From the NCBI GenBank assembly GCA_000697475.1, contig JNEU01001032.1, positions 155,476 through 219,475 of the forward strand: a DNA stretch of 64,000 nt. Reading direction: 5' to 3'. The notes beneath the pieces were generated by a model. That model was not told the origin of the DNA. It ran no database searches and saw only the letters and a program-made list of their open reading frames with translations. The position numbers and the translations under genes were made by a program. The stretch comes from Lichtheimia corymbifera B2541. Lineage: Eukaryota > Mucoromycota > Mucoromycetes > Mucorales > Lichtheimiaceae. This document shows, in pieces, positions 1 through 64,000 of the stretch (positions are counted from its first letter, which is position 1; every line of letters begins with the position of its first letter).

Positions 1-427
1 TGTTATAGTGCTGAATGTTGATCGTGTGACCAGCCATACATGGCACATAATTGTTGTATGCATTTGCTGTTGCATCATCCATATCGCACATACACGCGTT
101 GGTGATGCCTTCACACGATTCTTGGCAAGTGCCATCCATACAAAATGACTGACCACTTGGACAAGAAGGTGCGAGTGCCGAAGGACAAAGATCGTGGTTG
201 GTAACGCAGAGAACAGGGCATTCAACATCGTGTTGTGGTGGTAACGGGCAAGCATTTCCTTGTAAATCATAGTCGTTGACTACAATAAAGATCATTAAGT
301 ATCATCGTTTTTAGGCGTTTTATGGTATGGATGAATACTCACTATTATTGAAAACAGGAATTGCTGTTGCTCGTTGAACCGCCCACAGAAACACTGGGGT
401 ATAGAGCAATGCAACAGCTGCTCTCAT
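1..427 (-). CDS. Cysteine-rich secreted or surface protein (partial, 3' part outside window)
   Basis: Two exons are visible, 427-343 and 279-1, joined by a GT-AG intron with phase kept. The first exon encodes a signal-peptide-like start (MRAAVALLYTPVFLWAV, then ATA before IPVF). The second continues in frame to the window edge with many cysteines in spaced pairs (CPVLC, CPSG, CMDGTC, CEG, CMCD), which suggests a disulfide-bonded extracellular region. I do not recognise the family. An in-frame ATG upstream at 508 would add 27 residues; I chose 427 because it gives a compact signal peptide. The gene is cut by the window, so whether it has membrane spans or an anchor further on cannot be seen. 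Confidence 0.6.
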
Positions 428-1426
428 GGGGCGTATGATGAAATGGAAGGCGTGGTGGTGAAAAGGGTAAAGAAAAGAGAAAAAGAGAGCAAAGCTGAAA
501 CCAAGCAAAAAGACAAAAGAAAAGAAGGGACCAGAAAAAATTCGCGCACAGGTACGACAACATCATAAGCTTCAATGAAAATCGATCGCCGACTGATCCC
601 GAGCGCTAACTCCGAGAACCAGGAAGTGTTCGTATATCTTCTTGAGAAGGTTGGGGCTCTAGTATCTTCTTTATCTTGCCGACATCTATAGTTTGTCGGT
701 AATAAACGAAAATTTTAAATGCATTGGCTGTATGCACAGACATAGCCGAGTCATCAACAAAGGGGGCTGGTGGTAAACATGAATACAAATCAGCCACGTT
801 CAACAGCCTCGCACACACACACACACACAGACATACACACTTCTCCTATTTTTGCCATTGGAAGATGTGTGAAAGTCTTGGTAACATTGGATGGCCCATC
901 TAAGTCGGATCTTATTTGGAACGATGTACAAGATTCATTTGATTTACTAAGACCCGTGAGGGTAGTGTGACACCCATCTCTTTGTTTGTAAGACAGATCG
1001 CGTTGCTCGAAAAAAGCCAAATGGTAAAGCGCACGCTGATGATGATGACATCGAGAAGGGAGTAGAAAAGTATATCGGGTGTGTGCAGCACGTGCCCCAG
1101 TCCATTGTCAACTTTGTGATGAGAGAAAAAGCAGTACAGCATAACATGCTTTCTTTTACTTTTGGTTACACTTGCCTTGCATGTGATCTTGCCCAAATCT
1201 CGAGTTGGGATCGAGCATTTCTGTTTGATTTTCTCGCTTGTCACACGCCAAATCATGAACTCACCCTTCCGGTCAACCGCAAAACATGCACACAACACCC
1301 ATACATATCTGCTCAAATCACACACACACACACAACACATACATAGATGGAGGATTCACCAATTATATAAACAATTATTCCCTCCCTCTTTTTCTTTGTC
1401 TTCTTTCACATTGACAATCAAACATC
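428..1426. other. Divergent intergenic region
   Basis: About 1 kb lies between the divergent starts of the cysteine-rich gene and the GATA gene. It holds CA/GT microsatellites (near 811-830 and 1321-1337) and a TATA-like box close to the GATA gene. Several open frames occur, but none shows recognisable protein features or splice logic. Confidence 0.6.
1364..1371 (+). promoter_or_regulatory. TATA-like box of the GATA gene
   Basis: TATATAAA lies 56 bp before the chosen ATG at 1427 and is followed by a pyrimidine-rich stretch typical of a transcription start region. Position and sequence are seen; function is inferred. Confidence 0.4.
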
Positions 1427-2850
1427 ATGTCTCCTGCGTCAAAAAGGTGTGTGTGTGTGTCATTCTTATTATCGTTCTCCCTTTATACCTCTCGTCACCA
1501 CCATTTCTCCTCATTTGCTTTATTACTGCGAAAATAAGACCTGTAGATGACTGATGTTGATGATCATGATTATTGCATCTTTTTCTTTTTTTTCTTTCAT
1601 ATGATGCGCATATTTACCCACAGCAATGATGACATGCCACATCTTCCTCCCATCTCTGCTATTGATGAGTGCCTTCCCAACCGAACATGGCAACCGCCAC
1701 CACCACCATCGTCATCTTCAGCAGCACCATCACAACAATCATCACCATCCACATCATCTTATTCTTTAAACAGCAATAGCAATAGCAGCAGTACACAGTA
1801 TCCACAGCAGCAATATACCACCACCATCCCTTTACACCCACAAGCTACACGTGCGTGGACCATGTCTTCACGACAGCATGAGAATCAAGTGGCCAACCAT
1901 CCCGATCTTCCTCAGGTAAAAGGAGAAATCGATGTTGTGGTGGTGGTGGTGGTGGTGGGAGAGTAGGACATATGCTTAGTAGTAGGCACGAGGCAATCCA
2001 TATTCGGATAAAGCGGAAAAGAGATATGGGATAAAGAGAAAGGGAATGGGGGGGGGCTTGAGATACAGCTGATCTCAGACACAATTGAATCACCAGTGTG
2101 TGTGTACACAAACATTTTCCATTGATTGATTTAGATCATCCATCATTGCCAGCACATTTGCGACAGCATTGCCCAACAAAGAAATCAAGATGTTGGCGAT
2201 CCCAGACCATGGTTGGATGAATTGATTGGTCGTGCTAATGAGATCCTCAATGCACTATTGAATTTACGCAAGCAGCAAGCCAGTTTGGTAAGTTTTTCCC
2301 TTTTTTTTTCCTTTTGCATGGAAAACGACTAAAGGCGGTACATGTAGCCGGTTACAATTGCTAAAAGTAGTAGACCTGCCTCGCCAACACCAACATCCAC
2401 TGTGATACCTTCATCATGGCAATCTCATTCGATCCATCGATTGCGTCAACAACGTAGACGAGGGGTGAGTTACATACATATTCTCGATGCCAAATCCTGT
2501 GTAGCCAAGCTTTGCTAATGCAACACTATCCTTAAGAGGGTAACTGCCTTTCAGGGCCGGTGCCATTCCTGTAACATTTCAGAAACGCCCGAGTGGCGAA
2601 GGGGCCCGGATGGAGCGCGTACACTGTGCAATGCTTGTGGTTTACGTATGAAAGATATAATCGTCGATCCTTTTTTGTTTGCAATCCATCATTGATGCCT
2701 TTGTGTGTATATATAGATTATGCCAAGATTACTCGCAAGAAAGCAGCAGCAGCTGCTGCTGCTGCTGCAGCTACAGCTAATAGCCCTTCATCCTCCTCAT
2801 CTCCATCATTATCATCCACCACGCAACAACAACAACAACAACATCGGTGA
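1427..2850 (+). CDS. GATA-type zinc-finger transcription factor
   Basis: Six exons fit one frame: 1427-1446, 1624-1915, 2135-2287, 2348-2464, 2555-2645, 2717-2850 (268 residues). The C-terminal part carries one GATA finger with spacing C-X2-C-X18-C-X2-C (Cys197, 200, 219, 222), including the LCNACGL core, and reads HYAKI after the last intron. That tail resembles fungal white-collar-2-like fingers, but no PAS domain is present. The N-terminus is rich in Pro, Ser and Gln, exon 3 looks helical, and the C-terminus ends in poly-Ala, Ser and poly-Gln tracts. It is a nuclear DNA-binding protein expected to bind GATA sites; its target pathway cannot be told. The 20-nt first exon rests on a GTGTGT donor inside a GT repeat, so starts at 1547 or 1634 remain possible. 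Confidence 0.85.
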
Positions 2851-3155
2851 TACATATTGTCAAGCCCACGTATACAAACATTTACATTTTGCACCATTCA
2901 CACACATATATATACATACTAAAAGAAAAAACAACATAACAATCACGCATTCCAAACAAGACAAAGAAATCGCTCTCGCCCATCTTATTTTCCAATATGG
3001 CAAGAGTTCCCAGATGCACGATCCTTTATGAAACGAGAGAGAAGCGATAAACTTTATTTTGCTAAACATCGACAAAGAAAGGGAAAGGGAGGGGGTGGGA
3101 GTACATGCATGTTTCTCTTTTCTCTCTCTGTGTGTGTCTCACTCACTCCTTGAAC
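2851..3155. other. Convergent 3' intergenic region
   Basis: About 300 bp separates the stops of the GATA gene and the bromodomain gene. It is A-rich then CT-rich, and I see no gene in it. Confidence 0.6.
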
Positions 3156-5518
3156 CTAATCAGCCATACTCTTTCGTCGATCCTTGGCAATGGTACTAGC
3201 TTTACGGGTATGCGACGTGGGCGGAGAATTGCTATCTGCCGTCTTGAAGAGCTTGATTTGTTCGGATACATCTTCTAGCATTTCCAGCGCCATTTGATAC
3301 ATCTCTGTACCTTCTCTGTTGTACATGAGGGAATTGGCAAGCATCAATACAACATCACGTTCAAATTCCACTGTGGATTTGATTGCCTACAAGAGAGAGA
3401 GAGAGAGAGAGAATGAGCATACACACCCCGTGTATTGAGAGAACCCAATCCCATTATATACTTACGCCTTCACGAATACGATTTTTGATAGCCTTAAGAT
3501 CCATAGGATGCTTGATGATCTGATAATACAAAGGTGCTGTAGCCTCCTTGATAGGATTCATAAACACGGCTCCATTCTTGTGATTGGCAATCTCCCGCCA
3601 TAATAAATTGATGTTCTTTTGCCATGATTTTTGTTGTCGTTGTTCATCTTTGTGTTTGCGAGTTGATCCCGTGGATGCTGTGGGAGTAGGTGCATTGCTT
3701 TCACTACCCGTCACGCTCTCTGTATCTGCCATCGTACTTGAAGGGTGTGCTTCAGGTGATTTAGCATTGGATGCAGGTGTCTGAGCAGCCGAGGATGGTG
3801 TTGGAGAATCATGTTGTTGTGGTTGTGCTCGTCGCTGAGACTGACGTTCTTCCTCAGGTGACTCACCAGGAGTAGGTTGCGAAACAAGATCAGAAATGGC
3901 GGTTTCCGAGCTGTCTGGTTGTTGTTGTGTCACAGAACCATTCTCATTGTCCATGCGTGGTCGTTTATGTTCAACATCACCCGATATCTCTTCATCCGCT
4001 TTACGCTTCATATTCATGTCAACTTCATTCTCTTCCATTGGTGATGGCTGTGTAGTTGTATTATCTTGTTGTTCAATAGGTACATTGGATGATGGCTTTT
4101 CACTCGTTTGAGGAGGAGATGATGATAATGATGATGATGGTTCTTGTACAGAAGCTGCTGTTGCTGCTGGTTGCTGTTGTTGTGTTGTATCCAATTCTTC
4201 CGCAGAATGGAAACTGTCTTCTGATCCAGGTTGTCCAGATGGTGGTCGTGGTTCCATTTGAACTGGTAATGTTGGATGTGCTGTCATGTGTGGTTCGGCT
4301 GATAAAGCTTCCTTTGGTGTAGGCGCTAATACCATAGATGGCACATTGGCAGTTTCTTGTCGAGTATCACCATCAGGTCGTTGTATTTCATTTTGGGATG
4401 TTGTTGATTCGATGAGTGGTTGCGTATCCATGGCAGCGGTAGTGTTGTCAACTGGTTGTTCTGCTGGTGGTTTGGAAGGTGATGGAGGTTTTGGTGATGG
4501 TGGTAATTGACTATCATCTGCTCCAGAGATGGTGGTGGTCGTCGTTTTAGGTGGTGGTGGTGATGTTGATGATAATGATGATGAAGGTTGTTGTGTGATG
4601 GGAATGGCTGATGGTGATGGCATAGAAGTGGGTACTTCAGCATTGGCATCAGTGCCTGCAACTACCTTTTCAAAAGTAGATATTTTTTGAGGTACCTCGG
4701 AAATCGGTTCTGCAGATGATGGTTGAAGCGTTGATGATGATTCGGAAGCTGTAACGATAGGCGATGATTCTGAAGGCTCTTTTTTGATCTCTTGCTCCTT
4801 TGATGCATTTGTCTCGCTCATTGAAGGTGTGGTAGTGTCATTAGTCGTATCCATTGGTTCTGCTTTCACTGTAGTAGTTGGTGCTGCATCCGCTTCTTGC
4901 ATTGTTGTATCATTATCACGTGTCGGTGATGTAGTGGAAGAAGGTGCTGATGTTGTGTCTTGACGCCCGGCATTCGCAAGCAGTCGATCATCCCATTTCC
5001 CGGCTCGTATCTCTTCAATCTCGTGAGTGAGAGTGCTGTATTTGGCATTCGTTTCTTCCAAATCACGTTTCAGTTCACTGACACGTTGTGTATAGAGCTG
5101 CTTGGCCAACTTTACTACAGGTCGTTCCTTTTGCTGTAAACTAGTCTCATCCGTTGTCGACGTAGACGATCTACAAGTGCAATAAACGATTCACTCTTCA
5201 AATCAGTCGTCCATGTCTCCATTTAAAGTGCTGTTGTTCTTTGCTCACTTTTCTATTCCAAGATTCTCCAGCAGCCGTGTATATTCTTGTGAACAATGCT
5301 ATCAATGCAATTCAATATGAGAAGAAAAGGAAACACTACTGGAATTTGTTTGTAGAATGGCTGGCTACCTCTTTATTGAAAAAGTCGGGTTGGCGATTGA
5401 GAAGCGAGTTCTGGTTGAGATTGCTTGCGATTTGGACCCAATCCTCTTCCCCCAGTTTGTAAACGGCTTGTGCAAGCATGAGTTTTTCCAACAATGTCCA
5501 TTCGGCAGTGGTCGACAT
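3156..5518 (-). CDS. BRD8/Bdc1-like bromodomain protein (probable NuA4 subunit)
   Basis: Four exons: 5518-5369, 5298-5249, 5170-3466 and 3386-3156 (711 residues). The N-terminus (EWTLLEKLMLAQAVYKLGE, then DWVQIASNL, RQPDFF, and CSQEYTRLLENLG after the first intron) matches the SANT-like start of BRD8 and fission yeast Bdc1. A short coiled coil (LYTQRVSELKRDLEETNA) follows. The middle, about 430 residues, is Ser/Thr/Pro/Gln-rich and disordered. Residues about 582-690 form a bromodomain with PLYYQIIKHPMDLKAIK and the acetyl-lysine-binding Asn in MYNREGTEMY. By family it would be a nuclear subunit of the NuA4 histone acetyltransferase, reading acetylated histones. The assignment rests on motif memory, not a search. 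The bromodomain is split by the last intron, with clean phase 0. Confidence 0.85.
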
Positions 5519-6343
5519 GCTGGAAAGTTGTATGAACGTTGGTAAAGACTAGTGTGGAGGGCCGTCGACGACAAGGCCAGTGCTAGCACCATCAAGAACA
5601 CTCCGCCATACAAACCCCCGCTCGATAAAATGATGTCACGTGCACCCCATCTATAGAGAATACGTCTTACAATAAAAGATTACACTGTTGATGTGTTCAA
5701 TGAAGGCATTATTATGATTAGAAAGAGATGACCGCTTCTGTGTTGTCAAAGATAATAGTAACGCTATGATGAATGAATAAGCCCTAACCAGCTGCTTGAC
5801 GTCTTCAACATCATCGTATTACATAGTGATTGGACTTGAAGCGAAAACAAGGGAAGCTGACATTGGTATCAAAGTTAAACATGGTTGTATTGGGTGATCG
5901 GCAACTTTGCTCCAAGCCGTTGTTCAATTCATGCCGTATTATGCGCTTCTTTTATTATAACGTACAAATAGAAGCTGGTAGAGGTACACTTTTTCGAGGA
6001 AGAGCTGGATTCTACACGTAATGATGGCTTTATATCAACTTTCGGTTTACATAGTAGGGTTGTCATTGTAACCGACATGTTGTGGAAAGATATCCATAAT
6101 TGGAGGATTACGTATTGCCTGTTGCTTCACGATAGCTCCACCGAGATGCAATGCAATGTTGAATACTCGAGTGAACGGCTTCTGTCAGACCATTTCACAA
6201 CATGCCTATCGTCATCTTGATGCATAATATGTACACGGCTTTGAAAGCCGATGTGATTCGAGGGCCATTGTGCCCAAGGCACTCAATTTAAATTCAACAT
6301 CCAAGTACTGCATTGTCATTTGCCTTCTTTTTCTTTCATAATA
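5519..6343. other. Divergent promoter region with an unassigned hydrophobic frame
   Basis: This 825-bp region separates the bromodomain gene (-) from the membrane-protein gene (+). On the minus strand, 5660-5540 reads as a hydrophobic segment (GGVFLMVLALALSSTAL) in a frame entering the bromodomain gene's first exon out of phase. It could be a small membrane ORF, a 5' leader exon of the bromodomain gene (a CAG acceptor lies at its ATG), or chance. No full gene model could be built. Confidence 0.4.
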
Positions 6344-7585
6344 ATGATCCATAAGGCGGCTCTATTGGCTTTAGCATGGGATTTGATGGGTGTACAGGGT
6401 GAATGGCTGGCCGAGATCCCTGATGCACCACCTCGTTGGAAAAGCAAGCTTTTTGACATCCCCACTTGGATTGTGCCTATTGAAGGTAATCATGTAACTA
6501 TCACCCTTACTAGCAACAAACGTAGACTCACACTTTGAAAGATTACAATGCGGATGCCTTCGATACTACCACTGTTTTCTCTGTGGTAGCTATGGCAGGA
6601 GCATCAGCATACGCCATTTATCACACATTTTGGATTTATTTGCCATCACAGCCATCTGGACGCAAGAGTGTGGGCCGTTTCAACCGATTGATCTTGGCAT
6701 ACTTGATTAGCACGCTTATTGCCAGTTTCACATTTGATCTCATGAATGCAGGCAAGATATGGGCTTCCTTTGGCGTACTTCACAACCTATTCGAGATTGC
6801 ATTATTAGCAGGCATCTTTATCCGTCGATCGGATGTTAGGCAAGTCTTACATAGAAAGCGACATAAAGACGTAAACTCATGCATCCATATATATATACAG
6901 CGATTTCTTGTTTGTGCCTATTTGCTTCCTCTACTTGCTGGGAACAGCGTTTGCAGTGATTTGGTTGCCATGGCCACTGGATGCCCTATTCTTCAAGTAT
7001 CAAGGTAACAAAGTTGAGGATATGTGCAATGGGATAAATGGGGTTGTTGACAACAATTAAAAGGATTGAGTACGGATCTTGCCTTGGGTCTTGACCTGTT
7101 CCGGCTTTATTTCCACAACCGAAGGATTGCAAAACAGACCAACCTTGTCACCTATGTCACGGATCCAGAGGACGACAAGGTCAACGATGGTGAAGCTGCT
7201 GAAAAGAAGCAAAACAAGCGTCGAATTCCTCCAGTGCATGTTCATATCCTTTTTATTGCAACAGCTGCCATGCTGCATTGGTTTGGCAATGCATTGGTAA
7301 CAATGAGCAACCATTTTGTCATGTAAGTGTGGCACATACATAGCTGATGAATAGGGTACACATTAACTCTTATGGGATGATATCGTTGGTAGGTGGCTCA
7401 TCTTTCAATTTCTTTATGCTGTTGCGTTTCCAATGTATGCCTATTATGTTGTCGTTGAGCCCAATGCAAGCAGGATTCATTGGTACAAGGTTGACTACTG
7501 CAAGGAATCACTGGTGGCAATTGTATCCTTGGCCACGTGCGGTATCATCATTGCTATTGGCATTTTGAGCAGTGACCACGTCTAA
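6344..7585 (+). CDS. Unknown polytopic (about seven-span) membrane protein
   Basis: Five exons: 6344-6485, 6542-6839, 6901-7004, 7064-7322, 7393-7585 (331 residues). Hydrophobic spans occur at FSVVAMAGASAYAIYHTFW, LILAYLISTLIASF, FGVLHNLFEIALLAGIFI, FLYLLGTAFAVIWLPWP, VHILFIATAAMLHWFG, WLIFQFLYAVAFPMYAYYVV and VAIVSLATCGIIIAIGIL, giving about seven spans. A hydrophilic, Lys-rich loop of about 45 residues precedes the fifth. I do not recognise the family; a receptor-like or organellar transporter-like role would be speculation. The second intron uses a GC-AG boundary (donor AG|GCAAGT at 6840). That is needed to keep the hydrophobic frame, because no GT donor nearby keeps phase. Confidence 0.75.
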
Positions 7586-7723
7586 GGAATGATTCAACCG
7601 ATAGTCACTGAGAATGGGGGTAATGAATTGCTTTTATAAAATATAATAATTGTAAAATCTACTTTTGGGCTCACTCATGCATATTACTGTGACTGAGGAG
7701 GGGATGGATGATATATGGAGTTT

Positions 7724-8446
7724 TCATTGCTTGGAGGAAGGTGATGAAGAAGGGTAAAAAGAGGTGGGATGGTAATGCTGTTGCTGTTTAGTCGAATCCT
7801 GCATTTCCACGAACCCGTATCTATCGCCATGTTGCCCATCCAATAACAGCCGTCTAATGCTCGTGCCAAAGCGTCTGGCTAAATCCCATGGCATGCCAGC
7901 TGACATGCATAGCGGGAATAATCCTTGCATCAATCCTGGTTGTTGTTCACGTTGCTGCTGTATCCACTCTTGATTACGCATCCTGTCAATCGATGTTGTT
8001 GCTGCAGTCGTGTTGTTAGCATGGTGGTTCTTGTCCTTGGAGATCACTGACGATGTTTCTTCTTTCTTTGACAAATATGCGTCATCGTCGTTATCAGAAT
8101 TTGGTGTTGCCGTATCGCATGCATATGATGGCGGGTCGAGGTTTGGATACGGATCACAAGCTGCATCAGGAAGTTGATGATACGAGGTTCCATAGCCATA
8201 ATAGTCTGTGGATAAAGCATCGTCATGTTGCATAGAGTGCATGGTTAACGTTATGGCTGGACTCTGAAATGGATTTGGTGGATCATGATCGTCGTAATAT
8301 CTCCTGTAAGACATGGGAGTAAAAGAAGGGAAATCAAGAGAAAGAGAGAAAGAAGAGAATTACGCATACAGTGGTGAATAATAATGATGTTTGTATAGGG
8401 CAAGCTATACCACTTACCCCTGAAACAAAGCAGCACTCTTTCTCAT
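7724..8446 (-). CDS. Unknown Q/H/D-rich protein, 202 residues
   Basis: Two exons, 8446-8418 and 8303-7724, are joined by a good GTAAGT...CAG intron; the joined start reads MRKSAALFQGRYYDDHDPP. An unspliced start at 8314 gives a similar protein. The sequence is hydrophilic, rich in Asp, Tyr, Gln, His and Pro, with one more ordered segment near the C-terminus (LFPLCMSAGMPWDLARRFG). I recognise no domain and no signal peptide. It converges with the membrane-protein gene, with only about 140 bp between their stops, and lies head-to-tail behind the MADS gene on the same strand. Confidence 0.6.
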
Positions 8447-8735
8447 CCCACAAATTAAGGGGTGTGGAAGGCTACAAGAGTCTTGCTGTTGCAGCTGCAG
8501 GGTCACTCTGAGGATATCCGGAACATGCATGTCACCCCCACCATTATTTACCACCACCAGTACCATGATCGAAGAAGCTGCTGTAACAGGATGTATATAT
8601 GTGCATATAAATATATATATGTAAAAGTCTGTGCGTCATTTTTGTGTATGATGGGATATAACAAGGTGATAGTAATAGTCATATATAGACAAGGACGAGA
8701 CCAGCTGCTTGGTGAATCAAAATGGTGTATCATTG

Positions 8736-9815
8736 TTACGAATGTGGATGTTGTTGTTGTTGTTGAGAGGGATTGGATAGACCTGAGCCAGCAGCAGTAG
8801 TAGGAGTACCACCATAATAGATGTTGTTGTAAGGATTGGTATTGTCGTACGGTGGCTGTGCAGTGGTGGGCAACTGATGTATGTTCTGGTGATGCATGTT
8901 GTACGATGATAATGGTGGTTGTGCTATAGTCGATGATGAAGATGGTGGTGGAGTATTAAGAGGATACCTTGCCAATGGGATCGTTCGATAACCTGATACA
9001 GCCTGTGAAATTGGTCATTGTTAAGAGAAACGAGGTGATCACGAGGGAGGATAGCCATTATTACGTACACTGTTTGATGACCGTGGTGGTTGCTGAGATA
9101 ATAAACCTGGTCCTTGATCATATAAGTGTTGTTGCTGATGGTTCCCGTGAGGAGCTGATGTATCACCCACGGCATTATTTACCGCGCTCGTGTTACTCTG
9201 GTCATGATAGAAAGATGAGAGACACTCGTTAAGTATATACACTCACAAGGATATATGCAAGTCAATGTTACCATTGGTGGTGAATGTATTCCATATTCTT
9301 GGTCAGAAGGAGGAAGATCTGGAGCATTGAGACAGGATTGAATAAGGCTCTTGCCCTCGGGCTTGGTAACCAACGGCTGCAATTTGGGAGTAGTAAATGT
9401 GTACACAAGCCCAGTTTCCGAGACAACAAGCAATAATACTTGCGTACCAGTCAATGTGCTCAACTCGTATGCCTAAATAAACGGTCGTGAGCTGGTGGTA
9501 TCCATGGATACGTTGTTGTTGTTGTTGCTGTGGATTTACCTTTTTCATCAAACCGGCTTTCCTTTTCGAAAAGGTGATATGTCGTTTGGACTTGTCTTGG
9601 ATATATTCAATCTTGATCTTGCGTCTTCCAGCTGAGCGTTTGCCAGGCTTATCAAGATCTTCACTCGGATCGGATGCATTGTCTTCATTGATCGCTTCTT
9701 CTGGCGGCATAAAATTCGTCAATGGCGATGCACTCGTTGGCTGCAACATGTCATGTTCTGATTGCTGGTTCAAGCCAACACCAATTTGAAAAGGCTGTTG
9801 CTGTTCGTGCTCCAT
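8736..9815 (-). CDS. MCM1: SRF/Mcm1-type MADS-box transcription factor
   Basis: Four exons: 9815-9540, 9472-9272, 9197-9069, 9002-8736, all in phase 0 (290 residues). The MADS domain begins near residue 63 (GRRKIKIEYIQDKSKRHITF), continues SKRKAGLMKK and, after the first intron, AYELSTLTGTQVLLLVVSE. It is followed by the SAM-like extension (KLQPLV, GKSLIQSCLNAP), typical of SRF/Mcm1 rather than MEF2. The N-terminal 60 residues are acidic and Gln-rich, and the C-terminal half is Gln/Pro/Tyr/Asn-rich, as in fungal Mcm1 activation tails. It would bind CArG-like boxes as a dimer in the nucleus. The ATG at 9815 sits just downstream of a CAG acceptor-like site, so a non-coding or short coding 5' exon may exist. 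Confidence 0.9.
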
Positions 9816-11928
9816 TTCATCAAAGAAGCCTGCAGGTAGAGTGGGAGAAAGGATAAAAAGGAAAGAGCAACGGCTGACTATGCACGACACAGCAGACCAT
9901 GGATTCCACAAACTGGGGATCAAAAGGCCTTGTAGTACAATGACAAGACAAGGGTGTGTACTACTACTCCTCCTCTCATTATTGCACATCCCCGGGATCC
10001 CTCCAACAACCATGGTAGAACAATTGATTATGGCCCCAATTGAAAATAGTATCCTCCATTCGTGCTGATGAAGAAAATAAAAAGATTCCTTGCTATCCAA
10101 TATATTATTGACTCTTGACGAAAGGAAAACCTGGCTCTAATGGAAGAAACTAGTAATGAGGCAGTGGTGGGTTTTGGTATTATCAGCACCATAGCAACCG
10201 ATCAAAGTGTTCCTTTTGGTAGTAGTCAAGGAGGCGCACTCCCGTAAAGGCAAGTGTCAAAATCTCGATTATGAAACACCAGCTTATCAAACATGCAACA
10301 CTCTGCTGCTGATGATAGGCGCGGCCTCCCTTTTTTTGGTGCAGATCGTTTCATATTTGGCTGCTTGGCACCGCTACTGATTAAAATGATCTGGAACGAA
10401 CACCCTTCGACAACAAGATCTGCAATGCACATCATCGTGCATCATTCTTTGCTCATATAAAGAAGGAATGAACCAATGAAATATCCCTTTGATTGCTTAT
10501 CCTGGTGGTTGCGATACAGGATCTATCCACTGCTATATTAGATATTTAAGCTACTGGAAATAAGCTTATAGAAACCGAGCTTCTGGTAGATTACATTTTA
10601 ACCACAATGACCAGATTTAGGCGTATCACAAGATCAAGCTAGCGCACACTGGTTGTTTTGGTATTGGGGAAACGTGCAAATACAATGACACGCTCTTGAT
10701 ATGATAAACCTCAGCAGAATTTTCTTTCATATTCGATCTCACCAGGCCACCCACGATACTTTTTTCGAGATCATTCAGCAACTGACTTTAATAGTTGTAT
10801 GTCCCCCAATTCATCGATCACGTCTTCCCGACATGCATTCACACGCCAAAGATCTAGTCCCCGCCCATCGAACAAAGCGTACACGAATAATATTATTGAC
10901 ATGATGTTTCTCCACTTTAAATATGCTGCTTCATACAACCCCAAAGGCTGTGGTAAAAAACGGGGGATGTTAAGTGAAACAAAGATTGGGATGCAGAGAA
11001 TACGTGAATATAAATGACGCTAATAGATGATGAGCCATCGTGGTCGGAAGGAGAAAAAGTAAGGTAGAAGAAGAAAAATAAAGGGGGGAGGAAAGGAGTA
11101 TGCGTGTCATACAAGGCATGCATAATCATGCCTACGTACCGACTAACCAAGCCTCATGCTTACCGCTTTAAAACACAGGCTCTCCTCAATTGGAGCAGGT
11201 TTTGATTTGATCTCAATTGCATCGAAATTTCCTAAAAGGGGTTGTGTGGATTGACGAATATGGGTGGTGGTGAGTGGCATTCCTTAGCATGTTTGTGAGT
11301 GGATGCAATTCAAAAAGCGGCAGTGACCGGAAGACAAGAGGGGAGTGCGGGCCATTATCATCTCGAAAATTCCGCAACGTTACACCAAGACATTTTAGGA
11401 AATCCATACCAGTTTTTACACCAAGCAAAGCTAAGCTTAGAGCACCTGTCGCAAAAACCGATCTAGTTTCGTTGGCCCCGCCCCTCCATTCATTCCCTCA
11501 ACGCACCCCCCATCAAAGCAACTTGCTGTCGTAAGACATGGCAGCAGCGCATACATGCATACATACATATATACTTGTGATATCAACAACAAGGCATTCA
11601 GAATAATGGTGGTGGATAATATACAAATGTGGAATATTTATCTTTCTTTTCGACATGGTTAAAAACCACCATGAGTCCCTTCTATAATGCACCGTAATCT
11701 CTCTTTCATTTTCGTTCTAGTCGTTTCTCATTGGCTATATGGAACATTGCTCTCAAGCTCGCTCACATTTATTCCGTTCACTTTAGCTAGTCCTCTCTCT
11801 CTCTTTCTCTCTTTCTTTTCCACTCACTCACTCCACTCGCTCTCTCCACTCACTTGTTTTGCTTTTCTTTTTTCTCACCCTTCTTTCTCCTCCTTTTTTC
11901 TTTTCAACAACACATCCTTCACTGGTGT
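9816..11928. other. Long divergent intergenic region
   Basis: About 2.1 kb separates the MADS gene (-) from the velvet gene (+). Open frames in it are short and show no domain, signal or splice pattern I can defend. The last 250 bp are strongly CT-rich (11760-11910), as expected for a fungal promoter or 5' leader. No tRNA-like B-box was found. Confidence 0.55.
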
Positions 11929-14148
11929 ATGTCATCGGTTTCTTCGCGTGGAGACGACGTGGCGCGACAAACACACTCGCACTCACACTGGTCAGTGCTC
12001 AACAAAACACAATGGCGGTCCATTGGAGGAATGGCGTGTCTCATTTGCTTTTCTTTTAGGAATTTCGAGCTGATCATTCGTGAGCAGCCTGTCCATTCGC
12101 GCATGTGTGGTGTGGGTGAAAGGGGTAAAGTGCCGACTATGCCATGATCGTCTGACACATCTACCGCTCTTGATGCTGACATGTTTACATCCACTCGCTC
12201 CTACATATATCATCGACGCTTTTTTCGACATCCCACTAGTTGATCGACGACCCATTGATCCCCCTCCTATTGTACAACTCAAGATTGTAGGCCACGATAC
12301 AACAAATATGATGGATAGGTACTGTAGCGTCGTAATCACAACATGTATTAAACAATGTTTCACTCATCAATCCTCCATTTGCCATTGCATATGTTTTAGC
12401 TTACAAGCCGTATCACCTTATATCTTTCTTGCTGCGGTACTTGTGCCTGCTGACCACACCGAGGCAGATGAAGGACCATTGCAAATCGACTTTCATCGCA
12501 GATTGATCATTGGACGCACCGTTTCATCCTTATACCTGTTACGTGATCTCGACAACACGGAAGGTGCATTCTTTGTCTTTTCGGACATGTCGGTGCGTGC
12601 TGACGGTCGCTATCGGTTACGAATGTGCTTATTCGAAATGCAAGAGTAATATCGATCTCCAACAGTAGCGTTGTGGATTCTATCACACATTTACATGTTG
12701 CATTGATTGCTAATTCATTCTTTGCCATTGGTGCACCTTGCTGCAGATCAGCAGTTCGATATAGACAATCGGTCTTGACGGATCCATTCATAGTATATTC
12801 TGCAAAAAAGGTATTTGTAAATGTTTCCCCATAACAACATAGCTAATATCATGACGTCGTATAGTTTCCAGGAATGCATCTATCATGTCCTCTCGCATGC
12901 CATTTTGCCGAACAAGGTCTCAAGATCCGTATACGAAAGGAGTCAAGGAAACGATCAATGCTCACTCTCCCCAGATCAGGCAACCAATCAACCGATGAGG
13001 GTGGGGGTAAGCAACGTGATTAGGGGTTGCTGCGATACTACAACGACATTCGATTCTCAATATGCACCAATAGGAAATGCTTCAAGGTCTAATACTAGCT
13101 CCCAAAAGAGATCGCCTCATACATCAGGAGTCCTGGAAGATACGCGTAAGCCAATGAGTAAGCAAGTAACGCGTGAAATATCTCACGATCGTACAGCAGA
13201 GGACGCATCATCGTCATCGGCAGCAGCATCCACTCCACCACCTTACCATTACGTCAATCGAAGTAACACTGAAGGTTCATATTCCACATGCCAAGAAGAT
13301 CCAATACATGTTATGACCTAATCAATTGCGTGTGTAGATCAAGGGATCAAAGCAACAGGGAATTTGCCACATCAAGGTAATCTACTACTTTGCCAATACA
13401 CACACACATACACACACACAGCCTTACATTTCCTTATTATCCAGCCTTTGATTCGCCTTCTGGTGGTGCAACTAGTAGTCAGCCGCCAAGTACAAGGGGG
13501 TCTTCGTCTCAACATCATGGATCAGCATTCATGGATACAACGACGACTAATCAGCAATCGACAACACAAGTTATGGATACAACTACGGCTCAACCCTATT
13601 GGACATTACCACCATTGTCATCATTCGAAAACAACCAGCATGCTTCAGGATCATCTCCATTATCTCAACATCTTTCAGAGCGGCATCATGCACCATCGTA
13701 TTATAACTCAACGCAAGAACACCAGCAACAACGTTTCAATCCATCAATCCACCAGCATCACCATCAACATGCTTTATCATCGCGATCGTCACCTTCATCT
13801 ACACAAGGTGGTGCTCTGCTAATCAATCCTTCATTACATCCGCCAATTCATTATCGTGCACGATCATCATCACCAGGAACAGGACCTTCCACAGCACCAC
13901 CACCACCACAACAACAACAACATACAGCTGGTCCTCGAATCGAATGGAGATCCGAACGCCCAGAGCTCATTTTACATACATCAATACCTCGACGATCTAG
14001 TCATCCAGCAGATCGACAACAACAACCTACCGTGCTTCCATCATTACGTGAACAATTAGAACGTATTGGCATGATGCCGCCCTCTTCCTCCTCCTCTTCC
14101 TCCTCCTCTTCTCGACATCATGGTGACGATGAAAGGTGGAAATCATGA
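11929..14148 (+). CDS. Velvet-domain transcriptional regulator
   Basis: Nine exons: 11929-11990, 12060-12124, 12240-12318, 12400-12645, 12747-12810, 12865-13006, 13074-13274, 13338-13376, 13445-14148 (533 residues, phase consistent throughout). The velvet domain spans about residues 22-198: FELIIREQPVHSRMCGVGE, then DRRPIDPPPIVQL, SSLYLLRDLDN, GAFFVFSDMSVR, SVLTDPF, VYSAKKFPGM and FAEQGLKIRIRKE. These are hallmarks of VeA/VelB/VosA proteins, which control development, spore formation and secondary metabolism, often in light-dependent nuclear complexes. The remaining ~330 residues are low-complexity Ser/Gln/His/Pro with a poly-Ser run near the end. Which velvet subtype it is cannot be decided by eye. 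The first exon is the weakest part, because its donor is GTCAGT. Confidence 0.9.
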
Positions 14149-16130
14149 CACCACACAGCGCCGCCATCATGAACGATCATTGTCATCAAGGTGCCAGGTC
14201 CTAGATGGAATTATGCATTGATATCAAACTACAACACAACAAGCATTCTTCTCTTTTTACGCAGCATTTTTTTTACTCTATTCTCTCCCACAACAATCAA
14301 TCCTTCTTTAGTGCACCCGTTCTTGTATTAATCACATATATAAGCTGTTATGTATTGTATTCATCGCTTCATTTCTTCTACAATTACTGGGTTTTATAAC
14401 ATGCAATGTGGCTAGACGCTCCTTCTTTTACCTTTTCTCACGCACAAAACTATAATACATATACACTGCTTATGTGGGTATTACGCACACACACACACAC
14501 ATGCACAAATGTATGATTCCTATACTTGATTCTACGTTATGACTCTCAATAAATTACGGCGAAAACACGCTCTTTTTTTAATCGGTGTGCCAAGATCAAA
14601 GGATCACAAAGAAGGGGGAGATTTGATTACGAACTCTTACGTAGTATATGCATGTGATGATGAAATACGTTGTTTACTTTCAGCGATCTCTATGGCACAT
14701 CTCACGAATTCGAAATGGGAAACGATCCAGGGTGCTCATTTGGGGGGTTGTTCGGTGGATACAAAGGTGGTACGTTTAGTAATCAATCATATCTCATTGC
14801 TTTTGTCTAGTACGTGCTGCTGCTGTATATACAAGAGAAAATGGTTAAATGAGAATCATCCTGATTAGCACGTATACAATTTTGGAACCACACGCGTTCA
14901 TTCTAGGCAGTCAAGCACACCAACATATACCCGTGTGGTATTGCTTTTCTAGGCATCACTGTTTTGTAACCACCCCTACTACTATGTATCAATGTCATTG
15001 AGGGATGGTTGAAAAGTGTGGGGATTGCTTTTGCAAACATGACTTTTATCACGTCCTCATCAAAATGGATAGCATGTTATAAAGTAATGCATCCATGGAA
15101 TACTTCATATGCTCGTGATCATCGCCATGAGTTTAGACAAGCTGTCAACATTGCGTGGATTGGTAACACAAGGGATGTATGTGCGTGCATTTTTGTACTC
15201 CCTCTTACCCTACAGAGGCGACGGTGTTTCAAGAATCGTAACAAACAAACAAGGCCGCGCGCATGTACGATAGCTTGGTCTCACCTGCCGTCTCTCGGAG
15301 CACAGATATCATGTACAATATCAAGGATCTTATCAATGTTCAATCGCGTTTAATGCTAGAAACAAATGATCTCCTTAGTGCAAATCATCTACCACTCCCC
15401 CTTCATGATCGATCACTTGCTGTGCAACAGGGTGCTCAAATAAGGTTTGAACCCGAACAAAGGGGAAATCGGTTGTCTGAATGCATGTGCACCCGTGGTC
15501 GGAGTTCCCTTGTCTGGGGGTTGATTGTTTCTGTGCTCTCTCTCTCTCTTTCTCTCACGGGAACCCATAATTTCTCTCTCTCCAAGTACTGGTATCGATC
15601 ATCCAGATATAGCGTGCATGTATCTTTCTACTTTTTTTTTCACTCTCCCCTACCGCACTAATAAATCACCGCCATTAATGCTAAGACTAATCCGGTAATG
15701 CTTCCCAAAAAACTGAAACCTTTGAATGCTGGTGTGAAAAAAGTACGCTGTTGAGGGAGCACTGTATTGCTTATTGTTTCGAATACCGTTATTATTATAC
15801 GCAGTATCCTGTTCTCGATTCGCTTGCCCTTTCCCAACCTTTTCCCATGATATCCCGAAGGATGGATCGGGTGATGTCATGTGCCACGCGTTTACCTATG
15901 ATGATTCATGATAGCCTTTTACTTATCGTGTCTGATGTTGGGGTTTACTTTTGTTTGTTGTCAGTATGCATGGATCACTCATTTCCTTTCCTCCCCCGCC
16001 CCCAGTTTGCATCCTACATCATACTTTACATTAAGAAAAACTTGTCTTCTCCATTGAAAAAGGACATGTGACAAGGAATATATTACAAAACAAAAAAAGG
16101 TGGGGATGATGATGGCTACTTTAAGGTCTT
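14149..16130. other. Unresolved region with coding-like fragments
   Basis: About 2 kb without a gene model I can close. Pieces on the plus strand look coding: 14690-14765 can read as a glycine-rich segment (GCSFGGLFGGYKGG), reminiscent of Tim17-like membrane proteins. Segment 15006-15165 reads as a hydrophobic stretch followed by RDHRHEFRQAVNIAWIG. Segment 15263-15450 reads MYDSLVSPAVSRSTDIMYN then an amphipathic stretch. The frames do not join cleanly; stops intervene and donor phases disagree. It may be a multi-exon small mitochondrial-type gene, a decayed gene, or chance. A CA microsatellite lies at 14486-14502, and 15537-15560 is CT-rich. Confidence 0.35.
15263..15661 (+). CDS. Possible small ORF, 132 residues, family unknown
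   Basis: An uninterrupted ATG frame of 132 codons. Its first ~60 residues have balanced composition (MYDSLVSPAVSRSTDIMYN, then a helical stretch LMLETNDLLSANHL). The rest becomes Ser/Leu-rich over a CT-rich DNA tract and is probably not real protein. It could be the last exon of a spliced gene whose 5' exons lie between 14,540 and 15,220. No family is recognised. Confidence 0.25.
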   Translation: MYDSLVSPAVSRSTDIMYNIKDLINVQSRLMLETNDLLSANHLPLPLHDRSLAVQQGAQIRFEPEQRGNRLSECMCTRGRSSLVWGLIVSVLSLSLSLTGTHNFSLSKYWYRSSRYSVHVSFYFFFHSPLPH

Positions 16131-16681
16131 CTATTGCCGATCATTGCTGTTGCTGTCATTGTTTGTTGTTGTTGTTGTTGGTGGTGATGATGATGATACT
16201 GGAGGTAGTTGTTCTTCCATGGATATTTGCTCGGCCATCAACCTAGCTCTTGCTAAAGCTTCTCGATGTCGTTGCTCGTCTCGTGCTTTTTGCTGCTCTT
16301 TTTGAAATCGTCGTTCACGATCACTGTACTGGTCACGATAGAAAGAGTCTGCATCTTCTTTGTTGCCTGACTGTGATGCCGGCATAGGGCGATGGGTACG
16401 TTTGTCATACACTATGGATGATATAGGTAAGTGTACTTATCATTGGTCTCCAGCCTGTCTCTCGACTTACTCCAGTATCCAGCCCAAGCAAAACCAGCAG
16501 CAACAGCAACTATACCACCACGTCTTGCATAATCCCTATACTTGAGCATGCGCGCAGCCCGTTCCGATGAACCAGGTGGACCAATGGCAGGAGGATCCAG
16601 TCGATCAAGCACAGCCTTGATGCCGTAAATAGATGCGCCACCTATCAATGCCAATAGTAATGGTGGTAGTCGTGGAATCAT
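16131..16681 (-). CDS. Small membrane protein with charged C-terminal helix
   Basis: Two exons, 16681-16471 and 16411-16131, are joined across GTAAGT...TAG (163 residues). The N-terminus has two hydrophobic segments (LPPLLLALIGGASIYGIKAV and GGIVAVAAGFAWAGYW) separated by a Pro/Arg-containing loop (LDPPAIGPPGSSERAARML). The second half is a charged, Gln/Arg/Glu-rich helix (FQKEQQKARDEQRHREALAR) ending in a Ser/Thr/Asn/Pro tail. This layout suits a small organellar inner-membrane or ER protein, but I do not recognise the family. An upstream in-frame ATG at 16753 would add 24 residues. Confidence 0.6.
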
Positions 16682-17077
16682 TGTGTTCTGAGAGAAGAGC
16701 GACACGACGCAAAATGCATAGCCAGCCGGTTTGTGTTGACCCAACTCACACATTCAACCCATTTTTGTACTACCCACTTTCATGTCACGTGTGATGCCCT
16801 GGTTATAAGCTAGAAGCTCCATAATACCTCAATATGATTGTATATTCATGGATTATAATAAACAAAGGCATACCACAACCACTATTGGCTCATTCTCATA
16901 ATGAAACTTCTTAATCATTGATGTTGTCATGGTAACGTTCGACTACACAAGAAAACGAATGACTATTATTGTGGTCATTCTATCCGCATTATATCATAAG
17001 ATTGGGGCATACTGTACATAGGCAATACGTGCATTAATGTCATAGGTTTGCATATATCATAAGGGGAGGGGGTGGTA
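16682..17077. other. Intergenic region
   Basis: About 400 bp between two minus-strand genes; AT-rich, with nothing recognisable. Confidence 0.55.
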
Positions 17078-17663
17078 TCAGCGTGTGGTTGGCAAAACAA
17101 GAGAATCCTTCCGGGATTCTTGGTAAGTAGGAGGGGGATAAGACGTCGACGAGGTGTCATTGTTGTTGCTGTGGTCACCCATTCTATGCATAGAAATGGC
17201 TACGTCTCGTTGTTGTGATCCTTGCATACCAGCATCCTGCGGCCCATTCAAGCCTTCTTCGTCCTCTGAATTGCGTGGTCGCCGCCTTGATCTTCTCTCT
17301 GCGAATTCAACCACCATCCATTGTTATACTTCTCGATCGTATATATTAGCTAGTCCCTTGCATAGCATTTTGCAATCTTTCTCTTACCACGAAAGGATAT
17401 GGTTGGGGTGCGAGCTACTACCACACACATCGCAACCACAAGAATGAAAGCGATTATTGCGATTACTGCTATGATTATAACCGATAGGTTAACCATAGAA
17501 TTGAAATGCTGACCATACTGCTGCTGAGATGATGGTGTCTATATACATAAGAAAGCTACATTGTGACGTTTTACAACTCTACGACGATAATCATAATCGA
17601 TACATATACAACCGGAATGACCTTCTCACTCAATTGCGTTGATGTCCTCCTTTGAGTTACCAT
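17078..17663 (-). CDS. Small single-span protein with PPxY motif (A)
   Basis: Three exons: 17663-17613, 17538-17388, 17298-17078 (140 residues). A short polar N-terminus is followed by one strong membrane span (LSVIIIAVIAIIAFILVVAM), a basic cluster after it (FRERRSRRRPR), an acidic/Gln-rich tail, and PPPTYQES 14 residues before the C-terminus (counted from the Tyr). PPxY motifs bind WW domains of Rsp5/NEDD4 ubiquitin ligases, so a membrane adaptor role is a reasonable inference. The gene is head-to-head with protein B at 18905, which has the same layout, the same motif-to-end distance and an intron of the same phase just after the basic cluster. The first donor (GTTGTA) is weak. Confidence 0.65.
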
Positions 17664-18904
17664 GGTGTGTAACCTTTCACCCTAGCCACATTGAGGCTGT
17701 CATTCGCAAGCCTTTTCTACTTGACGCACATAAATGAGGCGCATATTAATAAATGCAAGATCATTGCTCCCATGTTTCAATCCTTTGACAATTTATATAC
17801 CTCTCTATGCTTCACACATAGTCTAGCAACTATCCGTTACTACCAAAAGTCTAAGAATCAACGCCGTTCTCTATAGCAGATTTATAAATAGCAGCGTACA
17901 AGCCCCCAGAGATTGACACACACCACTGTATTACGGAACAATGGAAAACATTCCGGTTTCTAAGAATCAAGCATGCCTGCATTATTCTGAGATGTCGCGG
18001 AGGTGTGTGGCAGCTGCTTAGGACCAGCGTGCATATACGCCTGCAGTTTCCCACAACTCGGCTCCATGTGACAAAACAACCGGCACAATGTTAAGGATCG
18101 TGGATTCATAAATCATGCATCATAGATAGTATTCTCCATGGAGCTTTGGGCATCATTTCGCACTTGCATTGTATCTTAATTTTCAATTTGCGGTGTCACG
18201 TGTATTTAACTTATGATAATCTACAGACCAACATGGTCTAAAAGTATTTCATGAAGGTTGTGGGTGGGAAAGAGAGCTTGCAAGCTCCATATTTTCATCA
18301 TTCTGGCAACCTAGTTGTTGTATGGTCCAGCAAAAACGGAAGCCACTGCAGCATCAGCTGACATGATGGTAGATGCCACAACACACTTTTTTGGTGGCGT
18401 CACTAGCCATGTGCACCAGCGGACCGGGATATCTTTTTACTTTAAACATTCTTCCCAGACACGGATCATGATGGCGGTTTGCCAAATGATGCTGCTGCTT
18501 CAATGCAAGATGTAATGTTACAATCTGATGTGATGGTTTGCCTTGTTGAGAAAATATATCCAGGACAATGGAATTCTTTATTGCGCATACATAGAACAGG
18601 TTGTAGTAGCACATTTAATTTCCTTCAATAATTAGCACACCGTTGTTGCTAAGTATAATCCCCAACCCCCTTTGCTGACTTGCAACTACTACACGGTGCT
18701 TGTCCTTTTACTACTATGCATGAGTATTCCGAGGAATAATCTGGGGTTGGTACATTGTTTGGCACCCAATGAATTTGATTTTACCGGGTAACTGTGGCTG
18801 AGTTAGTTACACATCCCCAAAATAGTGTTATCAATGAGCTCCTCCTATAAATACATCATGATGTTTTTCTCTCACAAAGACATCTTTTTCTTTGTGTGGT
18901 CATC
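17664..18904. other. Divergent intergenic region of the PPxY pair
   Basis: About 1.2 kb between the two head-to-head PPxY genes. It is AT-rich with a TATA-like box near the right end. Open frames at 17851-18054 and 18315-18515 have no recognisable features and I treat them as chance. Confidence 0.5.
18846..18853 (+). promoter_or_regulatory. TATA-like box of PPxY protein B
   Basis: TATAAATA lies 52 bp before the ATG at 18905 and is followed by a pyrimidine-rich stretch. Function is inferred from position. Confidence 0.45.
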
Positions 18905-19296
18905 ATGGATAACAATGAACTCAAAATTATCATTCCCGTGGTTCTGGGTACGATGGTCATATGCTTGATTATGTGTGCTGCTGTTGCCCTAGCCAAAACA
19001 CGAAGAAGAACAGCATGTATGTGTCAAAGGATATCATCATATTACAATATCTAACACCAGCAACAACGGCGTTAATAGATCGCACAGAGCAAATCGATAC
19101 CCTTACTGAGAATATAGAGCAGGGATCAAGTAATACCAGCTGGCTTCGATCACCACTTTCGTCACCAAGATCACAGCGTTATATTCAAATCCCCGCACCA
19201 GCAACCACAAGAGCAGAATCAACAGCTGTGAGCGATCCACCACCCGCTTATCAGCAATCCCAACATGATGTCCGTGTACAAATTTCCCCTGCATGA
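18905..19296 (+). CDS. Small single-span protein with PPxY motif (B)
   Basis: Two exons, 18905-19016 and 19061-19296 (115 residues). After a short polar start (MDNNELK) comes one membrane span (IIIPVVLGTMVICLIMCAAV), then KTRRR, a Ser/Thr/Pro tail with two Ser-Pro sites, and PPPAYQQS 14 residues before the C-terminus (counted from the Tyr). It matches protein A at 17078-17663 in architecture, motif, motif position and intron phase (phase 1 after the basic cluster). I infer that the two are diverged paralogs. No signal peptide is needed: the N-terminus is short and probably extracytoplasmic, leaving the PPxY tail in the cytosol. Confidence 0.65.
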
Positions 19297-19858
19297 ACAA
19301 ACCGACTCTCTTTCAATCACATACGCAAATATACCCACACACCACCCCCATCTCACTTGCACCAACCCCAATCTTGATGCTAGAATCAACAAGTCATTTG
19401 CCATGCCTTTTGTAGTACAAGGAATAGAATAAGCTCACACCACCGCCATTGTGGCAATAACATTAAGCTACGTCATATGATATAAAGCTTGTCCAACCAG
19501 CCGCCACTGTGCAACACCTACTGCCCCATGAGATTGTACACGTTTATGCTCGTACGTATATATACCATGCTGACTTGTTATTGTCACAATCACCAAACAT
19601 CATATACATGTATAATATATCTCTTTGATTTGATTTGAAAAAGGAGGAAGAATGGGGGATTCTTTATGGTTTGGACAATTCGCTCATGGATAAAGTAGAA
19701 TTTTGGAGAAATGAAACAATTAAGTTATTGCACAGTAATCACGTTATAAGGTAATGGGAGTAAAATGTGTTGTTATCGGATAGGGTATGTTGTTTAGTAA
19801 CCCTATTATAGCAAAGATGGCAATCAGTAAACATAAATAGACACACGTAGAGAATTCA
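19297..19858. other. Convergent intergenic region
   Basis: About 560 bp between the stops of the PPxY protein B gene and the Lys/Gly/Asp repeat protein gene; AT-rich, no gene seen. Confidence 0.55.
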
Positions 19859-20983
19859 TCAACTTACTCCCCACTTCTTCTTGTCTTCCCACTTGGGCTT
19901 CTTTTCGACAGTCTTGATTGGCCTATAATCACACAGAGTAAGTCAAATGATGAGCGTTGACCAATATGCATAACCAAAAACACTTACACAGCAGCTAATA
20001 AAATAGAAATGATAGGAGGATGAAATTGATCAGTATGATGCATAGTCATGACATCATATAAATAACTTACTTGGTCGCTCGACGATCCACATGGTGGTGG
20101 TCAAGGTGACGGTGTGGTTGGGATCAACTTGGACTTCCTTGTACTTTTTCCAGTCGCCTTTGCCGCCCCAGCTTTCATCGTCATCCCAGCCGCCTTTCTT
20201 GCCATCCCAGCCTTCGTCGTCATCCCAACCACCTTTCTTGCCTCCCCAGCCTTCGTCTTCATCATCCCAGCCGCCTTTTTTGCCACCCCATCCTTCATCA
20301 TCATCGCCCCAGCCTCCTTTCTTGCCACCTTTCTTGCTGTCCCATTCGTCGTCATCGTCATCACCCCAGCCGCCTTTCTTGCCGCCTTTCTTGCTGTCCC
20401 ATTCTTCGTCATCGTCATCATCATCCCAATCGCCCTTCTTGCCACCTTTCTTGCTGTCCCATTCATCATCATCATCGTCATCATCATCCCAGCTCTTGCC
20501 ACCCTTCTTGCCGCTCTTCTTCTTGTGCAATTGTTGGTTTTGGCTTGGTTCCTGAATAAGACGGATAGCAGCGGTACCTGCATCATAGGGACCTGATGCC
20601 TTGATGGTGATGCTGTGTTCGCCTTCAGCGATATCAAAAGTGCCCTTGCTGAATTGATCATTCTCCAAAGCTTCTTCAGGGGTAGCAGCATAGACGGAAT
20701 CATCTTGCTCTGATTCAACTTCGGAAGTTTCACCAATCAAGTTGCCATTATCATAGATCTTGAAAGTATCGCCACGGTTCTTGAAATCAGTGACTTGGAT
20801 ACGGGCAGGCTTGTCGAGGTTGATAGAAAAGGTCTCTACTGCTTGAGCATCTGAATCACCCGACCAGCGGAAAAGAGAAAAGGAATCAGTCAATTCGACG
20901 GGGTCGATGGCTTCTTGTTGTTGTTGGGCGTTGGCTGCCATCAAAAAGGCAGCGGCTGCTGAAAGTGCAAAGAACGTGCGCAT
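19859..20983 (-). CDS. Secreted Lys-Gly-Trp-Asp repeat protein with a 7-nt micro-exon
   Basis: Three exons: 20983-20071, 19994-19988 (7 nt) and 19922-19859 (327 residues). A signal peptide (MRTFFALSAAAAFLMAANA) precedes a ~130-residue beta-rich globular part (from IDPVELTDSFSLFRWSG to AAIRLIQEP). A low-complexity tail follows, built from repeats alternating a KKGGKKG-type basic/Gly block with a W(D/G)DDDD-type acidic block, about nine times, shortening toward the end. The protein ends in a basic segment (KTVEKKPKWEDKKKWG). The alternating charges and Trp suggest a cell-wall or metal-binding matrix protein, but the family is not recognised. The micro-exon keeps the Lys/Trp style of the C-terminus; skipping it shifts the frame but also ends soon after. 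Both flanking introns have good GTAAGT donors. Confidence 0.75.
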
Positions 20984-21444
20984 AATGGATCTCTGTCGTC
21001 GATGTGTTGTTTGTGTAATGCAAATACTAAAAGGGAAAGGAAAGGGTGTTTGGTACAGAGATATCGTTTTTAATAGGTGCTAAACTCTTTTTTCACTGGC
21101 CTTGCTCACCTTTTTAAATAGACACCATCCTCCATCTCATGCCTTTTAATATTGTCCGGCATTTTTCTTCTAGTTCGGTTCTGAAAAGAGCATGCTTGGA
21201 TTGAAATGTTGTCGCTCGGAATCATTTTCTTGTAGTCCAGTTCCCAAGGCTCCCAAGGCTATACATCAAATGGCGTGTATGTGCGTACGTGTGTGTGTGT
21301 GTGGCTACATATGTATGAACGAAGAGGATCCTTGTCGTCGTCTATTTGATTTGCCGACTGCCAGTAAGATGACTTGCAGAAACTCTCGTTGATAATGATC
21401 CTTTGCATCATCCTCGCCCCCTCCGACCAAGCTCTCTTACCACA
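20984..21444. promoter_or_regulatory. Divergent promoter region
   Basis: This 461-bp segment separates the Lys/Gly/Asp repeat protein gene (-) and the SmgGDS-like gene (+). A TATA-like TATTTAAAAA on the minus strand (21120-21111) lies about 128 bp before the repeat-protein ATG. A short GT microsatellite sits near 21290-21302. No gene is seen. Confidence 0.45.
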
Positions 21445-24283
21445 ATGGCAGACACATCAAGAGTAGACAAGCTCACACAAACAGTCGAGTCTTTAATCAT
21501 CAGTGACAGTGAGTATCCCTTATTGAAACTAACAATGCAAAACAACTCACCTGAAAGAAACGAACAGATCTCCAAGGCAACATGTCAAGCGTTTCTGAGA
21601 CATTTGGTCATCTTGTGGAGTCCATTGAACAATCCAAGGATAATGCTGCATTATGGGAACAGGCAACACGATTGGCACAAACGGTGGCAGGCACACTCGT
21701 CTCAAGTATTTTGGAAGAATGTTGTCACGAGAAAAAAGAGCATGGAGTTCATGGGTGTTTGTATTGCAGAATCGACACGTGCATCTTTCGGTGAAACCGG
21801 TGGCATCACGCATGTTACTCGTTTATTGCAACTCGCTGATGATAACGACACCTTCAAAGTTCAAGCATTGCGTGTACTTGGTAATGCATGCATTGATTAC
21901 GGTATGTCGAGGGAGGGATGGAGGGGTCAACTATGATGTGCCCTGGCAGATCTTTCTGATAGCGTAGGTTTCTAGATGACAATCGAAAGCGCGTACATGA
22001 AGGTGGTGTGGTGGATATGGTCATTCCTTTTCTCCAAGAACACCAAAATCACGAATTGACCAAGGTGGCATGTGGTTTTTGCTTGAATAGCAGTGTGGAT
22101 TATGGTACGTGGAAAGGTAGGGGATTATTACTTGGGGCTTAACATGGTTCCTGTCATTTAGAGCCAATCCAAAAAGCCATTGGCAGCAGTGATGGTATCG
22201 AATACCTTTCCAAATTGTTGAAGCCTGCTCGACTCGATCATGGCGAACTTGTCACAGTTCTATTGGCAGCACGTGCCTTGGACAATTTGATGCATGAAGG
22301 TATGTATGTGCGTTTAGTGGTAGGGCGAAATGGTTGCATGGGATACTCATTTTGTGCATGTCCTAGATTCCGCACGTGCAAAGTTTGTATCATGTAATGA
22401 TGCCATTGAGCGTCTTTTGGACTTGATCAAGTACGAATGGAAGGTGGATCAATTTACAAATTTGGATTTGCTCGGATCTCTCGTGGATGTTTTACTCCAG
22501 GCCGTGGCTGAAGATGGTAATGATGTGCAACAACACTCTATTGGATATGTTTGTATATTGATGAAGGTTGTATACTATGCTAGAGACCGCGCAAAATGCA
22601 GTGGTGGATTCCGGCAACTTTGTCATGCTTCTTGATTTTGTGGAACACGCTGAACTACCGGATGAAGAGGAGAACGACGAAGAGGAAAAGAAGCAGTTTG
22701 AAGAAATCATGACAACCGTCACCAAGTGCGTGGTGTGTGCAATCTCAAGTGGTGAGTATTGTGTGTATATGGTACCTGGGAAAATATAGCTGATTGTCTT
22801 TTTTTGGGGGGTTGTTTGGATGATTCAAGACAGCAAGATGAATGAGTTATACAAGAATGATCACCTACTTGGACGATTCATTGGTTGGGCACGCTCGAAA
22901 TCGGAAGTTTTGGCACAAACAGGAGTCTATGCATTGGGCAATCTTGCACGATCAGGTGCGTGCGTCATATGGCATTCCTTTTTTAGCGTGGCACTTACAA
23001 TTTGTGTGGATAGATGAAATCTGTATCGATCTCGTCAAACGACATCATCTGCATCAAGCTTTATTAGAAGCATTCAACTTGACAGACAAGGCAACTTTCA
23101 GATACGCTATTTTGGGTTGTCTTAAGCACCTATGTCTTGCCAGTATGTATATCTCTATTTGCTGATGGGCATTTGTTTTGATACCATTTTTCTTTTAGAG
23201 GAGAACAGGTCGATCATTGGCGAAGCAAATGTTATCCCCACGATTGCACCGTTACTAGAAACCACCAACGACATGCTCAAACGCAATCAATTTCTTACGA
23301 TTGGCATTATCAAGCTGCTTTGTGCCAACGAATGTGAGTATCTGTAATGTTTGTTTCGGTTGTCAACCGCTCACACAGGCTAAATGTGAAATTTAGATAC
23401 CAACTCTAAAGAGGTGATCAGCGGTGCAGTTACAGGAGATGAAGGCAAGACCCCATTGGAGCTCGTTCTCGCATGTCTGGACCGTTTTGATGATGTAGCC
23501 GCCAAGAGTGAAGCAACAAGGATTTTGACCAATTTGATAAAGTCAGTGTGGCTCCATCAAGGTAACAGCAGGATTAAGGAGAGCACATGAGTGCATGTAC
23601 TGATATGGTTTTACACATGCACAGGCAATGAAGCATCATCCACTTTAAGAAAGAAGCTTCTCGATCAAAGGGTGGTCCAGCCCATTGTTGAAATGACCCG
23701 CGCATCCAATTTCCCTGTATTAAAGAATGATGGTGTTATTGCCCTGTCGTCTATTCTTGCTGCATGGCAAATGGAAGATTCCCAAGATATAATCAATGGT
23801 ACACCCTTATCTTGCATTGTGAATCCCCCGATTACTAATGTGCAATTTCCTTGTTATAGTGTTATCGTTAATTACTGCGGACGCACCACCATTACCTGAT
23901 GTGCAGCCTAGTGAGGAGGAGCAGGAGGAGCAGGAGCAACAATCCAAACCAGAGACCCGGTCGTTCCTTGAAGTGATCACAGGCATGATGACAACAAATG
24001 ACGGCAACAACAGCCGACCAATTCCTCCTGAGATGCAATGGAATGTGTGCGTGCTTTTAGAGAAGATTGTGGAAGCAGCCAAAGGCGGTAAGTTGGATTC
24101 TTGGAATGTTGGGGATATACAATGATGAATACCGGCTTATATGGACGTAATATTACAGTTGAGTATCAAGCTGCCATCGACAAGATCAAAATGAGCTCTT
24201 TGACAACCTTGGAACAAGCAGCTCAACGACCTGATATGGTGGGAACTGCAGCTCAAAAAGTGGTGGCTACCCTCAACTCCTAG
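21445..24283 (+). CDS. SmgGDS (RAP1GDS1)-like armadillo-repeat protein
   Basis: Fourteen exons: 21445-21508, 21568-21705, 21770-21901, 21976-22104, 22162-22299, 22367-22516, 22584-22751, 22830-22955, 23014-23142, 23199-23333, 23397-23561, 23625-23798, 23860-24087, 24159-24283 (666 residues). Each internal exon is roughly one armadillo repeat (42-76 codons), with helices such as VQALRVLGNACIDY, LTKVACGFCLNSSVDY and QTGVYALGNLARS. The repeat pattern and length fit SmgGDS, a chaperone and exchange factor for prenylated Rho/Rap-type small GTPases in the cytosol. An acidic loop (DEEENDEEEKKQFEE) falls mid-protein. All 13 introns are phase 1. Exon 2's donor (A|GTATTT at 21706) is the least certain junction. 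Other armadillo proteins remain possible. Confidence 0.8.
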
Positions 24284-24327
24284 GATATATATGTATATTG
24301 ATTTTATTTGTCAAGAGTAAAAGCTGT

Positions 24328-25018
24328 TTATAAGAGCATATAGAGAGCAGTGACGATCTTCATGTTGTTCTCCTTTGCAAACTTGTTGATATCGAATGCT
24401 GTACGGTCAAGACGGGGATTTTCAGGTGTCATTGTTTGGTTTTGTTGGGATTGTTCGAGAAGAGCAAATACGTAGCGATGAGGGGTATCGCTTGCTGTGG
24501 GAGCTGTATAAGGGATATACTGGAAGAGTGGGTCATCATTTGAAACATCGGTAGCAGGACGTTGACCATCAATGTTGGTGACGAGCCAGTGCAAATAAGG
24601 ACCATTCTCCTCATTATCAGGATCCATCTAAGCCTTTGTTGTTAGTAAAGACAATGAATGACCACATTCAATATGCATAAAACCTCCTACCAAAACCAAC
24701 GAATACTGAGAGACATCGTTTGTCTTTGAAAACCAGACATGAGGTCGCTCTTCCACCTCCTGAGGTTCGATGGTGGTACCCATTTGCAGCATTCTGGTCA
24801 TATGATAGGTGATACGCAATTCACTTTGTGGCTCAAATTCATCAAGAACTGGTAATAGGGTAGGACAATGTAAGCCGAAAACAGCATTATGATGAGTATT
24901 TATAATTATTACCATCAGGGAACAAATGACCCTTTTCTAAGCCTTCGCGGATGACAGCGTGGCTCAATGCAAAAGCAAGGGGGGATAAGACAACAGCAAA
25001 CAAAAAGATAAAAAGCAT
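24328..25018 (-). CDS. Secreted phosphatidylethanolamine-binding (PEBP) family protein
   Basis: Three exons: 25018-24913, 24848-24691, 24627-24328 (187 residues). A signal peptide (MLFIFLFAVVLSPLAFAL) leads into a PEBP fold. Landmarks are the DPD motif after the second intron (MDPDNEENGPYLHWLVTNI) and the later P-x-x-HRY motif (SDTPHRYVFALLE), which form the ligand pocket in this family. The length is normal for PEBP. Fungal relatives include carboxypeptidase Y inhibitor Ic and secreted PEBPs; the signal peptide favours the secretory pathway. Substrate or partner cannot be deduced. A TATA-like box precedes it. Confidence 0.85.
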
Positions 25019-25425
25019 GGCTAAAAGAACGAGGTTATATCACACACAAGCAGTAGACTTGCACGGACAATGGAGCAAAGGGGGAAGGGGAAATGCTTTG
25101 TCTTTATCTTTTATATATACATGATTAAAAGAATGATCATTCCTTGAAGCATAACTTGGGTTGGTTGAAAGTCTAGTAGTTGGAACGTAATCAACTTTTA
25201 TGGTATCATTACGTATATTTAAGATGCGATGGGGTTGGTGGGATGAAAGCTCGCGTGAGAATTGGGAACCATCCCTTTTGCATGACCTAATGCTTTGATT
25301 GGTTTACAGGTTTCAGACACACTGTACAGCACACCACATCACACACACACCACACTAATTCTTATCATATCGCCTGCTGATAGAACGACAATTATCCTTT
25401 TTCTTTTCCCTTTTCTCTTTTTTTT
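25019..25425. other. Divergent promoter region
   Basis: About 400 bp between the PEBP gene (-) and an unknown S/T-rich gene (+). It has a TATA-like box for the minus gene and a pyrimidine-rich tract (25390-25422) before the plus gene. No gene is seen. Confidence 0.5.
25108..25117 (-). promoter_or_regulatory. TATA-like box of the PEBP gene
   Basis: On the minus strand TATATAAAAG lies about 90 bp before the PEBP ATG. Function is inferred from position. Confidence 0.45.
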
Positions 25426-26316
25426 ATGCTCGCTACATTTTTACTTTCACCCTCATTTTGTTGTGCACGAAGGCCTACTTTATCTCGTCGAGTATGGTCG
25501 TCAACATCCACATGTGTAACAAAAGGCCGCAAAATCACCACTTCATCTAATGCTACTCCTTCTTCGACCACGACAATTTCTTCTTCGTCTTCGTCTTCGT
25601 CTTCTTCTTCTGCAGCAACATCATCCACAACACCCGTAACACTCTTTTGGAAAAGACGGTCATCTCATGACGGTGACAATGAGACTGATCAAGTGGAGCG
25701 TGGCATGTCGAATCTGCTTATACAGAGCACACCTGCACAACGCCCGGGACTTTTGGTACGACGACCTGTATCATTTAAGCGAGCCGTTCGAGTGACTTTG
25801 ACGATGGTGTTGGATGGAAGAGCAATACTTCAATGTTTATCGACTGGTGGTGGTGGTGGTGGAACGTTGGATGATGACGATGAGCTCGTGCAGACGATTC
25901 AAAGAATGGCTCGACAATACCAAGAGCACATGCAAAGGATCACGGTGGTACTCACGCACTTGAGAAGACACGACAGAGCGCTACGAGTGCAAATCATGCA
26001 CAAGACCACATTACATTTGACCTTACCAGACTCGTTATTTTTCCCGCATTCACCTAGCAAAGCAAGGGCATGTGTTTGGTTGCAAGATCTCGGCATTCAA
26101 CCTGATACCCCAGGATTTGAGCTTAATGAAGAGACTTATACTTCCACTTGTTCGAAACAAGCCAGCAATCCAGCATCCTCTGCCATCATCGGCCCTGGTT
26201 ATTTCAAAGATATCCAGCTATTTCTTGATCAAGTCGATCATCTAATTGAACGCAACATGGCTTTCTCAAATGCATCATCAGCATCGCAGAATAATAGGAT
26301 ACCAACTTCATCATAG
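25426..26316 (+). CDS. Unknown Ser/Thr-rich protein, 296 residues
   Basis: Single-exon frame. The N-terminus has Arg and Ser with few acidic residues (MLATFLLSPSFCCARRPTLS), which could be a mitochondrial targeting sequence, then a Ser/Thr low-complexity tract with a poly-Ser run. The central and C-terminal parts look folded and mostly helical (LVQTIQRMARQYQEHMQRI, VVLTHLRRHDRALRVQIMHK), with a Gly run at about residues 142-147 and an ordered tail (GPGYFKDIQLFLDQVDHLIE). No family is recognised. Its 3' end converges on the PAQR gene. The long uninterrupted frame and balanced composition argue that it is real. Confidence 0.6.
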   Translation: MLATFLLSPSFCCARRPTLSRRVWSSTSTCVTKGRKITTSSNATPSSTTTISSSSSSSSSSSAATSSTTPVTLFWKRRSSHDGDNETDQVERGMSNLLIQSTPAQRPGLLVRRPVSFKRAVRVTLTMVLDGRAILQCLSTGGGGGGTLDDDDELVQTIQRMARQYQEHMQRITVVLTHLRRHDRALRVQIMHKTTLHLTLPDSLFFPHSPSKARACVWLQDLGIQPDTPGFELNEETYTSTCSKQASNPASSAIIGPGYFKDIQLFLDQVDHLIERNMAFSNASSASQNNRIPTSS

Positions 26317-26681
26317 CTCATTCCCATTCTTCTCGTCATTGATAATACATTCACCATCTTTTTCCATGTCATCATTGTTTTTTATTATTCAGGATGGTAT
26401 TATGAAGGGGTTGGGAATGTTGTTGGAGTATACAATGCACTCTGCTTTTTTTTCGAGGAGGAGGAGGAGGAGGAAAATGACGAGAGATGTAATTGTGCTT
26501 CTTGTGTGGTATAAATTACTACTCGTACTCGTAAAGGATTGGTTGACTATGCTTGTGCAATCATGCATCCACTGCACCCGTAAGAATACCGTTGATCGAA
26601 AAAGTGCATTGATGCTAAGTAGTGAAACTAGTATGTGTGCATGTGATTTGATCAGCAACAACACCAAATAATCCCAGCTGA
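26317..26681. other. Convergent intergenic region
   Basis: About 365 bp between the stops of the S/T-rich gene and the PAQR gene. It contains a GAG/AGG run near 26455-26476 and no recognisable gene. Confidence 0.5.
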
Positions 26682-28172
26682 TCAACAATGACTTACATAG
26701 ATACCAAGACACACGAAAATGTGCCAGATGGCATGGCTTGTCATGCCTGCAAAATCGAATCGGCCAGGATAGAACTTTTCCGGAAACCGGTTGATGTCTA
26801 CAATGTGTGTGTGTGTTAATGCAAATGTACCCTTTCCCTCCCAGCCTCCCTGACAGCCTCCCTGACAACCACCCTCACTCCCAAACTACTACTACACTTA
26901 CAGACAACAACACCCAATAGATACATGGCAACACTAATGGCAGCTTCTTGGAAAAAGGACATGGTTGAGAAGAATCCATTTTTGGTAACCAGGTGAAGCA
27001 CAGGTACACCGCTGGAGAACGCCATTGACAAGAACACGGTGATACGCAACCAGCGATATTCCTTGGTATCCCACAGCTTGAAGAATGGCATAATCACACC
27101 AGCACTACCGACCACCGTGGTGAAGATCATATACCGTATCTTGGGTACCGAATGACAGTAAAAGCCATAGTATTCAGTGACGAGGACAGATGCTGTAATG
27201 AGTATAGCGATGCCAATGTAGTCCTATGCACATGGAAGAAATAAAGCGTTGTCAATGACACTGAAATGGGACGACTGGTGTGCTCCTTTTTTTTATACCC
27301 CCCTCCCCGCTTTGTTCAAGGAGAGAAGAAGACTTACCAAGGTGGCGGTGAAAGACTTGATTTTATGGCGCGAATGACAGATAAATGTATGATAAACGGA
27401 TGAACAGAGTAGACATTTAAGGGCTGCCAAGCAAAAGGTCATGAACACAATACGATCATGGAGCGTGGCTTCAGGAAAATGGCGCTATACATAGACCAAA
27501 CAACGCATGATGTCAATACTACTATGGATCCATTTATATATCATTGAGCCACTCACATTGAATGAAACAAAGGTTAGACATGTGAGGATAGCAAAAAATA
27601 CAAAGCCGAGTAGATGGCTCCAAATATTCATTGTTTCGTTGTGGATCTTAAAGATAGACATCAAACAACCACGAGTGCCTTTGCAGAAGCGGTATCTGTA
27701 TAACAGCAAATGGATGAGCGACATATTTGTTTTTTTGGGGGGCATGCAATTTGGGGGGTGGGTTGTAAAAGAAGACATTGTGGTGTAACGATCATCATGT
27801 TTTTTGGGGATTGATGTATAAAAACATGTATGCTGCATGTACTTACCCTGACAAGACATATTCGTTTTCCTGCCACTCTTTGGGCAGCTCATGAAACTGG
27901 AGTAAACGTTGTGCACCTACAACAGCTGCCTTGGCACTGTCCCAGGTCTCGTGCACCTGATCATCCATATATCGCAAGAAACCAGTCGAGTCAGCATCCT
28001 CAATCTCCTTGATCTTCGAGTTGACCGAGGCAAAGAGTTGTGTTGCTATGCTGTTGGCTGTGCATGTAGATGTAGAATGTGATCGAGTGCGAGTGTGTGG
28101 AGTAGTAAGAGCGTTTGCAAGCGACGTTGACAGTGCTACTGATTGAGAGTGTCGTCGCAGGTGATGATGCAT
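26682..28172 (-). CDS. PAQR / hemolysin-III family seven-span membrane protein
   Basis: Five exons: 28172-27847, 27695-27557, 27484-27338, 27223-26902, 26797-26682 (349 residues). Family landmarks are present: the conserved HNETMNIWSHLLG block at the start of span 1, SSVYHTFICHS (S-x3-H) in the second conserved block, DYIGIAILI, and SHAIWH (H-x3-H) near the end after FPGRFDF-type residues. These His and Ser/Asp residues coordinate zinc in adiponectin receptors. Fungal members (Izh proteins) sit in ER or plasma membrane and affect sterol, lipid and zinc homeostasis, probably as ceramidase-like enzymes. The ~85-residue N-terminus is Ser/Thr/Arg-rich. I end the gene at the TGA at 26684-26682; a further splice there would need a 19-nt intron, which is too short. 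Confidence 0.9.
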
Positions 28173-29126
28173 GGCGTTGTTGTATACAAAAGGAGTGTCG
28201 TGTGTGTGTGAGAGAGAGTGAGAGAGATAAAAGATGACAAGTAAAGAAAGAAAGAGGGAAGAGAAAGGTACAAGATTATGCTCTGGTTTTGTAACTCACC
28301 GATCAATTACCATGCCCAAGATAAAAAAGTAACCCCCACATCAGCCAGCGGATGTCGAGACAGAAGCCTTATGTGTTCTTTCATACACATGCTGCTGCTG
28401 GATTCGTTCCGATCGTCTCCCATATCCACGCTTTCTCCATCAGATCCATTTCACATGTCTCCTGAAAGAGGGTTGGCTGATATACAGCTCTTTTCTCTCT
28501 TTCTTTTCTCCACAACCCCAGCTCTCCTAACCCACCCATTATCATTCTGATTCAGTATTCTCACCCTACATATCATCATATGCACTACTACTGCTGATAC
28601 CAATCTGCTTGTGTATCATAAAAAGTGCACGCACACATATAGCCCCCATTATCAAGGCAAAAAGGGCCCCACACACACGCACCCCGTAGGGAGCTATTAT
28701 TCCGTACATCTTAGTCTTCTTTTCATGGCCCCTTCTTAAGTGACGTCTCTTTCAGTAACAAAGTTGAAATGGTGATTCAGCCACGACGACAAAAAGGTGG
28801 CTGATCGGCCATCACCAAAAATGAGCAAACCGCAAGATGCAGGAACAGAAAAGGATGCTTCTCCACGTGCCCTAACATTTTTCAACCGGAGATTCCCACA
28901 CCTCATTTACAAATGAGACACCCAGATACATCACGGATATTGATCCAGCATCATGACAAGCAATGTATTTGATATGTAGGTCACTGCTACTGCTAGTGAT
29001 GCCGGTAAAACCTTACCACACGACCCTCTTTGCATTTGTTTATGTGTACCCCTTCTCCTCAATTAACCTGCATATACCCACCACAAACCTGATCTGGCAG
29101 CCTTTTCCATTATAATGCAACGCATA

Positions 29127-29162
<36 letters not shown>

Positions 29163-29324
29163 TGATGGTCCAGCCATTGTAAATACATGTATTGGTACAT
29201 TTTTTCTTGCTATACACTAAAAAAAGAAGGGAGGTTGCTGCCATATAGGCAACTTTTTACACCAACATCCAATAAGCATGATGTTGCCGGCAGTGAATTT
29301 AAATGATGACGATGATGATGATAT
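28173..29324. other. Intergenic region with a GAT microsatellite
   Basis: About 1.15 kb between two minus-strand genes. It holds GA-rich leader sequence near the PAQR start, an ATG/GAT trinucleotide run at 29127-29162 and a shorter GAT run next to the stop of the RlpA-like gene. No gene is seen. Confidence 0.5.
29127..29162. repeat. ATG/GAT trinucleotide microsatellite
   Basis: About twelve perfect ATG units. It is not in a gene model. A second, shorter GAT run lies at about 29304-29321, just past the stop of the neighbouring gene. Confidence 0.9.
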
Positions 29325-29755
29325 CTATGACCAACTCCAGCTTGCACCTTGAAGACGACCTTGATCCAAGTCAGCTAGCTGTTTGAAGGCACTAGGGCTC
29401 AACTAATAAAGTATACAGGAAGAATTGATAAGCTGCATGAATTTTTTTCTCGAGCACGCCCCACAATAATTACATCAATATCACCAGAACCACACGATGG
29501 GCAAGTATCGACGGCCGTTACGGAAACATCTTTACCCTTGTACGTGATCGAAAGTTCCTTGCCGCATTTATCACCTGAGCTCATGACAGAAGAACTCAAT
29601 GCAGCTACCATGTCGCTTTCACTGCTCGTCTTGCCACAAGATCCAAGGCCTGGCGTGTAAAATGTAAGGGCTCCAGATTCCCGCTTCTGGATAGGCAATG
29701 CATTTGCCATGATGACCATATAAAAGAGTGCAATAAAGAAAACAAAGGAACGCAT
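29325..29755 (-). CDS. Small secreted RlpA-like double-psi beta-barrel protein
   Basis: Two exons, 29755-29474 and 29402-29325 (119 residues). A signal peptide (MRSFVFFIALFYMVIMANA) precedes LPIQKR, a possible Kex2-type KR processing site. The mature domain reads LTFYTPGLGSCGKTS, CGKELSITYKGKDVSVT, AVDTCPSCGSGDIDLSPSAF and ends GRLQGASWSWS. This is the expansin/barwin/RlpA-like barrel, with the conserved DTCPSC and DIDLSP blocks. Fungal members are secreted wall-associated or protease-inhibitor-like proteins, often induced in development. Four cysteines can form two disulfides. The last exon supplies the final strand; without splicing the frame would run into unrelated sequence. Confidence 0.85.
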
Positions 29756-31828
29756 GATGATGATGCTTATGTATATATAAACGAGATGGAAGTAGTGGTG
29801 GTGGTGGGGTGTATATATGTACAACAAGTGGATGGATGAAATAAGGAATGATAAGAAACCACTTTTTACGAAAAGTTTGCCGTTGTTTATATACTCGATC
29901 AAACAATGTGGATCGGGCACGGGTGCCCAACATCACTGTGCTGCTGTTAGTTGATCGCCTTTTTTTTCGCTCTCCTCCTTCAAGGCGATCTTTCTCATAT
30001 CACTTTTGGCATATGGCCAGTCCGCCCACGTGTAACAACAATGGCCCCAACAAACAAATCATCGCGCCGCGCTGTGTACGCGAAAAAGCATATGTAATTA
30101 AATAACGCCAATCGGCATCTTCCGCACCCCCGATCATCGGTGTGCCTATTGTTCCTTGTTCTCTCTTGTCAGCAATAGCGGAGAAACCACATATTTATGT
30201 GCAAGCGTAATGGAAGGGGTACCATAGCAATATACAGCTTGCATTATAGCAACGACAAGCCATCCGTGCATTAGCTTTATTAAACTTTTATAGATTGACA
30301 GGGATGTGCATTCCTTAGTCCCACATCCTTCAGGGGCTGATTTATGTATGATACTCTACTCTGCTCTCTCTCTTAAGCGTGTCATATTACACACCTCTTG
30401 ATTTTTGGAAGGGCCATCTTTTAATGGCTCGGTTTCAGAAAAATTATCGGAACGAAACAGCAACGTCGGCATACGTATTCTGTTGATGATGAGGATATAC
30501 GCCAAACCGGATATGGGTGGAGAATATCGGTTCGGGATGGGTTGTGTTTTTTTTAACCTTGAAAGGAAAAGACTCACACAAGTCAAATTACAAACCCATG
30601 TTGAAGAAGATCAGAAAGGCCCAATTTCATTCATTGCTAAGCTCACGTAAAATTCGTGCATGCAGCATGTAGAGCAGCACCCTCTTTGGGAAACTCATTA
30701 GGTCTGACGATATAGTCCAGACTATGGCCATTGTTCATCTTGCGCAGAATGCCAAGCGACAACTTCATTATTTGCAATCATTAACACCACCCTCCCTGTT
30801 TTTGCTCTTGTGGCTGTTATAACAGGCTACTCCACTGATCAGCATGACTTGATTACTTTTTCGTTACTTGCATTACCTACATTTATGATATCATCTTACG
30901 ATCCACGTTGCTGTAAGGTCAACAAAAAGAGATCCAGGTTTCTGGTAATAATAAGTTGATGACGATGGCAAATGATGTAATCGATAGATGTGGTCATCAT
31001 ATGGTGGAGTGACAAGGATACTATTAACCCTATAATATACGTTAATGAGCATCAAGTGACCGCATTGTTGGAACATTTGGTTAGTCGTAGCTGCTTGCTA
31101 GTATCAACATCATTCTGTAATGGCCAACCCACTAATAGCCTTTTTGTCGTTGGCATGTTCCTAGGTCACAACAACCTCGATTTGATGAATAATACCTGCT
31201 GTTTACTAGCAAGATAATTCTTTCCTTTGAGTACGTATTATGTTGGCAACTGACCACCACGTACGATATTGACAACATTTTCTGGCATGTAAACTCTTTG
31301 ATGGGCCCAATGTCGGGCATCAACAATGAACTGTATGCGGGCTAGAGACGAAAAAGGCAATTGATTTTGGCATGGCAACCGTTACATTTGTTGTCAGCGA
31401 TATACTGCGGGAAGAAACAAGAACAACCATATAAGCATAAAAAGAGGCGTTGCACTATTGTGACACCATCTGAAATGGGCATAGATGATGATTTCATGCC
31501 ACAATCACCCACGGGCTTTTTAATCTTGTAGCCCCACCCACTTTTTTGACAGTGGCACATGTTGAAAAGAGGCCAATTCTACCCCAGGAATATGACAATA
31601 AAGAATGATGACGATAACAAAAAGCACAGATGCATGCACATGCGACTTCATTAGCCAGTCAAAGAGCAGATCTCTCTTTTGTGTGTGTGTGTGTGTGTAA
31701 TCTCCATCGCCCCCCTTTTCCATTTTCATGTGAATCTTCTCTTCACGTGCTTGTCGAAAATTCCTTTTGTCTCGGACGCTCTTGTTCTCTCTCTCTTTCT
31801 TTCTCCCATTTATTACGAATGCTTTTGC
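29756..31828. other. Long divergent intergenic region
   Basis: About 2.1 kb between the RlpA-like gene (-) and a multispan membrane-protein gene (+). It includes a TATA-like box for the minus gene, a GT microsatellite (31681-31698) and a CT-rich tract before the plus gene. Short open frames such as 30405-30650 have no supportable features. Confidence 0.5.
29886..29893 (-). promoter_or_regulatory. TATA-like box of the RlpA-like gene
   Basis: TATATAAA on the minus strand lies about 130 bp before the ATG, allowing a ~100-nt leader. Function is inferred. Confidence 0.4.
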
Positions 31829-32706
31829 ATGGCAGACACGCCAATGTCCTTTTCGACGTATGAATCCAGATCAACTTCGACCTCCATGTCAGACGAAGGT
31901 TATCATTCCGATGAGAAGCCATCGTTCTCCTCTTCAACAAGTGACCATCAGGACGAGCCTTGTCCTATTGTTCACGACACTCACATTATGTAAGTGTATG
32001 GCCTGTTATCTTTTACAAGTGCACGTGCTCATAACATTCGTTCTATGTTAATAGTCGCATCTCATATACACCTATCACGCTTGCATTGACATCATCCATT
32101 ATCATCTTATCGCTCTACAGCTTAACGACGCTTGCATGGGCGCACACATTCCCACCGTTCTTTGTCCTGTTTCATCTCAGTTTCCACGTTACGCACTTGA
32201 CAGCTCATACGTTGCAACGACCTGATCTGGAGCGATTATGTGTGGTGTATGGGACATCATTGTATTGGACTGGATGGCTACTCGGAATACTTGTTTTCAG
32301 CGAGAGATTGACACTTGATCCGACCATCAGCTTATTTTGGCTCTTGATGCTGGAACGACGCAATGCATGGGGAATCATACTCTGGGAGTTTGTAAGCCGT
32401 CTGGAAGAACAAGGTGGTTACCAGTTATTGGCGTATCGTATCTGGTCTCTCATGGGCGCTGGAAGTGCATGGGGCTTGTTGTATATTGCTCTCGCTCGTA
32501 TGGACGGATTTGCCTTATTGTATCTACTCAAACCCACAAGCGTTGCAAAGCTGCTGCTGGTCAGCACCATGGCTGGTATATCCATGATCTGCTACTGGAG
32601 CTTTTGGACCTTTCAATATCGTGGTGTCATTTGGCGACGAGATTTACGTAACGGCGTCGTCGTTTGGTATAGCGATGGTGTTGCACGCGCTGGCAATGTC
32701 GAATAA
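31829..32706 (+). CDS. Unknown multispan membrane protein
   Basis: Two exons, 31829-31989 and 32055-32706 (270 residues), are joined by a GTAAGT...TAG intron. The first ~55 residues are Ser/Thr/Asp-rich and cytosolic-looking (STSTSMSDEGYHSDEKPS). Exon 2 has about six hydrophobic spans, including LALTSSIIILSLYSLTTLAW, FFVLFHLSFHVTHLTAHTL, YGTSLYWTGWLLGILVF, MGAGSAWGLLYIALARM and LLLVSTMAGISMICYWSFW. It ends with a short basic tail (IWRRDLRNGVV). Histidines in span 2 are noticeable. I recognise no family. The second exon was scored as one continuous frame, which supports the model. Confidence 0.7.
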
Positions 32707-33307
32707 TAACATAGATATTAGCACCAAGACACATTTCTTTGTATTCCCTTTCAATCCCCACAACATGTATTCCGTCCCCCAACAATACCGACCATTTTAT
32801 CAACAGCATCACTCTCTCACTCACACACTTTCCAGCTCCATCGAACTCCACATTCTGATCATTAAAATGGGAAATGATACCCCATCCTCATCTTTCATCA
32901 TCATATTCATTAGCCACTTGTTTGATAATAATCCCATCTTGAGCGACAACTTATAGGTAGTAGTAAGCAATCTTTATTGACGATTGATTCCTTCACGTTG
33001 TTGGCTCTTATCAACAAAAGCAAGAGACATACAGGAATAGCAAGGATGATTGTAAACAATGAGAACACTTTATACACGCGAACAACAATGACACCAACCA
33101 GACAATGTCAACAAGTGCTTTGACGATATGTCGGGAATTCAAGTGAATTTCCAGAGTGAGTGTGTGCCAACCAAACAACTCTCTTGGTCCCCTTTTCCTT
33201 TTGTTGCAGTGTGGTCTTTGGTCTCTTTTTACCTGTCCTCTCCTATATCTCCCTTTCTCTTTCTTTTTACTACCTCTATCTAGAATCTACTTTCTCAATC
33301 AGGCATC
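32707..33307. other. Intergenic region
   Basis: About 600 bp between two plus-strand genes. The last ~120 bp before MOB2 are strongly pyrimidine-rich, a likely promoter or leader. No gene is seen. Confidence 0.5.
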
Positions 33308-34230
33308 ATGAGTTTCTTGAGCTTTGGGTACGTCGCTTCAGCACATCCGCATTAGCCCGTATTGTACTCATCACAACCTCTCCCATTGTTCCCAGTCTCG
33401 GCAGCAAACGAAAACAAGCCAGCAAAACAAAATCGACCACATCGTTACCATCCAAGCCATTGTTCTTATGTTATCCATATGTAACCCATATGCTGGTCAA
33501 GGGCAACTTTAAGACGATTATAGAGTTACCAAAATACGTCGACGTCAACGAGTGGCTCGCTTTCAATAGTAAGTCAAGGCTGCGATTCTTTTTCGTTTAT
33601 TGACGACATGTTGCCTCTATTAGCTTTCGAGTTCTTCAACTATATCAACATGTTTTATTCATCCATCACTGATTTCTGCAACGCACAAAGCTGCCCTTCA
33701 ATGTCCGCAGGTCCAGGGTAAGTTGACATGAGATGGATGGAAGGGATGATGGGATGGCATTGCTAATCACATCCATCCCCTTTGATAGCGTCGAATACAC
33801 ATGGTCTGATGCTCAATCCAAAAAGATCAAGTTACCAGCTCCACAATATATCGATTACATGGCGACGAGTATAGAAAACATGTTGAATGATGAAACGATA
33901 TTTCCCACGAAAGGAGGTAAGATGGATATATACATGGCTGAGAGGAGGATCATCACATCTCTAATATGTTGCTATGATACAGGACGAGAGTTTCCACGCG
34001 AATTCCCTACCATTGTAAAGCGTATCTTCGGTCAATTGTTTCGGTTGTTTGCACACATTTATCATCATCACTACGACAAGATTTTATCGCTGAACGAGGA
34101 ACCACATTTCAATTCGCTATTTGCTCATTTCATCTCGTTTGCCCGGGAGTTTGGTCTATTGGACAAAAAGGAAATTCAACCATTGCAAGAACTTGTGGAC
34201 ATTATGATTCGCAACGGTGTCATATCCTAA
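33308..34230 (+). CDS. MOB2: MOB2-type NDR-kinase activator
   Basis: Five exons: 33308-33327, 33396-33568, 33624-33717, 33789-33916, 33983-34230 (220 residues). The protein starts MSFLSFG, followed by a short basic region, then the MOB core: LVKGNFKTIIELPKYVDVNE, WLAFN, FEFFNYINMFYSSITDFC, CPSMSAGPG, YTWSDA, LPAPQYIDYM, DETIFPTKGG, IFGQLFRLFAHIYHHHYDK and HFNSLFAHFISFAREF. Cys and His residues for the structural zinc are present (DFCNAQSC; HIYHHHYD). The LVKGNF and PLFLC...Y blocks fit the Mob2 class, which binds Cbk1/Orb6-type kinases controlling polarity and cell separation, rather than Mob1. The 20-nt first exon is supported by the MSFLSFG start and clean phase. Confidence 0.92.
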
Positions 34231-36428
34231 AATCATATTATACCACCCGCCACCACCACCAAAAAAACCGCACCTTCACACGTCTTCCTCCAATCAACGA
34301 TATACGCACAACCACCATTCACCACTTCAACACACACACTCACACTCACATCACTGCTGCTGCCACATTTCTTTCCTCCTTTGCACATCTCTCTCTACTC
34401 TCCTCGCTCTTTCGACTTGGACAGCAATCACTCGTCATAGTTTTCCCTCTCTTCTTCCTCAGGGAGTAATAAATGATGCATAAATGCAACTAGAGCGCTC
34501 GTTCAAATCGCAATCCAATGTACCTTAAAACACGTGACAATCCATATACTCTATATCATAGTACAACGCACGTCAATAAAACGCCACATATAAATGGTTG
34601 TGTTAGCGTATGTCTTGTTGAGCTGTCTCTAGAATGGTTTGACCTTCAAATGGGTATCCCGTAAATATCTCTAGCCACCACGTAGTCTTTCTAAGATCAA
34701 CTTGCCTTCTTTTGGCGGCTACCCTTGTATGTCGCGAGTTTGAGCTAGATATCAGCAGCAAACCTTGTAGATCCCCCGTGTACCCACCAAAGTTTGGCAG
34801 AGTTTTTTTTTTTTTGTCAACATGTAAATTGCAGTAACATAGTAGAGTACTGAATATCACGCAATTCTACCAACCATTAACGTTTTCATTTATGGTTATC
34901 GCATTAAGGAGTGATCTGGAATAGCTTTAGGGGCATTCTACTGCACATTTTGTAATAGCAGGTCATTACAGAAAACGCAATGGTTGGTATTCCCATGCTA
35001 TTTCCTGCTGTGCAACTGGGATAGTTGATATACAAGTCCATAAACCATACGCTTCTATAACATGTAATCGTTGGACAAAGCATATATCATCCATGATTGC
35101 CCATGTTTATGACTAAAGTGAGACAGCCATGCACCCACTCCTAATAGGGATACTCCTTTTGTGTCGATCACCCAGTGCTACAATGTTGCTGAAAAGTGTA
35201 GAAAATACCATTTCATCATGAAAGCCCTCTACAACAATGCTTGGTTGTATGTACCAGCTTTTGTGTTGTAATCGCTCAAGTGGAATAGACCTGTGGATAT
35301 GGAATAAAAGTACGTTCTTTGGTCTGTAGCACTAATGCAAAGAGAACTTGGCATGGCGTTACCAGATCAAGGTATTTACAGTCAAAACAAAGAGCTTGCA
35401 TGGAACCAACCTTCTTTTGCAGATGGCGTTTAGCTTGAGTCAATGCATTTGAAGTTTAGGTTTATTGTACCCTTCAACATGAGAGCAACCACAACATCCT
35501 GGGTGGCTGATCGCTTCGTCGTATCATTTGCCAATCGCAAAACTAAAGTCAACAAATCGCCATACATATGCACACCCAACCTCCTGAAGGGGTCATTTCG
35601 TTGTTCCGTCACTTTCCACCGCTATCAAATTTCCAATGACATTGCCCATCACCAATACTACCTCAAACCATTGCTTGGTTATTAGTGACTACCACCAAAA
35701 TCATACGTCTGGTAAGCAATAATTGGGGAAACGGGTACATGTTGAAAAATACTTTGCTTATAATGATATCGAAAAGTATGCATTGTCTCCTAATGAATCC
35801 TGCATGTCGTTGCTAGCAAAAGCGACTAGTTTCCTAGATGACGCTTCTCCCATCAAAATGGCGTTTTACTGTATATCAAAGTTTAAATATGCAATGATGG
35901 CTGCTGCAATGCATCCCAATCGAAACTTCTTCGTATGTTATGCCCAGCATGTTCAGTGGGATATTACGAGATACCATCTCATTTCTCGTGGTGTTCAATG
36001 AAGGAAAATACAAGGGTCATGTCATTCGCATCATAAAGTGGTGGTGATTAAAAGAGACATTAACAAAGCTCAGAGTCGAGTCTCCTTAATCCATGTACAC
36101 ATAGTATGGTATGGTAAACGTATAAACATGATGATCCTTTTAGTTGCATACCCCTACCTCCTGATACCTTCGTAATCGACAGAACGTGTAGATACACACA
36201 AACAGTGCACCTCTGTAAAAAACGAAGCTAGAAAATGCAAGTCCCTGGCAAAGGGATACGCCCTCATCCAAGAGAGACATAGAGAAGGGAGCAAGAGAAA
36301 GTCATGCAAAAAGCATCTTTAACTAAGACGACGATCAAACATGCAAAAGCTATATAAGAATGCTGAATTTCATGTTGAAGGCAGCATTATTCCACTTTCA
36401 CTTATTGAAAGAGTACAAGCTAGTCAAG
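34231..36428. other. Long intergenic region
   Basis: About 2.2 kb between two plus-strand genes. The first 250 bp are C/A- and CT-rich (probable 3' UTR). Open frames such as 35723-36001 (92 codons) carry no recognisable motif. A TATA-like box lies near the right end. No RNA gene was recognised. Confidence 0.5.
36351..36358 (+). promoter_or_regulatory. TATA-like box of the Gly/Ala-rich secreted protein
   Basis: TATATAAG lies 71 bp before the ATG at 36429. Function is inferred from position. Confidence 0.45.
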
Positions 36429-36857
36429 ATGCGTTTCTTTATCCCTACTCTCGCTGCTGCAATTGCTATTCTCTCTGTCGTGTCGGCTCAACCTGAACCA
36501 GGCGTTGGTGGTGGTGCTCGTGGTAACGCCGTCGGCGGTGCTACTGATCAAACACCTAAACCCGACGCCCCTGGTGGTGCTGGTGGTGCTGGTGGTGCTG
36601 GTGGTGCTGGTGGTGCTGGTCCTGGTGCTGGTCCTGGTGCTAACGAATCTTTCGAGGACTGGATAAATCGCCTTATGCAAGCTGGTGGTCCTGCTGATCC
36701 TGCTGGAGGTGCTGGAGGTGCTAAACCCGTTGGTGGTACTGGTGGTGCTGATCCTGCTGGTGGTGCTGGTGGCACTGATCCTGCTGGTGGTGCTGGTGGC
36801 GCTGATCCTGCTGGTGGTGCTGCTAAGGGTGCTAAAGATATTCCTTTTCAACGTTAA
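36429..36857 (+). CDS. Secreted Gly/Ala-rich repeat protein
   Basis: Single exon, 142 residues. A signal peptide (MRFFIPTLAAAIAILSVVSA) precedes low-complexity GGAGGAGGAG-type repeats. These are broken by one ordered segment (ESFEDWINRLMQAGG) and by later DPAGGAGG units repeated about five times, with a short end (AKDIPFQR). The DNA repeat is built on GGTGCTGGT-type codons. Such proteins are typically cell-wall or extracellular matrix components; no enzymatic domain is seen. An upstream in-frame ATG at 36360 would add 23 residues, but I prefer 36429 because it starts the signal peptide. Confidence 0.7.
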   Translation: MRFFIPTLAAAIAILSVVSAQPEPGVGGGARGNAVGGATDQTPKPDAPGGAGGAGGAGGAGGAGPGAGPGANESFEDWINRLMQAGGPADPAGGAGGAKPVGGTGGADPAGGAGGTDPAGGAGGADPAGGAAKGAKDIPFQR

Positions 36858-37584
36858 AGAAGTGGTAGCGACTCATAGAAGTAAATTATTTCTTCAAACC
36901 TTTCAATTGATCGTATTAAAGTCTTTTAATCCTTACGCACACACTGAGTATGCATATGTGAAATAGTGGCCATCAGGCCAACTCGTTCGTGTTGATCCTT
37001 ACCATCCAAGAAGGGCATTGTACTGTATTATAATCTTCTTACCCAATGATTTCGCTTGATCAAACGATAGATTTGAATATTGATAGCATATCATGGCTGT
37101 TGTATTGTGTTCGAAGTGAAGAGAATTCTGGCGATCAAACTCTTCCATCAGATGTGTCGTAGAGTCCAACTACACTTTTCTGGGGATAAGCGAATGAAAA
37201 TTTGTAAGAGACTGTTGTATAGGTTTCTCCTCAATTGTTTCCATGGCAGGATTTCACACGATATAATGGAGAAAGAAAAGCAAGTTTATTATATATATAT
37301 ATATATATTATTGCTTCATGTAGTTCGATAATAACACTTAAGATGGATGGAATATGATCATTCGAAGGTGTATTGTGGTTGACGAGAGTCATCTTCTACA
37401 CGCGACAACTTGGGATGATGCATCATATTGCCACCATTTTTAGAGTCCAGCATTTGAGTTGAAACAACCCCTCTCTTTCGGGCGTTCGTGGCTACTTTAC
37501 TGCTTGCTCGTTTCCCTTTCTTCGCAGACACAACCACAACCACACACGTTCTCCCTCTCGTAAACTCGCCATCTTGTTTCGACA
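36858..37584. other. Intergenic region
   Basis: About 730 bp with a TA microsatellite near 37289-37309 and a CT/CA-rich tract before the V-ATPase gene. No gene is seen. Confidence 0.55.
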
Positions 37585-38729
37585 ATGTCAGGCAACAATC
37601 AGCGCATCAACATCTTTCCAACTCGCATGTAAGCTCCATCGACAAATAGAGACCTGCATATGACGTGCCGAATTGACCTTCGTGTGTGTGTGTGTGTCAT
37701 GTATAGGGCGTTGACGACCATGAAGTCTCGTCTCAAGGGTGCTCAAACGGGTCATTCGCTTTTGAAACGCAAGGCTGAAGCACTTACTAAACGCTTCCGT
37801 ACTATCACTCATCGTATTGACGAAGTATGTATCATGACACGATACTCTGGGTGTATTACATACGACTCTCTTTCTCACTCATTTTGACCGCGTGTGTTAT
37901 CACTTTTTCTTTCTATAGCTCAAACGCAAAATGGGTCAAATCATGCAAGCTGCATCGTTTTCGCTAGCTGAAGTTCAGTATACCGCAGGAGATATCAGGT
38001 ACCAGGAGAAAAGAAAAGAGATGTCATTATCATAGTCCACTCATGCTATGTTCATTTCCAGTTATCAAGTGCAAGAAGCTTCCAAGTCTGCTCAATTGCG
38101 TGTGCGTGCTGAACAAGAAAACGTATCCGGTGTCATGCTGCCCACGTTTGCCATGTATACCGAAGGTGGCAATGGTAAGTATTCCAAGCTCGGACATCAT
38201 TGGAACGAAGCCATTAACGGTTACTATCATTACTATAGCTTTTGAATTCACCGGCTTGGGTCGAGGTGGTCAGCATGTTCAAAGATCAAAAGAGGTTTAC
38301 AGAAAAGCAGTAGAGACCCTGATCGAGTTGGCTAGTCTGCAGGTAACACACCCCCTTTCAACCCCTTCTCTCTTGTCATCATCCCTCGTTGCATACTAAT
38401 GGACTATATCGGTATCATAGACTGCCTTTGTGATCTTGGATGAGGTGATCAAGGCAACCAACCGTCGTGTGAATGCTATTGAGCATGTTATCATTCCCCG
38501 CTACGAGAATACCATCAAGTATATCATTTCTGAACTTGACGAACAAGACAGAGAGGAATTCTTCCGACTGAAAAAGGTGCAGGGCAAAAAGAAGGATCAT
38601 GCAGCTGCCGAAGAAGCTGAACGCGTCAAGGCTAAAGAACAGCTTGGCGAAGCTCCCGTCTTCCGTACCGCTGATGAAACTGGCCAGATCGATCTCATTG
38701 ACCAAAAGGATGAAGATGTTATCTTTTAA
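37585..38729 (+). CDS. VMA8: V-type ATPase subunit D
   Basis: Six exons: 37585-37628, 37707-37824, 37919-37998, 38062-38174, 38239-38342, 38421-38729 (255 residues, normal for the family). The sequence matches subunit D along its length: [84 protein letters not shown] and [20 protein letters not shown]. Subunit D forms the central rotor stalk of V1, coupling ATP hydrolysis to proton pumping at vacuole and endosome membranes. It is two long antiparallel helices, consistent with the Lys/Arg/Glu heptad-like composition. Downstream, the next gene converges at about 140 bp. Confidence 0.96.
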
Positions 38730-38869
38730 GAATAAAAAAGGAGAATCTGAGCAAGAACGTTGGATCGACAAAACATCTTAGTGCACAAACTATAGCGTGG
38801 TGTATTTGTTTTTAAGTAATTAGCTTGTTGTATATATATATATATATAAATATGTATGTTGGGGTGCTA

Positions 38870-39697
38870 CTAGGATTGGTTGTACACGGCAGTATGAGGA
38901 GGTGGAGGAGGTGGAGTGTATGAAGATGCGTTATTATGTATCATATCATTATTGCTGTTTGCATTTGTCGATGATGATTGCTGCATCCCATATGGATATT
39001 CGTCATTTCGTGGAGTGAATTCCTCAACATCGTCATCGGGTATCATGGTCTTATCAGCAAAGGCGCCTCCAGCAGCCTTGTTTGGTTGTCGACGTTTCTT
39101 TAAAAACCAAAATAGAGCCAGTAACAACGCTGCTGCACCCAACAATCCACCAATTACACCACCAGCAATGGCACCTGTATTAGTGGATGAAGAAGCGTCG
39201 TTGTTGTTTGTGGTATCGGCGGATAACGTAGGATTGGATGATGTATCTCCTGCATCTGACGATTGAGAAGGTGATCCAGCAGGCGTGCTTTCGTTGCCTG
39301 AAGAGCCACTATCACTATTGCCGCTGCCGCTACTACCTTCGCTAGGCGATGAAGGTGACGCTAAAACAAATCATGTATGTACGTCGTTAAGTTGCACATT
39401 CTCTTGTTTTTATCCTATATATAAATAGCCACATACATCCTTGTGATGATGGATCTTGACCACTTGTATCTCCACTACCGCCATTATCATCGCCTGATGG
39501 ATCACCACTGCCAGAAGAATCATCACCAGTCGGGTCGCCACTTTCTGTACATAAACTCGGTTAAGCATTTGCTGATTCCAACGACAAGATGATGGTATGA
39601 ATGCCTATATACCTTGAGCTGTAACCAATGTCCATGACAAGCCAAGTGATAGCAGTAAGAGGCTACTTGGTGTGCTGTTTGCAAAGTTAACTGTCAT
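38870..39697 (-). CDS. Single-span Ser/Gly-rich surface protein (stress-sensor-like)
   Basis: Three exons: 39697-39613, 39544-39437, 39360-38870 (227 residues). A signal peptide (SSLLLLSLGLSWTLVTAQ) is followed by ~110 residues of Ser/Gly/Asp/Thr-rich, probably O-glycosylated ectodomain. Then come one Gly-rich membrane span (GAIAGGVIGGLLGAAALLLA, LFWF) with a KKRRQ stop-transfer cluster, and a ~65-residue cytosolic tail with a Pro run. The layout is like Mid2/WSC-type wall-stress sensors and many other fungal surface proteins, but no WSC cysteine domain is present, so the role is only suggested. Confidence 0.7.
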
Positions 39698-41975
39698 ATG
39701 GGTCTCTGAGCAAGGTGTTTTCGATGTTGCGCCCTGTATCTATCTTTTAAATTGTAATAAAGAGTAGAAAAGAAAGGATAAAACGGTTATGGGGAGAATG
39801 GCGAGCATTAAAAATAGGAGGATGAGATCCGGGTACTAGCTGCTTTAATCATCGCAGCAGGAGTAACAGCAGCCCTGACTACAAAGGATCAACACCATCA
39901 TGCGTGACACTGAAATTAAGAAGCCGCTTCATCTGGCTAATGCATCGTCTAGTGCTGAATTCAGCTTTTTCCATGCTGGCAATACCATTATATTGGCTTT
40001 TCTACTATTCTACTTCAGCTATTATTGTTCCTCAAGTGCTATAATCCTTACTTCTAATGATGCATGACCGTATTTGGATCATACAAGCACGACCATAGAC
40101 GTATTTATAATACCATCCCTATCATCTCTCACGACCGTTCTCGCTGTAACAGGCTGCAGAGTAATGGGTTCATCATATCCAATACATCAGTGCTCCTTTT
40201 AATATGCCGCAAGCCATGTAATCCTAAAGAATGGTAACTCTGCTATCATGCTTTTATGGATAATGTCGCTTCTTTCCATGAATGGCAACGAGTGATGTTG
40301 AGCACCTCCTCCAAAAGGAGATGAGCAATGTAATTGTATTTCTTGATCATTGAAGATCCATTTTCTTAAATCCGTAATCAAACGGTATAGGCCGAACATT
40401 TGCATAAATCCATCATAGCGATCAAGTTATGAGGCTACCTCGTAATGACTACGCAGGTGTTCAACGTATAGACCTGCCCGGTTGTACATGAATATCATCG
40501 TCCACCTATTACTATGTGCCGTTGTTGGGTAGAATGACACGTTGTACGCCGAACAATTAATGACATAAAAAGGAATCACGTCACCGAAAATGCTCTCATA
40601 AACCATGCTCGGCCAATGTATCCATAACGATAATGACACTTGGCACTTTTATCTCGTAGGGAGTGCTGTAGGAAAAAAATCACTAACATCATCCATTGCT
40701 AATGCTATGGTGGAAGCTGTGAATATACAAGAGTGCTGTATTGATTCAAAGTTACCATCTCCTCTGCCCAGTGATCGATCGTAAAATGGGTGCTGGCACC
40801 TGCATTTGTAAACTTTACTTGTCATTGTCGATCAAATCAGACCCAAATATGCAACCACGTGTACGCTTTCTTCTCCTAAGATGTAGATCAACTTCGCATT
40901 GGCCCGCTTCATACATGCTGCTCTATGTGTGAGATCGAACGCTCAAAGTGCTCTATGACATTCACCCATAAAGTAGCCTCGTAAAAGATACTAGCAATCA
41001 AGATCGATCTAATGCATAACAACGCGCCAATTTTACAGGCTAACTTACTGTCTAGATTAAAAAGATAGCTGAATAAATGATCCATGGATGACATGGCATA
41101 TCGAATACAACACGCTTTGTTGGTGATATGGGTGGTGGCACGGTAGTAGTATTATAGATCATCATCACCGTAATCCCAATACCAAGTAGCATTGTGAAGC
41201 GAACCAGTGACCTTTTGATATCCATGAGGTTACAGAAAGAGCCGTTGACCCTGTATATGATCCATCATAGCATCAGCTGTGCTACATCGCTCCCGGCTTT
41301 GATCATTACAAAGTCATCAGCGACGTCGATCCACATCCGTCATGCTACCATCTCCGATCCATGGCCATTGTTGTACAAACGATGTAAACTGAGGCATGGA
41401 TATGCGTAGTCAACAGGGGGCCTCACATGCAATCTCATGTCTCTTTGCACTCTTTTCGATATATAACAATAGCCAAGCCAACGGAGATTGATAATGACGA
41501 TGACACGAAACGAGTGTATACGCCACACAAGGATTGAATACAGCTTCATATGTTTAAAGTCAGCGCCTTGGCTGCATATGTCAATGACACGCTTAGCACA
41601 TTGAGTGTTGCTTGGCATGATGACGATTACATACATAGGCTAGCTGTCAAAGCATGACCTGCAACACCCATAGACAGCAACGTGTAGTACTTTGGGTGCA
41701 TAGTTGGGGTGTGCTTGTGGCTCAGCTCATGTCTTTTTTATATCGCCACAACATACACATACAACATGCTTGCATGGTTAAAAATAGCAGCCAGCGCAAA
41801 AAGATATCCATGTACGGATGAGCCCGACTGCCATGGAAAGACCAGAGATGGTGACAGCTAACAAGGAAAATGTTTAAATAGAAGCCCGGTGATGTGGTTA
41901 CCCCAAGAACAAAAAAAAACATTGTTCTGTGTTTCTTGTTTGCTTAGCTACCACTTAAGAAGAATATAAACGACC
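39698..41975. other. Long divergent intergenic region
   Basis: About 2.3 kb between the surface-protein gene (-) and the four-span protein gene (+). Several short open frames occur on both strands, none with domain, signal or splice support. AT-rich, with no obvious repeats. Confidence 0.5.
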
Positions 41976-42896
41976 ATGGTCAACAAATGTTGCTGCTGCA
42001 TACCCCTCCGGTAAAGTAAAAAAAGAGATCGGCAATACATTTCGTTATCTAACAAGTATATCTAGGATGGCTGTTCTTCTCATTGCTATTTTATCTGCTG
42101 TAAGTACGAGCACTCAGGATGACTCTTTGATAGCCGTTTACTGATTTTATCTCCTATCATTCCACAAGTAGCTTTGCAGTGCGGCAGTGCTTTCATATCT
42201 CATTGCAGATCGAAACAGTAAGCTTTTTTTTGGGTACATGGCATGCTCACGTGGCAGTTGCTAACACACAGTACCATGCAGATCTTTTATTGTATGATGA
42301 CTCCTCGCAAGTGAATCTCGGAGCTGCATTGTATACGGGAGTCGGCATTGCAGCCTTGAGTATTTGTGCATCGATTTTTGGCTTTGTTGGTGCTATCACG
42401 GTAAATGGATACTGCCGATAAAGGCAACCTACTAACATGATGGATGTAGAAAAAACGGAACTTGATCCGGATCTTCAAATACGTATACTGGGTAATGGCG
42501 ATTCTGATAGTGGCGGTCTCAGTGGCCACATGGATCTTTGTATTAGTCAAGCGGAATGAACTCCAAGACAGCTGCATGTTTTATTATGAAAGCGATCATG
42601 CCGAGACGATGGTGGATGAGAGTATTTTATCCGAAGAAGCTGAAGATGTATGCAGCAAAATGTTGCTTGGCATCTTGGTAGGTGGTGGGATTGCTGTTGT
42701 TGTTGCAAATGCCATATCGGTAAGTGCCCATTCTTCAATGCTTGTAAATTTCTCCAAAACTGACACACATAAAACAAAGGTCTATTTCGCCTGCATCATC
42801 AACGCTTACACAATGAGGCTCAAGCGTAGTCGCTTGCACCGCCCACTGCGTGATCTAGAACAAGTCGCAGCCTACAAAACCGACATCCCTTACTAG
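41976..42896 (+). CDS. Four-span membrane protein with cysteine-rich N-terminus
   Basis: Six exons: 41976-42010, 42066-42099, 42172-42217, 42258-42400, 42450-42719, 42780-42896 (214 residues). The start MVNKCCCCIPLR has four adjacent cysteines that could be lipidated. Four hydrophobic spans follow: MAVLLIAILSALCSAAVLSY, GAALYTGVGIAALSICASIF, VYWVMAILIVAVSVATWIFV and MLLGILVGGGIAVVVANAIS. The loop between spans 3 and 4 has two cysteines (DSCMFYY, EDVCSKM) and acidic residues, like tetraspanin-like or SUR7/PalI-type proteins. Family is not assigned. The small 5' exons were chosen because only that path keeps phase. The last intron (42720-42779) is 60 nt and has no stop in frame, so intron retention would add 20 residues. 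Confidence 0.65.
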
Positions 42897-44265
42897 CTCC
42901 CAAATCTTTTCTCCTCTTTTTGTTTGATATACCTGTTGCTGTATTCCCATCATTGTGTATAAACGCATTCCCTATTTCTCTTTTTTGAAAGACAGTGCTT
43001 GTTTTGGACATTTGCTTTGGCATATGACAAGGTTTCGGTGCTGTGTTACACCATGTGTTCTCTCGGGGAGGGCACCCGAATTTCGGAATCATGCACCATG
43101 GTGGAGGATAATACACAAGGCTGACGACATGAAAGTAGGGTCGTCAAGTTTTGACAAGAAGGGATGTACTATAACATTTTCATTGTCATTGATAACTGCA
43201 CTAGCAATTATTGGGTCTGGTCATCATTGGAAGATCCCATGCAGGTTTATTATGGATGTCGTTGTATGCATATCACAACAACGAATGGCCTCAAATGGCT
43301 TCTTGGCAATGCTCCGATAGAAAGGGTGATGCGCCCAAAAGCAATCCCAGATAGTTTACTACTACTCTACTACGCTACTCCTTGATCTCCCTTATTATTA
43401 CCACCCACCACACCGTAACAAAGCAATGTATCTCCCAAAGAGCAAGATGCATTTACTATGCATCCAGACAGGGACATGTTCGTTGACACTACTTTTTACG
43501 CACATCAAAAAGAAAATTGATTTATAACAAGCATCACTCAATGAAGTGGATCAAACGAGGAGAAAATAAAAGGGCGGGTCTTGTCATGTGCACAGGCAAC
43601 CACGTGTAGTACAGTACTAGACACAAAGGATTCCAAACAACGAAAGTGAGAGTTGTTCAAAGTTGGCCCTGGGATATGATGATGATGCGCGGCCCCTGTA
43701 AGTGCACCCCGTCTCTTGATGCAAGGTACATGTGTCTCTAGTAAAAGTGAGAGAAAAGTGCAACATCAGCAGCAACAGTAGTAGTGTATGTGTGTGGATC
43801 CACAAGCAGGGGCAAAGCGTGTGCGGGATATTTGCCACGGGCCATCTTCCAAAGAGGAGTACAAGTATTATCGTTTAGCATGAATAATGTGGTGACGATA
43901 TCATTGAGATCAACAAACATTGCTAATGAATGGGGAACTAACTCACTAACGCACAGAATGGATCAGCCTCTCTCTTGTGCTTATGTATAAACAGTGATGC
44001 TTTTTGGGGATGTGCACAACCAAAACAATGTGTGTGAATAAGACTTATATATACGCACTCAAGGAGATCTCTTGTTCCACCCCCATCTTGCTCTTTTTTC
44101 CCTCTCCCCTCTCTCTCTCTCCTCTCCTCCTCGTTTGCTTGCTTGTGGTTCTTAATATATATATTGCTTGTGGTCTTATCTCTGACACCCTGTCGTCCTC
44201 TTCCTCTTTTCCTCTTCGCTTCTCTCTTTTTCTTCTTCTGATTGCTTGTCATTGACTCTTCCAAA
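42897..44265. other. Intergenic region
   Basis: About 1.37 kb between two plus-strand genes. The right end has a TATA-like stretch near 44046-44053 and a long CT-rich leader (44090-44245). Open frames on both strands look like chance. Confidence 0.5.
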
Positions 44266-44733
44266 ATGGACTTCAGCAACGTCCCATTGATTGAAACAAG
44301 TCTCATGGAGGAGCAAGATTGTTACTTTGACCAATACGATCGGGCAATGGAAGCTGCTCGCTTATCAGCCGATATCCAAGATTACTATCTCTGGCAACAA
44401 AGGGAGCAAGTCAATGTCGATAACGATGACGATGATACGATGATGATGGACTATCAAGAGGAAGAGAACAACTATTATTATTATGATAACGACGGCGACG
44501 AGAATATGATGATGGAAGAGGATGATGATCGACAAGAAGAGGAGTCGTCGTACAACAACGAAGCATTGCTCAGTTTGATTGCTGGCGTTCAGTCGTATCT
44601 CACCGATGCCACCAATGCTGGGATTGTCAAGGATTCACCCCTCTTGGAATTACAATACAAGATGTATATCTATATGAAGCAGCAAGCCTGTGAAATGGGA
44701 TACAATGTGGATGAATTGTGCTATCCATGCTAA
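44266..44733 (+). CDS. Small acidic Asp/Glu/Tyr/Met-rich protein
   Basis: Single exon, 155 residues. The first ~45 residues (MDFSNVPLIETSLMEEQDCY, then RAMEAARLSADIQDYY) look ordered. A strongly acidic low-complexity middle follows, with DDDD, MMM, YYYY and EEE runs. The C-terminal ~55 residues (LLSLIAGVQSYLTDATNAGI, LLELQYKMYIYMKQQACEMG) look helical and conserved in style. No signal peptide or span is seen. I do not recognise a family; an intracellular regulatory or chaperone-like role is only a guess. The long CT-rich leader before the ATG supports a real, expressed gene. Confidence 0.6.
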   Translation: MDFSNVPLIETSLMEEQDCYFDQYDRAMEAARLSADIQDYYLWQQREQVNVDNDDDDTMMMDYQEEENNYYYYDNDGDENMMMEEDDDRQEEESSYNNEALLSLIAGVQSYLTDATNAGIVKDSPLLELQYKMYIYMKQQACEMGYNVDELCYPC

Positions 44734-46704
44734 AGGTAAGAAGGGGAGGGGGATGCTGTCATGGGATATGGAACAAAGGAGCTTACCTTTTTACTGAATT
44801 GTATCATGGCACTTGTATAGGCAATCACACACACACACGCGCGCATTTATCTCCTTGTCTCGTTACTTGTACACTTTCTCCTTCTGGTCAATGTTTGGTG
44901 TATCTACCTCTTGGAATCAGGTAGCAGGAACGGCGACGACGACAATGTTTCAAGTATTATCCTTATATCAACCATTACTTATAATCTAGTATATCCATTG
45001 GCTATTCATTCATTTGAAATCATATACCATTTAGCATCCATAGCCTTATCCCTATGCATCATCCCCATGTTGTTCCATTAAAAAAGTATTTAAAAGTGAC
45101 ACTGATATGGCTGGAGCTTGATTGTTCTGTGACACCACCACGCACCTGCCGCTGTTGTTGTTGCTGTTGTTGTCGCTGGTATTCTTTGAGCGGGAAAAAA
45201 GAAGTATGGTATATGTTATCACATGGACACTTCCAATAATGTATGATGACTCCATGTATGGAAGAAAAACAGAGAAGGCATGTACACTGATCTGAATGGC
45301 AGATGCAAGTGTAGGTGGATGGATGGATGGATATACTAGCTGTAATTGTCGTTTTCCCGCTGACGGGCGGGGTCGGGTTGTCTTTATGTTTGTGCGTGTG
45401 GGGAGGATTTGGGGGGTGGGGTGGGTTGGAAAGGAAAGCTGATCAGCATCACAGCTTGCCTAATAGCCAGATATTGGGATTACATTATGTTTACACAAGC
45501 TGTTGTTCCATGGATTCTATCGGATGAACACAATGAAATATAAGGTTAAGGCATGAATCCTTGTATTCATAGCAATATAGCATTCAATGTAATCATCAAC
45601 AACAGTGGAAACAGAAGAGAGCTTTTTGTTTTTGATGACTACTACGACCACGTACATCACTGATGCCAGCTTGATAAAGGATATCAAACCTTGTCGTTTG
45701 TACCACGTACCTAATGAAGTTTTGCTCTTAACATCCGCTAAAAGTCCCAATTGGCCATTGCTCCCCCATACTGCTTTTTCCCTTGTTTTCCATCCATGGT
45801 CAACTTGCCGCGGTCGTATGGCAACGATCTGATTATACATACACATACATACTCACATACACATATGAGCTTATCTTTCTTTTGGTTCAACGTGGATTCA
45901 TGCTGTGTACCCCTTGGCAAGGGGGGTTATATGGGGGGAGGGGTGGTTGATTGTAATAATGGGACGCACGAGGTGGGGAGATGGATGACAGCTTGCTTGG
46001 AAAAAGAAAGAGAGTGTGTGTATGTGGGTCATTTGATTATTTCCGCTCATTCGCTCTCTCTCTCACATTGTCTCATTTGCATAAGAGCGGATTGGTCAAA
46101 AAGAAAAAAAAAGGTTACATCTACTCCGTTCCTTGATACATCAGCTTCTCATTTATATGCGTACATGAGTGGAGTGGAGTGGGTGTGTCAGCAGTATGTG
46201 CGGCGTGAGAACTTTAAATTCAAGATGTGCGTTGTAGTTATATAAATATCTTTTACCCCACCTTGAATGTGGGGGATAATGACATGTTTATCGATTTTGA
46301 AGAGATTAAGATAGGCATTAGCATTGTACAAGATCCTACCATCTCCGGAAAAGAAGAGAAGAGAGTGGGAGGGAGAGCGAGAGAATAATGGGATAAGAGC
46401 TAGCGCGAGTGTGTGAGAATCGCTTAACAAGGGGATGATCGGGAACAACGGTGAGGATAACCGCGCGTTGAATGATTGGTGAAGCATCGGGTTGGTGTGT
46501 GTCTATTCCCCCATACACAACAACTCAATTCGGAGCTGTTTTAATAGAGTTTTTCGAATCGCTTCTTGACTCAATCCATTCATACAACCCACCCACTCAC
46601 TCACTTCTTACCCTCTTCACACTCGCTTTTCCTCTTGCATTTTTCTTTTTCTTATTGTATCATTATTACATTCCCTTTATTGCTCGTTTTATCTTTCCTG
46701 ATTC
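44734..46704. other. Long intergenic region
   Basis: About 2 kb. It includes short CA and GT microsatellites, G-rich stretches around 45390-45430 and 45925-45950, and a CT-rich leader before the pseudokinase gene (46560-46695). No gene could be supported. Confidence 0.5.
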
Positions 46705-48466
46705 ATGAACGAGGTCGACATTCAACAACTCTATAACGAACAAATTCAAGACGATCTCATTCGACGTACTCGCGAGGCAGTCAGCAACCTCATTGAACTA
46801 TGTCCTCATGAATTCGGTCTGGAAAACTTGATTCCTTGCGATGCAAGCTTTCGTTCCACGGTCCCTGAACGGCTGGCTCAATTATACCAAGAAGTATGCG
46901 AATATTGCACAGAAGCCAGTATTCCTTTTGACCATGCTTGGGTAAGTTATACATACCTATATCTATAATCACGTGTTAATATGATTCCATGGCCTATATT
47001 AGCATTGGGCGTTGGTATGGCGACAACAGCTCTCGTATAAAACATTGGCAGAGCGATATGGAAGAGAACGAGTGGTATCAACTTCACATCCTCGATCACG
47101 CAAGGCTGTGGCACAAATCTACTTGGATGGATTGGATCAATATATGCAATGGTTTCCTTGGTCATGGTTTTCAAGCATGCAATTCATCGGTGCTGGTGGT
47201 TTCTCGGCCGTGTATGCATCAGTGATCAGCCCACCTTATGATCTGGAACCTACACGCATTGCTCTCAAGATTGTGGATGATAAAGTATTAAATGAGGTAA
47301 ATCCATTGTCACAGGATATATATGGGAAGGCATGCGTGATTGACATTTCTATGTAGATTGCTGTTCAATCAAAGGCATTTCTACCATTGTTATTCCAAGG
47401 ATTGACTGTTTGTGAGAGCACGGGTGATTTGATGATGGTGATGAAGCTGAGCAATGATGGCAATCTGGAGGACCATATGAAATTGCTTCCTTTGGGAGAC
47501 TTGGACCTTAAGACGATCACTGGTACCATTCTACGACTTGCTGCCAATCTTGCTGATCTACACAAGGTCGGCATGTGTCATCGCAACGTCCACCCACGCA
47601 ACATTGTATGCACTGACAGCGATTACTTTTTACTGGATTATCGATTTTCAACACCGAGCAAAGAATCAACACCCGTGACAACATACACCAAGGCAGTTTA
47701 TGGCAGACTACCGTACATAGCGCCTGAAGTCAGATCTGGAACGTATACAGAGAAATCCGATATCTTCAGCTTGGGAGTGATTATATGGCAATTGGTGAGC
47801 AAAGTGATATTCCCATCGCCCGATGTATTACTGGATGGTGATCATGGTGAAGACAATGTATATCGCATCACGGTGGTACCAGGAATTCCAGAATGGTATG
47901 AGAAGCTTTATGTGGCATGCCTTGAACCACATCCAGAAAATCGACCCGATGCAAGTGAGATTTGTCAGGCGCTACAACCTATCCATGAGAGTCTCGAATA
48001 TTCTGTCCCACTCGGACCCAAGGTCACTGAATACATTGTTGCTCGACGTGCTGAAGTGGCCGATCATTTACGCACCTATGCCAAGGTCAAGGGTATCGTT
48101 TCTGCATCTACCACTCGGCTCTATACCCTTTCAAATTTGCCTGTCGTCGCACACTTTTTTGATCTTCCATTCACTAATCTTCGTTTCTCGGCAATTTGGC
48201 CTCCTCCCACATTGACAACATCTCCTGCTGCTGCTAATGCGTTAACAACCACCACCACCTCTTCCACCACCTCTACCACAGCACCAGCCGTTGCAGCTGT
48301 TCCCACTCCTCCACCCGCATCCCCTTCACTTTCCGAATTCATCGCTACTGACATTGCAACTACAACAACCCCTACTCCCACTACCATTGATAACTCTACA
48401 AACAACAACACAACTACCAATTCCGCCACAACACCTGCATCGACTAATGGCATCAATTTATTATGA
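46705..48466 (+). CDS. Protein-kinase-like protein, probable pseudokinase
   Basis: Three exons: 46705-46941, 47003-47296, 47357-48466, all phase 0 (546 residues). Residues 1-130 are a helical N-terminal region. The kinase fold follows: Gly-loop-like FIGAGGFSAVY (about 140-150), the ATP-anchoring Lys in IALKIVDD (Lys168), CHRNVHPRNIVC for the catalytic loop, LLDYRFS for the metal-binding site, and YIAPEVRSGTYTEKSDIFSLGV for the C-lobe. The catalytic Asp of HRD is Asn (Asn254) and DFG reads DYR. Phosphotransfer is therefore probably lost or much weakened while the fold is kept. The last ~100 residues are Thr/Ala/Pro low complexity. It may act as a scaffold. It lies 1.2 kb upstream of the hybrid histidine kinase on the same strand. 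Confidence 0.8.
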
Positions 48467-49636
48467 AATGAAACCTATTGTCTCATCATCACTACCATTC
48501 ATGGATATGATCTGCACTGTGTGTGTGGGTGTGGAAGAGAAGGAGAAAAGAGGATTGTATGTATGTACTACAGCGGCTTGTGTATCACCAGGATTTAACA
48601 GCACAGCCAATGTTATAAGCAATAATCATCAATATACCGCTCTGCGCTACACAAACTTTTTTTTCTAGGATGACAAGTGTTTCAGCAGCACGGTTATATT
48701 CACTTATGCATGATTGACAGTAAACTCTGCATTAGCATCATCATCCATCATGCGTGTGTGCATGTTGTTGTGATCAAAGATGGGCGCATTATTTGTGACA
48801 AGCGACTGATGATGATGGATCGGTTCGATTCCGAATATGGACAAATGAAACAATTAACATGGATGATGATATGTCCGGAACATGGATATACTCGGTGTGG
48901 CCGATCGTAGATTTAATAAATTAAAAAGCATACATGGATCCCTTGTTTACTACAGAGATTTTAATGCCAATGCTTGTTGTTATTCATGCATGAATGCAAG
49001 ATACAATGAAAATAAAAACAACGTTGCACTTGTTCCCTGAACTGTGACTAAAAACTTAGAACCAAAAATGTATTATCTAAAGCCTTCCGGTTGGACGGAG
49101 GAAAAGCGGGCCGTAGATCACAAATGAGACAAATACAATATGTCTGTGTTCTACGTGTGGACATTGTGTGTGTGCGTGGCGTGATCAAGAAACAATGACA
49201 TCAATGTAAACAATGACATGATATGCTTAGTATTATCCCCATCCTGATTAATAACAAGCCTGCTATCATTTCCTTCCTTGATATTCCTTATAGTAGTAGT
49301 AGAACTGAAAAAGCCTGGACTTGATACCCAGTTTTGAAGCGGAGCACCACGCGGCAATGGAAGGGTATCATCATACACACACACCACTCGCCCATATCTC
49401 AAACTTGTTTTCTGTACCTATCCACACACACACACACACACACACACGCCTTTCCTCTTTTTTTTTTTCTAACCACGCTCTCTCGCTTCTTCTTCTTCCT
49501 GACATAAACGCTGCGCCTATTTTATATACCTTGCAGCAACTACGCACTCGTTCGTCTTTATTCCTGATACTCTTTCCGACAACGACACAACGACGACGAC
49601 TGTATAACATTCTGCATTCTACACACAGCATTGGCC
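48467..49636. other. Intergenic region
   Basis: About 1.17 kb between the pseudokinase and hybrid-kinase genes. It holds a CA microsatellite (49423-49447), a CT-rich leader and a TATA-like TTTATATA at 49521-49528, 109 bp before the next ATG. No gene is seen. Confidence 0.5.
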
Positions 49637-52600
49637 ATGGTCGCCATGTCTCTTTACAACTACGATCTGGAGATTACAAAGATCGCCGGCTATACGTTCG
49701 AGTCTCCCAAGCTTTTAGAAGGTGTGGACAATGTGGCCATTGCATATGGACAAAGGTACGATGCTTTTGTGAGATCAGGGATTCTTCCAGGGTCTAGTGT
49801 CTAACATTTCTGTATTGCAGAACTAGGGATAGATTACCTGTTGTCGCCAAGCTTTCTTATCACACATTACGACTTGAGCGAGAATATCATATTGTCAAAC
49901 GACTCTACCGTTATGCGGATGCCAAACAGCTGCTATGTCAACCACTTGAAAAGATCTCGCTTCCCAACGGCTTAATTGCACTTATCTTTGCCGATTATGG
50001 TAACGCGCCCTAAATTGGATATCGATCGACCTTTCATTTGTTGACATTGTTTTACTTTTTCTCAGGCACCAACTTGTTAGATAAATGCCAGCCAACACCC
50101 ACGACACAAGAGGATGAAAATGACAACCACAAGTCAGCCTTTGATATCCCTTCATTTCTCGATTTCGCCATTCAATGTTGCAATTGTTTAGAATTGATCC
50201 ACAAACAGCAAAGTAAGTCGTTTTGGTTGTGGAGGAAGGAAGGTAGATCATATATTAAAACTAAATCATCCCTAGTTGTCCATGGTGAAATCAAGTTGAA
50301 TGCATTCTTATGGCCCGAGAAAGAGACCGTCAAGATTTGGAACTTCGGATCAGGTGCTCGCAGCTTGGAAGTCAATCTTACTTCAGAAGGATGGCGTAAA
50401 ACGGTTCATCGCAATGGTGCATACAACTTTTGGCAAATGTTGATTTACATGTCACCAGAGCAAACTGGTCGAACCACCTTTCAACCGGATCATCGCACCG
50501 ATTTATACAGTCTCGGCATCACCTTCTTCGTTGTTCTCACCCAATCCATGCCGTTCGCTCACAACAGCCCCATGGAAATCGTTCACAGCGTCCTCAATCG
50601 CAAAATACCATCATTAACTCAAGTACGAGCTGATGTCCCTGCAGTGGTTTCATCCATTATTGAAAAACTCACAAGCAAGGTAATATCAAGGATTGGAAGA
50701 TGATGGGATAAGGATATTGATATATGATATATAGTCTCCCGACGAACGATATTCAAGTGCACATGGATTACGTGAGGATCTTAAAGAATGTCAACAACAG
50801 CTACAGCAAACTGGCGTAAGTATAGATGGAATGGGGTGTGTATATATATATATGTGCTCACACACATTGGTGTATAGGATATCGCAGCATTTCCATTGGG
50901 ACGATGTGATATTGCAAGCGTTTTCACACTACCTAATGCATGCTTTGGTCGGTCCAAGGAAATCGAGCAGATCAGCGGCATTATCCGTAAAACAGCATAC
51001 ATGTGTGGTCATCCTACTTCACGGAGATCACGCTATGGCAATACAATGGATTCTTTTCTGGCTCCTTTCAATACCGATGAACGCGACAAGAACAACAAGT
51101 TGCATTTATTCAAACGTGTCAGCAGCAATCAAAAGCTGAATAGTGCCATTGGCAAACGACCCACTGAAATGGTAGCCATCTATGGAGCAGCAGGTGTTGG
51201 TAGGTTATATCATGATTGCGCATAGTGACAAAGGGGACTCATTCTCTCCGGGGTTGTTAATAGGCAAATCGACGCTCGTACGTAATATCCAACAGGTTGC
51301 TCGTGAATATGGTTACATTGCTATTGCCAAGTTTGATCGACGCAATCCAACACCATACGGCTGTATTTTGCGGTGCCTGAGCATCTTTCTAAAGAACATC
51401 TTGACCGAACCACAATACGAGATTGAACGATTTTCGAGGATGCTTCGAGAGCAATTGGGTGATCATGCTGTGACTCAACTTCCGACCCTTTTACTTGACA
51501 ACGTACCTGAAATTCGTACCATTTTACACGAGGTGACACCGACCAAACTTTCCCGAGATTGTGATATTGGTGGCAGTGAGATCAAGATGCGGTTTCATTC
51601 TGCTTTTATTGAAATATTCCAAGTGATGGTGCGGTTCAAATTTGTGACGCTGGTAAGTCTAGGAATGATAAAGTACATGAAAGTGACACGAGACTCACAG
51701 ACACACATCTTTGTTTATTTATAATCCCAGTTTCTGGAAGATCTCCATCAAGCAGGTAAGGTGTCACGTTACACACATATTTCCAGGGGGTGATTTGCTC
51801 GACCATCACTAACCTTATTACTATTTTTAGACGAAGCTTCACTTGAATTACTCGGTTCATTGATTGCAGCACGACTTCAATTCCTGGTCATTCTCACGTA
51901 TCGACGATCTGAAGTATCCGATGAGATTCACAAGCTACTCGAGAATGAAAACTCAATTGTGACCTATGTCAAGCTGGAGAATTTGGATGAGGAAGCATTA
52001 ATGGATCTGGTGCGTACGCCCATGCACCGTCATGCAGAGATCGACCATGTGTTGCTGGCACCACTCGTTGATTTCATTTACAAAAAGACACGCGGTAATC
52101 CATTCTACGCCCGACAATTGCTTGCGACGCTGGAAAAGAAAGGATTGCTCTATTTCACTTGGGAGCAAGGTCGTTGGGAATACAATCTTCAAGAAATCGA
52201 AAAGGCGCTTTTGCATGAGATGGGTGAAAAGAATGCCGATATCGACGTTGAGTTTCTGGTGCGACGACTCAAAGAATTACCACCGGATGGACGCAAATTC
52301 CTCAAATGGGCATCATTCATTGGCAACAACTTCTCATTTGAAACGGTGCGACATTTGATGATGGAATGTGAAAATGATAGTTCAGCATCTGAATTCGATA
52401 GCGACAATGAAGGAGAAGAAGAGTTCTCACCGTTATCATCATCACCACGCAAAGAAGGCGCCTTTGATATGATTCGCAGGAATGATGCCGTCAATGGTTT
52501 GCAATCAGCATTACAGCAAGGTTTTATTGAACCGTTTTCGCATGATGAATTTGGATTCAGCCATGATCGATATTCTCAGGCTGCCATGATGCTTGCCAAA

Positions 52601-55600
52601 CCTGAAAAGCGTGACCTCCTCCATCTCAAGATTGCTTCGTACTTTATGAACCAACCCAATGTCGACACGTTTTGGGTAGCCGATCACGTCAAAGCAGCTC
52701 TCCACCTCATCAAGCCTCTCGATAAAAAGGCCAATCATCGTGGATTGCTTATCCAGGCGGGTAACAAAGCGTACGGTTCAGGTGCACACAATTTGGCCTA
52801 CTCTTATTATGCAAGTGCCCAAGAATTGTTGAGTCAAGACCCATGGACTGACGGCTACGATAGCGAATATCAGCAAACATTGCACTTGTATACACGCCTT
52901 GCTGAAATCAGTTGGTTTATGGGATATGATGCAACACCTGACTTTATTCATTCCATCCTGAGAAACGCAAAATCAGCCATTGATCGTGCTGCAGCCTATC
53001 GAATACTCCATCGCTATTACTTTTCACGCAAAGAACACCAAAAGAAATCATCCATCTTGCTCAACTGCTTGGCAGAACTCGGTATCGACAATGTGGTGCT
53101 TGATCTCACCGACCAAGAATTACTTGCGTTATACGAAGATACTCGTAGTGAAGTTTTACGTGTTGGCTTGGACAAGATGTCAGATTTGCCTGTATGTGAC
53201 AGTCGCCTTATCCGTACTCGATTATCCATTCTTGAAGAAGTGTAAGTGCTATCAGGGAATAATAGATGATCATACTAATTGTTGCTCAATACAGTTGTTT
53301 ATGGGCATACTGGATGAATGATACCAAAGCCATTCTCTCCATTGGATCACGATTGGTGGTCATGACGCTACAACACGGTGCATCCCCTACAACAGGCGTT
53401 GGCTTTGTGTTCTTTGGCATAGCAGCAATGCAGATTTACAAGGCATATGAATTTGGTCAGCAAATCGGTGCTGTGGGTGTTTCTCTTTGCGATAAGTATG
53501 GTGGCAATTCTGAATCGGCGCGTGCAAGATACCTCTATGGCGCATTCTTGAGCTCATGGAAATATCACTATCGGGATTCGTTACCCATGTTCCGCATATC
53601 GCTCAAGCAAAGTCTTCTCGGTGGTGATCGAATCTATGCCACGTTCTCGCACTTGCATATTGTAATGGGTATGTTGCTGGGCGGTAGTGAGCACATGTCG
53701 GACACCCTACGCGAAGCCAAGTTGTGCTTGGAAGAAGTCATCAGGTAATGTATAAAAAGAGGGTCGAATATATATATTTCAGAATCTAACATGGTGTTTA
53801 CATAGATGGAATGAATCTATCGGCACATCGATACTTGTCACAGCTATCATGCGTATGGTGCTTGCATTGCAGGGCAAAACATACCTTACTCAAGACCGGA
53901 TCTTTGACGACAAGGATTTCCAAGACGAGATTTTCGTGGCGGATATGTATGAGCAGAATCCCGATTCCGGCTTGCCCATGTTTTGGTACTTTGCACTCAA
54001 GTTGATTGCATTGGTCATTTATGGTTATGATGAGGCTGCTTTCAAGATTGGACAAGAATATGCTCAATTGGCCAATATGCAACCATCCCATCGACATACG
54101 CATCTCATGCTTTTCTTCCATTGCTTGGCCATGGTCAGACTTATCCGCAATGGCAAAGGTGACAAGACGACGCTTATGGAGCAAATTGAAAAGCATCGTA
54201 ACACGTTACAAGAGTGGGCACGGCACTCGTAAGTATTTTCAAAGGGTATATATCATGGATGGTATCACTTATGTGTTTTCTCTCTGTAATAGACCTGTCA
54301 ATTTGCAAATGTTTGTATCACTGATTGATGCTGAGCTTGCATCATTCAAAAACGATATGCGGCGCACAGAGCAATTGTATGACCTTGCCATTGATCAAGC
54401 CAAGAGCGGCGATTGGGGTTTGGAGACCAATGTTATGTATGAATTTGCTGGCGAATATTATCTTCGCATTGGTGCTCGCCACGTGGGTGCACTGTTGATT
54501 GAAAAGGCGATCAGCGGATATCGACATCAAGGATGCTATGGCAAAGCTACTCAACTTGAACAACTCCACAACATGAAGCGTGACAAGGAGGCATTTGGTC
54601 ATCACGTGAGCGTGCAAACGGATACACATGTAGTGAGCCCACGACGTGATTCATTCGGTGATATCAGCCTTTCCGAATCGTATTCAGTGGATGTGTCAAC
54701 ATCAGGGCAAACATCTCCGGAAGAAACGCTGTTGACTTTGGACGTTGTTGACTTGGCATCTATCCTCAAGAGCTCTCAAGTGATTTCAAGCGAGATGAAC
54801 TTTGAATTGTTGATGGAGCAAATGCTGGCTATTATCCTTGAGAATTCGGGTGCGGAATCGGGTGTCATCATCATCAAGGAAAACACCTCCTTTTTGATTG
54901 TAGCACGTGGATCACAATCCGATGGATGCGAGATTTTGAAATCACCCAAATTGTTGTCAGAAGATGGACCATCGATGGTCAGCCGTGTGGCACGCTATGC
55001 CATCCATACTCAAGAATCCCTCTTGATCCCAGATATTCAACAAGATCCCCGGTTCTCTGACTTTGCTGGCGCTAACAAGTCGGTTATTTGTGTACCTATC
55101 ACTCACAAGTCAGCCATTGTTGGATGTATCTACATTGAAGGATCCATTGGTTCGCTCACTGCACGACATGAAGTGGTACTGCGCTTGCTATCACAGCAGA
55201 TTGGTATCTCCGTCACCAATGCATTGCTCTTCAAGAGTATCCAAAAAGTCACGTATGCCAATGTCAAGATGATCGAGAGCCAAAAGGCTGCCTTGGAAGA
55301 AGCACGCAAGAGTAAAGAGGCTGCTTTACGTGCCATGAAGCTCAAGGCTGACTTCCTTGCCAACATGTCTCATGAATTGCGTACACCCTTTTCTGGTTTC
55401 TATGGCATGATCTCATTGCTATTGGAGACATCGCTGGATGCTAAAAAAGCCGATATTGTCCATACTGCCAAAGAATCATGCGAAATGCTCTTGAAAATTA
55501 TCAGTAAGTTTCCTTATATACATATATCATTCTTGATGTGTTTACTCACATGTGGATTACATAGATGATCTCCTTAACTTTTCAAAGTTGGAAGCTGGCA

Positions 55601-57351
55601 AGGTTGTACCTGATATTGGCCCACTCAGTGTTGAAGAGGTGATTGCCGACACATTTGAGATCCTCAGTTCATTGGCAGCCCGTAAAGGTTTAGAGCTTGC
55701 TTATATTGTTGAAGCCGATGTTCCTGAGACAGTTATGGGCGACTCTTCACGACTACGACAAATCCTTACCAACCTCCTTGGCAACGCTATCAAGTTCACG
55801 CATGAAGGCGGTGTCGTGATTAAATGTGGATTGGATGAGGAGCTTGAAGATGATCACGTGAGGCTCAAGTTTGAAGTGATTGATACTGGTATTGGTATCG
55901 AACCTGAACAGCAGCGTAACCTATTCGAGCCATTTTCGCAAGTGGATGGAAGCACAACACGCATGTATGGTGGTACCGGCTTAGGCTTATCGATTTGTCT
56001 GCAGCTGGTGCGTTTGATGATGGGCACAGTAGGTGTCATTTCGGAACCAAACAAAGGATCCAACTTTTGGTTCTCGGTGGTGGTTCAGCGAGTCCGAGTA
56101 GCCGAAGAAGAAACACGGCCAACACCCAGCATGCAATTACGAGAAAGCAGCATCTTGCTTGCTACACCACGTGATGCCACAGCCAATATGTTAGGACGCT
56201 TACTCGGTGATTTGCAGTTGAAACGCACGACTACAGATATGCAACATGCCATCGCACAAGCACTTCAAGAACGACATGATATTTTGCTACTGGATATCCC
56301 ACCTATGCCCAGTAGCTATATTGCTCAGCAATTGCAAAGTGTAGACGATGATCCCGAGTGCGATTTACACATCATCCTGCTCTATACTCCAGCTACTGAA
56401 GGACACAAAGTGGCTGCTGAAGCGACCAATTCTGCATCTGATCGACGTGGTCGTATTATGAAAATGGCTAAACCTGCAAGACGCCTTAAGCTTTTGCGTG
56501 TTTTGGAACAAGTATTGAGTCATCCACGCCTTACAATCCAAACATCCAATTCTTTCCAAGGCAGCAGCAATAGCAGCAACCCACAACCATCAGCATCCAT
56601 ATCTTCACCTCCTTCAGCTATTACAAGTACTAGCAACGCCCCAAGCAATCAACAATCTCCTCCTTCACCACCATCTTCACAACAACAACAGCAACCTGCA
56701 TCTGCACCTGCACCACGTCCTACAAGAACCTCATCTACAAGCAGTGGCACTGGCAATAACAACAGCGGTGGTGGTACCAAAATGACCGATCATTTCTACC
56801 CACATGAGCTCGAATGGTTCAAAGACAAGCCTGTATTGATTGCTGAAGACAACATGGTGGCACAAAAGCTCCTTCGTAAACAATTGGAAAAGATGGGCTT
56901 TGTCGTTGAAAGTGCGAACAATGGTGAAGAAGCTGTACAGCTCTGGCAACAACGACCCAAGGATCATTTCGTTATTGGTTTCTTTGATCATCACATGCCA
57001 AAATGTGATGGCGTAGAAGCTACACGCAAAATCCGTCAACTCGAATCATCCAATAACGTTGAAAGCAGCAGCAGCAGTACTACTACTACTGCCACCACTG
57101 ATTTGGCATCGTGCTCATCATCCTTATCCTCCACAAGCTCAACAGCATGCCCGCCTACACCTCAGCGATTACCTATCGTTGCACTTACAGCTGATGTGCA
57201 AACCACTGCACGTGATGTGTGTGTCAATGCTGGTATGGATGGATATCTCACCAAGCCATTGATTCCCAAAGACCTTGCTGTCACTTTACGTCAACTTTGT
57301 CCTTCGCTTTCCTCCACAGCATCCACTCCCACTAGCACATCTCCTTCTTAG
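49637..57351 (+). CDS. Hybrid histidine kinase with kinase-like, AAA-type ATPase, GAF, HK and receiver domains (group X-like)
   Basis: Thirteen exons: 49637-49755, 49821-49999, 50066-50212, 50276-50679, 50735-50815, 50878-51199, 51264-51652, 51731-51755, 51831-53241, 53295-53744, 53806-54228, 54293-55503, 55565-57351 (2,315 residues). Domains in order: a protein-kinase-like module (about 10-290; catalytic loop reads VHGEIKLNAF, so inactive); an ATPase with Walker A GAAGVGKST (Lys419) and a Walker B-like FLEDLHQAD (548-556); a long helical region; GAF (about 1468-1640); HisKA with phospho-His in FLANMSHELRTP (His1677); and HATPase_c with LRQILTNLLGNAIKFT (about 1785-1800), DTGIGIEPEQ (1827) and GGTGLGLSI. 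A degenerate receiver (about 1912-2040) and a C-terminal receiver with Asp2195 (FFDHHMP) and Lys2284 (LTKP) complete it. This order is that of fission yeast Mak2/Mak3 and Candida Chk1, sensors feeding the Ypd1-type phosphorelay in oxidative stress. Confidence 0.93.
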
Positions 57352-57670
57352 ACATACTCTCCTTTTACATGTTCTCTTTTTTCTCTCCTCCTCCTTTGTA
57401 GTATATTATCATTTGTAGAATAATTGTCCACCTTGCATCGTTCATTTCACTCACACTCTCTTAAACAATCACATCACAATACAGTCTTATTAAACTACTA
57501 GATCATAAACTTTTGCTTTCTTCTGGTTGAATGGCTCTATATAACGGTGCCTATGAAGTAATGTCCTTACAATAGGCTTACACACATTATTTATGCAGCC
57601 GCGCCCTCGCTATCCATACTTACAATAACAGACTGTCGCTGTAAAAGTTCATTCGTTCAACATCATTATG
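57352..57670. other. 3' flank of the hybrid kinase gene
   Basis: About 320 bp, initially CT-rich, probably the 3' UTR and terminator region. The AATAA-like and TA-rich pieces are too common to assign. No gene is seen. Confidence 0.4.
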
Positions 57671-57679
57671 ATACCGTAT

Positions 57680-58015
57680 TGCCAGCTAATAGCCACTTCC
57701 TCTCATTTAACGTTTATCCATTCCACTGCATGTGAACGATGCTCCTGCGCCAACCCATCATCTCAGTCACTCAACTTTGTTGATCCGAGAGGGGTTGACT
57801 AAGCTACGGTCAAAGAGATAGCACATTGGTTGAGATAGGCAACCCATGGTATATGTGGTATTGATGCATTCTTTCTTTGAGCGTAACTCAGTCAAACCCT
57901 CTCGGATCAACAAAGTTGAATCATGGAAATGAATGTCTGGAGCAGGAGAATCGTTCGTATGCAGTGGATTGACGAGTAGTTGGAAATGGGAGGAATGGGC
58001 TATTAGCAGCCAGTT
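57680..58015. mobile_element. Fold-back element FB1 (MITE-like inverted repeat)
   Basis: An inverted repeat of about 335 bp. The inner stem pairs 57771-57800 with 57890-57919 at 29 of 30 positions. Outer arms pair more loosely, with TAATAGCC near 57687 matching GGCTATTA near 57998 and GTGGAT/ATCCAC-type blocks between. It has no protein-coding capacity. It is related in sequence to FB2 at 60.7-61.1 kb (shared GAGCGTAACTC and TTGATCCGAG blocks). It is MITE-like by structure only; no clear target-site duplication was recognised. Confidence 0.65.
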
Positions 58016-58019
58016 ATGA

Positions 58020-59590
58020 GCTGTCACTGAATAGTGTACAAACATCATTATGTAGAAAGGTCCGGTTATACTATTCCGTACAGATTTATTCATTCTTATA
58101 TAATGTTGTATAAATTAGCGTAGCTGAAAGCTATCATAAGTAAGCATCGCACGTTCGTGGTACTCTTGAATCGTTGTATCATAACAGCTCATTCTTTCTT
58201 GAGCAGAGTGAATCAAGTTACAATGAACCACGCATTATGTTGGGAATCATCACTCCTGAATCAATATCTTGCAATGCAAGCGTTCGAGAACCATTCCTGC
58301 CTTTCGTCTATCAATACATGAACTAGGACGTGTGAAAAAAGAATATATAAAAGCATCTCGATACGATGATGTAAATGATCCAATCTCGCTTTTCAACCTT
58401 CAAGTTTCTATTCCCTCTCCTTTCAATCCAGACACTATCCAGTGATCTACAACTTAAGTATATGAACTGATGGCATGATGCTCGTTTAGATACTAGGTTG
58501 AATTTAATGGAAAAGTCGAAGAATAGCACATGGTAGTGTATATGTTGTTTATCGAGAAAGTATGATAAGGGAACAAGCATTGTAAATTGATAAACTACGG
58601 GTGTGTCACATCGAGTCGACAGGGATAACTGTGCCAGTGTATTCTTGATTGCTGCCATCATAAACATCCTTCATCCATGATTGTAAAATAGCTGCTGAAT
58701 GCATTGACCTGGGTATTCCAATAGTGTCTATGACTGTAAAGCACCTTTCACCAAGATACTATCCATTTGGTCGATCCCATCCAATCCATCATCATCCTAA
58801 GCCGTATCCACGTGATCGTTCCTGCGGACGACGCTCGCTCCAAGTAACCAAAGCAGCATTCCACGATCTCTCATCACTGCACTTGATTGCATCCATCCAT
58901 CAAATCCACCATGTTGGTTGAAGACAGCCATGTGATAGCTGCTGATATGCTCCCTTTTCCATCCGGCTGCTGGTCAATCCTTTCTTGGTCATTTTCTTCC
59001 ATCGCAGCCCAACCAGATGAAGATTGCTTGTATTGCGGTGTACTTGATAGCTGATATGGCATCCCATCCATTGTAATCTGGATGTATCAAAGCAAGTTGC
59101 TGCTAGTAACTTGAGACAATAGAGTAAAAGACATTGATAATAGCAACGGCTGCTACGTTTGGTCGCAGCAGAGGATTGTGTGCAAGAGCGTGTGTTGGAG
59201 TAGAGTGACAAGGCTGTGAATGCTGTTTGCGACAATGGAGTAAAGGCCTTGCTAATGGCAGCTGCTGGAATGAATGCTGTCGCGTTTGCTTGTGGCAGAA
59301 GAGTGTACAAGAGAACACGTAGTGTCAAGGGACGCGGGTGTTGTCGTGGGGTGCACACGCCATGGAGTGTGCCATTCAGTCATAGGCATTAGGTCAAGGC
59401 AGTTGAAGGATCGACATGATGGGTTGAAGCAGGACAATCGTTCGTAGGTTGTAGTTGTACTTGAGTGGGGCAACAGTTGAGAATGGGAGGAAGAGGCAAG
59501 AACTAGGGAGTGGAAGAAGTGGAAATTAAATAGATCAGGCACAGTCAGACATATCCATGCACACAATAAAGTAATAAATCCATGACCTTG
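58020..59590. other. Gene-poor region, possible coding relics
   Basis: About 1.6 kb without a defensible gene. Minus-strand frames at 58900-59358 and 58323-58667 are open but without domain or intron logic. Segment 59390-59500 contains pieces similar to the outer arm of FB1 (AATCGTTCGTA, then TTGAGAATGGGAGGA-like). This suggests decayed copies of the same element family. Confidence 0.4.
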
Positions 59591-59599
59591 AATGCCTCT

Positions 59600-60440
59600 C
59601 TCGAACATGAAACTTTCACACAATATGCTCTACGTCATGCTGATCAACTTTGTCTTATTAAAGAACCCACACTTCATTCAAAGATTTTGAATGGGAGGGT
59701 ATAATATGGGCTTTACTATGATGGACGTAAATTCCGCACCCCGCCGGATTCAATGAAATGTCATTTAGTATAAAGAATCTTGGGATTGCCCACTTTGAAC
59801 ATGAAACTTGGTAAGAAGGTTCTCTGAATCATGCTGATCAGCTCCATTCATTTAAAAACCGTATGCTTCATTATGATGTTTTACGAATCGGGCAGTCCAA
59901 ATATAGGACGGACGGGACGCAAGTAGGGTGCATAGTGCACACCCCCGCCGTTGTCCACCTCCATCGTCAAACTTGGTCGGCCGCCTGGGCTGCGACATGC
60001 TGATCACCTCCATTCATATTGAAGTCGCAGGCTTCATTGTGACAAATAAAATGGGAGCGTCGGATGATGAACAGACAGGTATATATGGAGTGTGGACTGC
60101 CCATAACCTTGAGATTGCCCATTTCGAACCTGAAACTTTCACACAAGATGCTCATGGACATGCTAATCAATTTCGTTCTCATAAAGACATCGCGCTTCAT
60201 TTAAAAATCTTGAATGGGAGGGTGTAATGTGGGGTTTACTATGAAGGCCGGAAATTCCGCACCCGCCCAAATTCATGAAATGTCAGTTACTATGCATTAT
60301 CTTGGGATTCCCTCTTTCGAACATGAAACTTGGCAAGAAGGTTCGCTGAGTCATGCTGATCAACTCCATTCATTTAAAAATAGCATGCTTCATTATGATG
60401 CTTCAATGAATCGGACGGCCCATATATAGAAGAGACGATG
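59600..60440. repeat. Diverged tandem repeat, period about 520 bp
   Basis: Two diverged copies can be aligned by eye; the block AATGGGAGGGT occurs near 59690 and 60212. Shared flanking blocks include ATTCCGCACCC, CATGAAACTTGG, CATGCTGATCA, CTCCATTCATTTAAAAA and GCTTCATTATGATG. Within each copy a shorter module starting near GAACATGAAACTT recurs twice. The spacing is 522 bp. No protein frame is conserved between the copies. The module is related to the unit ends of the 327-bp satellite further right. Confidence 0.65.
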
Positions 60441-60479
60441 GATGGACGGCAACGTCCACGAGATTGCCCATCTCCATCA

Positions 60480-61330
60480 TGAAACTTTGCACATATGGTG
60501 CTGTCGACCATGACGAACAACTTTGTTCGATTGAAGACCCCACGTTTCATTGTAAAGTTTAGAGATACAGGTACCTTTATGTTTTTACATATGCCGTAAG
60601 CGTGTCAAGTAGCTAGACCCTCATAGCACCAAAGATGCAGAGAGGCGTGTTTGTATACGTAACACACCTGGTTAGGTTGACCTGGAAGGGTCAATTCATG
60701 ACAGGTAAGCAAACGTCATATCTAATGCATACATTAGCAGCCAACATGCACTTTTTTCCATTCCCAGCTTTTGCCCAATCCACTTGATGGGAATGATGCG
60801 CCTGCTCCGGTCGAGCATTTCCATGACTCAATTGTCTTGATCCGAGTCACTTTGACTGAGTTACGCTCAAATAAAGAGACATCAGTTGAGGTAGATAGTG
60901 CATGCTGTATGTGTGGGTTGACATGCTCTTTGTTTGAGCGTAACTCGGTCAAATCAGCACGGATCAAGAAAGTTGAAAGATGTAGATGAATGTCTGCAAC
61001 AGGCGCATCATTCTTATCAAGTGAATTGGGCAAAAGCTGGAGTGGAAAAAAAAGTGCATGTTAGCTGCCAATGTATGCATTGGAAATGACGTTTGCGTAG
61101 CTGCCATGCATTGTCCCTGAGTGCTGACTTTTTAGCTCAGGTACACAAACACGACTCTCTGCATCTTTGGCTCTGTTAGACTCAAGCTACTTGACAATCA
61201 ACAAAGACCACTTGCCATATAACACCACGCTTACAGCATATGCAAAACATAAAGGTGCCTGTATCTCTAAACTTTACAATGAAACATGGGATCTTTCATA
61301 GAACAATATTGCTCGTCGGGGTGAAGCGCA
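60480..61330. repeat. Large imperfect palindrome (~840 bp) carrying FB2 at its centre
   Basis: Left arm 60540-60720 is the inverted copy of right arm 61100-61285. For example, CATTGTAAAGTTTAGAGATA near 60549 pairs with TATCTCTAAACTTTACAATG near 61262, and GATGCAGAGAG near 60634 pairs with CTCTCTGCATC near 61157. The centre is at about 60,910 and is occupied by the fold-back element FB2. The arms are half-units of the same family as the 327-bp satellite. Confidence 0.75.
60720..61090. mobile_element. Fold-back element FB2 (MITE-like)
   Basis: An inverted repeat of about 370 bp. The outer arms start near AATGCATACATTAGCAGC (60723) and are mirrored by GCTGCCAATGTATGCATT (61063). The inner arms carry ACTGAGTTACGCTCAAA (60855-60871) and its inverse near 60932-60948. 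It shares inner-arm blocks with FB1, so both belong to one family. It has no coding capacity. It appears to be inserted at the centre of a larger palindrome. Confidence 0.65.
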
Positions 61331-61369
61331 CCTTGGGTGCATGTTTCACGATCAACCTCGCCAATCTCT

Positions 61370-61458
61370 GATTTACCCAATGTCACCACCAGCCTCGTCG
61401 AAAAAAATTCAAGAGGTCGACCTGGTTCACTTTGGCTGGTGGTGACATTGGGTGAATC
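61370..61458. repeat. Perfect 20-bp hairpin at a repeat junction
   Basis: ACCCAATGTCACCACCAGCC at 61375-61394 is mirrored exactly at 61434-61453, with a 39-nt loop. With one mismatch the stem extends to 25 bp. Outside it, the flanks (about 61330-61370 and 61460-61500) are themselves diverged inverted copies of the satellite spacer. The hairpin is therefore the centre of a wider palindrome at about 61,414. Confidence 0.85.
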
Positions 61459-61499
61459 TTAGAATGGCCACGACGATCGTGAAACTTGCACCCAAGGTG

Positions 61500-64000
61500 C
61501 GCTTCACCCCGACGAGCAACTTTGTTCGATTGAAGACCCCACGTTTCATTGTAAAGTTTAGAGATACAGGCACCTTTATGTTTTACATATGCTATAAGCG
61601 TGGTGCTATATGACAAGTGGTGTTTGTTCATTGTGAAGCAGCTTGGCTCTAATAGAGCGGAAGGTGCGCAGGGGCGTGCTTGTGTAACACAGCTCATTTG
61701 CATGATACTTCACAATGAACAAACACCACTCTCCATATAGCATTATGGTTACAGCATATGTAAAAACGTAAATGTGCCTGCATCTTGGATTGGAAAGCTT
61801 GATCGTGAAACTTGCACCCAAGGTGCGCTTCACCCCGACGAGCAACTTTGTTCGATTGAAGACCCCACGTTTCATTGTAAAGTTTAGAGATACAGGCACC
61901 TTTATGTTTTACATATGCTATAAGCGTGGTGCTATATGACAAGTGGTGTTTGTTCATTGTGAAGCAGCTTGGCTCTAATAGAGCGGAAGGTGCGCAGGGG
62001 CGTGCTAGTGTAACACAGCTCATTTGCATGATACTTCACAATGAACAAACACCACTCTCCATATAGCATTATGGTTACAGCATATGTAAAAACGTAAATG
62101 TGCCTGCATCTTGGATTGGAAAGCTTGATGGTGAAACATGATTGACAAGGTGCGCTCACCCACGACGAGCAACATTGTTCGATTGAAGACCCCACGTTTC
62201 ATTGTAAAGTTTAGAGATACAGGCACCTTTATGTTTTACATATGCTATAAGCGTGGTGCTATATGACAAGTGGTGTTTGTTCATTGTGAAGCAGCTTGGC
62301 TCTAATAGAGCGGAAGGTGCGCAGGGGCGTGCTTGTGTAACACAGCTCATTTGCATGATACTTCACAATGAACAAACACCACTCTCCATATAGCATTATG
62401 GTTACAGCATATGTAAAAACGTAAATGTGCCTGCATCTTGGATTGGAAAGCTTGATGGTGAAACATGATTGACAAGGTGCGCTCACCCACGACGAGCAAT
62501 ATTGTTCTATGAAAGATCCCATGTTTCATTGTAAAGTTTAGAGATAAATGCACTTTCTCGTTTTACATATTGCTGAAAAGCATGATGCTATATGACAAGT
62601 GGTGTTTGTTTATTGTGAAGTATCATGCAAATGAGCTCAGGTACACAAACACGCCCCTCTGCATCTTTGGCTCTATTAAGGTCTAGCTACTTGACAATCA
62701 ACAAAGACCACTTATCATATAGCATCATGCTTTTCAGCACATGTAAAACGAGAAAGTGCATTTATCTCTAAACTTTACAATGAAACATGGGCTCTTTCAT
62801 AAAACAATATTGCTCGTCGTGGTAGAGCGCACCTTGTCAATCATGTTTCACGATCGAGCTTGCCAATCCTAGATGCAGGCACTTTTGCGTTTTTACATAT
62901 GCTAAAAGCATGATGCTATATGACAAGTGATGTTTGTTCATTGTGAAGTTATGCAAATGAGCTGTGTTGCAAAAGAACGTCTCTGCGTATCTTCCGCTCT
63001 ATTAGGTCCAAGCTACTTGACAATGAACAAACACCACTTGTCATATAGCATCATGCTTTTCAGCAATATGTAAAACGAGAAAGTGCATTTATCTCTAAAC
63101 TTTACAATGAAACATGGGATCTTTCATAGAACAATATTGCTCGTCGTGGGTGAGCGCACCTTGTCAATCATGTTTCACCATCAAGCTTTCCAATCCAAGA
63201 TGCAGGCACATTTACGTTTTTACATATGCTGTAACCATAATGCTATATGGAGAGTGGTGTTTGTTCATTGTGAAGTATCATGCAAATGAGCTGTGTTACA
63301 CAAGCACGCCCCTGCGCACCTTCCGCTCTATTAGAGCCAAGCTGCTTCACAATGAACAAACACCACTTGTCATATAGCACCACGCTTATAGCATATGTAA
63401 AACATAAAGGTGCCTGTATCTCTAAACTTTACAATGAAACGTGGGGTCTTCAATCGAACAAAGTTGCTCGTCGGGGTGAGCGCACCTTGTCAATCATGTT
63501 TCACCATCAAGCTTTCCAATCCAAGATGCAGGCACATTTACGTTTTTACATATGCTGTAACCATAATGCTATATGGAGAGTGGTGTTTGTTCATTGTGAA
63601 GTATCATGCAAATGAGCTGTGTTACACAAGCACGCCCCTGCGCACCTTCCGCTCTATTAGAGCCAAGCTGCTTCACAATGAACAAACACCACTTGTCATA
63701 TAGCACCACGCTTATAGCATATGTAAAACATAAAGGTGCCTGTATCTCTAAACTTTACAATGAAACATGGGATCTTCATAGAACAAAATTGCTCGTCGGG
63801 GTGAGCGCACCTTGTCAATCATGTTTCACCATCAAGCTTTCCAATCCAAGATGCAGGCACATTTACGTTTTTACATATGCTGTAACCATAATGCTATATG
63901 GAGAGTGGTGTTTGTTCATTGTGAAGTATCATGCAAATGAGCTGTGTTACACAAGCACGCCCCTGCGCACCTTCCGCTCTATTAGAGCCAAGCTGCTTCA
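61500..64000. repeat. 327-bp-period palindromic satellite array, orientation flips at 62,655
   Basis: Eight units are seen, the last cut by the window end. Each contains an inverted repeat whose innermost stem is 22 nt (TTTGTTCATTGTGAAG and its mirror, plus GTGGTG), in most units identical. Stem pairs are 61617-61638/61708-61729, 61943-61964/62034-62055, 62270-62291/62361-62382, 62599-62620/62690-62711, 62927-62948/63016-63037, 63254-63275/63345-63366, 63580-63601/63671-63692, and 63905-63926 with its mirror beginning at 63996. Centres are 326-329 bp apart. Arms are about 80 bp with ~70-bp loops. The spacer (CTCGTCG, then GTGAGCGCACCTTG) reads in opposite directions left and right of 62,655. 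Open frames in the units are by-products of repetition. Confidence 0.9.

Follow-up and report, generated by a model that had tools for sequence, protein, structure and literature searches.

What kind of repeat forms the tandem array of hairpin-capable units that closes the 64,000-nucleotide stretch of Lichtheimia corymbifera B2541 DNA analysed here (the window; C336:155476-219475), and are its hairpins kept by selection? We scanned the assembly of 34,979,012 bases in 432 contigs. The window has a G+C content of 40-49% per kb, and a value of 43.4% is reported for L. corymbifera (PMC4133162). The initial annotation described about eight tandem units, each with a hairpin and a 22-nt inner stem, and all three features were borne out: TRF gave a period of 326-327 across the array (scores 2029 and 2246), a BLAST map with one unit as query (63289-63615) placed unit starts 325-329 bp apart, and both the hairpin, e.g. 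with 65-nt arms, and the 22-nt stem are present in aligned units. A unit comprises a ~69-nt loop, homologous inverted arms and a second, shorter spacer; each is an inverted duplication of two homologous arms, so all units can fold. The folding energy of the segment 61560-61800 is -71 kcal/mol, whereas shuffled sequences average -28.6 (z = -12; none of 200 shuffles as good). Unmentioned until now were a switch of unit orientation near 62620-62634 (minus to the left, plus to the right in the BLAST map), the truncation of the array by the contig end (window base 64000 is base 219475, the final base of C336), an extension of the repeat leftward to ~58053, and its dispersal through the genome. Because of the truncation, the full array may be longer than the window shows. 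The inverted arms at its left edge contain a short TCACCACCAGCC...GGCTGGTGGTGA hairpin, which by eye is a flip centre at other loci too.

Features of the repeat in the window and of the LINE-like insertions nested in other copies (positions refer to the window unless a locus is named).
Feature	Position	Strand	Remarks
Part of ~1.1-kb middle domain ("spacer")	58053-58680	-	elsewhere links arm A to inverted arm B
Outer arm, subfamily A	58681-59560	-	at least 40 candidate places genome-wide, 43 matching pieces
"Mid" domain	59561-60480	-	diverged repeats; core like unit core by eye
MITE-like hairpin element, 446 bp	60680-61125	.	nested in repeat; 97% copy at equivalent place in L010
Inverted arms	61134-61694	.	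261 nt, 85%, around 39-nt centre
Uninserted LINE target GTTTCACGATC	61343-61353	+	
Uninserted LINE target GTTTCACGATC	61475-61485	-	
Unit array	61493-64000	.	~8 units, 325-329 bp apart; TRF and BLAST map
Minus units	61493-62620	-	one partial, two full, one partial without positions 1-56; BLAST map
Example unit hairpin	61581-61765	.	arms 61581-61645 and 61701-61765, 83% complementary, 55 nt apart
Uninserted LINE target GTTTCACGATC	61801-61811	-	
Left arm, 468-nt inverted repeat	62160-62627	.	99% complementary to 63009-63476
Plus units	62634-64000	+	four full, one 61-nt partial; BLAST map
Uninserted LINE target GTTTCACGATC	62845-62855	+	
Right arm, 468-nt inverted repeat	63009-63476	.	pairs with 62160-62627
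Nested LINE-like insertion	L014:4961-6302		GTTTC target, ORF1 only
Nested LINE-like insertion	L016:2003-3368		GTTTC target, ORF1 only
Further nested LINE-like copies	L034, L035, L037, L040, L042		GTTTC target, ORF1 only

The inner stem had been described as far better conserved than the rest of the unit, with selection as a possible cause. From 190 mostly non-overlapping unit matches in the window and 22 loci we aligned the 43 full-length units (window and 19 loci) and excluded 147 partial matches. In the 37 full units outside the window, the 5' inner arm has a mean conservation of 0.923, the 3' arm one of 0.957 and the rest one of 0.915, and 45% and 5% of 22-nt windows equalled or beat the 5' and 3' arm, respectively. 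The six full units of the window score 0.970, 0.992 and 0.943 in the same order, and here 37% and 2% of 22-nt windows reach the values of the two arms. The 3' inner arm therefore stands out, the 5' inner arm is average, and unit positions ~192-214, outside the inner stem, are equally conserved (0.959). The initial annotation drew on the units of the window, which are few and much alike. Moreover, comparison of the 43 aligned units with column shuffles revealed no sign of compensatory evolution of the stem. Across 76 stem pairs, 89.3% of cells pair (89.2% in shuffles), 9 pairs show two-sided changes (10.6), the changed cells number 31 (27.6, with 97 of 500 shuffles reaching 31), and the covariation score is 0.090 (0.088, with 106 of 500 shuffles reaching 0.090), not above the shuffle range. 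For the 22 inner pairs, pairing is 94.0% against 94.3% in shuffles, with one two-sided pair against 1.9. Sliding the partner lowers pairing to 32-51%, as expected of arms with shared descent. Selection for stem structure was not supported by the conservation and covariation tests; the hairpins look inherited rather than selected, and the pairing of unit arms would reflect their shared descent. Thus a strong hairpin in every unit need not imply selection for structure.

The strong fold is also what speaks for retention of the units as a source of double-stranded RNA, in which read-through transcripts would yield small RNAs. RNAi is reported to silence retrotransposons in Mucorales (PMC7377519), dicer and argonaute genes are described in L. 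corymbifera (PMC4133162), and 13 permissive Rfam matches in 60400-64000 all belong to miRNA-precursor models (best MIR5638, E = 7.6e-12). We nevertheless regard this explanation as improbable, since the 5' inner arm is averagely conserved, covariation is lacking, and all 13 matches lie below the gathering score (for MIR5638, 52 against 500 bits), as expected of any long hairpin. No Rfam match in the window reached gathering, and the reading as an RNA gene was rejected.

The genomic distribution decides on the satellite label. The 15-nt loop word has 705 exact copies in the 35-Mb genome (350 and 355 by strand) and none in the reversed control, and a unit has at least 655 matches genome-wide at E ≤ 1e-3. 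The 100 loop-word matches listed, all from contigs C4 to C149, form 62 loci on 48 contigs when matches within 10 kb are merged; by extrapolation, over 400 loci would exist genome-wide if the remaining matches behave alike. Among the 20 regions fetched first, 15 lie in contig interiors and 5 are cut by a contig end. A centromeric satellite should form few clusters, about one per chromosome, and a classical one long head-to-tail arrays at few chromosomal sites, whereas the arrays here are short, flip and occur at many loci. A half-unit of ~164 bp, near nucleosomal size, and the five truncated regions would suit a centromeric, pericentric or subtelomeric satellite, which we consider highly improbable in view of the 48 contigs, the interior positions and the short flipping arrays, and which was rejected on genomic distribution. 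Of the satellite label, the tandem array stands and the classical satellite does not, as the units flip, are dispersed and belong to a larger palindromic repeat. Among the roles listed in the initial annotation, the centromeric or subtelomeric one accordingly fell with the many contigs, and that of amplified fold-back transposons gained from the position of the units inside a dispersed palindromic repeat. That the window array stops at a contig end could point to an assembly artefact, but this is scarcely credible: full units number 43 across the window and 19 further loci, 15 regions lie inside contigs, and at many loci the flanks are not common to the compared loci. The repeat itself may account for some breaks in this assembly.

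Pfam analysis of four neighbouring ORFs found ordinary gene domains in three (aspartyl protease, HAD-like hydrolase and HET) and just weak coiled-coil matches in the fourth. The HET-domain ORF (L017:2022-2738) adjoins one repeat copy; expanded heterokaryon-incompatibility genes are reported for Lichtheimia (PMC4133162). In the window, hybrid histidine kinase-like ORFs at 54006-57351 end ~700 bp short of the repeat, and an ORF at 20054-20983 on the minus strand has tandem acidic and GGKKGGW repeats after a hydrophobic start. The unit ORF matches six proteins, five predicted in L. corymbifera FSU:9682 and one unnamed; a coding reading was rejected, these proteins being best interpreted as fortuitous ORFs from further copies of the repeat. 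Repetitive elements are given as 4.7% of L. corymbifera by Repbase/Censor (PMC4133162), a method that can miss unlisted repeat families, and in the titles and abstract openings of the open-access literature we found no account of such a Lichtheimia repeat.

The leftward extension emerged from comparison of the 20 fetched regions, and mapping of 16 loci gave the block order unit array, mid, arm (subfamilies A and B), ~1.1-kb middle domain, inverted arm, mid and unit array; the blocks are mostly incomplete, yet the order recurs. There are two kinds of inverted-repeat centre, the unit array and the middle domain, and the palindromes alternate along copies; either dyad could be the true centre of the element. 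Self-palindromic identity is 81% over a 6.0-kb span in L013 and 86% over a 3.7-kb span in L022 (both arms counted) and 86% between two 2.4-kb arms in L012, and in C335 mid-armA and armB-midB are inverted copies with 70% identity over 1849 columns around ~1 kb. The repeat thus combines the long inverted repeats of a foldback element with tandem subrepeats inside them, the 327-bp units of the window and 19 loci. BLAST aligns the mid domain with the unit in just short stretches (37 nt, 78%, E = 1e-4), a weak indication that it is a run of diverged modules with a unit-related core. Between the window and L010, 4.4 kb align collinearly with 83% identity, flips and nested hairpin included. The MITE-like hairpin was dropped as a dating mark: its copies are 97% identical against ~83% for the surrounding repeat, and a shared ancestral insertion is not clear. 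A second, related MITE-like hairpin, 74% alike, lies at 57719-57971. An extra conserved domain beyond the units is common to L017 (8681-8762), L019 (near 8461-8545) and L020, and might hold the true element end.

We conclude that this is probably a non-autonomous, foldback-like (inverted-repeat) mobile repeat of Lichtheimia, now mostly decayed, whose inner module was amplified locally. The family would have spread by transposition, with a transposase acting in trans, and its borders would have decayed afterwards; there is no need of a host function to explain it. What appeared to be a special hairpin satellite can be explained as part of a repeat dispersed through the genome. Eleven loci examined at their approximate borders showed neither a target-site duplication nor a common terminus: words of 7-8 nt are shared in 7 loci, and none of 7 nt or more in the other 4. 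Just one word, of 8 nt at L017, is close to both borders; we discarded it as a duplication, since it lies inside homology running ~16 bases further, and the borders are for this reason used as approximate. With neither the ~8-10-bp target-site duplications nor the fixed termini of foldback elements at these 11 decayed, approximately bordered loci, we call the repeat foldback-like and claim no foldback membership. ORFs of at least 150 aa were listed for 22 loci, and among the six scanned with Pfam no transposase was identified; two of the six lie inside the repeat, and both carry a zinc knuckle and are read as LINE ORF1. Collinear copies can also arise via segmental duplication, and the lack of target-site duplications, the variable borders, the alternation of palindromes in chains and the presence of the window and L010 on one contig, 135 kb apart, would all suit a spread without transposase, by segmental or replication-based inverted duplication (template switching, breakage-fusion). 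We hold this to be rather unlikely, because the many loci lie on many contigs with their blocks in constant order and the gene neighbours differ among the four scanned ORFs.

Within a mobile foldback-like repeat, the window array would have grown inside a single copy, either through unequal exchange or through duplication and conversion between the two sides of the palindrome. Units of different loci are on average 85.5% identical (861 pairs), those of the same locus 88.4% (42 pairs). The within-locus pairs are few and come mostly from the window and L025; their mean identity is 0.893 in opposite orientation (n = 25) and 0.871 in the same orientation (n = 17). The top opposite-orientation pairs reach 0.994 (window), 0.988 (L016), 0.976 (L025) and 0.967 (L018), and the top same-orientation pair 0.985 (window). 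These values are compatible with local duplication or with conversion between the halves of the palindrome. The gene conversion proposed earlier is therefore plausible beside recent duplication, opposite units being 97-99% identical within a locus against 85.5% between loci.

A comparable element is Tetris, a foldback of Drosophila virilis with long inverted repeats and a variable number of ~220-bp internal tandem repeats; its middle domain is reported to be non-coding, many of its copies to be rearranged and its tandem units to have expanded into satellite-like arrays, and it has target-site duplications of 8-10 bp (PMC4079207). The Lichtheimia repeat shares with it long inverted repeats, tandem units, a middle domain, rearranged copies and amplified arrays. 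It differs in that no target-site duplication was found at the 11 approximately bordered loci, and in that its tandem unit is itself palindromic, its arrays flip and two dyad kinds alternate. The foldback (FB) elements of Drosophila have long inverted repeats of tandem subrepeats, able to fold back, as well as defined termini and duplications. The Lichtheimia repeat likewise has foldable long inverted repeats with tandem subrepeats, whereas defined termini and duplications were not found at its 11 loci.

Copies of the repeat also contain other elements. L014 and L016 carry, near a flip centre, insertions with a zinc-knuckle ORF (zf-CCHC, Pfam). These insertions have the same 3' end, terminate in poly-A and are flanked by duplications. 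This 3' end has 11 matches genome-wide, 8 of them followed by poly-A and exact GTTTCACGATC; at C212 it is followed by GTTTCATGATC, at C286 the junction reads GTTTCGACGTC and is located in the mid domain, and at C114 no junction was found. All seven copies with both flanks have a duplication of 11-14 bp that begins with GTTTC, an ORF start codon 0-5 bases past the duplication and an element length of 1287-1342 bp; C308, C334 and C269, which have the junction and begin at contig ends without upstream flank, stand outside the seven. Not every frame is whole, ORF1 of C286 being split into two pieces. Small LINE-like elements thus use the repeat as a specific site of insertion. Poly-A tail, target duplication and constant target, as in site-specific non-LTR elements, occur in each of the seven, which hold ORF1 only, with no reverse transcriptase and endonuclease of their own, and are therefore non-autonomous. 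A LINE endonuclease recognising the GTTTC motif would use the repeat as landing site. That every LINE here uses this site was rejected, as C333 and C32, two LINEs of a different kind with long ORF2 frames and poly-A tails, insert at places other than GTTTC.

Six or more A followed by GTTTCACGATC occur 14 times genome-wide and never in the control. At C146, C202, C268, C270 and C314 this junction is preceded by a 3' end of a third type; C381, the fourteenth junction, was outside the 3'-end comparison. The C268 and C381 junctions lie behind ORF1-type frames, and the two main ORF1 types are ~30% identical. At C146 (C146:10081-10980, L043) the junction lies behind an ORF with a zf-RVT match of 25 bits against a cut-off of 27.5, which looks like the C-terminus of a LINE ORF2 and is a possible autonomous partner. 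An ORF1 inside the repeat at another locus has 12 protein matches at E ≤ 1e-5, one of them unnamed and the other 11 from L. corymbifera or L. ornata; an L. corymbifera protein shares 100% identity with it over 75% of the query.

As none of the seven elements has a 5' leader, their RNA may start in the repeat, which suggests that the repeat supplies transcription of the ORF1 elements. We tentatively put forward, as a possibility short of an even chance, that it serves as a transcribed landing pad for a split LINE lineage, in which leaderless ORF1-only elements are expressed by read-through and mobilised by an ORF2 partner in trans. At least two ORF1 types would insert at one GTTTC unit site, and once in the mid domain, and the ORF2 partner would use the same GTTTC site. 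If true, the repeat would be promoter donor and safe haven, as rDNA is for R2, but made from selfish DNA. More interest attaches to the nested elements: full-length, leaderless and ORF1-only, with a single target, they allow a clean test of whether a selfish repeat can fill the role of rDNA for R2, and of what an ORF1-only element gains.

Tx1D/Tx1L of Xenopus is an inverted-repeat element with tandem repeats that is the specific target of a LINE. The palindromic repeat of Lichtheimia is likewise LINE-targeted, with the difference that its insertions encode just ORF1 and have no 5' leader. R2-type non-LTR elements have a fixed target in a repeat family and are possibly transcribed from the host repeat. 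The Lichtheimia elements also have a fixed target in a repeat family, and transcription from the host repeat is possible for them; in contrast, their target is a non-coding palindromic repeat and the seven studied copies lack reverse transcriptase. Grem-LINE1 of Mucor is reported as LINE1-like, in Mucoromycotina and pericentric (PMC7377519); it is set beside the Lichtheimia insertions by description, as LINE1-like Mucoromycotina elements too, the pericentric location being that of Mucor. Furthermore, contigs C1, C93 and C406 all start exactly 300 bases away from one and the same zf-RVT match, on its 3' side, as though assembly had stopped at the 3' ends of LINEs.
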